This document shows, piece by piece, positions 1 to 45,498 of a stretch of DNA of 45,498 nucleotides. Source of the DNA: Planctomycetaceae bacterium (GTDB lineage: Bacteria; Planctomycetota; Phycisphaerae; Phycisphaerales; SM1A02). Numbering within the stretch: position 1 is the first letter of the stretch; each line of letters opens with the position of its first letter. The translations under genes were made by a program, and so were the position numbers. The notes below the pieces were generated by a model, which saw nothing but the letters and a program-made list of their open reading frames with translations, made no database searches and was not told the origin of the DNA. The stretch is taken from assembly GCA_021297815.1 (NCBI GenBank), contig JAJTGK010000019.1, positions 1 through 45,498 of the forward strand, given 5' to 3'.

Positions 1-2937
1 TTCGACAACTACGGCAACCTCTTCACGGGCGACAACAACTCCGACGGCGGCGACAAGGCGCGCTTCGTCTACTGCATGGAGGGCGGCGAGACGGGCTGGT
101 CGATGGACTACCAGACGCTCGAAGGCGCGAACCAGCGCGGGCCGTGGAACCAGGAAGGCATCTGGCACCTGCGCCCCGACCTTGCGCCGCACAGGGTGCA
201 GGAGTTCAGCCCGCTGCAGCCCGCATGGACGCTGCCGCCGCTCGACCATGTCGGCGCGGGCCCGTCGGGCCTCGTCTTCTATCCAGGCCTCGGCCTGCCC
301 GAGCGCTACAGGGACCACTTCTTCCTGTGCGACTTCCTGGGCGGCGACAGCTACTCGCGCATCCTCGCGCTCGCGCTCGAGCCCGTCGGCGCGGGCTTCA
401 AGGTCGTCGACGAGCACCCGTTCGTCGAGAATGTGCTCGCCACCGATGTCGACTTCGGCTACGACGGCCGCATCTACATGACCGACTGGGGCGGAGGCTG
501 GGGCTCGGGCGACAAGGGCGAGCTCTACGCGGTGTGGGACGAAGCCGCGATGCGCGATCCGCGCATCGCCGATGTCACGCGCCTCTTCCGCGAAGGCTTC
601 GCGCAACGCGACACCGACGAACTCGTCTCGCTGCTCGCGCACGCCGACCGCCGCGTGCGCCAGCGCGCGCAGTTCGCGCTCGCCGCCCGCGGGCGCGAGA
701 CGACCGCGCGCCTTGGCGATGTCGCGGTCAACGCGCGCGACCGCTTCGCGCGCATCCATGCGATCTGGGCGCTCGGCCAGCAGGCCTCGATGCGTCTGCG
801 CGAATCGGGCGTGCTCGAGGCGCAGACGCTGCGCGGCGAGACGACGCCAGGCGACTATGTCATGCCCGTCCTCGACGACCGCGACGCCGAGCTCCGCGCG
901 CAGGCCGCGCGCATGCTGGGCGAGGCGCGCCACATCGGCGCCGCCGACCGACTGGCCGAGCTCTGCAGCGACGAGAACTCGCGCGTGCGCGCCTTCGCGG
1001 TCATGGCGCTCGGCAAGCTCGATGCGCACGACAAGACGCCGTTCGTCGTGTCGCTGATCGCCGAGAACAACGACGCCGATCCGTTCCTGCGCCACGCCGC
1101 CGTGCAGTCGCTCGCCTGGATGCAGAACCGCGCGATGCTCGGCGAACTCGCGGCCGACCCCGCGCCCGCGATCCGCATGTCGGCGTGCCTCGCCATGCGC
1201 AAGCTGCGCGACGAGCGCATCGCGGGCTCCCTGAACGACCCCGATCGCCGCATCCGCCTCGAGGCGGCGCGCGCGATCAACGACATCCCCATGCCCGCGC
1301 TGCGCGCACGGCTCGCCGCATCGATCGCGCGCTTCGGCGCCACGGAGCCCGAGCAGAGCCTGGCCGAGGTCGCGCCGCCCGCGCACCGCTTCACGCGCGA
1401 GGTGTGGAAGCTCGGCCGCGTCGGCACGCGCGCCGACCTCGCCGACACCGCGCTCTTCGCGCGCGAGCCCGACGAGCGCAAGGACCTCGCGCTGCCCGAA
1501 GCTCCGCGCAACGCGGGCAACCAGTACCTCTCGCGCCTCAGCGGCTTCATCGAGGCGCCCGAGACGGGCGACTACATCTTCGGCATCGCGAGCGACGACG
1601 ACTCGATCCTCTTCCTCGGTACGGGCGAGGACGCGGCCACGCTGCGCGAGATCGCGACCGTCGAGGGCTACTCGAATCCAGGCGAGTACGACGGACAGCC
1701 GGGCCAGCGCTCGAAGCCCGTGCGACTCGAGAAGGGACGCCGTTACGCGATCCGCGCGCTGCACGCCGAGGGTGGCGGCGGCGACCATCTCTCGATCATG
1801 TGGCGCCTGCCGAGCGGCAAGGTCGAGTCGCCGATCGGCGCGCAGCCCGTCGACCGCAGCGAGTTCCCGCACATGCGCCGCGCGATCGAGGCGTGCCTCG
1901 CCGAAGGTACGCCCGAGACGGCGGCGCTGCTCGCCGACTTCGCCGCATCGCCCGCGAACCCGATGCCGATGCGCCTCGAGGCGCTCGACACGCTCGCCTC
2001 GTGGCTTGCACCTGCGCCGCGCAACCGCGTCAACGGCGCGTTCCGCCCGATCGACGGCACGACGCGCGACGCGGCGGCGTTCAAGGGCGTGCTGGCGCGC
2101 AAGCTCGCGCCGCTCGCCGAGAGCCCGAACCCGCTCGTGCGTGGCGCGGTGAACGATGTCGCCGCGAAGGTCGGCGTCTCGCTCGACCCCGATGCCTCGC
2201 TGCGCGCGGTCGCCGACGCGCGCCTCTCTCCCGCCGAGCGCGTCTCGAGCCTGCGCGCGCTCGCCACCGACACCACGCCGCGCCTCGGTGCCGCGATCGA
2301 TGCCGCCGTGTCGTCGGATGTCCCCGAGCTCCGCGCCGAGGCGCGCACCATGCTGCTCCGTCGTAAGGACCAGCGTGCGTTCGGTGCGCTCGCCGACGCC
2401 GCCGAGCATGGCACCATGCTCGAGCGCCAGCGTGCCGTCGCCGACCTCAGCGGCCTCGGAGTCGCCGCCGACACGGCGCTCGCGCCCCTTGCCGAGCAGC
2501 TCGCGGCGGGCTCGCTCGACCCCGCGCTGCGCCTCGATGTCGTGCGCGCCGCCGCGATGCGCGCCGAGGGCCCCGTCTACGCGGCGCTCGAGCGCTGGAA
2601 GTCGTCGCTCGGATCCGACCCGATCGCACGCTACGAGGCGGTCGCCCTCGAGGGCGGCGACGCGACGCGCGGACGCGACATCGTGCTCTACCACCAGAGC
2701 GCGGTGTGCATGAAGTGCCACGCGATCGGAGGCACGGGCGGCAACGCCGCTCCCGCGCTCGACGGCATCGCCACGCGCGGCGACGCGCGCTACCTGCTCC
2801 ACTCGCTCGTCAATCCGAACGAGGTCGTGGTGCAGGGCTACGCGAACGCGGGCGCGAGCGCGATGCCTTCGATGCAGTCGGTCCTGAGCGACGAGGAGAT
2901 CCGCGACGCGGTCGCGTACCTCAAGACGCTGAAGTGA
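1..2937 (+). CDS. PVC-type membrane-bound dehydrogenase with HEAT, PA14 and cytochrome c domains (5' partial)
   Basis: The reading frame is open from base 1, so the gene begins upstream and the ATG at 76 in the ORF track is internal. Residues here count from that ATG. The first ~150 residues are the end of a glucose/sorbosone dehydrogenase-like beta-propeller (family features 'NLFTGDNNSDGGDKAR', 'VDFGYDGRIYMTDW'). About 170-420 are HEAT-like alpha repeats, 470-610 a PA14-like carbohydrate-binding domain ('GDYIFGIASDDDSILFLG'), 620-840 more HEAT-like repeats, and 850-953 a cytochrome c domain with haem motif C878-MK-C881-H882 and a candidate axial Met in 'SAMPSM'. The family is a large periplasmic planctomycete and verrucomicrobial group thought to oxidise sugars and pass electrons to the haem; the substrate is unknown. 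The family call is strong, the substrate is not. Confidence 0.93.
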   Translation, partial: FDNYGNLFTGDNNSDGGDKARFVYCMEGGETGWSMDYQTLEGANQRGPWNQEGIWHLRPDLAPHRVQEFSPLQPAWTLPPLDHVGAGPSGLVFYPGLGLPERYRDHFFLCDFLGGDSYSRILALALEPVGAGFKVVDEHPFVENVLATDVDFGYDGRIYMTDWGGGWGSGDKGELYAVWDEAAMRDPRIADVTRLFREGFAQRDTDELVSLLAHADRRVRQRAQFALAARGRETTARLGDVAVNARDRFARIHAIWALGQQASMRLRESGVLEAQTLRGETTPGDYVMPVLDDRDAELRAQAARMLGEARHIGAADRLAELCSDENSRVRAFAVMALGKLDAHDKTPFVVSLIAENNDADPFLRHAAVQSLAWMQNRAMLGELAADPAPAIRMSACLAMRKLRDERIAGSLNDPDRRIRLEAARAINDIPMPALRARLAASIARFGATEPEQSLAEVAPPAHRFTREVWKLGRVGTRADLADTALFAREPDERKDLALPEAPRNAGNQYLSRLSGFIEAPETGDYIFGIASDDDSILFLGTGEDAATLREIATVEGYSNPGEYDGQPGQRSKPVRLEKGRRYAIRALHAEGGGGDHLSIMWRLPSGKVESPIGAQPVDRSEFPHMRRAIEACLAEGTPETAALLADFAASPANPMPMRLEALDTLASWLAPAPRNRVNGAFRPIDGTTRDAAAFKGVLARKLAPLAESPNPLVRGAVNDVAAKVGVSLDPDASLRAVADARLSPAERVSSLRALATDTTPRLGAAIDAAVSSDVPELRAEARTMLLRRKDQRAFGALADAAEHGTMLERQRAVADLSGLGVAADTALAPLAEQLAAGSLDPALRLDVVRAAAMRAEGPVYAALERWKSSLGSDPIARYEAVALEGGDATRGRDIVLYHQSAVCMKCHAIGGTGGNAAPALDGIATRGDARYLLHSLVNPNEVVVQGYANAGASAMPSMQSVLSDEEIRDAVAYLKTLK

Positions 2938-2943
2938 CAGCGG

Positions 2944-3465
2944 TCAGCGGCGGCGGCGCGCGGCGAGGCCGAGCGCGACGATCGCGAGCGCGCCAGGCGC
3001 GGGCACTGCGCTCGGCGCGTTCGCCGAATCGAACACCCAACCATCCCACGAGCCGTTCGACACCGTGCGGTCGCCGAAACCGACGAACGACTCGGTCCAT
3101 GACGGGTCGCCTGCGCCGCGCGTCCAGTAGTGCCAGTAGTCGAGGTAGAGCGGCGGGTTTCCGAAGCCCGAGTTCGTGTCGCCGCCGATCGAGATGCCGA
3201 AGAGCGCATCGCCGAAGCTGAAGGTGATCACCTCGAACGCGAAGAACCCAGGCTGCGCGGCCGCGATCGTGTCGAACAGCCCGCGGCCCGTCTGTGCGCC
3301 GTCGTAGCGGACATCGTAGAGATACGCGTTGCCGTTTCCGAACTCGATCTGCACGAAGCTCGAGTTCGCGCCCGAGCCCACCGTCCAGCTTCCGACAAGC
3401 GCGGCGGCCGCGGGAGCCGAGGCGAAGAGCGACACGACGATCGAACCACACAGGAAGCGCTTCAT
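2944..3465 (-). CDS. Secreted protein with PEP-CTERM-like sorting tail
   Basis: A 173-residue protein. I use the ATG at 3465 (MKRFLCGS) rather than the longer ORF because GGAG lies six bases before it and a signal peptide follows directly ('IVVSLFASAPAAAA'). The middle is aromatic and glycine-rich with no recognised domain. The C-terminus 'VPAPGALAIVALGLAARRRR' has the layout of a PEP-CTERM sorting signal: a short Pro motif (VPAP instead of VPEP), one hydrophobic helix and an Arg cluster. By family knowledge such proteins are processed at the membrane by an exosortase or archaeosortase-like enzyme; none is visible in this window. It converges on the dehydrogenase gene with a six-base gap. Function is unknown; export and sorting are the only inferences. 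Confidence 0.8.
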   Translation of the reverse strand: MKRFLCGSIVVSLFASAPAAAALVGSWTVGSGANSSFVQIEFGNGNAYLYDVRYDGAQTGRGLFDTIAAAQPGFFAFEVITFSFGDALFGISIGGDTNSGFGNPPLYLDYWHYWTRGAGDPSWTESFVGFGDRTVSNGSWDGWVFDSANAPSAVPAPGALAIVALGLAARRRR

Positions 3466-3774
3466 GCGCATCTCCACTTCTCGCGGCAGGAGCGGCCGCG
3501 GTGCGCCGCGGCTCCAACGCGGCAACGGACGAACCGCTCCGTGGAGTTCCCTGCAGCGTGCGAATGCGGGGCATGCTTGCCCAGCGGTTCCGCAACGCCT
3601 CAGGAGCGGAGGCGGTGAACACGACGCCTGCTGGACTCGACCCGGCTCGCTGCACGGCAGCTCACGGTGACGCCTTCGCGACGGATTCGCACCGTCTTCG
3701 GACCAGCATGCGTACGCGGCGACGGCCGCGCGCGACGAGGGTAGCAGAACGCCGCGTCGCGGCGCATGGAGCGT
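3466..3774. other. Intergenic stretch, no gene found
   Basis: These 309 bases lie upstream of the PEP-CTERM-like gene and downstream of the TPR membrane protein, both on the reverse strand. Neither strand carries an ORF with protein-like composition. I found no tRNA, no clear terminator with a T-run and no recognised riboswitch core. It presumably holds the promoter and leader of the PEP-CTERM-like gene, but I could not point to a convincing -35/-10 pair. Confidence 0.5.
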
Positions 3775-5898
3775 TCACGGTTTCACAGGCCGCGCCGCCA
3801 GGAACGCTGCGATGCGATCCGCGAAGTCGGCGGCACCCGCGTTGCGCGCGTCGGCCTCCATGCGCACGAGCGCGGGCCGCGCTGACTCGTCGCCTTGCGC
3901 AAGTCGTTGCGCCGCCTCGAGGAAGCGCGCGCCCATGTCGCCGTTCGAGCGGGTCACGAGCCGCATGGCGACGAGCTTCGCGGCGCGGTCCTCCTCGGCA
4001 TCGAGCCGCGTCTCGGCTGCGAGCGCGAGGTATCTCGACGCGGTCGCGAACCATGGCTGCGGCGCGCGGAAGACGAACCCGTCTTCATGCATCGACAGCG
4101 CCTTGAGGAGCGTCTTCCTCCCCTGCTCGGCGTCGCCCGTCGCGACGAGCAGCGCGCCGAGGTTCGCCACCATGTCGGTGTCGCTTGGAGCAAGCGCGAC
4201 GATGCGTCGGCACTGCGCGAGCGCCGCGGTGTTGTCTCCGCCTGCAGCGGCAAGGCGCATGAGGTCGCGCCGCGCGGCCAGTTCGTCGAAGCTCCCCGCA
4301 CCAGCCTCGGCCGAGCGCAGCAGCGCGTCGCGCGCCTCGTCGGGCCGAGCGAGCGCCTCGAGCACGCGCGCGCGCAACCAGTGGTTCTCGGCGATGTGCG
4401 GAGCGAGCGCGACGGCGCGGTCGATCGCCTTGAGCGCGCCACCGTTGTCGCCAAGCAGGCGCAGCGCTTCGCTCGCGTTGACCGCGTTGGTGAACTCGTC
4501 GGGCTTCAGGGCCGCCGCCTGCGCCGCGAGGTCGGCCGCTTCCCCCGCCTTCGCACGCACGGCGCTTCCATCGCCCGCGGCGAGCGCGGACTCGGCCTCG
4601 CGCAGGCGGATCGTCGCGAGGTTGTTGTGCGCGATCCACGCGGCGGGGTTCTGCTCGCGCGTCTTCATCCAGAGCGTCTCCTCGGACTCGTACTTCGCGG
4701 TCGCGCGTACCGAAAGCACCACCGACGCGAGCGCGAATGCGCCGAGCAGCGCCGCGGGCGCGAGCGAGCGGTGCGGAGCGAAGCGCTTGAGGCCCGCATG
4801 GACCGCCGCGACCAGCACGAGTGCGAACGCAGGCATCGCTGCGTAGGCGAAGTGGTCGGCGACGACCGAATAGCGGAATGGCCACACATCGATGAAGCCG
4901 AGTGCGGGAAAGAGCGCGGCGCCAATCCAGAGGTAGACGAAGAGCGGCGCGCGCATCCCGCGCCGCCAGTGCACGACGCAGCGCCACGCGGCGATGAGTG
5001 CGAGTGCAAGCGGTGTCCACAGCAGCGCGTCGCGCGCATCGATGCGGAGCTGCGGGTAGATGAAGACCTGTTCCCGCGGCACGAAGAACGAGCCGAGGTA
5101 GAAGAGCGCCACGCGTGGCGCGAGCTGGAGGCGTTCGAGGAGCGTCGGAGCGAAGTCGGTTCCGCGCGCACCGACGACGGTCTGCTCGACATGAGCGGTG
5201 TGCAGGCCGAGCACGATGCCGAGCACGAAGAAGGGTGCCGTGCGCACGATGAACGCGCGGTCGATCGTGCGTCGTTGCCAGAGCGCGATCATCACGAGGC
5301 ACGGCGGCACGAAGATCGCGGTGGTCTTCGACAGGAGCGCGCATGCGTACAGCGCGAACGACGCGATCCATGTTCCTGCGCGGCGCCGCGGTTCGGCCTC
5401 GAGGTGCTTCAGGAAGAACCACACGCTGCCGAGCGCGAAGAGCATCGACTGCACATTCTTGCGCTCGGTCACCCATGCGACGCTCTCGACGCCCATCGGA
5501 TGCACGGCGAAGACGAGAGCGATCCACATGCTGTACGGGATGGCAAGCCTGCGTGCGACGATGCAGAGCAGCACGGCGTTCGTCGCATGCATGAGGACAT
5601 TCACGAGGTGATATGCAAACGGCTCGACGCCTGAGACCGCATGCTGCGCCCAGAAGCCGGCGAACACGAGCGGGTAGTACTGCGGCGTGCGGCCTGGGAT
5701 AAATGCGTCAACAATGCCATATGGAGATGACACAACACGGTTCGCGGTGATGTAGCTGTCGTCATCCCAGATCCAGCCGGACGAGAGGCTCGCGCCATGC
5801 GCCAGGACCGCTGCCACGGCAACCAGAAGCAGCGCGAGATGGTCGCGGCGAAAGAGAGGATTGGGGGTCGGACGCATCGGTCGTAGCGTACCGCGCAT
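3775..5898 (-). CDS. Integral membrane protein with GT-C-like N-terminal half and C-terminal TPR repeats
   Basis: About 707 residues. The first ~400 are polytopic, with around ten hydrophobic segments. Just after the first helix is an acidic motif ('SGWIWDDDSYITANR') in the position where GT-C glycosyltransferases carry catalytic acidic residues, followed by a 'TPQYYPLVFAGFWAQH' loop typical of planctomycete TPR/GT-C proteins. From about 430 to the end it is Ala-rich alpha-helical repeat of TPR type. By family knowledge, such proteins resemble TMTC or PMT-like O-glycosyltransferases using lipid-linked sugars; activity is inferred only. The ATG at 5931 lies in a parS-like site and is rejected. 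ATGs at 5898 and 5877 are both possible and neither has a good ribosome-binding site. It is divergent from parB. Confidence 0.75.
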   Translation of the reverse strand: MRGTLRPMRPTPNPLFRRDHLALLLVAVAAVLAHGASLSSGWIWDDDSYITANRVVSSPYGIVDAFIPGRTPQYYPLVFAGFWAQHAVSGVEPFAYHLVNVLMHATNAVLLCIVARRLAIPYSMWIALVFAVHPMGVESVAWVTERKNVQSMLFALGSVWFFLKHLEAEPRRRAGTWIASFALYACALLSKTTAIFVPPCLVMIALWQRRTIDRAFIVRTAPFFVLGIVLGLHTAHVEQTVVGARGTDFAPTLLERLQLAPRVALFYLGSFFVPREQVFIYPQLRIDARDALLWTPLALALIAAWRCVVHWRRGMRAPLFVYLWIGAALFPALGFIDVWPFRYSVVADHFAYAAMPAFALVLVAAVHAGLKRFAPHRSLAPAALLGAFALASVVLSVRATAKYESEETLWMKTREQNPAAWIAHNNLATIRLREAESALAAGDGSAVRAKAGEAADLAAQAAALKPDEFTNAVNASEALRLLGDNGGALKAIDRAVALAPHIAENHWLRARVLEALARPDEARDALLRSAEAGAGSFDELAARRDLMRLAAAGGDNTAALAQCRRIVALAPSDTDMVANLGALLVATGDAEQGRKTLLKALSMHEDGFVFRAPQPWFATASRYLALAAETRLDAEEDRAAKLVAMRLVTRSNGDMGARFLEAAQRLAQGDESARPALVRMEADARNAGAADFADRIAAFLAARPVKP

Positions 5899-5914
5899 GA
5901 AAGTCCGAGAACTA

Positions 5915-5930
5915 TGTTCCCCGTGGAACA
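5915..5930. promoter_or_regulatory. parS-like site 1 (ParB-binding centromere)
   Basis: The 16-mer TGTTCCCCGTGGAACA matches the general parS pattern TGTTNCACGTGNAACA at 15 of 16 positions. The only mismatch is C for A at position 7, which breaks the central palindrome and removes the internal ACGT. The site lies in the parB / TPR-gene divergent region. The 18 bases GTTCCCCGTGGAACATTG recur exactly at 5983-6000. ParB binding is inferred from sequence and location. Confidence 0.75.
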
Positions 5931-5946
5931 TTGCTTATAAGATCGC

Positions 5947-5975
5947 TTGACACGAGGTTTGGCGGCCGTCATAAC
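5947..5975 (+). promoter_or_regulatory. Putative sigma-70 promoter of parB
   Basis: A perfect -35 hexamer TTGACA (5947-5952) is followed after 17 bases by CATAAC (5970-5975), a 4/6 match to -10. The predicted start of transcription is near 5982, exactly where the second parS-like site begins. ParB bound there would block its own promoter, so autoregulation is a reasonable inference. Confidence 0.6.
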
Positions 5976-5981
5976 ACGCGA

Positions 5982-5997
5982 AGTTCCCCGTGGAACA
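5982..5997. promoter_or_regulatory. parS-like site 2
   Basis: AGTTCCCCGTGGAACA matches the parS pattern at 14 of 16 positions, with the same C at position 7 as site 1. It lies 67 bases from site 1 and overlaps the predicted parB transcription start. Confidence 0.7.
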
Positions 5998-6037
5998 TTG
6001 GCATGGATGTGTATTCGAGAACCTGTCTGGAGGCGTG

Positions 6038-7060
6038 ATGAGCGTAACCGATCAATCTGGAAAGGGCCCGACTCGCAAGCTTGGTCGGGGCTTGAGCGCC
6101 CTGCTTGGCACGCCTGTGCAGATTCAGGCGACGCGCGTCATGCAGGAGCCAGCAGCATCCTCGGGCATCGCGCCCCTTCCTGTGCCGCCTCGAGAGCAGG
6201 CGCCAACGCCCATTGAGACTCCAAGGATGGTCGAACAGGATGAGGGCGCAGCGTCCATGCTGCGTCAGATCCCCGTGGAACAGATCGTTCCCAACCGTCG
6301 GCAGCCACGAACGGACTTCGATGAGGCCGCACTGAGCAGCCTTGCTGCATCCATCAAGCAGGCGGGACTGATGCAGCCTGTGATGGTTCGGCCCTCTGCA
6401 CAGGGTTTCGAACTGGTCGCAGGCGAGCGTCGCTGGCGCGCCGCAAAGCTGATTGGTCTGGCGACGATCCCTGCGCTGGTGCGTGAGATCGATGAGCAGA
6501 CCGCCGCCGAGCTTGCGCTCATTGAGAATGTTCAGCGCGAGGATCTCAACCCGATGGAGCGCGCCTATGCCCTGCGCCGGCTCTCTTCGGACTTCAGCCT
6601 CACCCATCAGGACATTGCGGATCGCGTGGGTCTCGACCGTGCTTCGGTGAGCAACCTGCTTCGACTCGCTGATCTCGACAAGCCCACCGCCGATCTCGTT
6701 CGTCGCGGCAAGTTGTCCCAGGGACACGCCAAGGCCCTGTTGGCGATCTCTGACCTTGGACTCCGCGCGGAACTTGCTGCGAAGACAATGGCAGGGGATT
6801 GGAGCGTCCGAGAACTAGAGCGTCAAGTTCAGCAAGCTGGCAAGGGCAAGCCTTCGTTGCGGACTGCGGCCCCCGCGGGTGAGGTGAACGCGCGCTCCGC
6901 CAATGTTGCCGACCTCGAGCGACAGCTCGCCGAATACCTCGGCACACGGGTCGCAATCCAGCTTGGCCGAAAGAAGGGGTCGGGAAGACTCATTGTTGAT
7001 TTCTACAACCTCGACCAGTTCGACGGACTGATGAGCAAGATGGGCTTTGGAAACCGCTAA
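6038..7060 (+). CDS. parB: ParB/Spo0J-family chromosome partitioning protein (CTPase clamp)
   Basis: 340 residues from the ATG at 6038, which has GGAGG a few bases upstream; the longer ORF start at 5990 lies in the parS region. The N-terminal 'KLGRGLSALLG' is the usual ParA-contact tail. The ParB core has 'IPVEQIVPNRRQPR', the CTP-binding arginine patch 'GERRWRA' and 'ENVQREDLNPMERA'. The HTH ('THQDIADRVGLDRASVSNLLRL') reads parS, and a C-terminal dimerisation domain closes the protein. It loads at parS, spreads as a CTP-gated clamp and recruits SMC and ParA for segregation. No parA is adjacent, unlike the usual parAB pair. Codon use is noticeably less GC-extreme than that of the neighbours. 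The two parS-like sites upstream fit the assignment. Confidence 0.95.
   Translation: MSVTDQSGKGPTRKLGRGLSALLGTPVQIQATRVMQEPAASSGIAPLPVPPREQAPTPIETPRMVEQDEGAASMLRQIPVEQIVPNRRQPRTDFDEAALSSLAASIKQAGLMQPVMVRPSAQGFELVAGERRWRAAKLIGLATIPALVREIDEQTAAELALIENVQREDLNPMERAYALRRLSSDFSLTHQDIADRVGLDRASVSNLLRLADLDKPTADLVRRGKLSQGHAKALLAISDLGLRAELAAKTMAGDWSVRELERQVQQAGKGKPSLRTAAPAGEVNARSANVADLERQLAEYLGTRVAIQLGRKKGSGRLIVDFYNLDQFDGLMSKMGFGNR
6267..6282. promoter_or_regulatory. Possible third parS-like site inside parB
   Basis: AGATCCCCGTGGAACA within the parB coding region matches the parS pattern at 13 of 16 positions and shares the CCCCGTGGAACA core of sites 1 and 2. It encodes the conserved ParB motif IPVEQ, so the match may be partly coincidental. 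Confidence 0.35.
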
Positions 7061-7111
7061 GCCTCTGCGAATCAGATATTTACGAGATCATCAACCACAC
7101 ACCGCAAACCG

Positions 7112-7139
7112 ACCGCACGCCGAAATGCGCGCGGTTTTT
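7112..7139 (+). terminator. Rho-independent terminator of parB
   Basis: ACCGCACGC and GCGCGCGGT form a nine-base stem with one A-C mismatch around a six-base loop (CGAAAT). A run of five T follows directly. It lies 52 bases after the parB stop. Confidence 0.75.
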
Positions 7140-7238
7140 CTGTGCCTCGCTTGAGTGACCCCACCTTCCTTCCGATGCCTTGCATGGCCACGCACGGACG
7201 CGCGACCACGGCCGCCAATGACCCGGAAGGACCCACGG

Positions 7239-7460
7239 ATGGAACTCTCACTCAGCATCGACAAGGCCCGCATGGATCGCCAGGTCGGCGAGGCGCACCG
7301 CATGTTCAACCGCGTTCTCGTGTGTTGGGCGGGGGATGTGCTTGAACTCCGACGGCAGGGCCTTCTCGCCCCGACCTGGAAGTTCACCCCATCCTCGTCC
7401 GAAGACCAAGCACCCACGGCCTTCCTGCCGATGAACCCTTCGGCAAGAAAGGCCGCCTGA
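7239..7460 (+). CDS. Small hypothetical protein upstream of fliD
   Basis: A 73-residue ORF from the ATG at 7239, with GGAAGG about ten bases upstream. It begins MELSLSIDKARMDRQVGEAH and has one moderately hydrophobic amphipathic stretch near 'MFNRVLVCWAGDVLELRR'. There is no signal peptide and no recognised domain. The longer ORF start at 7155 adds low-complexity Arg/Pro sequence and is not preferred. It ends four bases before the sigma-54 promoter of fliD, so it is likely transcribed separately. Codon use is consistent with coding but the gene is short. A flagellar accessory role is possible from position alone. Confidence 0.5.
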   Translation: MELSLSIDKARMDRQVGEAHRMFNRVLVCWAGDVLELRRQGLLAPTWKFTPSSSEDQAPTAFLPMNPSARKAA

Positions 7461-7463
7461 CGC

Positions 7464-7478
7464 TGGCACGCCCCTTGC
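7464..7478 (+). promoter_or_regulatory. Sigma-54 (RpoN) promoter of fliD-fliS
   Basis: TGGCACG-N4-TTGC is a full match to the -24/-12 consensus, with the invariant GG and GC at the right spacing. It lies 31 bases before the fliD start codon and fits RpoN control of late or middle flagellar genes seen in many bacteria. An enhancer-binding activator would be required; none is in the window and I saw no clear enhancer site. Confidence 0.85.
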
Positions 7479-7508
7479 CTGACGCCACCGCTTCAGCGGA
7501 GAACGCGC

Positions 7509-10500
7509 ATGTCTGGCATCTCGACTGGCGTAGGACTCGTCAGTGGAATCAACTCCTCGGCGCTCATCGAGCAGCTTCTCGCGCTTGAGTCGCGGGGCAA
7601 GTTGCCCATCCAGCGTCGCATGTCGACGATCCAGGGCGCGAAGACCGCGCTGATGGATATCAACGCGCGGCTTCTCAATCTGAAGAACGCAGCCGCGGGC
7701 ATTCGCTCCTCGAAGATCTTCGACGCGATGAACGCGGTGTCCACCGACGACACCGTGCTCGTCGCCAAGGCGAGCGCCACCACGCCGCCAGGCAGCTACC
7801 AGTTCACGGTGGGTCGCCTTGCCTCGGCAAGCCAGATGCTCTCGCGCGGCTTCGCGACGCGCGACCTTTCGCCTCTCGGTCTCGACGCGCTGACCTTCGA
7901 GTGGGGTGACGCAGGCGTGTCGCGCGACAAGCCGTTGAGCGAGCTCAAGGGCGGAGAAGGCATCGGCAGGGGATCGATTCGCATCCAGGACCGCCTGCTG
8001 CGCACCGCGACGATCGACCTCTCGACCGCGGTCACGCTGCAGGATGTCGTCGAGAAGATCAACGCCGAGGACGGCGTGTCGATCGAGGCGAAGATCGAGA
8101 ACGAGCGTCTGGTGCTGACCGACAAGACGGGTGGTCCGTACTCGCTCATCGTCGACGATGTCGGCGTCGGCACCGTGGCGCAGGATCTCGGCATTCGCTT
8201 CAACGGCTTCGGCAGCACGGTCACGGGTGGGCAGATCAACACGCTCGGCCTCTCGAGCGGACTCGCGGCGCTGAACGACGGCGCGGGCGTGCTCGTGCGC
8301 GACGGCGTGATCGACTTCCGCGTCACCGTCGACGCGACGACCTACGACATCTCGCTTGGCCGCGAGGACCAGGCGATCGTCGCAGGCACCAAGCTCTCCG
8401 ACCTGAACAACGGCGCGGGCATCAAGATCAACACGACCGATGCCGACGACTTCAGGATCGTCACGACGACGGGCACCACCGTCGGCATCAACCTCGGCGC
8501 GGTGACCGTCGACGGCGAAGTGCAGGACGAGGCTGTCGAGACCGTGGGCGAGATGCTCACGCGCGTCAACGCGGAACTCGAGGAGACCCTCGGCCCGGGC
8601 AAGGTCACCGTCTCTCTTCGCGCCGACGGCAAGGGATTCCAGATCACCGACACGATGGGCGGCGCTGGACCCGTGAAGGTGCTTGGCAACGGCCCGAACG
8701 CCGACCGCACCGCGAAGGACCTCGGCCTCTTCACGGGCGCGATCGATACGGGCCCCGCGACGCTCGTCGGCGCGACCGTGCGCAACAAGGTCGCGACGCC
8801 GCGCGCGACCACGATGCAGGACATCGTCGACCGCATCGCCGATCAGACGGGCGGCGCCGTCACCGCATCGATCAGCCCCGATGGCCTCGGCCTGCGTCTT
8901 TCGTCCGCGAACCCCGCGGCGACCATCTCGGTCGGCGCGGGCACGGTCGATGGCTCGAGCTACGGCGCCTCGATCGGCGAGCGCACCGCGCGCGACCTCG
9001 GCATCTTCGGACTTTCAGGCACCGGCTCCGTGACGGGTTCGCGCATCGCGGCCGTCGTGGGCAGCGTGCGCACCGCGAACCTGCGCGGTGGCGCGGGCCT
9101 CGGCGCACCCGCATCGATCACGGTCACCGACCGCGCGGGAGCGTCGCACACCTTCAGCTCGTTCGGAAGCTACGACACCTTCGAGTCGCTGCTCGTCAAC
9201 CTGAACAAGCAGGTGAAGGACGCGGGTGTCGGCGTGCAGTTCGAGATCTCGGACAACGGCCACAGCCTCGTCGCGCGCGACGCGAGCGTGGGCTCGGGGT
9301 CGATCTCGATCACGGGCGACGGCGCGACGGCGCTCGGCTTCAGCGGCACGACGACAGGCGACACGCTGCGCGGCGCGGACCTCGACCGAAAGTACATCTC
9401 CGAGGGCACGCTGCTCTCGTCGCTGAACTTCGGCAAGGGGATCGGCACGGGCGTGTTCAAGATCACCGACAGCGCGGGCGAGACCGCGAGCATCGACATC
9501 GGCAGCGACTCGGTGACCATCTACGATGTGATGAGCGAGATCAACTCGCGCGGCCTGCTGGTCGAGGCGCGGCTCAACTCGTCGGGCGACGGCATCATCC
9601 TCGTCGACACCAACACGGGCACTTCGCCTAGCAAGATGAAGGTCGTCGACACGACGGGCGCGGTGGCGCGCTCGCTCGGCCTCGCGGGCGAGGCGAAGGA
9701 GGACGGCGGCGACCTCGACGGATCGTTCGAGCGCTCGGTCGACCTCGAGACGACCGACACGCTGAACGATGTGATGCGCAAGGTGAACGAGGCGGGCCTC
9801 CAGGTCAGCGCATCGATCATCAACGCGGGCACGGGCGCGTCGCCGTTCCGCCTGAACTTCTCCTCGAAGGCGACGGGTGCGCTCGGGCAGGTCTTCGTCG
9901 ACACGGGCGCCGTCGACCTCGGCATGGTGCGTTCGGTCGAGGGCCGCGACGCGACGCTCTTCCTCGGTACGGGAAACACCGAGACGAGCTTCCTGTTCAC
10001 GAGCTCGAGCAACACCTTCAAGGACATCGTCTCGGGCCTCGAGGTCGAGGCCAAGAAGGCGGGCTCGACCGCCACGGTCGATGTGTCGCGCAACCGGCAG
10101 GGGATCATCGACGGCGTGAAGGGCCTCGTCACCGCGGTGAACGATGCGCTTGGCCGCATCGGCGACTACGACAAGTACGACCAGGAGACGGAGAAGAAGG
10201 GCCCGCTGCTCGGCAACCCGACGGTCGCGCGCGTGCGGCAGCAGCTGCTGTCGACGGTGCAGGGACCCGCGAAGGGCGTCGAGGGCCGTTACCGCTTCCT
10301 GTCGCAGGTCGGCATCCGCTTCGGCAAGGAAGGCGAGCTGCAGTTCGACGAGGCGAAGTTCAACACCGCCTACGACACCGACCCCGAGGCGGTCGAGGAG
10401 CTGTTCGCGGCCTACGAGGTGCAGTCGAGCGCGGGAACCTCGTCGCCCGCCGAGGGCGTGACCATCGAGTCGAGCGCGGTGAGCTACTCGAAGCTCGGCT

Positions 10501-10751
10501 TCGGCGACATGCTCGACCAGCTGCTGAAGAAGCTCACGAACTCGATCGACGGCGTGGTGACCATCGCCGACAAGAACTTCCAGACGCAGCTCGACGGGCT
10601 CAAGAAGCGGCTCGACCGCTACGACGAGCGCCTCGAGGCGAAGCGCCTGCGTTATGAGGCGCAGTTCGCGGCGATGGAAGACGCGCTCGCCAAGCTCCAG
10701 TCTCAGCAATCCTCGCTCGGTTCGCTCGTCGCGAACATCGGCCTGCGCTGA
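7509..10751 (+). CDS. fliD: Flagellar filament cap protein FliD, greatly enlarged
   Basis: 1080 residues, against about 450-700 for most FliD. The N-terminus ('TGVGLVSGINSSALIEQLLA') and C-terminus ('DVSRNRQGIIDGVKGLVTAVND', and a final coiled coil from ~1000) are the family's conserved D0/D1 parts. FliD caps the growing filament and helps flagellin fold outside the cell. The extra length is a central series of related modules of ~70-120 residues resembling hook-associated IN motifs, each with a 'LxxLNxGxGI' beta-turn and a following 'TLQDVVEKIN'-type helix (about residues 150-220, 250-330, 430-480, 520-600, 635-710, 740-800). These should form surface-exposed domains. GGAG before the ATG at 7509 supports the start. 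fliS follows. Confidence 0.93.
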   Translation: MSGISTGVGLVSGINSSALIEQLLALESRGKLPIQRRMSTIQGAKTALMDINARLLNLKNAAAGIRSSKIFDAMNAVSTDDTVLVAKASATTPPGSYQFTVGRLASASQMLSRGFATRDLSPLGLDALTFEWGDAGVSRDKPLSELKGGEGIGRGSIRIQDRLLRTATIDLSTAVTLQDVVEKINAEDGVSIEAKIENERLVLTDKTGGPYSLIVDDVGVGTVAQDLGIRFNGFGSTVTGGQINTLGLSSGLAALNDGAGVLVRDGVIDFRVTVDATTYDISLGREDQAIVAGTKLSDLNNGAGIKINTTDADDFRIVTTTGTTVGINLGAVTVDGEVQDEAVETVGEMLTRVNAELEETLGPGKVTVSLRADGKGFQITDTMGGAGPVKVLGNGPNADRTAKDLGLFTGAIDTGPATLVGATVRNKVATPRATTMQDIVDRIADQTGGAVTASISPDGLGLRLSSANPAATISVGAGTVDGSSYGASIGERTARDLGIFGLSGTGSVTGSRIAAVVGSVRTANLRGGAGLGAPASITVTDRAGASHTFSSFGSYDTFESLLVNLNKQVKDAGVGVQFEISDNGHSLVARDASVGSGSISITGDGATALGFSGTTTGDTLRGADLDRKYISEGTLLSSLNFGKGIGTGVFKITDSAGETASIDIGSDSVTIYDVMSEINSRGLLVEARLNSSGDGIILVDTNTGTSPSKMKVVDTTGAVARSLGLAGEAKEDGGDLDGSFERSVDLETTDTLNDVMRKVNEAGLQVSASIINAGTGASPFRLNFSSKATGALGQVFVDTGAVDLGMVRSVEGRDATLFLGTGNTETSFLFTSSSNTFKDIVSGLEVEAKKAGSTATVDVSRNRQGIIDGVKGLVTAVNDALGRIGDYDKYDQETEKKGPLLGNPTVARVRQQLLSTVQGPAKGVEGRYRFLSQVGIRFGKEGELQFDEAKFNTAYDTDPEAVEELFAAYEVQSSAGTSSPAEGVTIESSAVSYSKLGFGDMLDQLLKKLTNSIDGVVTIADKNFQTQLDGLKKRLDRYDERLEAKRLRYEAQFAAMEDALAKLQSQQSSLGSLVANIGLR

Positions 10752-10790
10752 ACGCGCAAGTAGGGCGGCAAAACGGCCGATCAGCGGTGT

Positions 10791-10810
10791 GTCCGCGCAC
10801 ACGCGCGGAC
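10791..10810 (+). other. Perfect hairpin between fliD and fliS
   Basis: GTCCGCGC and GCGCGGAC form an eight-base perfect stem with an ACAC loop, 26 bases before the fliS start. There is no T-run, so it is not a standard terminator. It could act in RNA processing or partial attenuation between the two genes. Confidence 0.5.
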
Positions 10811-10836
10811 GAGTCCAACGAGCGAAGGCACGCAGC

Positions 10837-11331
10837 ATGACCAACGGTTCCCAGGCGTATCTCAAGACCAAGGTCCTCACCGCGTCGCCCGCGGAGCTGC
10901 GGCTCATGCTGATCGACGGAGCGATCCGCTTCAGCGAGCAGGCGCGCCGCGGCTACGAGCGCCGCGACTTCGAGGCCGCCTTCGACGGCACCACGAAGGC
11001 GCAGGCGATCCTGATGGAGCTGCTGAATTCGCTGCGCCCCGACCAGTCGCCCGAGCTCTGCAAGCGCCTCTCGGCGCTCTACACCTTCATGTACAACCGC
11101 CTCGTCGCCGCAAGCAGCGCGAAGGACACCGCCCTGGTCGACGAGGTGATCGAGCTCCTGCGCTTCGAGCGCGAGACCTGGTCCATGTGCATGGGCGAGC
11201 TGGCACGCGAGAACCATGCGGCCGCAGGGATGCGCGGCGGCGCGATCGGTGCGGCCGCGGCGGCCGTTCCGTCCAAGAACCCGACGCCCGCGGGCGGGCT
11301 TATCGGTGGTCGCGTCTCGATCAGCGGCTGA
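10837..11331 (+). CDS. fliS: Flagellar export chaperone FliS
   Basis: 164 residues from the ATG at 10837 (MTNGSQAYLKTKVLTASPAE), with AAGG upstream. FliS binds the disordered C-terminus of flagellin in the cytoplasm and prevents early polymerisation. The family signature is clear: N-terminal 'AYLKTKVLTASP' (compare Y-x-x-x-x-V-x-T-A-S-P), 'LMLIDGAIRFSEQA', and 'LCKRLSALYTFMYNRLVAAS'. The core four-helix bundle ends near 130. The last ~35 residues are a Gly/Ala-rich tail longer than in typical FliS. It lies 85 bases after fliD and probably shares its sigma-54 promoter. Confidence 0.92.
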   Translation: MTNGSQAYLKTKVLTASPAELRLMLIDGAIRFSEQARRGYERRDFEAAFDGTTKAQAILMELLNSLRPDQSPELCKRLSALYTFMYNRLVAASSAKDTALVDEVIELLRFERETWSMCMGELARENHAAAGMRGGAIGAAAAAVPSKNPTPAGGLIGGRVSISG

Positions 11332-11359
11332 GTGGCTCGGGGCGTGTCGGTACACTGCC

Positions 11360-11380
11360 GACCTTTCCCGAGGAAAGGTC
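11360..11380 (+). promoter_or_regulatory. Hairpin enclosing the ribosome-binding site of the UDP-sugar dehydrogenase gene
   Basis: GACCTTTCC and GGAAAGGTC form a nine-base perfect stem around a CGA loop. The 3' arm contains the purine-rich Shine-Dalgarno (GGAAAGG), and the stem ends five bases before the ATG at 11386. As drawn, the hairpin would hide the ribosome-binding site, so it may serve as a translational switch opening the polysaccharide locus. It has no T-run. Confidence 0.6.
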
Positions 11381-11385
11381 AGAGC

Positions 11386-12744
11386 ATGCCCGTCGACTTG
11401 AATAAGACAGCGAGCGAACTTCTCTCCCGCATCGAACGCTGCGAGGCGAAGATCGGCGTGATCGGACTCGGCTATGTCGGGCTGCCGCTCGCGCACGCGC
11501 TGCACCAGGGCGGACTGCCCGTCCTCGGCTTCGACATCGACCAGGGCAAGATCGAGGCGATCGCGGCGGGGCGCAACTACCTCGTCCATCTCGGCAACGA
11601 GCTCGTCACCACGCTGCGCGACTCCAAGCGCTTCGAGGCGACCACCGACTTCTCGCGCCTCGGCGAGGCCGATGTGATCATCGTCTGCGTGCCGACGCCG
11701 CTCGGACGCCACTGGGAGCCCGACATCTCGTACATCCTCGAGACGGCGAAGGCGATCGGCCGCACGCTGCGCGCGGGGCAGCTCGTGATCCTCGAGTCGA
11801 CGACCTATCCGCGCACGACGCGCGACGACATGATGCCCGCGATCATGGCCGCGGCGGGCGAGCGTGGCCAGTCGCTCGAGATCGGCCGCGATGTGTTCGG
11901 CGCGTTCAGCCCCGAGCGCGAGGACCCGGGCCGCAAGTCGCACTCGACGAGCACGATCCCGAAGCTTGTCGGCGGGCTCGACGAGGCGTCGACCGAACTC
12001 GCGTGCGCGGTGTACCGCAAGGGCGTGACCACGGTCGTGCCCGTGGCGAGCGCCGAGATCGCCGAGAGCGCGAAGCTGCTCGAGAACATCTTCCGCGCGG
12101 TGAACATCGCGCTCGTCAACGAGATGAAGGTCGTGCTCGACGCGATGGGCATCGATGTGTGGGAGGTCGTGCGCGCGGCGAGCACGAAGCCGTTCGGCTT
12201 CATGCCGTTCTACCCTGGCCCCGGCCTTGGCGGGCATTGCATTCCGATCGACCCGTTCTACCTGACCTGGAAGGCGCGCGAGTACGGCCACTCGACGCGC
12301 TTCATCGAGCTCGCGGGCGAGATCAACACCTCGATGCCGCACTATGTCGTCGACCGCACCGTGCGCGCGCTGAACGGGCACGCCAAGGCGATGAAGGGCT
12401 CGCGCATCCTCATCGTGGGCCTTGCCTACAAGGCCGACATCGACGATGTGCGCGAGAGCCCGTCGTTCGAGCTGATCGAGATGTGCCGCCACCACGGCGC
12501 GCATGTCGACTACTTCGACCCGCTCGTGCCCGCGACCTGGGCGGGCCGCAAGCACGACCTCAAGATGCAGTCGGTGAAGCTCGACGCGGCCACGGTCGCG
12601 TCGTACGACTGCGTGCTGATCTCGACGGCGCACTCGAATGTCGACTACGGCCTGATCGCGCGCGGCGCGAAGCTCGTCATCGACACGCGCGACGCGATGC
12701 GCAGCTTCGAGAAGGAGATGGGCGAGCGCCTCGTGCGCGCCTGA
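11386..12744 (+). CDS. wbpA: UDP-N-acetyl-D-glucosamine 6-dehydrogenase, WbpA type
   Basis: 452 residues; the ATG at 11386 is chosen over the upstream GTG for its ribosome-binding site and the family's normal length. The enzyme oxidises C6 of a UDP-HexNAc in two NAD-dependent steps to give a uronic acid precursor for polysaccharide. Seen: Rossmann 'IGLGYVGLPLAHAL', 'ESTTYPRTTRD', 'FSPEREDPGR', the catalytic Cys loop 'PGPGLGGHCIPIDPFYLTWK' and a C-terminal UDP-binding domain ('ILIVGLAYKADIDDVRESPS'). The 'PGLGGHCIPIDPFYL' form is that of the UDP-GlcNAc dehydrogenases rather than UDP-glucose dehydrogenases. It is the first gene of a forward run with the glycosyltransferase 8 bases downstream. 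Confidence 0.9.
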   Translation: MPVDLNKTASELLSRIERCEAKIGVIGLGYVGLPLAHALHQGGLPVLGFDIDQGKIEAIAAGRNYLVHLGNELVTTLRDSKRFEATTDFSRLGEADVIIVCVPTPLGRHWEPDISYILETAKAIGRTLRAGQLVILESTTYPRTTRDDMMPAIMAAAGERGQSLEIGRDVFGAFSPEREDPGRKSHSTSTIPKLVGGLDEASTELACAVYRKGVTTVVPVASAEIAESAKLLENIFRAVNIALVNEMKVVLDAMGIDVWEVVRAASTKPFGFMPFYPGPGLGGHCIPIDPFYLTWKAREYGHSTRFIELAGEINTSMPHYVVDRTVRALNGHAKAMKGSRILIVGLAYKADIDDVRESPSFELIEMCRHHGAHVDYFDPLVPATWAGRKHDLKMQSVKLDAATVASYDCVLISTAHSNVDYGLIARGAKLVIDTRDAMRSFEKEMGERLVRA

Positions 12745-12752
12745 CACACGGC

Positions 12753-13907
12753 ATGCGACTTGTCCACGCCATCACCTCGGTCGATCTGCGCCTTGGCGGC
12801 ACGGCGCGCGCGGCGCTCGATCTCGCGGGCGCGATGGCGGGACGCGGCCATGAGGTGACGCTCCTCACGACGGATGCGACCGATGTGCCGAAGGGCTGGA
12901 CGGGCGGCGCGCAGCCGAGCTCGCTGGTGGATGCGGGCCTTGCGCCAAGGCTCGGCGCGAAGGCCGCCGCCGATGCCACCATGGCTGTGCTGCGCGAGGC
13001 CGATGCCGTGCATATCCACGCGATGTGGGAACCGTTCAACGCGCGCGTCGCCGCGCTGTGCGCGAAGATCGGCACTCCGTACATCGTGACGCCGCACGGC
13101 ATGCTCGACGACTGGTGCATGGCGCAGGGCGCATGGAAGAAGCGCGTCTACATGCGTCTCGTCGGACGACGGATGCTCGAGTCCGCGGCGTTCGTGCACT
13201 GCACGGCGCGCGCGGAGCTCATGCAGAGCCAGCGCTGGTTCCCGAACGGGAGCGGCATCGTCGTTCCGAACCTCATGGATCTCGCGCCGTTCGCGAAGCT
13301 GCCAGGGACCGCCGAGGCGCTCGCTCGGTGGCCGAGGCTCGCGAGGCACGATGTACGCCTCCTGTTCCTCAGCCGGCTCAATCCGAAGAAGGGCGTCGAG
13401 CACCTGATCGATGCGACGGCGAAGCTGGCGCGCGAAGGCCTCGATGTGGTCGCGATGGTCGCAGGACCCGCCGACGCCGGGTACGGCGAGAAGCTCGCGG
13501 CGCATGCGCAGTCGGCGGGTGTCGCCGACCGAATCGAGTTCCTCGGGCATGTGGGCGGCACGCTGAAGCTGTCGCTCATCGAGGCCTGCGACATGATGGT
13601 GATACCGTCGAGCCAGGAGAACTTCGGATTCGTCTTCTTCGAGGCGCTCGCGGCAGGGCTGCCCGTGGTGACGACCGACCTCGTCGACACCAGGGACGAG
13701 CTGGCGGCGAGCGGCGGCGCTGCGATCGTTCGCCAGGACGGTGCGGCGGTCGCGCGGGGCGTGCGCGAGGTGCTTGCGTGGAGGCCCGAGCGTCCGACGC
13801 GCATGGCGGCGGCTCGCGCATGGGTCTTCCGTGAACTGGAACCCTCGACCGTGTCGTCGCAGTTCGATTCGATGTACGCGCACGCAGCGGCGATGCGCAC
13901 CCGATAA
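12753..13907 (+). CDS. Glycosyltransferase family 4 (GT-B fold)
   Basis: 384 residues from the ATG at 12753, eight bases after the dehydrogenase stop, so the two are probably co-transcribed. The N-terminal half opens with 'RLVHAITSVDLRLGGTARAA', the usual acceptor-side Rossmann with a GG loop. The donor half has 'LFLSRLNPKKGVEHLIDA' and the nucleotide-sugar loop 'SSQENFGFVFFEALAAG', including the E-x7-E pair of GT4 retaining enzymes. It is a cytoplasmic or peripheral enzyme adding one sugar to the growing lipid-linked unit; donor and acceptor are unknown. It is clearly paralogous to the enzyme at 23902-25077 ('HGMLDDWCMAQGAWKKR' against 'RGMLDDWSMAQRGLKKR'). Confidence 0.88.
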   Translation: MRLVHAITSVDLRLGGTARAALDLAGAMAGRGHEVTLLTTDATDVPKGWTGGAQPSSLVDAGLAPRLGAKAAADATMAVLREADAVHIHAMWEPFNARVAALCAKIGTPYIVTPHGMLDDWCMAQGAWKKRVYMRLVGRRMLESAAFVHCTARAELMQSQRWFPNGSGIVVPNLMDLAPFAKLPGTAEALARWPRLARHDVRLLFLSRLNPKKGVEHLIDATAKLAREGLDVVAMVAGPADAGYGEKLAAHAQSAGVADRIEFLGHVGGTLKLSLIEACDMMVIPSSQENFGFVFFEALAAGLPVVTTDLVDTRDELAASGGAAIVRQDGAAVARGVREVLAWRPERPTRMAAARAWVFRELEPSTVSSQFDSMYAHAAAMRTR

Positions 13908-14006
13908 CAGCCGTCCCGAGCAGGGCGGAGCGGATGTGCCGTGCGCGCCGCGGGGAATCACGCTTCGATCTCCATGGGCCTTGCATGCGGTGCGGAGCCG
14001 TTCATC

Positions 14007-15995
14007 ATGGATGCGATGCCGCGCGCACCGACCGCATTACGACTGCTGCCCGTCTCGGCGGCGCTGCTCTGTGGCGCCGCGAGCAGGTCGGCGGACGCGC
14101 AGACGCTCGTCGAGTGGCCCGTGGCCGATGGTGGAAACGGGAGCTGGTACGAGCTCGTGACGCTTGGCGGCGCGTACTCGATCTCGGTCGCCGAGTACGA
14201 GGCGCAGCTCCGCTCGGGCAAGGTCGCCGAGCTCGAGCAGCCTGGCGAGTTCGCATTCGTGCGGTCGGCGCTGGCAGCGGCGCTCAACGGCAGGCTCGCG
14301 TTCATCGCTGCAGAACGCACGCCGCTGCGCGAGCCGCAGCTGCTCGACGCATCGCATCCTGTGTTCGGCTGGATCCGCGACGCGCGCACGACGCGGCTCG
14401 TCGATCTCGTGCTCGTCGGCGACAGCAACATCGCCTACGGCGGGCTTGGTTGGGACCACGGCCTTCAGTACGCGCTGCATGCGGGCGGCGTCCCATGCGC
14501 CGCCATCGGTCCCACCCCGTTCAACGACGACGGAGGCACGGTGGGCTGGCGCTGGAGCAAGTCGATCGGCCCCGCGCAGGACTGGCCCGCGACGCTCGGC
14601 AACCACGCGACATCCACCCAGTTCGCGCCGCCGCAGCTTGCGCAGCAGATGGACTTTCCCCTCGGGTTTCCGAACACCGGCACGGGCTACGCGTGGCTCT
14701 CGTCGGGATCCGCGACGATCGCAGGAGGCATGTACATCGCGCAGGACCACCCGTTCGTGCTCGAGTCCGCGCCGCTCGAGATCAGGATCGAGCACGGCCT
14801 GATGCCGAAGGGCGGACGATTCACCCCAAGCGCGTGGAGGCTGCAGGGCGGCAATGGGCTTGCGGGCACCGAGGTGCATTGCGCCTCGAAAAAGCACGCG
14901 ATGTCGGAGGCCATGCTCGCCGTCCCCGCAGGCTTCGCGGCGGGGAGCGCGATTCGGCTCTCGATCGACGCGGGTTCGGGCGTGCAGGCGCCGTTCTTCC
15001 TCGGCTGGACGACCGTCGAGCGCACCGACATCACGCACGGTTCGTGCGTGAGCGTTCTGAACTGGAACGGAGGCGCGAGCAGCGAGCGCATCGCCGACGA
15101 CATCGAGTCGTTCGACGGGCCGACCTCCGCACGCTGGGTCGAGGCGATTCGCGCCCGACAGCTGCGGCACGGAGGTTCGGTGCGCGCGATCTTCGTGCTC
15201 TGCTCGGGGATGAACGACTTCGGACTCACGCTCGACGAGCACGAGTCATCGCTCCGCCGCATGATCGCCCACCTCTCGTCGCGCTGGACCGCAGGGGGAG
15301 GCGCGCCGTCGGAGATCGGCTTCCTGCTGATGACCTCGCACGACCCTTCGATCGACGATCCCACCGAGAACTTCGTGGGCTTCCGCGCGCGATGCAGGCA
15401 GATCGCGTCCGAGCGGACCGATACCGCGACGATCGATCTCGGCGCCATTCCGATGGCGCGGGCGTTCTACGAGGGGAGCCAGGACTCGGGGCCTCATCTC
15501 TCGCAGGTCGGATACGAGTCGATCGCGTCGCGTGTCGTCGAGGCGCTCGACGGCTCGCAAGGCGCAGGTTGCGAGTGGCGCTGGCGTTCGGGCGCGCTCG
15601 TCGGTCAGGCCGTGGACGCAGGCTGGCTTCCCGAGTGTGGACGCGCACGCGCCGCGATCTCGGGAACTTCAACCGCGCTGCTCGGCATCGCTCGCGGCTC
15701 GCAGCTCGGCGATGTGCTGATCGAGTACCGCGCCGATTGCGACGACGACGGCCTGGTCGACCGCGGCGCGGTGGCGATGGGCGTCGTGCAGGACCTGAAC
15801 GGCAACTTCATTCCCGATGGCTGCGAGTGCCTCGGCGACATCGATCAGAACGGGAATGTCGACAGCTCCGACATGGCGGTGCTGCTTGGGCGCTGGGGAA
15901 GCCTGGGCGGCGCACCCGACCTCGATCTCTCGGGCTCGGTCGATGCAGCCGACCTCGTCATCCTGCTTGCGAACTGGGGTCCATGCCAGCGCTAG
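14007..15995 (+). CDS. Secreted SGNH/GDSL-like hydrolase with C-terminal dockerin-like domain
   Basis: 662 residues from the ATG at 14007, with GCGGAG upstream and a signal peptide ('LRLLPVSAALLCGAASRSADA'). SGNH blocks are visible: block I 'LVGDSNIAYGG', block III 'CSGMNDFG' and block V 'SGPHLSQVGY' giving the D/S-x-x-H. This fits an esterase or acetylesterase, possibly acting on polysaccharide; the substrate is unknown. The last ~60 residues hold two EF-hand-like calcium loops of type I dockerin form ('DIDQNGNVDSSDMAVLLGRW' and 'DLSGSVDAADLVILLANW'). Dockerins bind cohesins in cellulosomes, but planctomycetes carry them on many secreted proteins without known partners. Its stop faces the polymerase gene 28 bases away. 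Confidence 0.8.
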   Translation: MDAMPRAPTALRLLPVSAALLCGAASRSADAQTLVEWPVADGGNGSWYELVTLGGAYSISVAEYEAQLRSGKVAELEQPGEFAFVRSALAAALNGRLAFIAAERTPLREPQLLDASHPVFGWIRDARTTRLVDLVLVGDSNIAYGGLGWDHGLQYALHAGGVPCAAIGPTPFNDDGGTVGWRWSKSIGPAQDWPATLGNHATSTQFAPPQLAQQMDFPLGFPNTGTGYAWLSSGSATIAGGMYIAQDHPFVLESAPLEIRIEHGLMPKGGRFTPSAWRLQGGNGLAGTEVHCASKKHAMSEAMLAVPAGFAAGSAIRLSIDAGSGVQAPFFLGWTTVERTDITHGSCVSVLNWNGGASSERIADDIESFDGPTSARWVEAIRARQLRHGGSVRAIFVLCSGMNDFGLTLDEHESSLRRMIAHLSSRWTAGGGAPSEIGFLLMTSHDPSIDDPTENFVGFRARCRQIASERTDTATIDLGAIPMARAFYEGSQDSGPHLSQVGYESIASRVVEALDGSQGAGCEWRWRSGALVGQAVDAGWLPECGRARAAISGTSTALLGIARGSQLGDVLIEYRADCDDDGLVDRGAVAMGVVQDLNGNFIPDGCECLGDIDQNGNVDSSDMAVLLGRWGSLGGAPDLDLSGSVDAADLVILLANWGPCQR

Positions 15996-16023
15996 CGTGC
16001 GAGGCGCGTTGGCGCGGATCTCG

Positions 16024-17418
16024 TCAGGGTCGCCGGCCGTTCGCGTTCGCGAACGACGCATCATCGGCGTCCGCATCCGTGTCGGCGTCCGATCCATCGT
16101 CCTCGAGGTCGTCCTCGGTCCGATCGACCCGCCACCAGACGAGCGGACCGACCATGCGCAGCACCGCCCAGCCGCCGATGATCGCCGTCGTCAGCTGGAA
16201 CGCGAAGAGTCCAAGCTCGCCGCGCGGCATGCCGAGGATCTGCGCGAGGCCCGCGCCGAGCGGAACGACCACGAACGGATCGTCGACGCAGCGCCGTACG
16301 CGCTCATCGAGATAACGCAGCGCAAGGCCCAGGAGCACCGCGTAGAGGGGTAGCGTGATCCACGGATTGTCGTTCACCACATGTCCGACGATGCCCGGGC
16401 CGACCGAGTACTCCTCGGCGACCCGCGTGATGCGCGCGTCGGCGACCATCGTTCGGCCGAGCGGCTCGTACTTCGACTCCCAGATCGCACGCGGAACGGG
16501 CTGCGTGAGGTAGTAGCCGAGCGAATGCAGCGTGTCGTAGGGGAAGTCCTTCGGGTGCGTCTCGATCAGCCACATGCTGTTCGAGCCCGCCTGCTGGCCG
16601 TTCGTGAGCGCGAACGCGCTCTCGACGATCTCGGGGCCCGTGACCTGGGTGAATGCGACGAGGTACTCGGTTGCCGTTCGCTGCGTCTCGTCGCCGCGGC
16701 GCGATGCGGTGAAGAAGACGAGGAACGCGAAGCCGATCGAGCCGAACACGACGGTGCGCGCGACGAGCAGCGATGCGCCGCTGAAGCGCCAGCGCGCGTA
16801 GAACAGCGCCCAGACGAAGGTGATGAGGACGCCAAGCACCTCGCGGCGGCCGAAGGTGTAGGCAAGCAGCGATGCGATGCAGAAGACGAGCAGGATGATC
16901 GCGGTCGCGACGATCGCGAAGTTCGCGGGGCGACGCCCCCACGCCCAGCCCGCGAGGCCGCAGGCGACGGCGAAGCTGCCCGCGGCGAACTGCTGCGTGA
17001 GCACGCCGATGATCGGGATCGGTCCGATCACGAAGCGGAAGATGAGACCAGCGCCGACCGCGGCGAACGCGCAGAGGAGGAGGCCGCCCTCGGTGGCGTC
17101 GTGCTCGGTCGGCGTGCGGTTCGCCCAGCGGACGACCCACGGACCCTTCGCGTAGGTGAAGAAGAAGATGATCAGAAAGAGGGTGAGGAGCCCGGTGAAG
17201 ATGAGGCTCGTCAAACCCACGCTCTGCAGGTAGACCTGTCCGTAGTCCTCGGCGAGCAGGCTGATGCTCGCGCTGACCGACTGGAAGAGAAGGATTCCGA
17301 AGAGGAAGGTGTTGCGCGCGCTGAAGATCTCGACCTCGCCGCGCAGCGAGTCGCGGATCATGATCGCAACGATCAAGCCGGACAGGATGAGCAGGAGGAC
17401 GACCGTGAGATAGACCAT
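16024..17418 (-). CDS. Wzy-like oligosaccharide repeat-unit polymerase (integral membrane)
   Basis: 464 residues with about ten to twelve hydrophobic segments from the first residue ('VYLTVVLLLILSGLIVAIMI') and a large periplasmic loop around residues 240-340. That layout and the 'FGRREVLG' basic motif are typical of Wzy/O-antigen polymerases, which join lipid-linked repeat units in the periplasm. The family has little sequence conservation, so the call rests on topology and on the surrounding glycosyltransferase, flippase and dehydrogenase genes. The C-terminal cytoplasmic tail is strikingly acidic ('DDLEDDGSDADTDADADD'). It starts 17 bases after the upstream secreted gene and is likely its operon partner. 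Confidence 0.72.
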   Translation of the reverse strand: MVYLTVVLLLILSGLIVAIMIRDSLRGEVEIFSARNTFLFGILLFQSVSASISLLAEDYGQVYLQSVGLTSLIFTGLLTLFLIIFFFTYAKGPWVVRWANRTPTEHDATEGGLLLCAFAAVGAGLIFRFVIGPIPIIGVLTQQFAAGSFAVACGLAGWAWGRRPANFAIVATAIILLVFCIASLLAYTFGRREVLGVLITFVWALFYARWRFSGASLLVARTVVFGSIGFAFLVFFTASRRGDETQRTATEYLVAFTQVTGPEIVESAFALTNGQQAGSNSMWLIETHPKDFPYDTLHSLGYYLTQPVPRAIWESKYEPLGRTMVADARITRVAEEYSVGPGIVGHVVNDNPWITLPLYAVLLGLALRYLDERVRRCVDDPFVVVPLGAGLAQILGMPRGELGLFAFQLTTAIIGGWAVLRMVGPLVWWRVDRTEDDLEDDGSDADTDADADDASFANANGRRP

Positions 17419-17435
17419 CGGGACCCGTATATCGG

Positions 17436-19079
17436 TCAGTCACCGAAGAGCACGGGAACGAATCCGAGGGTCCGCAGGCGGTCGATCTCGGCGCGCCGCG
17501 CGGACCCGCCCACCTGCGTCTGGAGGTCGGTGCGGTCGGTACGGTTCCACATGACGCCCGCCCAGGTCTCATGGCCGGGAAGGAGCCAATCGGCGAGCAC
17601 GAAGCGTCCCGTGATGAGCTGCCCGTTCGGCTGGTACTTGCTCCAGCCGTAGGCATCGACCCATGTGGGCGCGAGCGCATGCATGATGTCGGGGTTGCGG
17701 CCTTCGGTGCAGAAGGTGACCTGCGGGTTCTCGGAAGTCATCTGCGAGAGCCACGGGTGGAGCGCCCACACGGGCGATGCGTGATGCGTGAAGGCGTCGA
17801 GGCCGATCATGCGGGCACCCGAGGTCACGGCGAGGTTGAGTTCGCGCCTCGCCAGGTTCATCGTCTGGGTGTTCGCCATGTCGACGGGCGAGAAGGCGGC
17901 GGTGTCCCAGGTCGACTGCACTTCGGCGGAGTGACCCCACCAGAGTCCCCAGCGCTGGTTCGGCCTGAGCGAGATCGTGGCCAGCACCGCGGGCGCATTG
18001 CGCATCGATGGCGGTGCGGAAGGTTCGAACCAGCGGCTGGCGAACTTGAAGGGGTAGTTGCGTTCCTTGTTGACGCTGTTCATGCCCGTCGGTGTCCAGA
18101 GGATCACGCGGTCGGACTTGAGGAGCGCGTAGCGCATCAGGCTCGCGATCGGGCCGTAGCCGTCGAGGTCGGGGCGCCCCGCCTCGGGCGCCCAGCCTTC
18201 GGGGTTTGTCGGGGTCTGGAACTCGCCGACCGCGGTCTGGACCGCGTGGATGTTGCGGCCATCACGCGCGTAGCGGATCGAGCCGTAGGTGCGCTGGAAG
18301 AACTGGCGGTACGGCTCGAGCGTCTCGAGCCAGCCGCGGTTGGTGGTCGCACGGATCTCGACGCGGTAGGTCCGTTGAGATCCCGCTGGAATCGACGACT
18401 CGTACTTGAGCGCGGTCGAGCCGTGTCCACCGACCTTCGCGTTCGAGAGGGCGACGAGCGGCTGCCACTTGCCCGAGCCGGCGTTGCGGATGACGAGCGC
18501 GACATCGTGGCGATACTCGAGGATCGGGTAGATCAGCGAGATTCCCACCGCGCCGCCCGTCCAGGTCATCGCGGTCACGGGGCTATAGAGGTCGCGCGGA
18601 TAGACGCCGCCGATCCAGGGCGTCGCGGTCGTCGGGATGGCCGTGGCCTCTCCGAGGAACGACGCGTCCATGATGCGGGGCGACGAGATGATCTGCAGCG
18701 TCGGCAGCTCGAGATCCATCGGCGTCGCAGGCGCGGCACCCGAGTTCGTGAAGACATACTCGACCGACACGCCGTTCAGGACGGGCGTGACCTTGACGGC
18801 CGACGGCGCGATCGCGCCCGCAGGCGCCGTGGTCGACGGTTGCCAGCGATCGAAGAGGAGTCGGCCATCGGCCATGCGGGCACGCCAGCCGCTGCGCGTC
18901 TTCTCGACGGTGCAGAGCGGTGATTGCGTCACCGCCGATGACTTCGTGCGCGTGGAGCCCGAGGGTGTGATGGTGGACTGCGGCGCGGCGTGAACGACCG
19001 AAGCCGAGGCGAGGCACAGGAGCGCCGCGAAAGCGGGCGCTGCGTGACGGACCAGCCGGAACAGACTGAACTGGTGCAA
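17436..19079 (-). CDS. Secreted protein, putative glycoside hydrolase-like (TIM barrel)
   Basis: I choose the TTG at 19079: GGGAGGAA lies four bases upstream and a clean signal peptide begins there ('HQFSLFRLVRHAAPAFAALLCLASASVVHA' in two pieces of n- and h-region). The ATG at 19133 in the ORF track has no comparable site. That gives 547 residues. The first ~230 after the signal are beta-rich. The rest looks like a glycosidase barrel, with 'GRNIHAVQTAVGEFQTP', 'GLDAFTHH' and 'TFCTEGRNPDIMH' holding acidic residues at strand ends. I cannot assign a GH family or catalytic pair. It lies between gmd and the polymerase on the same strand, so it may trim or process the exported polymer. Confidence 0.6.
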   Translation of the reverse strand: MHQFSLFRLVRHAAPAFAALLCLASASVVHAAPQSTITPSGSTRTKSSAVTQSPLCTVEKTRSGWRARMADGRLLFDRWQPSTTAPAGAIAPSAVKVTPVLNGVSVEYVFTNSGAAPATPMDLELPTLQIISSPRIMDASFLGEATAIPTTATPWIGGVYPRDLYSPVTAMTWTGGAVGISLIYPILEYRHDVALVIRNAGSGKWQPLVALSNAKVGGHGSTALKYESSIPAGSQRTYRVEIRATTNRGWLETLEPYRQFFQRTYGSIRYARDGRNIHAVQTAVGEFQTPTNPEGWAPEAGRPDLDGYGPIASLMRYALLKSDRVILWTPTGMNSVNKERNYPFKFASRWFEPSAPPSMRNAPAVLATISLRPNQRWGLWWGHSAEVQSTWDTAAFSPVDMANTQTMNLARRELNLAVTSGARMIGLDAFTHHASPVWALHPWLSQMTSENPQVTFCTEGRNPDIMHALAPTWVDAYGWSKYQPNGQLITGRFVLADWLLPGHETWAGVMWNRTDRTDLQTQVGGSARRAEIDRLRTLGFVPVLFGD

Positions 19080-19232
19080 AGATTCCTCCCGGGTGCCGCG
19101 CGGCGGGACGAAGCCCCTCGCGACATGAAGCATAGCCCCCGCGGGAAGGTCGGCGTGAACGCGGGCCGAGTTCAGGCCTCGGCCGATTTCACGCGTTCAG
19201 CGGATCGGGTTGGATGGACCATGCCGCTTCGC

Positions 19233-23811
<4,579 letters not shown>

Positions 23812-23901
23812 GGTCGGTCAGTGGATTTGGTGAATTTGCATCGGAATGATGGCGCGTACCGGTTGCCGATCACGAATGAAGACTTCACCATAGAGGTTCG
23901 C

Positions 23902-25077
23902 GTGCCGCAACCACTGCGCATCCTCCATGCGATCGACCATCTCGACTTCCGTCGTGGCGGGCCGCCGCATGCACTCGTCGCGCTTGCGAATGCGATGGGA
24001 AGTCTGGGTCATCAGGTGTCTGTCGCCACGCCGCACGGGCCCGATACGCCTCGGGACTGGTACGGCTCCCATCCACAGATCCGTGCTATCGACCTTCCGG
24101 CGTCGCGGACTGCGTTTCTTCCGACGCGGACGCTCACCCTGCTGCGCAAGCACCTCGAGTCGACCGACCTGGTCCATCTGCATGGAGTCTGGGAGCCGCT
24201 CAACATGCAGGTGGCGCGGTTGGCGAGGTCGGTCGGCGTGCCGTACATGATCAGCCTGCGCGGCATGCTCGACGACTGGTCGATGGCCCAGCGTGGGCTC
24301 AAGAAGCGGCTGCACCTCCTGCTTGCGGGTCGGACCATGCTCTCGCACGCCTTCGCCGTCCATTGCACGGCGAAGCTCGAGCTCGAGCAGTCGTCGAAGT
24401 GGTTCCCACGGCGCCTCGGGCGGGTGATTCCCAATCTGGTCGAGTTGGATCGCTTCGCGACTCCGCAGGGAAGCGCCGAGGCGCGCGGGGCGTTTCCAGT
24501 GCTCCAGAGACCAGCGTTTCGGCTCCTATACCTGAGCCGCCTGAGCCCGAAGAAGGGCTTCCCGATCCTTGTCGATGCAGCGCAAAAGCTTCGCGCGAAA
24601 GGACTTGCGGTCGAAGTCGTCGTTGCAGGCACAGGTGACCCGCCCTACGAGGCCGAGTGCCGCCAGATCGTCGAATCGCTCGGCATGACCGACTTCGTCC
24701 ACTTCCTTGGCTATGTCGGAGGAACCCTGAAGATCTCGGTCATCGAGAGCTGCGACCTGATGGTGCTTCCGACCAGCCAGGAGAACTTCGGCTTCGTCTT
24801 CTTCGAGGCGCTGGCGGCGGGGGTGCCTGTGGTGACCACCAATCTCGTGGATACCGCCGAGGAGATCAAGGCGAGCGGGGCGGGGTACATCGTCGACCAG
24901 GACGCGCAGGCGGTGGCCGATGCCTGTGAAGGCGCGATGTCCGAGGGCCCGCGCCTGCGGGAGCGGGGCCAGGCGGGGCGCCGATGGACATTCGAGAACC
25001 TCGACCCACTGCGTATCGCGCGGTCGTTTGAGGCGCTCTACGCGGCCGCCGCCAAGACTCGACGCACCACGGGCTGA
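23902..25077 (+). CDS. Glycosyltransferase family 4, paralogue of the 12753 enzyme
   Basis: 391 residues from the GTG at 23902, which has AGAGG about seven bases upstream and places 'LRILHAIDHLDFRRGGPPHA' at the N-terminus, matching the paralogue. The ORF-track start at 23131 runs through asnB antisense and is rejected. The donor domain has 'LYLSRLSPKKGFPILVDA' and 'TSQENFGFVFFEALAAG' with the E-x7-E motif. It adds a sugar to the repeat unit; donor unknown. Its role is presumably distinct from but related to that of the 12753 enzyme, since the two share the 'MLDDW-MAQ' segment and most of the C-terminal half. It is transcribed divergently from asnB and followed by fcl after 94 bases. Confidence 0.88.
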   Translation: MPQPLRILHAIDHLDFRRGGPPHALVALANAMGSLGHQVSVATPHGPDTPRDWYGSHPQIRAIDLPASRTAFLPTRTLTLLRKHLESTDLVHLHGVWEPLNMQVARLARSVGVPYMISLRGMLDDWSMAQRGLKKRLHLLLAGRTMLSHAFAVHCTAKLELEQSSKWFPRRLGRVIPNLVELDRFATPQGSAEARGAFPVLQRPAFRLLYLSRLSPKKGFPILVDAAQKLRAKGLAVEVVVAGTGDPPYEAECRQIVESLGMTDFVHFLGYVGGTLKISVIESCDLMVLPTSQENFGFVFFEALAAGVPVVTTNLVDTAEEIKASGAGYIVDQDAQAVADACEGAMSEGPRLRERGQAGRRWTFENLDPLRIARSFEALYAAAAKTRRTTG

Positions 25078-25171
25078 TGACGCCCCTGTGAACTGCCGAT
25101 AAGGGAGGGCCCTTGACGCCGGCAGGCATGGTCGCCCGCCGCCGCCACGAGGGTTCCAGAGCAGGCCACCC

Positions 25172-26152
25172 GTGACCACCGATCTTCGGACCTCCAGAAT
25201 CGTCGTGACCGGCGGCGCCGGCTTCCTCGGCCGCGCCGTCCTCGAGCGGCTGCGCGCCCGCGGCGCCACCGACATCGTCGTGCCCCGACGCACCGAGTAC
25301 GACCTGACCCACGAGGCCGATGTCGCGCGGCTCTACAAGGACGCGCGCCCCGATGTCGTGCTGCATCTCGCGGCCGAGGTCGGCGGCATCGGTGCGAACC
25401 AGGCGAACCCAGGGCGCTACTTCTTCGCCAACATGGCGATGGCGCTGCACCTCGTCGAGCAGGCGCGCATCTCGGGCCTGCGCAAGTTCGTGCAGGTCGG
25501 GACGATCTGCGCGTATCCGAAGCACACGCCCGTGCCGTTTCGCGAAGAGGAGCTGTGGAACGGCTACCCCGAGGAGACGAACGCGCCGTATGGCGTGGCC
25601 AAGAAGGCCGCGATGGTCATGCTTGACGGCTACCGCCGCCAGTACGGCCTGAAGTCGGCGTACCTGCTGCCCGTCAACCTGTACGGGCCGTGGGACAACT
25701 TCGACATGAACACCTCGCATGTGATTCCCGCGCTGATCCGCAAGTGCGTCGAGGCGCAGGAGGCGGGGCGGCCGTTCATCGAGTGCTGGGGCACGGGCAG
25801 CGCGAGCCGCGAGTTCCTGTTCGTCGACGACGCGGCCGAAGGCGTGGTGCGCGCGGCCGAGGCGATGGACGACCCTGTGCCGATCAACCTCGGCACCTGC
25901 ATGGAGATCACGATCAAGGACCTCGTGCACCTGATCGCGCGGCTCGTGGGCTTCACGGGCGAGATCCGCTGGGACACGACCAAGCCCGACGGCCAGCCGC
26001 GGCGCTGCCTCGACACGACGCGCGCCGCCAACCTGCTCGGATGGCGCGCGCAGGTCGGCTTCGAGGACGGCCTGCGCCGCACGATCGACTGGTATCGCGC
26101 GAACCGCGGCCATCGCGCCGACTACGACCCGTCGAAGAGCGGCGGCGGCTGA
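25172..26152 (+). CDS. fcl: GDP-L-fucose synthase
   Basis: 326 residues from a GTG start at 25172. The enzyme epimerises and reduces GDP-4-keto-6-deoxymannose to GDP-L-fucose using NADPH, the step after Gmd. Seen: Rossmann '[18 protein letters not shown]', '[19 protein letters not shown]', the substrate segment '[18 protein letters not shown]', the catalytic Y-x-x-x-K in '[13 protein letters not shown]', and '[12 protein letters not shown]'. These are diagnostic of Fcl/WcaG. It precedes the WbuB-like glycosyltransferase by three bases, so the two are one transcript. An alpha-L-fucosidase gene begins at 45097 in the same window. Confidence 0.95.
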
Positions 26153-26155
26153 GCG

Positions 26156-27364
26156 ATGCGCGTCCTGCTGATCAACCAGACCTTCCACCCCGATGTGGCG
26201 GCGACCGCGCAGCACGGCTGGGACCTTGCGCGGCATCTCGTGAAGCATGGGCACGAGGTCAGCGCGATCGCGTCGCGCTCGATCTACGGCCAGGCGGGCG
26301 GCGCGCTGCCTGCGTACGAGAAGATCGACGGCGTCGAGATCCACCGCGTGGGCCGCAGCCTGTTCGGCAAGGCGGGCACCGCGGGGCGCGCGATCGACTT
26401 CGCGCTGTTCTATGTGCTCGCGGCCGCGAAGGCGATGTCGATCGAGCGCCATCAGGTGAGCGTGTGCTTCACGACCCCGCCGTTCATCTCGTTGCTCGGG
26501 CTTGCGCTGCGCGCGCTGCGAGGCACGAAGCTCGTGTACTGGGTGATGGACCTCTACCCCGATGTGCCCGTCGCGACAGGCATGATGCGGCAGGACGCGC
26601 CGCTGACGCGCGTGCTCGAGCGGCTCAACCGCCTCGCGCTGCGCCGCGCCGATGCGACGGTCGTGCTTGGCCGCTGCATGGAGGACCGCGTGCGCGCGAA
26701 GGGCGTTGCGGGCGCGAACATCGTGCGCATCAATGTGTGGAGCGACGCCGAGGAGCTTTCGCCCGTCGCGCGCGCCGACAACAGCTACCGCAGGGCGTGG
26801 AATGTGGGCGACCGCACGCTCGTGATGTACTCGGGCAACTTCGGCATCGGCCACGATGTGCGCACCTTTGCCGACGGCGCGAAGCTGCTTGCGGCGCGCG
26901 GCGATGTGATGTTCGCGTTCGTCGGCGGCGGGAAGCGCAAGAAGGAGCTCGTCGACGCGATGAAGGCGCACGGGCTCACGAACTTCGTCGAGGCCGACTA
27001 CCAGCCGCGCGAGCGGCTTGGCGAACTGCTCTCGGCGGCCGATGTGCATCTTGCGAGCATGATTCCAGGCTGGGAAGGCGTGATGGTGCCGAGCAAGCTG
27101 TACGGCACGCTGGGCGCGGCCCGCCCCGTGATCTGGGTCGGCAGCGAGTCGACCGAGGTTGCGCGCGTGCTGCACGAGGAGCGTTGCGGCCTTGTTGTGA
27201 CGCCAGGCGACGCCGAGGGCTTCGCCGCCGCCGTGCGCACGCTGGCCGACGACGCCGCGCTGCGAGCCGACATGGGCGCGCGCGCACGCAGGAGCCTTGA
27301 GGAACGCTGGGGTGCGCCGCATGCGCTCGAGCGCTGGCGCACGCTGATCGAATCGCTCGCGTGA
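26156..27364 (+). CDS. WbuB-like glycosyltransferase family 4
   Basis: 402 residues from the ATG at 26156, three bases after the fcl stop. The N-terminus 'MRVLLINQTFHPDVAATAQH' and 'LVYWVMDLYPDVPVATGMM' are typical of the WbuB group, often linked to fucosamine or fucose transfer in O-antigen loci. The donor domain has 'LVMYSGNFGIGHDVRTFADG', 'VGGGKRKKELVDA' and 'MIPGWEGVMVPSKLYGTLGA' with an acidic pair in GT4 position. Coupling to fcl suggests, but does not prove, that GDP-fucose is its donor. The last bases run into a 21-base tandem repeat shared with the convergent gene. Confidence 0.88.
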   Translation: MRVLLINQTFHPDVAATAQHGWDLARHLVKHGHEVSAIASRSIYGQAGGALPAYEKIDGVEIHRVGRSLFGKAGTAGRAIDFALFYVLAAAKAMSIERHQVSVCFTTPPFISLLGLALRALRGTKLVYWVMDLYPDVPVATGMMRQDAPLTRVLERLNRLALRRADATVVLGRCMEDRVRAKGVAGANIVRINVWSDAEELSPVARADNSYRRAWNVGDRTLVMYSGNFGIGHDVRTFADGAKLLAARGDVMFAFVGGGKRKKELVDAMKAHGLTNFVEADYQPRERLGELLSAADVHLASMIPGWEGVMVPSKLYGTLGAARPVIWVGSESTEVARVLHEERCGLVVTPGDAEGFAAAVRTLADDAALRADMGARARRSLEERWGAPHALERWRTLIESLA

Positions 27365-27379
27365 CGCGGCGAGCGCGCT

Positions 27380-27463
27380 GCGATGCGCTGCTCGCGCGCC
27401 GCCATGCGCTGCTCGCGCGCCGCCATGTGCTGCTCGCGCGCTGCCATGCGCTGCTACCGCGCC
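27380..27463. repeat. 21-base tandem repeat, four full units plus a partial one, at convergent gene ends
   Basis: Four units of 21 bases, GCCATGCGCTGCTCGCGCGC-C with minor changes, run from 27380 to 27463, and a fifth begins at 27464. On the reverse strand each unit encodes the heptapeptide MAAREQR. The last codons of the reverse glycosyltransferase (ERMAAR) are one unit, and its stop TAG at 27454 takes the place of the GAG found in the other units. The array fills the gap between two converging glycosyltransferase genes. There are no spacers, so this is not CRISPR. Confidence 0.85.
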
Positions 27464-28293
27464 GCCATGCGCTCCAGGATCTTCAGCCTGATCTGGAAGA
27501 AGTAGATCGCCTTCATGAGCGCGAACACGAGGCCCGTGCCACCATCGAGGCAGCCGCGCTTCACGATGTAGGTGTGCGCGAAGTACGCGGGCGCGAGCCA
27601 CCACTTGGCGAGGTTGTTGTACTTGCTGCGCTGCGCCTTCGTGAAGTGCTCCCACGCCTCGGGCGTCGCCTGCAGCTTCGCGTAGCGCGCGGCCTCCCAC
27701 GACGAGTAGTCGTTGTGGCGCGCGATGTACGCGTGCAGGCCCTTGTAGTCGTTGTGCTCGATCGTGGCCGAGAGCTCGCCCACGGTGCCCTTGAGCACGG
27801 GGTGTTCGTGCACCTCCATGTCGAGCTTGCTCCATTCGTTCTCATCGATGCGTTCGTAGAGCCCCGCGCCCGCGCGGATGAGCGCGAGCTTGCGCATGGG
27901 CGAGCCGTGGCGCAGCTCGCGGCCCATGAAGAAGTTCGAGTAGCGGATCCAGAAGCCGTCGTGCGTGCTGCCTGGAAGCGTGCGCGCGAGCTCGTCGACG
28001 AACGCCTCGGGGATGTACTCGTCGGCGTCGAGGAAGAGGATCCACGGCGTGCGGAACTCGCGGTTCATGAGCACCCAGTTGCGCTTCTTCGGGAACTTGC
28101 CGTCCCACTTGAAGAGGAGGTACTCGGCGCCCGACTCGCGGGCGATCGCCTCGGTGCGGTCGGTGCTGCCCGAGTCGACCACCACGATCTCGGCGAACCG
28201 CCCGAGCCTGGAGAGGCACTTCGGGAGGTTGCGTTCCTCGTTCTTGACGGGAATCACGACCGTCACGGGCAGCTTGTCGGTGGCGGGGCTCAT
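27454..28293 (-). CDS. Glycosyltransferase family 2, WaaE/KdtX-like
   Basis: 279 residues from the ATG at 28293; the 1183-residue ORF in the track is this gene plus an antisense run through cysS. The GT-A fold is clear: 'VTVVIPVKNEERNLPKCLSR', 'EIVVVDSGSTDRTEAIA' and the metal-binding D-x-D in 'ILFLDADEYIPEAF'. The later part ('YSNFFMGRELRHGSPMRKLA', 'HEHPVLKGTVGELSATIEH') matches the WaaE-like lipopolysaccharide or exopolysaccharide glucosyltransferase group. It is inverting and cytoplasmic-face. The C-terminal MAAR is part of the 21-base repeat, and the stop is a point change within a repeat unit. It is divergent from the acetyltransferase gene. Confidence 0.88.
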   Translation of the reverse strand: MSPATDKLPVTVVIPVKNEERNLPKCLSRLGRFAEIVVVDSGSTDRTEAIARESGAEYLLFKWDGKFPKKRNWVLMNREFRTPWILFLDADEYIPEAFVDELARTLPGSTHDGFWIRYSNFFMGRELRHGSPMRKLALIRAGAGLYERIDENEWSKLDMEVHEHPVLKGTVGELSATIEHNDYKGLHAYIARHNDYSSWEAARYAKLQATPEAWEHFTKAQRSKYNNLAKWWLAPAYFAHTYIVKRGCLDGGTGLVFALMKAIYFFQIRLKILERMAAR

Positions 28294-28365
28294 GGAGCGG
28301 GTACATCGGCCCGCGCGGCGGGGGGGCTTCATCGCCCGCGCCGATTGTGCCGATAGAGTCCGACC

Positions 28366-28923
28366 GTGGACCCCGAGGACCTCGCATCCGACCGCGCGCT
28401 CAGCCCCTACTCGTTCCGCGAGAAGGTGGCGCGCGTGCTGTGGGGCCTGACGCAGGCGACGCTCTTCCGCTGGACCTTCCACAACTGGTACGGGTTGCGC
28501 CGCGCCCTGCTCGGGCTGTTCGGCGCGAAGCTGCACCCGACGGTGCGCATCCGTCGGTCGGTGCTGGTCGAGTGCCCGTGGAATCTCTCGATGGGGGCCG
28601 ACTGCTCCATCGGCGACCGTGCGATCGTCTATTGCCTCGGACCCGTGACGGTGGGCGCGCGCACGACGATCTCGCAGGGCGCCCACATCTGCGCGGGTTC
28701 GCACGACTACCGCAAGCGCTCGATGCCGCTCCTGCGGCCGCCGATCGACATCGGCAGCGATGTGTGGATCGCGGCCGACGCGTTCGTGGGCCCCAAGGTG
28801 CGCGTGGGCGACGGGGCCATCCTCGGCGCACGCGCGGTGGCGACCACGCACCTTGAGCCGTGGACGATCTACAGCGGAAACCCCGCGCAGGCCGTGAAGG
28901 CGCGCGGCGCGATCGAGGAGTGA
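28366..28923 (+). CDS. WcaF-like left-handed beta-helix O-acetyltransferase
   Basis: 185 residues from a GTG at 28366. After an N-terminal helical part, hexapeptide repeats run from about residue 60 ('LHPTVRIRRSVLVECPWNLS', 'GPVTVGARTTISQGAHICAG', 'IDIGSDVWIAADAFVGPKVR') to the typical ending 'YSGNPAQAVKARG'. The catalytic His is probably that of 'GSHDY'. The family (colanic-acid WcaF, also NodL/LacA relatives) transfers acetyl from acetyl-CoA to a sugar hydroxyl. Position at the end of the polysaccharide locus supports acetylation of the repeat unit. It precedes cysS by 39 bases on the same strand. Confidence 0.85.
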   Translation: MDPEDLASDRALSPYSFREKVARVLWGLTQATLFRWTFHNWYGLRRALLGLFGAKLHPTVRIRRSVLVECPWNLSMGADCSIGDRAIVYCLGPVTVGARTTISQGAHICAGSHDYRKRSMPLLRPPIDIGSDVWIAADAFVGPKVRVGDGAILGARAVATTHLEPWTIYSGNPAQAVKARGAIEE

Positions 28924-28962
28924 CGACCCGCCGTCGCGGCCGCAGGCCGCTATTCTCGCAGG

Positions 28963-30477
<1,515 letters not shown>

Positions 30478-30505
30478 TCGAGCAGGGTGCGGTGTCGCGA
30501 GCGGA

Positions 30506-30531
30506 ATGCGCGTCGTAGGCGCGTGATTTTT
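30506..30531 (+). terminator. Probable terminator after cysS
   Basis: ATGCGC and GCGCGT pair over six bases (one G-U) around a seven-base loop, followed by GA and five T. It lies 28 bases after the cysS stop and directly before the next promoter. Confidence 0.45.
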
Positions 30532-30532
30532 C

Positions 30533-30561
30533 TTGCTCGGCCCATCGTTTTGTCGTATAGT
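30533..30561 (+). promoter_or_regulatory. Sigma-70-like promoter of the aptamer-led operon
   Basis: TTGCTC (30533-30538) and TATAGT (30556-30561) are separated by exactly 17 bases. Transcription would start near 30568, four bases before the first aptamer. The position relative to the aptamer independently supports both calls. Confidence 0.7.
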
Positions 30562-30571
30562 CGTCCTGTCA

Positions 30572-30664
30572 GCATCAAGAGCAGCGGAGCAATCCGCTCG
30601 GCAACCGAGTCCGATCCGACCACGGTGCCAAAGCGATGCGGCCCAGAAATGGCTGAAAACAGCC
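30572..30664 (+). ncRNA. SAM-riboswitch-like aptamer 1 (SAM-I/SAM-IV clan)
   Basis: Elements appear in the order of the SAM-I/SAM-IV clan. P1 5' strand GCATC (30572-30576); AAGAG; P2 hairpin AGCGGA-GCAA-TCCGCT; the conserved CGGCAACC (30599-30606); P3 formed by ACCG-a-GTC with GAC-ca-CGGT; the conserved GGTGCC (30624-30629) followed by AAA; and P1 3' strand GATGC (30635-30639). No P4 lies inside the core. Instead a hairpin GGCTG-AAAA-CAGCC follows P1, an arrangement closer to SAM-IV or the SAM-I/IV variant than to classical SAM-I. The ligand is inferred from the family, not shown. Confidence 0.72.
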
Positions 30665-30677
30665 AGAAACGGGCACA

Positions 30678-30756
30678 ATCGAGGATCTCCCCTGATCTCG
30701 ATGCTGATGCGGTGTGAGCGGTTGATCCGTTCGCATGTGGCGTCGGCGTTCACACC
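30678..30756 (+). other. Structured spacer between the two aptamers
   Basis: ATCGAGGATC and GATCTCGAT form a nine-base stem with one bulged G and a TCCCCT loop (30678-30702). GGTGTGA (30711-30717) and TCACACC (30750-30756) form a seven-base stem enclosing a smaller hairpin. A 22-codon ORF (MAENSQKRAQ...) crosses the region but has no ribosome-binding site and is not called. Confidence 0.5.
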
Positions 30757-30771
30757 GCGACAACCTGAAGT

Positions 30772-30876
30772 GCATCTCGAGCGACGCGCGCGCCGCGCAA
30801 CACACGGCGCGCGCTCCGGCAACCTGCTGCGAGGCAAGGTGCCACATCGATGCGGGCGGTGCGCGGGAAACGCACC
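30772..30876 (+). ncRNA. SAM-riboswitch-like aptamer 2, tandem with aptamer 1
   Basis: The same order recurs exactly 200 nt downstream: P1 5' GCATC (30772-30776); TCGAG; a ten-base perfect P2 (GCGCGCGCCG/CGGCGCGCGC) around a nine-base loop; CGGCAACC (30817-30824); P3 (ACCTGC with GCAAGGT, one bulge); GGTGCC (30838-30843); P1 3' GATGC (30849-30853). A hairpin GGTGCG-CGGGAAA-CGCACC again follows P1. P1, both conserved loops and the 3' hairpin are kept while P2 and P3 differ in sequence, as expected for two true aptamers rather than a recent duplication. Confidence 0.7.
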
Positions 30877-30906
30877 GTCAACCTCGCGAGGAGCGAGCGC
30901 TGTGCT

Positions 30907-30971
30907 GCTGCCCGTATCGGGCGGCGCGCGTGTCGCCGAGATGCGCTTCCGAGCGCCCGAAAGGGCGGAGG
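30907..30971 (+). promoter_or_regulatory. Putative expression platform: hairpins next to the ribosome-binding site
   Basis: GCTGCCCG-TAT-CGGGCGGC (30907-30925) and CGCCC-GAAA-GGGCG (30954-30967) are stable hairpins. The second abuts and shares a base with the Shine-Dalgarno GGAGG (30967-30971) of the ATG at 30981. No T-run follows, so control of translation start is more likely than termination. Confidence 0.45.
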
Positions 30972-30980
30972 ACGCGCGCC

Positions 30981-32120
30981 ATGTCGAGCCCAGGATCCGA
31001 GCCAACCATCACGCTCAACACTTCGGCGGCGTTTCAGCTCGTCGTCGCGGCACGCGATCGCGCGGTGCGCGATGCCGCGGCGGAAGCGCTCTGGCCTCGC
31101 GCGCATGCCGACGCCAGCGAACTCGATTGCAACGATGCCGACTTCAAGCGCCTTCCGTTCCACGAGCGCGTGCTGGCGCTGCTCGTCGCCTCGTGCATCG
31201 ACGCGCACCCCGACCGCGCGAAGCGCCTGCAGGCCGTGCCGCGCTACCGATTCCTGGCATCGGAGGGCGGAGTTGCCGAGCACCAGGGCGGTCGCGTGTT
31301 CTGCATGCGCGGCGGACGGCGCGGCGCATCGGTGACGATGCCGTCGGGTGAACGCCGCACCTGGAGGAACCACGCAGCCTTCGTGCTGCCGCACCTTGCG
31401 CAGGAAACCGTGCGGCAGCTCGTCGTCCCCGACGACCGCAGAGAACTTCCGTACATCGCGGGCATCGGGTGGATCGTCGACGAGAAGTCGGTCACGCTCG
31501 CGCTCGACAGCTGCATTCGTCGCCGCACATGGCACTGCGACATCTGGCCGACGCTGGTCACCGCCTCGGGCGATGTGCTGCGCAGAGACATGCGCGTGGT
31601 GTCACGGCTGATCGGTGACAAGGCGATCTCCATCGATTCCTCGCTTGCCATGCGGCTTGCCGCAGGCACGCTTTCGGGCGCGGTGCTCTCGTTCTACAAC
31701 CAGCTGCCGATGGGGGGCGGTCGGCGGCCACGGGATGCGACGCTTTCGCTCGAGATCGGCCCTTCGCTTCAGTCGCCGATCATCATGACGCAGCTCAGGG
31801 GAGACCTGCGGCCGCGCTACGAGCTCGACCGCATCGTGCTTGGAAAGCGTGTGGAGGTTCCCACGCTCGCAGGCAGAACGGTTGACCAGCTCGACACGAT
31901 CGCGCGCGAGGTCGGCGTGTGGCACGGGCCGCGCGTGCGAGGTTCGTTCGAGCATCACCCGCTCGGGACCAAGGGTCTGTCGGGGCTGTTGGACGACGCG
32001 GATGACGAATCTGGGAAGGACCCGTTGGCTTGCGAAACGGCGGCCCCTGGACCGCAGCGTTACGGCGACTTCAGCTGGAACGGAGCCCACGATGCCCTCC
32101 TTGAAGCCTTTGGATTTTGA
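30981..32120 (+). CDS. Unknown protein, first gene of the aptamer-led AAA/VWA operon
   Basis: 379 residues from the ATG at 30981, with GGAGG nine bases upstream; the ORF-track start at 30735 lies inside aptamer-region RNA and is rejected. I do not recognise a family. There is no signal peptide or membrane segment, so it is probably cytoplasmic. The N-terminal third is alpha-helical ('SAAFQLVVAARDRAVRDAAA'). The middle is beta-rich with several Trp ('YIAGIGWIVDEKSVTLALDS', 'RRRTWHCDIWPTLV'). The C-terminus is polar and acidic ('LLDDADDESGKDP') and may contact a partner. It is followed after three bases by the second unknown gene and then by AAA and VWA genes, so it is probably a substrate, adaptor or partner of that module. 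Confidence 0.8.
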   Translation: MSSPGSEPTITLNTSAAFQLVVAARDRAVRDAAAEALWPRAHADASELDCNDADFKRLPFHERVLALLVASCIDAHPDRAKRLQAVPRYRFLASEGGVAEHQGGRVFCMRGGRRGASVTMPSGERRTWRNHAAFVLPHLAQETVRQLVVPDDRRELPYIAGIGWIVDEKSVTLALDSCIRRRTWHCDIWPTLVTASGDVLRRDMRVVSRLIGDKAISIDSSLAMRLAAGTLSGAVLSFYNQLPMGGGRRPRDATLSLEIGPSLQSPIIMTQLRGDLRPRYELDRIVLGKRVEVPTLAGRTVDQLDTIAREVGVWHGPRVRGSFEHHPLGTKGLSGLLDDADDESGKDPLACETAAPGPQRYGDFSWNGAHDALLEAFGF

Positions 32121-32123
32121 ACC

Positions 32124-32993
32124 ATGAACTTCCTCATACCACAAGCGATCGACGCCCTCGATCCATGGGACCGAGCCCGTCGGCCCGACACGCTCATCGA
32201 CACGACGCTGCTGCGTCACCCCGCGGCGTTTGGCGAGGCGCTGCGTCCGCTGCTCGAGGGGACGCGCGAACTCGTGCTGCGCGAAGGCGACGAGCTCTCG
32301 CGCGCGTCGCTCGCGGCGCCAGCGATTCACGCGAGCCGCGAGGAGTCGGACATCTTGCGCGCGCGCAGCGTGCTCGAGCGTCGTCCGTCTGCAAGCGAGC
32401 GCGCGGCGCGCGCGCTGGTGAGCGTGTTCGATGGTCGGCTCGAGATCGCGCTCGCGTATCCCGTGCCCGCGATGGGCGAGCGGGCCGCCGCAAAGATCCA
32501 TCCCGTGGCGCTCGGGGACCCGCTCTATGCGGGCCTGCGTCGGAGCAAGGCCAACGCGCACACCGTCGATGCGTGGCACAAGCTCGGGCACGCGCAGCCG
32601 CCGCATTCGGTGTGGGTCGGGGAGATTCCGATCTGGTCGAGCGGATCTCAGCAACTTGCGATCGAGATCGTTCCCAACCCGTGGGGATACAACGAGGCGG
32701 TGCTGATCGCGCATCGCGGCGCAGGCCGCGTGCTTGCGGTCGAACTCGAACTCGGCGACGACTGCACGCTCAAGCCCGCACGCGTGATGCCGTCGGGTTG
32801 GTCGTACCTGCGGCCCGACCGCACGCAGGGCAGCACGGCACCGTGCTTCCCGCACGGCGCACCCGCGGTGTCGCCGCATGTGCGGGTGCCCGACCTCGAC
32901 CTCTTCGCGCTTTGCGCCACGCGCACCTGGGCGGCATCGCCGCGCGACACGCTGTGGCTCTGCGCGCGTCCTGGCCTGCGCGCGCTCGGGTAG
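32124..32993 (+). CDS. Unknown protein, second gene of the aptamer-led AAA/VWA operon
   Basis: 289 residues, starting three bases after the previous stop. No family is recognised. It has no signal peptide or transmembrane helix. An Ala/Arg-rich helical part (about 1-110) precedes a beta-rich part with 'AHTVDAWHKLGHAQPPHSVW', 'IPIWSSGSQQLAIEIVPNPW' and 'MPSGWSYLRPDRTQGS'. Several aromatic and Pro-rich turns suggest a compact beta fold. 'HxxxxAWHKLGH' carries clustered His residues but not a known metal motif. It is separated from the AAA gene by 61 bases carrying a good ribosome-binding site and is read as part of the same operon. Confidence 0.78.
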   Translation: MNFLIPQAIDALDPWDRARRPDTLIDTTLLRHPAAFGEALRPLLEGTRELVLREGDELSRASLAAPAIHASREESDILRARSVLERRPSASERAARALVSVFDGRLEIALAYPVPAMGERAAAKIHPVALGDPLYAGLRRSKANAHTVDAWHKLGHAQPPHSVWVGEIPIWSSGSQQLAIEIVPNPWGYNEAVLIAHRGAGRVLAVELELGDDCTLKPARVMPSGWSYLRPDRTQGSTAPCFPHGAPAVSPHVRVPDLDLFALCATRTWAASPRDTLWLCARPGLRALG

Positions 32994-33054
32994 CGAGGGC
33001 CGCCCGTCACACCAACACACCGCAATCCATCAACAGCACACGAAAGGACACACC

Positions 33055-34038
33055 ATGACTCCCTCTCAGATCCGCTCGAACCTCGACTCGCTCCTGAAGA
33101 CCCGCTGGCCCGCGTTCATCTGGGGTCCGCCCGGCGTGGGCAAGTCGGCGATCGTCGCGCAGCTCGCCGCGGAGCGCGGGCTTGCGCTCCTCGACATTCG
33201 CGCGCCCCTCCTCGACCCGACCGACCTGCGCGGCATTCCCGCCGTCGTCGGCGATCGCGCCGAGTGGTTCGCGCCGTCGTTCCTTCCGCGCGCCGACGCG
33301 CCGCGCGGCATCCTCTTCTTCGACGAGCTCAACGCCGCGCCGCCGATCGTACAGGCGAGCCTCTACCAGCTCGTGCTCGACCGCAGGATCGGCGAGTACA
33401 CGCTGCCGAGCGGGTGGCACATCGTGGCCGCGGGAAACCGCGAGCAGGACCGCTCGGTCGTCTTCCGCATGCCCGATGCGCTTGCGAACCGCTTCGTGCA
33501 TCTCGAGTTCGAGGCGTCGTTCGACGACTGGCGCTCGTGGGCGATCGCGCGCGGGCTGAACCCGATCGTCGTCGCGTTTCTCAGCCTGCGCCGCGAGCTC
33601 CTGCACAAGCCTGGCGGAAACGAGCGCGCGTTCCCCACGCCGCGTTCCTGGGAGATGGCGGCGGACATCCTCGACGCGTTCGACGGCGGCACGCCGCCCG
33701 ACGACGCGATCGTGGGCTGCGTCGGGAAGGGCGCGGCGATCGAGCTGACGACCTTCGCGCAGGAATCGATGACCGCGCACGAGGTCGACGAGGTGCTGCG
33801 CGACCCCGAGTCGGCGCCACTGCCGTCGAAGGCATCGAGCCTCTATGTGCTTGTGAGCAGCCTCGCGCGCTCGGCGGGCGACGAGGCGAGGCGCCAGGTC
33901 TCGGCGAAGCTCCTCTCGCGGCTGCCCGTCGAGTTCGCGACGATTCTCGCGAAGGATCTCCTGCGCCATCAGCCGCTCTTCATCCGCGACGAGCGCTTCC
34001 AGCGGTTCGTGCGTGCGAACAAGGAGGTGTTCGCATGA
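33055..34038 (+). CDS. MoxR-like AAA+ ATPase
   Basis: 327 residues from the ATG at 33055, with AAAGGA upstream. Walker A is 'GPPGVGKS' (24-31) and Walker B 'ILFFDELNAA' (86-95), followed by a sensor-1-like 'HIVAAGNRE' and an arginine-finger region 'DALANRFVHLEFE'. This is the dynein-related/MoxR branch of AAA+, whose members act with VWA-domain partners as chaperones that assemble or mature protein complexes, often by metal insertion. The C-terminal part has a helical lid. Its gene overlaps the VWA gene by ATGA, so translation is coupled and a physical pair is likely. The client is unknown; the two upstream unknown proteins are candidates. Confidence 0.9.
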   Translation: MTPSQIRSNLDSLLKTRWPAFIWGPPGVGKSAIVAQLAAERGLALLDIRAPLLDPTDLRGIPAVVGDRAEWFAPSFLPRADAPRGILFFDELNAAPPIVQASLYQLVLDRRIGEYTLPSGWHIVAAGNREQDRSVVFRMPDALANRFVHLEFEASFDDWRSWAIARGLNPIVVAFLSLRRELLHKPGGNERAFPTPRSWEMAADILDAFDGGTPPDDAIVGCVGKGAAIELTTFAQESMTAHEVDEVLRDPESAPLPSKASSLYVLVSSLARSAGDEARRQVSAKLLSRLPVEFATILAKDLLRHQPLFIRDERFQRFVRANKEVFA

Positions 34039-35324
34039 GCGCCGTGACCACAGGCAGGATCGTCGGGCCATCAAGCGCCGAGGAGACCGAGGCGATCGCG
34101 CGAAGCCGCGTCGAGCTCGCGCGCATGGACCTGCTGCTCGACCATCCGTACTTCGCCACGGCGCTCTTCGCGATGCCGATGCGCGGCACCGACGACGCGT
34201 CGCTCGCGCATGCGGTCGTGACCGACGGCGCGCGCATCGCCTACCACTTCGAGCGGGTCGCGGCGCTCGAACGGCCGAAGGTGCGACTGCTGCTCATGCA
34301 TGCGCTGTCTCACGCGCTGCTTCGGCACAACGAGCGTGGCGAAGGCAGGGACTGGACGCGGTGGACGGCCGCGTGCGACATCGCGGTGACGCAACTGCTG
34401 CAGTCGCTCGGCGCGGTTCCGCCTGCAGAGGACGAGAGGCTCGATGATTTCGCTGGGCTTTCGGCCGAGGCGATCTACGAGAAGCTCGACGAACCTGGTG
34501 GCCCGAGCAATGACGGCGCTTCGCCCGAGGATGGGCTGCTTCCGCCCCCGTCGGGCGGCGGGCACTCGGACGACCCGCAGGCAGACGCCCAGTCGCGCGA
34601 CGCCTTCGATCGCGCGCTGCAGGGTGCCGAGATGCCGACGGCGACGACGCTCGCGGCGATGCGGTGGAACTTCGACGAGGCCGCACAGCATGCGGGTGCC
34701 AAGCTTTCGGGCGATCGTCCAGGGTCAGGAAGCGCCGAGATCGACGCCGCGAACTCGATCACGAAGCCGTGGCAGACGCTTCTCGCATGCTTCATGCGCG
34801 AGCCGCTCGGGCGCGAGTGGTCGCTCGCGCGGCCGAACCGCAAGCACCTGTGGCGCGGCCTCTACCTGCCTGGCCCGATGGACCTCGAGGGCGGCCGCTT
34901 CGTGGTGGCCATCGACACCTCGGGCTCGATGACCAACATGGACCTCGCGAAGATCCTCGAGGAGATCGACGCGATCCGCACGACGCTCGACTGCGAGCTC
35001 ACGGTGCTGCAGTTCGACGCCGCGGTGCACGCGGTCGCGGAGTTCTCGCGATGGTCCGACACCGACGAGCGGGTCGGCTCGACGCGCATGATGCGCGTGT
35101 TCGGACGCGGCGGCACCGACCTGCGGCTTCCGTTCCAGTGGACCGACGCCGAGTGCCGCGCAGGCCGACGCGTGTCGGCGCTCATCGTGTGCACCGATGG
35201 ATTCGGGCCGTTGCCCACGGAGCCGCCGCCCGATCTGCCCGTGCTCTTCCTACTCACCAAGACGCACGCCGCACCCGCGTTCGGCACGCATGTCGTGATG
35301 GAGCAGGCGCCAGCGCGGCGATGA
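34035..35324 (+). CDS. DUF2201-type protein: degenerate metallopeptidase-like domain plus VWA domain
   Basis: 429 residues; ATG at 34035 overlaps the AAA stop by four bases and AAGGAGG lies just upstream. The N-terminal domain matches the metallopeptidase-like part of the family ('LDHPYFATALF', 'WTAACDIAVTQLLQSLG', 'FAGLSAEAIYEKL'). The zinc motif normally written HExxH is here HALSH (89-93), with Ala for the catalytic Glu, so peptidase activity is doubtful. A Gly/Pro/Asp-rich linker (about 155-190) leads to a VWA-like domain with MIDAS residues 'DTSGSM' (D294), 'GRGGTD' and 'CTDGFG'. AAA-VWA pairs of this type are widespread and mostly uncharacterised. Confidence 0.88.
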   Translation: MSAVTTGRIVGPSSAEETEAIARSRVELARMDLLLDHPYFATALFAMPMRGTDDASLAHAVVTDGARIAYHFERVAALERPKVRLLLMHALSHALLRHNERGEGRDWTRWTAACDIAVTQLLQSLGAVPPAEDERLDDFAGLSAEAIYEKLDEPGGPSNDGASPEDGLLPPPSGGGHSDDPQADAQSRDAFDRALQGAEMPTATTLAAMRWNFDEAAQHAGAKLSGDRPGSGSAEIDAANSITKPWQTLLACFMREPLGREWSLARPNRKHLWRGLYLPGPMDLEGGRFVVAIDTSGSMTNMDLAKILEEIDAIRTTLDCELTVLQFDAAVHAVAEFSRWSDTDERVGSTRMMRVFGRGGTDLRLPFQWTDAECRAGRRVSALIVCTDGFGPLPTEPPPDLPVLFLLTKTHAAPAFGTHVVMEQAPARR

Positions 35325-35345
35325 GCGCACGCATGGCGCGATCGT

Positions 35346-35771
35346 TCATCGAAACACCACAGGCAGTCCCGTGGTGCAATCGACGAGCATCGCGCGACCA
35401 TCGAAGCGCAGGAGGCTGGCGCAGTAGCCGTTCTCTTCGAGCGCGCCGCGCATCTCCGCATCGCTCAGCATGTCGAGCTCGATCTCGGAGGATGCTTCGA
35501 CGCGCGCGAAGTCGATGGTGATCGGCGCGGGCCCGACGGTGGAGAAATCAAGAGCGATCTCGGCGGTGCGGGTCGAAGGCGCGCGCTCCTGCGACTGCCG
35601 TGAGAGCAGCGTCGTGAGCGCCGCCGCCGCCGCGACGCACGCCGCGAACGCGGCGATGCGCGCACGGCGCACGCGTCGCACATGCCCGATCTCGAGCGCC
35701 TCGCCCGCGGCTTCCAGGATGGCCGCGCGTCGCGCGCGCACCGAATCGCGTGCATGCACTTCGCTGCTCAT
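35346..35771 (-). CDS. Small single-pass membrane protein, putative anti-sigma factor
   Basis: 141 residues. Start ATG 35771 overlaps the sigma gene's stop (ATGA), so the two are translationally coupled. A basic N-terminal ~40 residues is followed by one transmembrane segment ('IAAFAACVAAAAALTTLLS') and an exported ~80-residue C-terminal part. Gene order (immediately after an ECF sigma factor) and topology fit an anti-sigma factor, but the cytoplasmic part lacks a visible zinc-binding HxxxCxxC. The call is therefore by position and topology only. Confidence 0.65.
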   Translation of the reverse strand: MSSEVHARDSVRARRAAILEAAGEALEIGHVRRVRRARIAAFAACVAAAAALTTLLSRQSQERAPSTRTAEIALDFSTVGPAPITIDFARVEASSEIELDMLSDAEMRGALEENGYCASLLRFDGRAMLVDCTTGLPVVFR

Positions 35772-36319
35772 CCCGCACCTCCTTCGCGCACACGCGCCAC
35801 AAGTCGGCGCAGCGCGCTTTCCACCGCCCTTGGCGTGGCACCGATCGCCCGCGCGATCGAGGGCACGCGCATCCCCTCGGCGTGGCGAAGCCGCAGCAGC
35901 GCACGCTCGTCGTCATCAAGCCGCGCCAGCACTCCATCGAGCGTGTCCGCGTCGTGTGAGGTTGTGCCCGGATCGCCGCCGTCCTGCGCGCGCGGCGCAC
36001 CAATCTCGCGTCGTTGTCGACGCGCCTCCGCAACGATGCTGTTGCGCGCCACATTCAACGCCGCCAGCCGCATCCAGGCGAGCAGCGCGGCATAGGTGTC
36101 GACGACGGGCGGGTTGGCGGCAAGCCTCATGAACATCTCCTGCAGGCAATCGAGTGCGAACGACTCGTCGCGGCGCGTCGTCTTCCGAACCGACTGCACG
36201 ACTTCCTCGGCGCAGCGGTCGTAGAGCTCCGCCAGCGCCTCGCGCGAACCAGAGCGGACCGCTCGCGTCATGCGCGCGGCCCATTCGTCGTCGGATGCGC
36301 GGTGGCCATCGGCGGTCAC
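35768..36319 (-). CDS. ECF-type RNA polymerase sigma factor
   Basis: 183 residues from a GTG at 36319 that overlaps the stop of the upstream gene (GTGA). An internal ATG at 36271 is the alternative. Region 2 is seen in 'EALAELYDRCAEEVVQSVRK' and 'DCLQEMFMRLAAN'. Region 4 HTH is seen in 'LDDDERALLRLRHAEGMRVP' and 'IARAIGATPRAVESALRRLV'. It would direct polymerase to a small regulon, probably released by a signal sensed through the membrane protein downstream or the secreted STN-like protein upstream. Confidence 0.9.
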   Translation of the reverse strand: MTADGHRASDDEWAARMTRAVRSGSREALAELYDRCAEEVVQSVRKTTRRDESFALDCLQEMFMRLAANPPVVDTYAALLAWMRLAALNVARNSIVAEARRQRREIGAPRAQDGGDPGTTSHDADTLDGVLARLDDDERALLRLRHAEGMRVPSIARAIGATPRAVESALRRLVARVREGGAG

Positions 36320-37779
36320 TTCTTGTTGCGGAAGGCGGTGACGATCTCGTCGATCAGATCGATCGAACCGCTCGGACCCTTGGCGAAGAGGATGCGTGAC
36401 GGCTCGTGGTAGCGCGCCTTTACGCGGTCGGCGGAACCGTCGGCCTGGAGCGCGAAGTCGATCGCCTCGATGAGGCTCTTGATGCCCTTCGCGTCCGCGC
36501 CCGGCCAGTCGCTGAGGTCGAAGATGCGCTGCCGCACCGACGCGGACGGAGAATCGGCGGCGGAAACGGGCTTTCGTGCGATCATGATGACCGGCGAGGT
36601 TGCGATGATGGGCTCGTTCTGGCCTCGCCTCACCTCGCCCGGCCGCCTCACCTCGGCTGGCTTGCCGCCGTTGGCCGCGTCGGGCGCGATGACCGTCACG
36701 GCGATCTGCGCGTCTTCGTCGAGCGGCAGCGACTGGAGCGAGAGGAAGAACACCTCGGGCGCGACGCGCTTGACCGCGAGCGCGGGGATCGTCAGGCCTC
36801 CGACCGTCGCATCGGCGAGGACGACATTGCACTCGACGAGCGACTTGACCGAAGTCACGAGTTCCTGCAGCGTGCCGCCCTTCCAGTCGATGTTGACGGT
36901 CAGGAGCTCCTCCGTTCGCCCCTGCTCCCGCTGGCGTTCGGATAGGACGCGCTCCTCGGCGTCGATGAGTTCCTCCATGCGCGCGATGTACGCAGGGAGT
37001 GCGTCGCGCAGGGCGCGCTTGGCCTCCTCGACTTCCCAGCGCCAACCGCTCACGCGGACCATGCTGAGCGGTCGCTCGAGCTCGAGGTCGACGCTCGAGA
37101 GACTGCCGTGAAGGTCGGCCTCGACCGAGTCGATGTAGAACTCCACGGCGTTGTTCGAGCGCCCGTTCTGGCGGAGGAAGTTCTCGAAGAGCGACTGCGC
37201 GCGGCTCGCGACCATGAGGAACGCCTGGTCGACCGGGATCCGCTCGGTGGCGGGCGAGCATTCGTCGGCAAACTGCCGCATCTGATCGTTGAGCACGCTC
37301 AAGTCGCGCCGAAGCTCCGCGCGCTCTTCGGCAGTCAGATCAGGCGAGCTCAGCTGGTTGTTCACCGAGACGATGCCCGCGCGAAGGCCCACGAGCCGCT
37401 TGTAGCGCGTGGATTCGGCATCCGCATTCTGAGGGGCCGGCGGCGCATCGGAAGGCGAGTCCGATCGCAGCCGGGCGACCAGGTGATCGAACGCACGCTT
37501 GGCTTCGTTCCGGGTCTCGGCACTCAAGTCCTGCCGCTCCCGCGTGGCCGCGATCGCCTTCAGCGCTTGCCGAAGCTCTTCGGTCGACATCCCGTCGATG
37601 GCCTCGATCGTGGGGATGTCGGCCGCGGAAGCCGTTTGGATCGGATGGGGCGAGGGGTGCCCGCTCGCCGCCGCCGAGAGCATGCAGGCGAGCGCGAGGA
37701 TCGGAAGCGTGAGGATTTGGTGCGGAGCGGCGGACCGGGATTTGCTCATGTCGTTGCTCATGGTTGTGCTCATGTTCAA
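36316..37779 (-). CDS. Secreted coiled-coil protein with STN-like domain, coupled to an ECF sigma factor
   Basis: 487 residues. The start may be 37779 or the in-frame ATG at 37761; both lead into a signal peptide ('ILTLPILALACMLSAAASG'). From about 60 to 290 it is charged and helical, likely coiled coil. About 295-370 ('TVNIDWKGGTLQELVTSVKS', 'GGLTIPALAVKRVAPEVFFL') resembles the short secretin/TonB N-terminal (STN) fold, which in receptors passes signals to anti-sigma proteins. The C-terminal ~70 residues resemble a second secretin-N-type unit. No secretin barrel follows. It is the first gene of a three-gene operon with four-base overlaps, so it may be the envelope sensor for the sigma factor. 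Confidence 0.72.
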   Translation of the reverse strand: MNMSTTMSNDMSKSRSAAPHQILTLPILALACMLSAAASGHPSPHPIQTASAADIPTIEAIDGMSTEELRQALKAIAATRERQDLSAETRNEAKRAFDHLVARLRSDSPSDAPPAPQNADAESTRYKRLVGLRAGIVSVNNQLSSPDLTAEERAELRRDLSVLNDQMRQFADECSPATERIPVDQAFLMVASRAQSLFENFLRQNGRSNNAVEFYIDSVEADLHGSLSSVDLELERPLSMVRVSGWRWEVEEAKRALRDALPAYIARMEELIDAEERVLSERQREQGRTEELLTVNIDWKGGTLQELVTSVKSLVECNVVLADATVGGLTIPALAVKRVAPEVFFLSLQSLPLDEDAQIAVTVIAPDAANGGKPAEVRRPGEVRRGQNEPIIATSPVIMIARKPVSAADSPSASVRQRIFDLSDWPGADAKGIKSLIEAIDFALQADGSADRVKARYHEPSRILFAKGPSGSIDLIDEIVTAFRNKK

Positions 37780-37851
37780 CGGACAAACCGCGCCGAGGCG
37801 GCGAATCCGCCGCGCGCGTCGGAAAAATCGTGCAATCGACGAACAACCCCG

Positions 37852-39435
37852 TCACACCACGGGCGCGTCGACGCGCATGAACGGCGCGCACTTCGAGATC
37901 TTCGTGCCCGCCGAAAGTCCGCCCCAGCGGGCCGCGGCGACCATGCCCCCACTCGGGCTCGTGTTCGAGCCGTACGCCGCCAGCACCTCGGCGCACTTCG
38001 CGGGCATGATCGGCGTGAGCAGCACCGCGGCCACGCGCACGCCCTCGGCGCACGCGGCCAGGATCTCGGCCACGCGCGGCAGGTTCGCGGGGTCCTTCGC
38101 GAGCTTGAACGGCGCTGTCTCGTTGATGAGGAGGTCGACCGCGCGCACGATCGAAAGCGCCGCGTCGGCGGCCTCGGCGAGTTCGAACGCCTCGTAGTGG
38201 CGTCGCGTCTTCTCGGCGGTCGCCTCGACGAACGCGCTCCAGCTCGGCGCGCCCGCAGCGCCCGAGATCGGCATCGACGCCGTCTCGGCCGCGGGCATCG
38301 TGCCCGCGAAGTACTTCTCGATCATCGAGCTCGTGCGGCTCGCGCAGTTCGCGAAGGTGTTCACAAGCTGCGCGGTGTAGATCTCGTGGAAGTGCTTGTC
38401 GCTGAAGTCGGCGTCCTGCGTGCCGAGCGGGCCCTGCGTCGTCATGTACCAGCGCCACGCGTCGACGCCGTACTTCGCGAAGAACCCGTCGATCGTCTCG
38501 AGGTCGACGAAGTTCCCGAGCGACTTCGACATCTTCTGCCCGTTGCGGATCCAGAACGAGTGCGCGTACACGCACTTCGGCAGCGGAAGGTCGAGCGCCA
38601 TCAGCATCGCGGGCCAGATGACCGCGTGGAACCAGAGGATCTCCTTGCCGATCACATGGAACTCGGGCGGCCAGTACTTCGCGCGGTCCTTCGCGAGCGC
38701 GCCCGCAGGCTCGGCGAGCCCGAGCGCGGTCGCGTAGTTGAAGAGCGCGTCGATCCACACATAGATGACATGCTCGGGCGCGTTGGGCATGGGAATGCCC
38801 CAGGTGAAGTTCGTGCGCGTGACGGGCACATCCTGCAGCCCGTCGCGCAGGCGGCCGAGCACCTCGTTGAAGCGGCCCGCAGGGCGCACGAACTCGGGGT
38901 TCGCCTTGAAGAACGCCTCGAGCTTCGACTGGTACGCGCTGAGGCGGAAGTAGTAGTTCTTCTCGGTCGCGCGCACGAGCGGACGCCCGCTGATCGGGCT
39001 CTTGTAGTCCATCTCCTTCGCGCGCGACTCGGTGATGTACTCCTCCTGCCCCTCGTCGTACCAGCCGTTGAACTCGCCGAGGTAGATGTCGCCCGACGCG
39101 AGCAGCCGCGACACGAACGCCTGTACCTGCGACTCGTGGCGCGGCTCGGTGGTGCGGATGAAGTCGTCGTTCGAGAGGTTGAACGGCCCGAGCAGCTTGC
39201 GGAACTCGGCGGAGTTCTCGTCGGCGAGCGCCTGCGGGGTCATGCCGCGGTCCTTCGCGCTCTTCTCGACCTTCTGCCCGTGCTCGTCGGTGCCCGTGAG
39301 GAAGAACACATCGCGCCCGTCGAGCCGCATCGCCCGCGCCCAGACATCGCAGAGCGTCGTCGTGTACGCGCTCCCGATGTGCGGGCGGTCGTTCACGTAG
39401 TAGATGGGCGTCGTGATGTAGGCGGGGCTGGACAT
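37852..39435 (-). CDS. metG: Methionyl-tRNA synthetase
   Basis: 527 residues from the ATG at 39435; the longer ORF to 40080 is antisense to the next gene. The enzyme charges tRNA-Met. Seen: 'YYVNDRPHIGSAYTTTLCDV' (HIGH motif as HIGS), 'FFLTGTDEHGQKVEKSA', 'GWYDEGQEEYI' in the connective domain, 'TNFTWGIPMP', and 'IRNGQKMSKSLGN' (KMSKS). The anticodon-binding helical domain follows from ~390. The connective part resembles the short form lacking four-Cys zinc knuckles. There is no C-terminal tRNA-binding domain, which is common. The gene contains the only ACGT tetranucleotide I found in the window (39395-39398). Confidence 0.97.
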   Translation of the reverse strand: MSSPAYITTPIYYVNDRPHIGSAYTTTLCDVWARAMRLDGRDVFFLTGTDEHGQKVEKSAKDRGMTPQALADENSAEFRKLLGPFNLSNDDFIRTTEPRHESQVQAFVSRLLASGDIYLGEFNGWYDEGQEEYITESRAKEMDYKSPISGRPLVRATEKNYYFRLSAYQSKLEAFFKANPEFVRPAGRFNEVLGRLRDGLQDVPVTRTNFTWGIPMPNAPEHVIYVWIDALFNYATALGLAEPAGALAKDRAKYWPPEFHVIGKEILWFHAVIWPAMLMALDLPLPKCVYAHSFWIRNGQKMSKSLGNFVDLETIDGFFAKYGVDAWRWYMTTQGPLGTQDADFSDKHFHEIYTAQLVNTFANCASRTSSMIEKYFAGTMPAAETASMPISGAAGAPSWSAFVEATAEKTRRHYEAFELAEAADAALSIVRAVDLLINETAPFKLAKDPANLPRVAEILAACAEGVRVAAVLLTPIMPAKCAEVLAAYGSNTSPSGGMVAAARWGGLSAGTKISKCAPFMRVDAPVV

Positions 39436-39529
39436 GGGGGCTCCACGGCGGGATGCCGAAGCGGCGTCCGAAGGGGCGGATCCTAGCGATCTCGGGAACG
39501 GCCCCGCGCGAGAGCCGTACCATGCGGCG

Positions 39530-40339
39530 GTGAACGAGCCGTCCGACGCAACCGAGCACGGCGCCGAGGGACGCGATGCGGCCCGCGAAGGCGATGGCAC
39601 GGCTGAGCCCGTCGTCGCGCCGTCGGCAGAGGCTGCGACGGCGCCCCCGAAGTCGGGCACCGCAACGCCTGCGCGGCCCGACCGGCGGCCGCAGGTGAGC
39701 GGCCCCGCGGTGGCCGCGACGGTCGCGCTCGTCCTCTTCTCGGTGTTTATCGGCGTGTTCGGGCCGCGCCTTGGGAATCGCCAGCAGCTGCCCGCAGGCA
39801 CCACGCTGACCGAACTCGCCGACGCCGTGTCGGCGCGGCATGCGCAGCGGGTGGTGCAGGCCTTCCACATCGGTGCCGAACCCGCGTTTGCCCGCCACGA
39901 GATCGCGCGCGAACTCGAGGAGGTGCTTGGCACCGCCGTCGCCGTGCCCGCGGTTCCCGACGAGGGGCCTGCGCCGATCCGCTGGATCGGCACCGACCGC
40001 GTGCGGCTGCCGGGCGGGTCGGGCGTCCTTGCGTTCCTTGAGGCCCAGCGCGCGGGGCGGCGCCTGTTCGCCAGCGTCATCGTGCTGCGCGACGAAGACC
40101 GCTACACCGTGTTCGACTCCTTCGGCAGGCCCCGCCCGATGCCGACGGGGGAACTGTTCTCGGTGCCCATGCCTGGTGGCGCCGACACGGGCGACCCCGA
40201 GGGGCTGGTGCAGATCTACCGCGAGGGCGACCTTGTCTTCGCGGTGCAGTCGACGAGCCCCGAGCTGGCGGCCGAGATCGCAGCCCGCTTCCGCGCCGCG
40301 GCCGCCGAGGTGGAGCGCATTGTTCCCCATCCCGACTGA
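39530..40339 (+). CDS. Membrane-anchored hypothetical protein
   Basis: 269 residues from the GTG at 39530. The ORF-track ATG at 39434 overlaps the metG start codon and is less likely. An acidic, Ala-rich cytoplasmic N-terminus (~65 residues) is followed by one transmembrane helix ('VAATVALVLFSVFIGVFG') and a ~180-residue extracytoplasmic domain with mixed alpha/beta pattern ('AFHIGAEPAFARHEIARELE', 'RRLFASVIVLRDEDRYTVFD', 'GLVQIYREGDLVFAVQST'). The layout is like an anti-sigma factor or membrane sensor but no sigma factor is adjacent. It is divergent from metG with 94 bases between. Confidence 0.7.
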   Translation: MNEPSDATEHGAEGRDAAREGDGTAEPVVAPSAEAATAPPKSGTATPARPDRRPQVSGPAVAATVALVLFSVFIGVFGPRLGNRQQLPAGTTLTELADAVSARHAQRVVQAFHIGAEPAFARHEIARELEEVLGTAVAVPAVPDEGPAPIRWIGTDRVRLPGGSGVLAFLEAQRAGRRLFASVIVLRDEDRYTVFDSFGRPRPMPTGELFSVPMPGGADTGDPEGLVQIYREGDLVFAVQSTSPELAAEIAARFRAAAAEVERIVPHPD

Positions 40340-40354
40340 TCGGGCGCAGATTTC
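40331..40354 (+). terminator. Weak terminator-like hairpin
   Basis: CCCGA-CTGA-TCGGG spans the stop codon of the membrane-anchored gene and is followed after a few bases by ATTTCTT. The stem is short, so termination may be partial. Confidence 0.3.
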
Positions 40355-40382
40355 TTGCCTTCGGCGCGGAGCGGCCGATACT
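40355..40382 (+). promoter_or_regulatory. Possible promoter of the 40443 gene
   Basis: TTGCCT and GATACT with a 16-base spacer lie about 60 bases before the ATG. Each hexamer matches the sigma-70 consensus at four of six bases. Confidence 0.35.
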
Positions 40383-40442
40383 TCGACAGCCGACTGCGCG
40401 CCCTCGAGGCGTGGCGGCACGCGACCTCTTGTCAGGAACCCC

Positions 40443-42257
40443 ATGGAACTCCGCCGCACCGATCGCCGTCACCGCATCGCACTCATAGGCGTTTCGCTGG
40501 CGCTCGTCGTCGCGCAGGGCGCGTTCGCGCAGACGCAGGGCGGCTCGCGCTACAACCCCGCGACGAACCCGATGGAAGCGGGCCGCGGCCGTTCGCTCGG
40601 CAGCGGTGGCGCGCTCGATGGGCAGACCTTCAGCTGGGTCCGCGGCCGATCGCAGGGTCAATCGCTCGGGCAGGGCAACGCGCTCGACGCGAACACGCAG
40701 GTCGGCTCGGGCGGCTACAACGCGCCCGCGCGGCAGACCGACTACGGCGCGCGCAACCTCGTCGTGACGGGAAATGTGGCGGGCGGTCGCGGCTTCCGCG
40801 GCTCGGTCGGCTACACCGCGGCCACCGACTTCCGCGGCGCGACGGGCTCCGACGCGACCTACTCGTTCGAAGCCGATGCGGCGTACTCGAGCCCGACCTT
40901 CTTCGGCACGAACTACGCGGCCGACCGCTTCCGCATGGCGCAGGGCATGGGCGACTTCCAGTACCGGCGCGACACGACCCCCGTCGGCGTGCCGAGCGCG
41001 GGCGTGCCCCGCTCGACGATCGACGCCGACATGCGGCTCGACCGCGCGGGCGCGCAGATGTCGCCCTCGGCGGGCCGCTGGGAGTACGGCGAGGACCGTC
41101 TGGTCGAGACGAGCCGCGCGCAGAACGGCGACCCGATTCGCTACATCGCCTCGCCGCTGCGCGGCCTGCAGGCGGAGAACCTGACCGACCCCGTGGTGCG
41201 TTCGGGGCTCGACCTCTACGAGCAGGCGCGCGCGCGGCGGGACATCGCCGCAGGCCTGATGAAGCCCGAGGACTTCGACTCGATGCGGCCGAGCGCGTCG
41301 CTCGACCTGAGCATGACGCAGCGCATGACCCTGGACCTTCCGCCGGCGCGCATTGGCGACGACCTGCGCGTCGAGGGCCAGCGCGTGGCGCCGAAGACCT
41401 ACGACGAGATCATCGAGGGCATCGCGCGCGCGTACGCCGACGACCCGACGAAGAATGTGAGCGTCGACCCCGAGATCATGCGGCGCATCCGCGAGGAGCT
41501 CGCCGAGCTCCGCGCGCCGATGGGTGTGCCGAAGGCTCCCGTCGAGAAGCCTGCCGAGAAGCCCGCCGAGGAGCCCGCCGACGGCACGGGCGAGAAGCCC
41601 GCCGAGAAGCCCACGCAGCCAAGCGACGGCCGACCTGTCGAGGTTCCCACGCTTCCAGGTGGCGCACCTGTTCCGCAGGGCGCCGAGGACCTGCGCGAGG
41701 AAGACCGCGAGAAGGTTCGCGGCAAGGCCCGTTCGGTGACCCAGTACGCCGAGATCCTGCGCCATGGCCGCACCATCAGCGAGCTCAGCAAGGACGACCA
41801 GCGTCGCGTGGGCGAGATCGTGCGCGGTGCCGAGGAAGCGCTGCGTCGCGGCGAGTACTTCAGCGCGGAGTCGCGCTTCCGCCAGGCGCAGGACATGGCG
41901 AGCGGCAACCCGCTGACCGAGGTCGGCATCGCCCACTCGCAGATCGGCGCGGGGCTCTACCTCTCGTCGGCGCTCACGATCCGCAACATGTTCCTGCGGC
42001 ACCCCGAGCTCATCGACGCGTACTACGACCCCGCGCTGCTGCCGACAGGCGAGCGGCTCGACCGCGCGATGAAGTACATGCGCGAGAAGATCACCCGCGG
42101 CGACGATCGACCTGGGTACGGCCTTGTGCTTGCGTACATCGGGCACCAGCTGAAGGACAAGGCCGTGGTCGAGGAGGGGCTGTCGGCGATCGCGGGTAGC
42201 CCCACGCTCGACGCCGAGAGCCAGCTGCTGCGGGGCGTGTGGCTTGGCGGCAAGTGA
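40443..42257 (+). CDS. Large secreted protein of unknown function with C-terminal TPR-like region
   Basis: 604 residues from the ATG at 40443, which starts a signal peptide ('RIALIGVSLALVVAQGAFA'). About 25-130 is Gly/Ser/Asn-rich and probably disordered ('GRSLGSGGALDGQTFSWVRG'). About 130-340 is polar with no recognised fold. A Lys/Pro/Glu-rich linker (about 365-400, 'EKPAEKPAEEPADG') precedes a helical C-terminal part from ~430 ('RRGEYFSAESRFRQAQDMAS'), which looks like a few TPR units. Export to the periplasm or outside is likely; the role is unknown. Its end overlaps the galK start by 14 bases, suggesting co-transcription. Confidence 0.75.
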   Translation: MELRRTDRRHRIALIGVSLALVVAQGAFAQTQGGSRYNPATNPMEAGRGRSLGSGGALDGQTFSWVRGRSQGQSLGQGNALDANTQVGSGGYNAPARQTDYGARNLVVTGNVAGGRGFRGSVGYTAATDFRGATGSDATYSFEADAAYSSPTFFGTNYAADRFRMAQGMGDFQYRRDTTPVGVPSAGVPRSTIDADMRLDRAGAQMSPSAGRWEYGEDRLVETSRAQNGDPIRYIASPLRGLQAENLTDPVVRSGLDLYEQARARRDIAAGLMKPEDFDSMRPSASLDLSMTQRMTLDLPPARIGDDLRVEGQRVAPKTYDEIIEGIARAYADDPTKNVSVDPEIMRRIREELAELRAPMGVPKAPVEKPAEKPAEEPADGTGEKPAEKPTQPSDGRPVEVPTLPGGAPVPQGAEDLREEDREKVRGKARSVTQYAEILRHGRTISELSKDDQRRVGEIVRGAEEALRRGEYFSAESRFRQAQDMASGNPLTEVGIAHSQIGAGLYLSSALTIRNMFLRHPELIDAYYDPALLPTGERLDRAMKYMREKITRGDDRPGYGLVLAYIGHQLKDKAVVEEGLSAIAGSPTLDAESQLLRGVWLGGK

Positions 42258-43245
42258 CGCGATCGCACGCGCGCGCGAGCTGTTCGAGTTGACATGGCGC
42301 ATGGCGCCCGATGTCGCCGCATCGGCGACGGGGCGCGTGAATCTGATCGGCGACCACATCGACTACGCAGGCGGCACCGTGCTGCCCATGCCGATCGCCG
42401 CGCGCACGGCGGTGTGCGCCGCGCGTGCTGCGGCCGACGGCTTCGCGAGCGAGTGGACGGGCGACGCGGGCTGGGAGCGCTATGCGCGCGGCGTGCTGGC
42501 CGAATTGCGCGCGGCGGGCGTGCGCGTGCCGCCGATCGCGCTTGCGGTCGCAAGCGATGTGCCCGTCGGCGCGGGGCTTTCGTCGAGCGCCGCGCTCGAG
42601 GTCGCGGTGGCGCGCGCGGCGCTTGGCTGCGCGGGCGTCGAGCTTCCCGCGCGCGAGACCGCGCTTCTCTGTCAGCGCGCCGAGCATGTGCATGCGGGTG
42701 TGCCCTGCGGAATCATGGACCAATGGTGCGTGGCGCATGCAGGCGAAGGCGCCGCGGGTGGCGAGGCGATCGCGCTCGACTGCGCGGCGCTGGCGTTTCG
42801 CCGCGTGGCGCTTCCTGCGGCGCTTCGCATCGAGATCGTCGACTCGGGCGTGCGTCATGCGCTGCGCGACGGCGGCTACGCGGCGCGACGCACCGATGTC
42901 GAGGAGGCGGCGCGCATACTCGGGGTGCGGCTCCTCGGCGAACTTCCGCCCGAGCGCGCGCACGAAGTCGATGCGCTGCCACCACGCATCGCGCGACGCG
43001 CGCGTCATGTGGTGCGTGAGTGCGCGCGGGTGCACGCCGCGGTGTCCGCGCTCGAGCGCGTCGATCTTGACGCCTTCGGAAGGCTCCTCACCGAAAGCCA
43101 CGCCTCGTTGCGCGACGATTTCGAGGTCTCGGTGCCCGAACTCGACGCGCTCGTGGCCGACGCCTGCGCCCGCGGGGCGCTCGGTGCACGCATGACGGGC
43201 GCAGGCTTCGGCGGCTGCGCGGTCGTGGCGTGGCGCGTGGCCTGA
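42244..43245 (+). CDS. galK: Galactokinase (GHMP kinase)
   Basis: 333 residues from a TTG at 42244 that overlaps the previous gene by 14 bases; the in-frame ATG at 42301 would cut the N-terminal 'ELFELTWRMAP' segment found in the family. The enzyme phosphorylates galactose at C1 with ATP. The three GHMP motifs are present: 'GRVNLIGDHIDYAGG' (30-44), 'PVGAGLSSSAALEVA' and 'GARMTGAGFGGCAVV'. The first has Asp where most galactokinases have Glu (GEH), a conservative change. 'GVPCGIMDQ' contains the catalytic Asp. A related sugar kinase of the same family cannot be excluded. Confidence 0.88.
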   Translation: MAASDAIARARELFELTWRMAPDVAASATGRVNLIGDHIDYAGGTVLPMPIAARTAVCAARAAADGFASEWTGDAGWERYARGVLAELRAAGVRVPPIALAVASDVPVGAGLSSSAALEVAVARAALGCAGVELPARETALLCQRAEHVHAGVPCGIMDQWCVAHAGEGAAGGEAIALDCAALAFRRVALPAALRIEIVDSGVRHALRDGGYAARRTDVEEAARILGVRLLGELPPERAHEVDALPPRIARRARHVVRECARVHAAVSALERVDLDAFGRLLTESHASLRDDFEVSVPELDALVADACARGALGARMTGAGFGGCAVVAWRVA

Positions 43246-43397
43246 CCGCGCCCGAGCGCCAAAACCCGTGCCCCGCGCGGGACTTGGCCGCAGTTCTCGA
43301 AAACCCGCGCCCTGCCTGTACGGCCCTCGACGGTGCCGCCTCCTGAAGGCGGGTGCCGCGTGACGGCGCCCGCATCGGCCACAACAGGAGTCCAGAG

Positions 43398-44438
43398 ATG
43401 CATCGTTCGAACACCACGCTCGCCGCCGCCGTCCTCACCAACGCCCTCGCCGCGTCGTGCGCGCTCTTCACGGGCGCACACGCATCCGCCCAGGCGCTTG
43501 GCTGGGGCGACAACAGCGCAGGCCAGACCATGTTGCCGCAGGGCGAACCCGTGGCCGCCGTGGCGGGTGGCTTCTACCACTCGGTCGTGCTCTATCGCAA
43601 CGGAACGCTCGCCTTCGTCGGCGACAATGCCTTCGGCCAGTGCTCGCCGCCGAGCTTTGGAAACCCGCGCGGCATCGCGGCGGGCGCCTTTCACACGGTC
43701 GTGATGGACGGTGGTCTCGTGCGCTGCTTCGGCGACGACTCGTTTGGGCAGTGCGCGTTGCCCAGCGGCCTCGGATATCCGCTCGAGATCTCTGCGGGCG
43801 TGTACCACAGCGCGGTCCGTACGGCCGCGGGCGTGACATGCTGGGGTTGGAACGGGGACGGACAATGCAATGTGCCACCGTCGCTCGGTCCAGTGGCGTC
43901 GGTCGCGGCGGGTGGGTTCCACACCGTCGCGCTCCGCCTCGACGGCGTCGTCGAGAGCTGGGGCAGCAACAGCGACGGGCAGGTCGCGAAGTCGATCCGC
44001 GCGCAGCGCATCGCCGCAGGGACGAACCACACGCTCGCGATCGATGAGACGGGCAGGGTCGCCGCGTGGGGCGCGAACCACGAGGGCCAGTGCGATGTGC
44101 CCATCGACCTCGACGATGTCGTCGCGGTGGCGGCGGGCGTGTATCACTCGCTCGCACTGACTTCGTCGGGCCTGGTGCGCGGCTGGGGAAGCAACGCGTT
44201 CGGCCAGCTTGCGCAGCCTTGCGGCAAGCCGATGCAGGGCATCGCGGCGGGCGCGCTGCATTCCCTGAGCTTCCACAACTGCTCCGCCGACCTCAACGCC
44301 GATGGCGTTGTCGACGCCAACGATGTCATGGTGATCCTTGCGAACTGGGCGACGAATGCGGGCGACTTGAACTGCGACGGCATCGTCGACAGCATCGACC
44401 TTTCGATGCTGCTCATGAGCTGGGGCAGCTGCCCGTGA
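43398..44438 (+). CDS. Secreted RCC1-repeat protein with C-terminal dockerin-like domain
   Basis: 346 residues from the ATG at 43398, with AGGAG upstream and a signal peptide ('TLAAAVLTNALAASCALFTGAHASA'). From ~30 to ~290 about seven repeats of ~38 residues carry the RCC1 signature ('GWGDNSAGQT', 'CWGWNGDGQCNVP', 'AWGANHEGQCDVP', 'GWGSNAFGQL'), expected to form a beta-propeller. The last ~60 residues hold two calcium-binding loops of type I dockerin form ('DLNADGVVDANDVMVILANW' and 'DLNCDGIVDSIDLSMLLMSW'). It is extracellular or surface-bound; partner and role unknown. The dockerin tail is of the same kind as that of the SGNH hydrolase at 14007. Confidence 0.88.
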   Translation: MHRSNTTLAAAVLTNALAASCALFTGAHASAQALGWGDNSAGQTMLPQGEPVAAVAGGFYHSVVLYRNGTLAFVGDNAFGQCSPPSFGNPRGIAAGAFHTVVMDGGLVRCFGDDSFGQCALPSGLGYPLEISAGVYHSAVRTAAGVTCWGWNGDGQCNVPPSLGPVASVAAGGFHTVALRLDGVVESWGSNSDGQVAKSIRAQRIAAGTNHTLAIDETGRVAAWGANHEGQCDVPIDLDDVVAVAAGVYHSLALTSSGLVRGWGSNAFGQLAQPCGKPMQGIAAGALHSLSFHNCSADLNADGVVDANDVMVILANWATNAGDLNCDGIVDSIDLSMLLMSWGSCP

Positions 44439-44457
44439 GCCACGCGGCCCACGCCGC

Positions 44458-45054
44458 CTACGCGCGCACGAAGCCCGTGGGCGGCGTGGCCCGCAGCTCG
44501 TCGATGAGCTCGACGAGCGCACGCGGGCGGAACGCGTTCGCAGGCAGGTCGACGCCCACATCGAACCGCCGCGCGACCTGCGTGCCGAAGCCGTGCACAT
44601 GCCCGTGCAGATGGAAGCCGCCGTTCGGGCGGCCCTGCCACTGGTCGATCGGATAGTGGAAGAGGACGAGGCGTTCGTCGATGCCCGCGATGCCGCGCGC
44701 GCTCACGATCTCGTCGATCGACTCGAAGAGCGCGTCGAACTTCGGCTCGCCGCGCGGGTCATGGTTGCCGCGCACGAGGTGGATGCGCCTGCACGCGATG
44801 CGCGCGCGCAGCGCGGCCACGCGGTCGAGCTCGTCCGCGGTCCACTCGTCGAGCCGCGCGAAGTCGCCGAGATGGACGAGCACATCCTTCGGCCCGACCA
44901 CGGCGTTGATCGCCTCGACCATCGCGTCGTCCATCGCATCGACCGACGCGTGCGGGCGGCGGTACCACTCGCGCGCCTCCACATGGCGGAAGTGCGTGTC
45001 GGCGGTCACCCAGATCCGCCGGTCGGTCTTCACGAGGTCCTTCGCGGTCGACAT
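44458..45054 (-). CDS. Calcineurin-like metallophosphoesterase
   Basis: 198 residues from the ATG at 45054; the longer ORF runs into the divergent fucosidase. All metal-binding motifs of the fold are present: 'TADTHFRH', 'HLGDFA', 'RGNHD', 'FHYP' and 'HLHGHVHG'. They form a two-metal site that hydrolyses phosphoesters. Compact bacterial members of this size are often found beside varied genes and their substrates are mostly unknown. It converges on the RCC1-dockerin gene (20-base gap) and diverges from the fucosidase gene (42 bases). No signal peptide, so cytoplasmic. Confidence 0.9.
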   Translation of the reverse strand: MSTAKDLVKTDRRIWVTADTHFRHVEAREWYRRPHASVDAMDDAMVEAINAVVGPKDVLVHLGDFARLDEWTADELDRVAALRARIACRRIHLVRGNHDPRGEPKFDALFESIDEIVSARGIAGIDERLVLFHYPIDQWQGRPNGGFHLHGHVHGFGTQVARRFDVGVDLPANAFRPRALVELIDELRATPPTGFVRA

Positions 45055-45096
45055 GCGCAGACGGTAGCCGCTCGCGCGCGGCAGTACCATCCGCCC

Positions 45097-45498
45097 ATGC
45101 GCATCGCACCGACGACCGTCGCCGTCATGACCGCCCTCCTCGCCTCCTGCTCCGCCGCGCAGGAACTGAAGGAACTTCCGCGCTACGGCGGCGTGAACCT
45201 GGTGAACGAGACGCCCGAGGAGCACGACGCGCGCATGCGGTGGTTCCGCGAGGCGAAGTTCGGCATGTTCATCCACTGGGGCGCGTACTCGAGCGCCGCG
45301 GGCGAGTGGAACGGCCGCCGCGTGCCTGGCATCGGCGAGTGGCTCCTCTCGAATGCGCAGATCAAGCCCGAGGACTACGAGGTCCTCGGCAAGCAGTTCA
45401 ACCCCGTCAAGTTCGACGCGAAGCGCTGGGTCGCGATCGCGAAGGACGCGGGCATGAAGTACATCGTGATCACCTCGAAGCACCACGACGGCTTCTGC
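45097..45498 (+). CDS. Alpha-L-fucosidase, GH29 family (3' partial)
   Basis: The first 134 codons are present and the frame runs off the window, so it is missing from the ORF track. The start ATG at 45097 opens a signal sequence with a lipobox-like 'LLASC', so this may be a lipoprotein or exported enzyme. The GH29 N-terminal catalytic domain is clear: 'WFREAKFGMFIHWGAYS' and 'DAGMKYIVITSKHHDGF'. The catalytic nucleophile Asp lies further on and cannot be checked. The family removes alpha-linked L-fucose from glycans with retention. It links to fucan or fucosylated polysaccharide breakdown, while gmd and fcl in this window make GDP-fucose. Confidence 0.92.
   Translation, partial: MRIAPTTVAVMTALLASCSAAQELKELPRYGGVNLVNETPEEHDARMRWFREAKFGMFIHWGAYSSAAGEWNGRRVPGIGEWLLSNAQIKPEDYEVLGKQFNPVKFDAKRWVAIAKDAGMKYIVITSKHHDGFC

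Follow-up and report, generated by a model that had tools for sequence, protein, structure and literature searches.

A MoxR/VWA operon behind tandem SAM-I/IV riboswitch aptamers in a freshwater planctomycete

SAM riboswitches are normally taken as labels of sulfur and methionine metabolism. In the stretch of DNA analysed here (the window, 45,498 nucleotides from a freshwater planctomycete), aptamers of this kind precede an AAA+/VWA operon without a methionine gene. This raises the question of whether the operon is controlled by SAM and, if so, which role it would have. An initial annotation had assumed such control and suggested that the operon might mature a SAM-linked enzyme. The comparisons described below identify it most likely as an AAA+/VWA module induced by SAM shortage. 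All leader and operon coordinates refer to the + strand.

Tandem aptamers and their expression platform

The upstream gene cysS (28963-30477) is parted from the operon by an intrinsic terminator at 30507-30525, consisting of an 8-pair stem followed by ATTTTTCTTG. A putative promoter (30533-30561), composed of TTGCTC (30533), a 17 nt spacer and TATAGT (30556-30561), is located just 5' of the first aptamer. It was not flagged by a consensus promoter scan; in the genus leader alignment its -10 element, TATA(G/C)T, was nearly invariant and its -35 element weak. The cysS terminator in combination with the conserved -10 element argues for a transcription unit of its own for the operon.

The two aptamers announced in the initial annotation were recovered just upstream of the operon. 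Aptamer 1 (30567-30669) scored 52.0 bits with the SAM-I/IV covariance model RF01725 (cut-off 41.1; E 9e-6 across the window), exceeding the curated cut-off and matching the whole model, and was the sole Rfam match at gathering threshold within 45 kb. Aptamer 2 (30773-30890) remained below the cut-off, with 30.8 bits for the SAM-IV model (cut-off 38; E 0.0023 with 0.9 kb searched) and 30.4 bits for SAM-I-IV, and retained the conserved core despite the sub-threshold score. Its position is kept in the genus: two matches in the same arrangement were observed in five same-genus genomes (G004, G006, G010, G012 and G001), so that aptamer 2 is not attributable to chance, and its homologue in G004 scored 41.6 bits. 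Genome-wide, these two were the only SAM-I/IV matches. No match was obtained for S-box SAM-I. The conserved core (GCAUC-AGAG, GGCAACCGA, GGUGCC and GAUGCGG) is common to the aptamers of the order found ahead of ordinary SAM/methionine genes, e.g. those for a Cys/Met PLP enzyme, metK and a CMAS methyltransferase. As the same aptamer class fronts such genes, the ligand is most simply SAM.

Compared with the described SAM-I/IV riboswitch (RF01725; SAM-I-IV variant, Weinberg et al. 2010, PMC2864571), aptamer 1 matches the whole model and aptamer 2 retains its core. The window differs in carrying two tandem copies, with a strand complementary to the aptamer's own 5' strand after each, and in the non-methionine AAA/VWA operon behind them. 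A review of tandem SAM riboswitches names, in the portion available, SAM-I, SAM-II, SAM-II/SAM-V, SAM-II/SAM-I-IV and SAM-I-IV/SAM-II tandems (PMC9481103). The window shares with these the repetition of one-ligand aptamers before one operon, from which a steeper response is expected. In contrast to the tandems in that portion, it combines two SAM-I-IV aptamers and has no intrinsic terminator after the first; going by the literature checked, the leader is an unlisted tandem SAM-I/IV arrangement.

The complement of the aptamer 2 5' strand (anti2, 30926-30949) can pair with that strand (30764-30790) in a helix of 19-22 bp, conserved, covarying and placed just before the ribosome site. The helix was computed at -44.3 kcal/mol in the window (z -6.1) and at -40 to -46 kcal/mol across ten genomes (z -4.5 to -6.9). 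Pairing was better for cognate than for swapped strands (permutation p 0.0024), and two-sided changes were found at 6 pairs. Neither the covariation score nor the percentage paired was reached by any of 500 shuffles, and slid controls were also lower. Anti2 hence forms a ligand-exclusive alternative helix adjoining the ribosome site, as in a translational OFF riboswitch, and predicts a switch of this type. In the OFF fold, the Shine-Dalgarno sequence GGAGG (30967-30971) lies within a hairpin closed by GCGCGCGU/ACGCGCGC. The unpaired probability of the ribosome site in G004, G010, G006, G002 and G011 was 0.26, 0.24, 0.05, 0 and 0 in the OFF fold, against 0.81, 0.82, 0.46, 0.41 and 0.35 in the alternative fold. 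In the window itself the two folds gave near-equal accessibility (0.46 vs 0.51), and they were ambiguous in G012, G005 and G014.

The corresponding complement of the aptamer 1 5' strand (anti1 at 30690-30709, pairing with about 30568-30587) gave -22.6 kcal/mol in the window and z-scores of -1.9 to -4.4 in 9 of 10 genomes, its covariation not being significant by pair count. It is followed by the hairpin of the inter-aptamer linker, GCGGTGTGA/TCACACCGC (30709-30758, read by eye from the genus alignment). A terminator switch operated by aptamer 1 was discarded, as there is no terminator-like site between the aptamers, and so was a relay in which the linker freed by aptamer 1 pairs with aptamer 2, the energies not improving on those of shuffles (p 0.5). 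On the proposed mechanism, the long anti2 helix would form when SAM is absent and leave the ribosome site open. Bound SAM would make aptamer 2 hold its own 5' strand, whereupon the freed strand would cover the ribosome site and translation would stop. With its complementary strand present and no obvious second output, aptamer 1 probably sharpens the response, as a pseudo-cooperative tandem.

Operon genes and their conservation in the genus

The operon opens, as annotated initially, with two unrecognized proteins, for which no Pfam, NCBIfam or PADLOC match was obtained. ORF1 (30981-32120, 379 aa) most likely starts at 30981, behind the GGAGG; the start at 30735 was dropped since it would place aptamer 2 within the coding region. 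ORF2 (32124-32993, 289 aa) follows directly, and comparison of the two did not support a mutual relationship. Homologues of ORF1 were confined to the genus, and none of ORF2 was found outside the genus or in phages. Structure prediction, as proposed for both proteins, delivered a usable model for ORF2 only (AlphaFold, pLDDT 78, pTM 0.80), with no significant fold match in the PDB or among viral structures; the ORF1 prediction was poor (pLDDT 49).

The MoxR-like ATPase and the DUF2201-type VWA protein were likewise confirmed, on the same strand and tightly spaced. The former (33055-34038, 327 aa; AAA_5 8.9e-8) carries Walker A GPPGVGKS and Walker B ILFFDE. The latter (34035-35324, 429 aa) combines a DUF2201_N zincin-like domain with a VWA domain whose MIDAS motif reads DTSGS. 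Profile searches gave 1.4e-27 for DUF2201_N and 5.6e-17 for DUF2201, the family profile scoring 97.4 bits against a cut-off of 23.2. The zincin domain reads HALSHALLRH and has thus lost the catalytic Glu of HExxH; HALxH was present in all four full-length homologues.

Within the genus, ten operons of this kind had a leader that could be read. All ten carry the aptamers, nine of them clearly in tandem, so no relative with a readable leader was found to have the operon without them; elsewhere in the genus a MoxR/VWA pair occurs without a detected aptamer. Conversely, the intact cysS-metG loci of G007 and G015 lack both operon and aptamers, and the decayed locus of G013 retains aptamer 1 and, of the genes, no more than a type-B remnant. 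The proposed conservation of the four-gene order held in four genomes, and failed in five others, where the same leader is followed by a relative of ORF2 and by a third protein of another kind, with no MoxR or VWA. Since these five leaders keep an ORF2 relative, ORF2 is the constant partner of the tandem aptamers; the AAA/VWA pair is not obligatory, since in half the cases the tandem leader drives ORF2 together with an unrelated protein. The noted absence of an adjacent methionine gene extends to every genus locus: none stands behind the tandem leader in any of 12 genomes, and the notion of a methionine gene lost only from the window genome was dropped for this reason. The methionyl-tRNA ligase gene metG (about 37852-39435) lies on the opposite strand, and the metK of the genome is found on another contig (C56), with no aptamer. 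In combination, the conserved leader, the covarying expression platform and the co-loss of aptamers and operon render SAM control of the operon well supported, on evidence that is comparative throughout.

A second MoxR/VWA operon and the likely function

In several families of the class Phycisphaerae, a second operon encodes MoxR, a small protein, VWA and a divergent SAM synthetase (MetK-like, its motifs being read with the metK row of G083 as reference; the row intended for G000 metK, in a wrong frame, and that of G373, likewise wrong, were left out). A SAM aptamer precedes its MoxR gene in eight of nine loci, several of the aptamers being weak and one tandem, so that SAM appears to control two distinct MoxR/VWA lineages. 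G083 carries this operon, G273 has tandem aptamers ahead of a MoxR of the same operon type, and further MoxR loci also have aptamers upstream. Like the window, it places MoxR and DUF2201_N/VWA behind SAM-I/IV aptamers. However, its MoxR and VWA are only distantly related to those of the window (short, weak BLAST matches), HExxH is intact in its VWA protein whereas the zincin of the window is dead, and it has the divergent SAM synthetase without ORF1 and ORF2, the window operon having no MetK-like gene. It is the closest functional parallel, and it gives outside support to the proposal that the window operon may mature a SAM-linked enzyme. A literature search for MoxR linked with SAM synthetase retrieved no relevant paper.

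MoxR/VWA pairs of the CoxD-CoxE type activate metalloenzymes. The window shares with them the AAA+ and VWA gene pair and a weak secondary match to VWA_CoxE; however, its VWA protein matches DUF2201 best, and no cox or other target metalloenzyme gene was recognized near the operon. To our knowledge, DUF2201-type MoxR/VWA pairs have so far been without a functional handle. The SAM link offers a testable one, as the AAA+/VWA operons marked by SAM aptamers here belong to separate gene lineages, and one of these encodes a SAM synthetase relative.

We favour, as somewhat the better bet, an independently transcribed operon switched off via the tandem riboswitches and on as SAM falls, encoding a four-gene remodelling module needed when SAM is scarce. 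MoxR would act as the AAA+ motor, the VWA protein, with its glutamate-less zincin, as substrate adaptor, and the target of the module formed with ORF1 and ORF2 would probably be a SAM-making or SAM-using enzyme. The broader proposition, to which we give slightly less than an even chance, is that planctomycete MoxR/VWA machines constitute an undescribed class of SAM-homeostasis devices, with at least two lineages behind SAM-I/IV aptamers (with tandem cases in both) and one with its own divergent SAM synthetase; the AAA+ motor would be made only at SAM scarcity, then activating or remodelling SAM-making or SAM-using enzymes. The findings suggest a new layer of SAM homeostasis or, alternatively, a system to which SAM loss serves as an alarm.

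Alternative roles of operon and leader

The alarm reading is the main rival to the SAM-shortage module, and we consider it a minority possibility. The operon would be an anti-phage or cell-suicide module that takes SAM loss as its signal, e.g. when SAM is drained by a SAM-degrading enzyme of a phage or by an arrest of metabolism. MoxR/VWA would be the threshold switch, with sensor or effector roles for ORF1/ORF2 or for the alternative third protein. Such a role is consistent with the fast divergence of ORF1 and ORF2 (47% or less, flanking cysS remaining at 83-91%), with the swapping of gene modules behind one leader and with sister genomes in which the locus is empty, has decayed or has been replaced. 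The G083 contig moreover encodes, by eye, DNA methyltransferase-like and Vsr endonuclease-like proteins, and a NERD-helicase with PADLOC matches. Known candidates for conflict systems include the MoxR-vWA ternary systems, which occur in planctomycetes too and have VMAP, iSTAND, FtsH or beta-propeller third components (Kaur et al. 2020, PMC7159879); the window resembles them in encoding MoxR AAA+ and VWA together, in its fast-evolving partners and in its host. However, these third components are absent from the operon by Pfam, where ORF1/ORF2 have no match, and the SAM riboswitch and the DUF2201_N domain on the VWA protein set it apart. The bpMoxR profile reached only E 0.048 on the window MoxR, no operon protein had a convincing PADLOC match (best IetA, E 0.015), ORF2 has no viral homologue, and no literature joining a SAM riboswitch with phage defence was found. 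The plausible SAM synthetase encoded in the second operon with SAM control fits metabolism better than conflict.

A change of ligand in one aptamer or both, e.g. to SAH or a polyamine, which would leave the operon outside SAM control, is improbable. Aptamer 2 is below the cut-off and spermidine-sensing close variants of SAM aptamers are reported (PMC10853860), but aptamer 1, at 52 bits, belongs fully to the family and the core is shared with the aptamers ahead of the Cys/Met PLP enzyme, metK and CMAS in the order. That the leader is a relic, formerly serving a methionine gene and without regulatory meaning for genes inserted behind it, is already disfavoured and very improbable: the order's methionine genes behind the same aptamer class and the lone aptamer 1 of G013 would agree with it, but no methionine gene was seen to follow the leader in any of the 12 genomes, the aptamers are missing where the operon is missing (G007 and G015), and in both operon types the covarying anti2 helix leads straight to the ribosome site of the gene that now comes first.

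The operon downstream of the tandem aptamers

Searched against Rfam, the window (contig C174 of a 3.03 Mb genome, 88% complete) holds a single RNA that passes the curated threshold; it is a SAM-I/IV aptamer and lies at 30567-30669 (aptamer 1, 52 bits). A second aptamer at 30773-30890 (aptamer 2, 30.8 bits, under the cut-off) was recovered by local search, and a genome-wide search gave these two as the genome's only SAM-I/IV matches. Genes in the window were called by a codon-based method, which placed ORF1 (30981-32120), ORF2 (32124-32993), a MoxR gene (33055-34038) and a VWA gene (34035-35324) on the same strand as the aptamers, the last two overlapping by four bases. The upstream cysS gene has its own terminator at its end, and a TATA(G/C)T element directly 5' of aptamer 1 is almost invariant in the leader alignment across the genus; on these grounds of sequence, the operon is probably transcribed separately from cysS. 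The stretch between the operon and metG (35346-37761, minus strand) encodes a conserved ECF sigma factor together with two further proteins, one small and putatively anti-sigma-like, the other large and unknown. A tRNA-Val (cac) called there by ARAGORN at 35556-35647 (minus strand) lies within a coding region, lacks Rfam support at the gathering threshold and is probably a false positive.

Neither ORF1 nor ORF2 matched Pfam, NCBIfam or PADLOC. A usable model was predicted for ORF2 (pLDDT 78, pTM 0.80), with which a structural search gave no significant match; the prediction for ORF1 was poor (pLDDT 49). The MoxR protein carries both Walker A and Walker B motifs, and the VWA domain retains an intact MIDAS motif (DTSGS). 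In the N-terminal DUF2201 zincin-like domain of the VWA protein, HExxH is replaced by HALSHALLRH, and HALxH occupies this site in all four full-length homologues, so the domain probably binds rather than cuts.

Distribution and variation within the genus

Of 16 genomes of the genus, cysS was located in 14 (none was obtained from G003 or G008), and the cysS-metG neighbourhoods were compared; all compared genomes are drafts, with gene calls beyond the window made in this analysis. The tandem leader, alignable across both aptamers in ten genomes, precedes either of two gene sets. Type A, comprising ORF1, ORF2, MoxR and VWA, was found in the window genome (G000), G004, G012 and G010; G009 has an ORF2-like gene with MoxR and VWA, aptamer 1 alone being recognisable, and in G006 a contig end interrupts the operon after ORF1. 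Type B consists of an ORF2 relative (~30% identity) and then an unrelated protein, without MoxR or VWA. It is full or nearly full in G001, G005 and G014, has a more distant third protein in G002 and G011, and is reduced in G013 to a protein remnant with a retained aptamer 1. Neither operon nor aptamer was found at this locus in G007 and G015. At the corresponding site G007 carries a duplicated cysS 3' end and a REP-type Y1 transposase-like gene (L117:6588-7650). The ORF2 relatives found are confined to the genus, and all stand behind these aptamers. Further MoxR/VWA pairs in the genus (~52% and 30% identical) adjoin a ligA-like gene, with no aptamer found.

Identity within the genus is 83-91% for cysS, 69-76% for MoxR, about 55% for VWA and at most 47% for ORF1 and ORF2. 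Such fast-changing ORFs, together with the swapping of modules and the patchy presence, would also suit a conflict system that reads loss of SAM as an alarm, the main rival to a role in SAM metabolism; however, no known defence component was found, and we consider this reading less likely than the metabolic one.

A putative translational switch

A strand directly before the ribosome site (anti2, 30926-30949) can pair with the 5' half of aptamer 2 (30764-30790). In each of ten genomes the predicted duplex has an energy between -40 and -46 kcal/mol, which beats dinucleotide shuffles by 4.5 to 6.9 SD. Cognate anti2 strands outpaired strands swapped between genomes (p 0.0024), and an alignment pair count revealed two-sided changes in six pairs, with a covariation score unreached by any shuffle and lower scores for slid controls, both comparisons being open to inflation by kinship of the genomes. 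Columns 320/568 hold U-A in the window and C-G in the other intact leaders. When the downstream piece was folded with and without the anti2 strand, the ribosome site closed in five genomes, and the effect was small or ambiguous in the window, G012, G005 and G014.

A complement to aptamer 1 is present in the linker in 9 of 10 genomes; it displayed no significant covariation by the same pair count, and an output for it was sought and not found. A relay in which the freed linker of aptamer 1 would pair with aptamer 2 was rejected, its energies being no better than those of shuffles (p 0.5). We infer that the leader probably turns translation OFF and that its sensor is doubled. Regulation of the operon very probably responds to SAM, and its direction is likely to be OFF; a changed aptamer ligand, or a leader persisting as a relic, is less likely.

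A parallel operon with a divergent SAM synthetase

SAM-I/IV aptamers were also traced across the order and class, where the ordinary genes behind them encode a Cys/Met PLP enzyme, a CMAS methyltransferase and metK. In G083, from another family, the aptamer is followed by MoxR, a small protein, a DUF2201_N VWA protein and a divergent SAM synthetase (MetK-like). A profile search located MoxR of this type in 6 of 397 class genomes, and the gene order is repeated wherever the contig continues, in G020, G057, G373 and G427 (twice); G015, from the window's own genus, also carries the operon, and in G290 the locus is cut by a contig end. Copies in several Phycisphaerae genomes lie at L061:6353-11520, L154:7722-12947, L162:6346-11218, L163:6949-11707, L165:6212-11254, L166:1-4546 and L167:933-5642. 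The protein between MoxR and VWA is small and variable, the VWA protein keeps an intact HExxH, and the MetK-like proteins retain the GHPDK, DQ, GGPxGDNG and GGGAxxGKD motifs. G273 belongs to yet another family; there, a MoxR of the G083 type lies directly behind tandem aptamers (37.9 and 40.7 bits) and stands alone, followed by neither VWA nor MetK (L152:8063-9971, minus strand).

Covariance-model searches placed a SAM aptamer within the 0.5-0.7 kb before MoxR in G083, G273 (two), G427b, G373, G015 and G057. Every one scored under the curated cut-off, and those of G373, G015 and G057 were weak; they were counted for their same place before the same gene, position and score backing the weak E-values. 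A pattern search identified the same core before MoxR in G427a and G020, so that an aptamer precedes MoxR at 8 of 9 loci, the exception being G290. Run over 0.91 Mb of other strand sequence, a looser core pattern matched 17 times, and each match fell on an aptamer position.

The parallel MoxR is distant from that of the window and fully separated from it in a tree otherwise weakly resolved. MoxR/VWA genes thus appear to have come under SAM control on at least two occasions, a count based on MoxR sequences that are distant and on a long-branched tree, and this provides the best argument for a functional link. In the simplest reading, a SAM shortage would bring the MoxR/VWA machine to act on a SAM-making or SAM-using enzyme, the candidate target being explicit in the parallel operon. 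A function in SAM metabolism is a tentative proposal, with a little less than an even chance of being correct.

An IMG/VR contig (L177) carries the parallel-operon MoxR and VWA beside apparent phage structural genes; no aptamer core or MetK-like gene was found on this piece. Members of a small unnamed protein family with an N-terminal RPDxYW-like motif are encoded close to SAM-I/IV aptamers in each of three distant genomes (L051:7099-7716, L048:1929-2471, L146:9064-9636). In G356 (L147) and G379 (L149), a SAM-I/IV aptamer is followed first by unknown proteins and then, within ~2 kb, by a small protein with a VWA of a different type, and the first protein after the G379 aptamer is related to one behind the G050 aptamer. 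Contig C25 of G083 (L051, L061) is possibly a mobile or defence island: along with several SAM-I/IV aptamers and the MoxR/VWA/MetK-like operon it carries metK, genes that look like those for a DNA methyltransferase and Vsr, and a NERD-helicase with PADLOC matches.

Follow-up and report, generated by a model that had tools for sequence, protein, structure and literature searches.

The approximately 410-nt leader of an operon in a freshwater Phycisphaerales bacterium carries two SAM-riboswitch aptamers in series, here copy 1 and copy 2 (aptamers 1 and 2 in Table 1). Copy 1 is also followed by copy 2 in nine congeneric species, which gives ten tandem species in total. The reading that we prefer, at a probability of roughly 0.7, is that the leader consists of two complete SAM riboswitches in series that SAM would switch off, the second of them acting on translation. 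The two predicted competing helices, independent of each other, give good support to a serial arrangement of two switches; SAM binding, the OFF direction, translation as the output and the steepness of the response we infer. The operon under control of the tandem is not a methionine or SAM operon, but consists of protein families A and X and a MoxR-DUF2201 pair. This operon, the two anti-P1 strands of the leader and a conserved middle domain between the copies go beyond the original prediction for this DNA. Throughout, the window is the whole stretch of 45,498 nucleotides that was analysed. Assignment to the Phycisphaerales, Planctomycetota, was made via relatives of cysS, and two close relatives are environmental bins, judged to be of freshwater origin from their isolate names.

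Table 1. Features of the tandem leader and its operon (positions in the window).
Feature	Position	Strand	Basis or remark
Predicted promoter	-35 TTGCTC 30533-30538, -10 TATAGT 30556-30561	+	-10 aligned across species
Aptamer 1, SAM-I/IV	30567-30687, including pseudoknot tail	+	P1 GCATC/GATGC, P2, P3, 3' hairpin, pseudoknot
AT1 5' strand TCAGCATCAAGAGCAG	30569-30584	+	P1/J1-2 of aptamer 1; complementary to 30692-30707
Hairpin T1 ATCGAGGATC..GATCTCGAT	30678-30702	+	Read from sequence and species alignment
AT1 3' strand CTGATCTCGATGCTGA	30692-30707	+	Anti-P1 of aptamer 1
Conserved middle domain	30697-30771	+	Two mutually exclusive pairings, then linker GACAACCTGAAG
AT2 5' strand GAAGTGCATCTCG	30767-30779	+	Linker and P1 5' strand of aptamer 2
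Aptamer 2, SAM-IV / SAM-I/IV-like	30770-30888	+	Sub-cut-off Rfam scores, covariation, ten species
Long hairpin	30893-30936	+	Between aptamer 2 and anti-P1 strand; sequence and alignment
AT2 3' strand CGAGATGCGCTTC	30937-30949	+	Anti-P1 strand of aptamer 2, doubling as anti-SD strand
Shine-Dalgarno GGAGGA	30967-30972	+	Within predicted hairpin 30943-30977
Family A, 379 aa, first operon gene	30981-32120	+	No database match
Family X, 289 aa, second gene	32124-32993	+	No database match
MoxR-type AAA ATPase	32878-34038	+	Pfam AAA_5 1.3e-7
DUF2201 metallopeptidase-like and VWA-like protein	33264-35324	+	PF13203 2.9e-27, PF09967 1.3e-16

Both aptamers are very likely real. The region 30567-30669 of copy 1 scores 52.0 bits with the SAM-I/IV model (RF01725), above its gathering threshold of 41.1 bits, with an E-value of 1.4e-7 over the whole 3.03-Mb assembly of 180 contigs. 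The SAM-I model (RF00162) matches this copy weakly, at 26.4 bits against a gathering threshold of 44.4, and finds no other place in the whole assembly. Copy 2 remains below the Rfam cut-offs both for SAM-IV (RF00634; 30.8 vs 38 bits, genome-wide E 0.0019) and for SAM-I/IV (30.4 vs 41.1 bits, genome-wide E 0.0085). Two significant matches to the SAM models had been expected, and that expectation holds by threshold for copy 1 but by E-value only for copy 2. The two copies are the sole SAM-I/IV places in the assembly, copy 2 is its best SAM-IV place, and in one relative (G004) copy 2 by itself exceeds the SAM-I/IV cut-off, with 41.6 bits. Its long GC-rich P2, a near-continuous helix in which one or two bases are bulged, and its divergent 3' hairpin are possible causes of the low score.

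The alignment of the ten tandem species speaks for copy 2 as a conserved structure. Its P1, P2, P3, 3' hairpin and pseudoknot have 95.7% of their cells paired, and in tests on these ten related sequences 8 pairs showed changes in both partners, where 2.5 were expected, a value that none of 500 shuffles reached; in all, four of the five covariation measures gave 0/500. The signal is strongest in the 3' hairpin, with five covarying pairs. The pseudoknot of copy 2 joins the P3 loop (30828-30834) to the 3' tail (30882-30888) as TGCGAGG/CCTCGCG, with 98.6% of cells paired, and is near-invariant in the genus, as GCGAGG/CCTCGC, where copy 1 has GATCC (30613-30617) in its P3 loop and GGATC (30683-30687) in its tail. 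By eye, the copy 1 pseudoknot is complementary in most species, with some wobble or shortening, and ambiguous in G011. Consequently, the Rfam match of copy 1, and the covariation and ten species for copy 2, bear out the prediction of two structured SAM-clan aptamers. Its likening of both to the SAM-IV or SAM-I/IV type also stands: P4 is missing, a hairpin lies immediately 3' of P1 in each copy, and the P2 and P3 sequences are unlike between the copies and keep their pairing in both. The core motifs, likewise, are where they had been placed, with GCATC at 30572 and 30772, GGCAACC at 30600 and 30818, GGTGCC at 30624 and 30838, and GATGC at 30635 and 30849; the aptamers themselves extend slightly further than first described (Table 1). 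The spacing of exactly 200 nt between the copies, to which significance had been attached, is a coincidence and was dropped as a feature, since it varies from 197 to 250 nt in the relatives.

A transcription start just before copy 1 had also been proposed and is plausible, given that almost all species have an aligned -10 hexamer of TATA type at the position of the predicted promoter, despite diverging upstream sequence; this promoter was not among the calls of a consensus promoter scan of the window. A terminator-like hairpin with a T-run, at 30507-30525, lies just past cysS and ahead of the predicted promoter, an arrangement compatible with transcription of the riboswitch operon as a unit of its own.

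Copy 1 is present in 12 of the 16 genomes of the genus. One of them, G009, has kept copy 1 (locus L039, P1 start near 4656) and lost the P2-P3 core of copy 2, of which P1- and hairpin-like remnants are left; another, G013 (L043, reverse strand), carries copy 1 by itself, and the gene that follows it is a different one. No SAM-riboswitch match was found in G003, G008 and G015, and G007 gave a weak match only. A search of about 780 further genomes sampled from the class and the phylum gave no case of two matches within 1 kb, under stricter filters that may miss weak second copies. Two or three SAM-I/IV matches 1.5-2 kb apart on the same contig were seen in other Planctomycetota, at G651:C57 (194, 2179, 3752) and G865:C58 (920, 2872), possibly one per gene. 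Single SAM-I/IV riboswitches also occur in other genera of the family (L005-L010, in G019, G022, G063, G069, G050 and G048), where they sit upstream of short or unrecognised proteins and not of obvious methionine genes. Judged by eye, order-level relatives (L023, L024, L027, L028, L030-L033) have SAM-I-like matches before cystathionine gamma-synthase-like proteins, and at L011 a SAM-I/IV match is followed by a MetK-like protein.

Each copy has a helix of its own that competes with its P1. The AT1 helix, TCAGCATCAAGAGCAG/CTGATCTCGATGCTGA, contains two mismatches in the window; an equivalent helix stands above shuffles in nine of the ten tandem species (p<=0.012 each; not significant in G011), and G012 has a compensating change from A-U to G-C. 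The AT2 helix has 13 bp, and in each of the ten tandem species its equivalent stands above dinucleotide shuffles (p<=0.027), with compensating changes between the window and its relatives (CTCG/CGAG against CCCG/CGGG). AT2 is absent from G009, whose aptamer-2 core is deleted. In constrained folding, enforcing each P1 abolishes the respective AT1 or AT2. Hairpin T1 overlaps the tail of the pseudoknot and is a competitor of AT1. It is not followed by a U-tract, no terminator-like site was found between the aptamers in the window, and the aligned leaders are likewise without a U-tract; an intrinsic terminator of canonical form was accordingly rejected as the platform of aptamer 1. The long hairpin that separates aptamer 2 from its anti-P1 strand is conserved, and is shorter in G004 and G006.

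The mechanism that we propose would work as follows. Binding of SAM would lock the P1 helix of each aptamer, while without SAM the 5' strand of P1 would pair with its own downstream partner, as AT1 in copy 1 and as AT2 in copy 2. The partner strand of AT2, once freed by SAM, would form base pairs across the Shine-Dalgarno region, with less translation as the result, and SAM would thereby turn the operon down. Copy 1 would control the folding of the middle domain, with either that folding or Rho-dependent termination as its possible output. A serial pair of sensors for the same ligand would then give a steeper or two-stage OFF response. The 3' strand of AT2 can indeed pair across the Shine-Dalgarno sequence in most species, and in the folding model occlusion upon formation of P1-2, the P1 of copy 2, is clear in G002, G004, G006, G010 and G011. 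In the window, accessibility is about equal with and without P1-2 (0.32 vs 0.34), and in G012 the effect is reversed. Because this effect is not uniform across species, we infer, and go no further than that, the OFF direction and the translational output.

The 75-nt domain between the copies is conserved in all ten tandem leaders, which score 75-91 bits with a model of it (R2); elsewhere in 181 genomes of the family the model reaches about 32 bits or less. It contains two mutually exclusive pairings, a/a' (30703-30710 with 30740-30747), conserved with covariation that is not significant, and b/b' (30709-30716 with 30751-30758), supported by covariation. AT1 overlaps strand a, so that aptamer 1 could select between the two. 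The hairpins of the domain are followed by no U-tract, which makes a standard terminator unlikely as the output of aptamer 1. An H-type pseudoknot of both pairings is sterically unlikely, as they share bases and leave no connecting loop. A leader peptide was dropped as a candidate, the reading frames and stops not being conserved by eye. Nor do we take the domain to occur elsewhere in the family as an element in its own right, since of its four best outside matches three lie within one coding sequence; the fourth, in G034, scored 30.6 bits. Tentatively, and with the odds clearly against it, the domain might be an undescribed regulatory element, either a third sensor or a site for Rho or another protein, with aptamer 1 toggling its two exclusive folds. 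The leader would then be a device of three parts, with an effect on transcription followed by one on translation, and would place the MoxR-VWA operon under SAM control.

The sequence of the binding pocket bears on the ligand. As contact set we took the positions within 5 Å of SAM in SAM-I (6-8, 11-12, 44-47, 57-59 and 87, as listed in PMC6890682). Because these positions carry the same bases in copy 1 and copy 2 throughout the ten tandem species, SAM is likely to be the ligand of both. The original prediction had left the choice between a steeper response and a two-input gate; we favour a response to a single ligand, steeper or in two stages, since each copy has its own competing helix and the contact positions agree, and we do not favour the gate. 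For a gate, the specificity of copy 2 would have to have changed, for instance to another SAM derivative or a polyamine. Its scores under the SAM-model cut-offs, an operon outside methionine metabolism and J1/2 positions 9-10, mostly C-C or U-C instead of A-A, would agree with such a change, and a spermidine-sensing SAM-I variant is known (PMC10853860). That variant, however, has altered contact positions, and those of copy 2 are all as in copy 1; positions 9-10 lie outside the contact list and vary in copy 1 too (C-C in G001, C-A in three others), and the low score may have the causes in P2 and the 3' hairpin named above. We therefore regard a gate as improbable.

We give an equally small chance to the idea that both aptamers form one cooperative unit acting on a single expression platform, in the fashion of a glycine riboswitch. 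The copies do occur together and in constant order in ten species, but each has a separate anti-P1 strand, about 80-120 nt that include another conserved domain lie between them, and G013 and, apart from its remnant, G009 have copy 1 without a complete copy 2. That copy 2 is a decaying, functionless duplicate and the leader effectively a single riboswitch is most improbable: its sub-threshold scores and the loss of its core in G009 could be so explained, but its helices covary and its pocket and AT2 helix are kept in ten species, and G009 itself exemplifies what decay looks like, with AT2 decaying there along with the core.

The two riboswitches in series of our preferred reading stand before a little-understood operon of MoxR type. 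Families A and X are without a match in Pfam, NCBIfam, PADLOC and the sequences of the PDB; their structure models were too poor to be of use (pLDDT 61 and 31), and a fold search had no result under 0.001. Relatives of family A occur solely downstream of the same tandem, save for one marginal match; an initial protein search of the genome contigs had found none. The MoxR frame is open from 32878, with the start probably farther in, at the methionine of MTPSQ, and the DUF2201 open frame likewise begins upstream of its real start. The gene set behind the tandem is the same as in the window in G004, G010 and G012, and family X is the first gene after it in G001, G002, G005, G011 and G014. MoxR and DUF2201 also lie downstream of copy 1 in G009. 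In G007 (L165, about 1100-1470), which has no tandem, a diverged SAM-like aptamer with the motifs GCATGAAGAG, CAGCAACC, GGTGCTG and GATGC directly precedes the MoxR-DUF2201 pair; at 23.4 bits and an E-value of 0.3 it is not called by Rfam. A search of the accessible literature gave no report tying SAM riboswitches to MoxR.

The doublet is hidden from annotation because copy 2 falls under the Rfam cut-offs, and standard cut-offs conceal the second copy in nine of the ten species. On our reading, the leader would link SAM sensing to a MoxR-DUF2201 operon. Furthermore, the genus provides natural controls, one with the core of copy 2 deleted and one with copy 1 only, so that the worth of a second aptamer can be tested directly.

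Compared with known systems, the leader shares with SAM-I/IV riboswitches (RF01725) the core motifs, the 3' hairpin and the pseudoknot between P3 loop and 3' tail, with a P2 that looks continuous or, in copy 2, nearly so, and differs in having two aptamers in series before a MoxR-DUF2201 operon instead of methionine genes. Copy 2 resembles SAM-IV (RF00634), its top-scoring family, in the P5 hairpin, the lack of P4 and PK-2, the P3-loop/3'-tail pseudoknot, and is unlike it in scoring below the cut-off, and, by eye, in showing neither a split into P2a and P2b nor PK-1 complementarity. Tandem SAM riboswitches as such are already known: the accessible part of a survey (PMC9481103) reports 164 SAM-I doublets, 44 SAM-II doublets, 149 SAM-II/SAM-V pairs, seven SAM-II to SAM-I/IV pairs and two SAM-I/IV to SAM-II pairs, and no SAM-I/IV or SAM-IV doublet. 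A SAM-I/IV doublet was likewise absent from the accessible literature, so that, to that extent, a doublet of SAM-I/IV type adds to them. As in the leaders of the survey, two SAM sensors would be expected to give pseudo-cooperative or two-stage control; relative to its accessible part, the SAM-I/IV type of the doublet, the conserved intervening domain and the lack of a U-tract terminator are different. The tandem glycine riboswitch likewise has two like aptamers in one leader, but uses one platform where each aptamer here has a competing helix. In bi-mechanism tandems the first riboswitch terminates transcription and the second is translational, whereas no intrinsic terminator is found here under aptamer 1. 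The leader agrees with two-platform tandem riboswitches, in which each aptamer has its own mutually exclusive alternative helix, as AT1 in nine and AT2 in all ten of the tandem species would provide.
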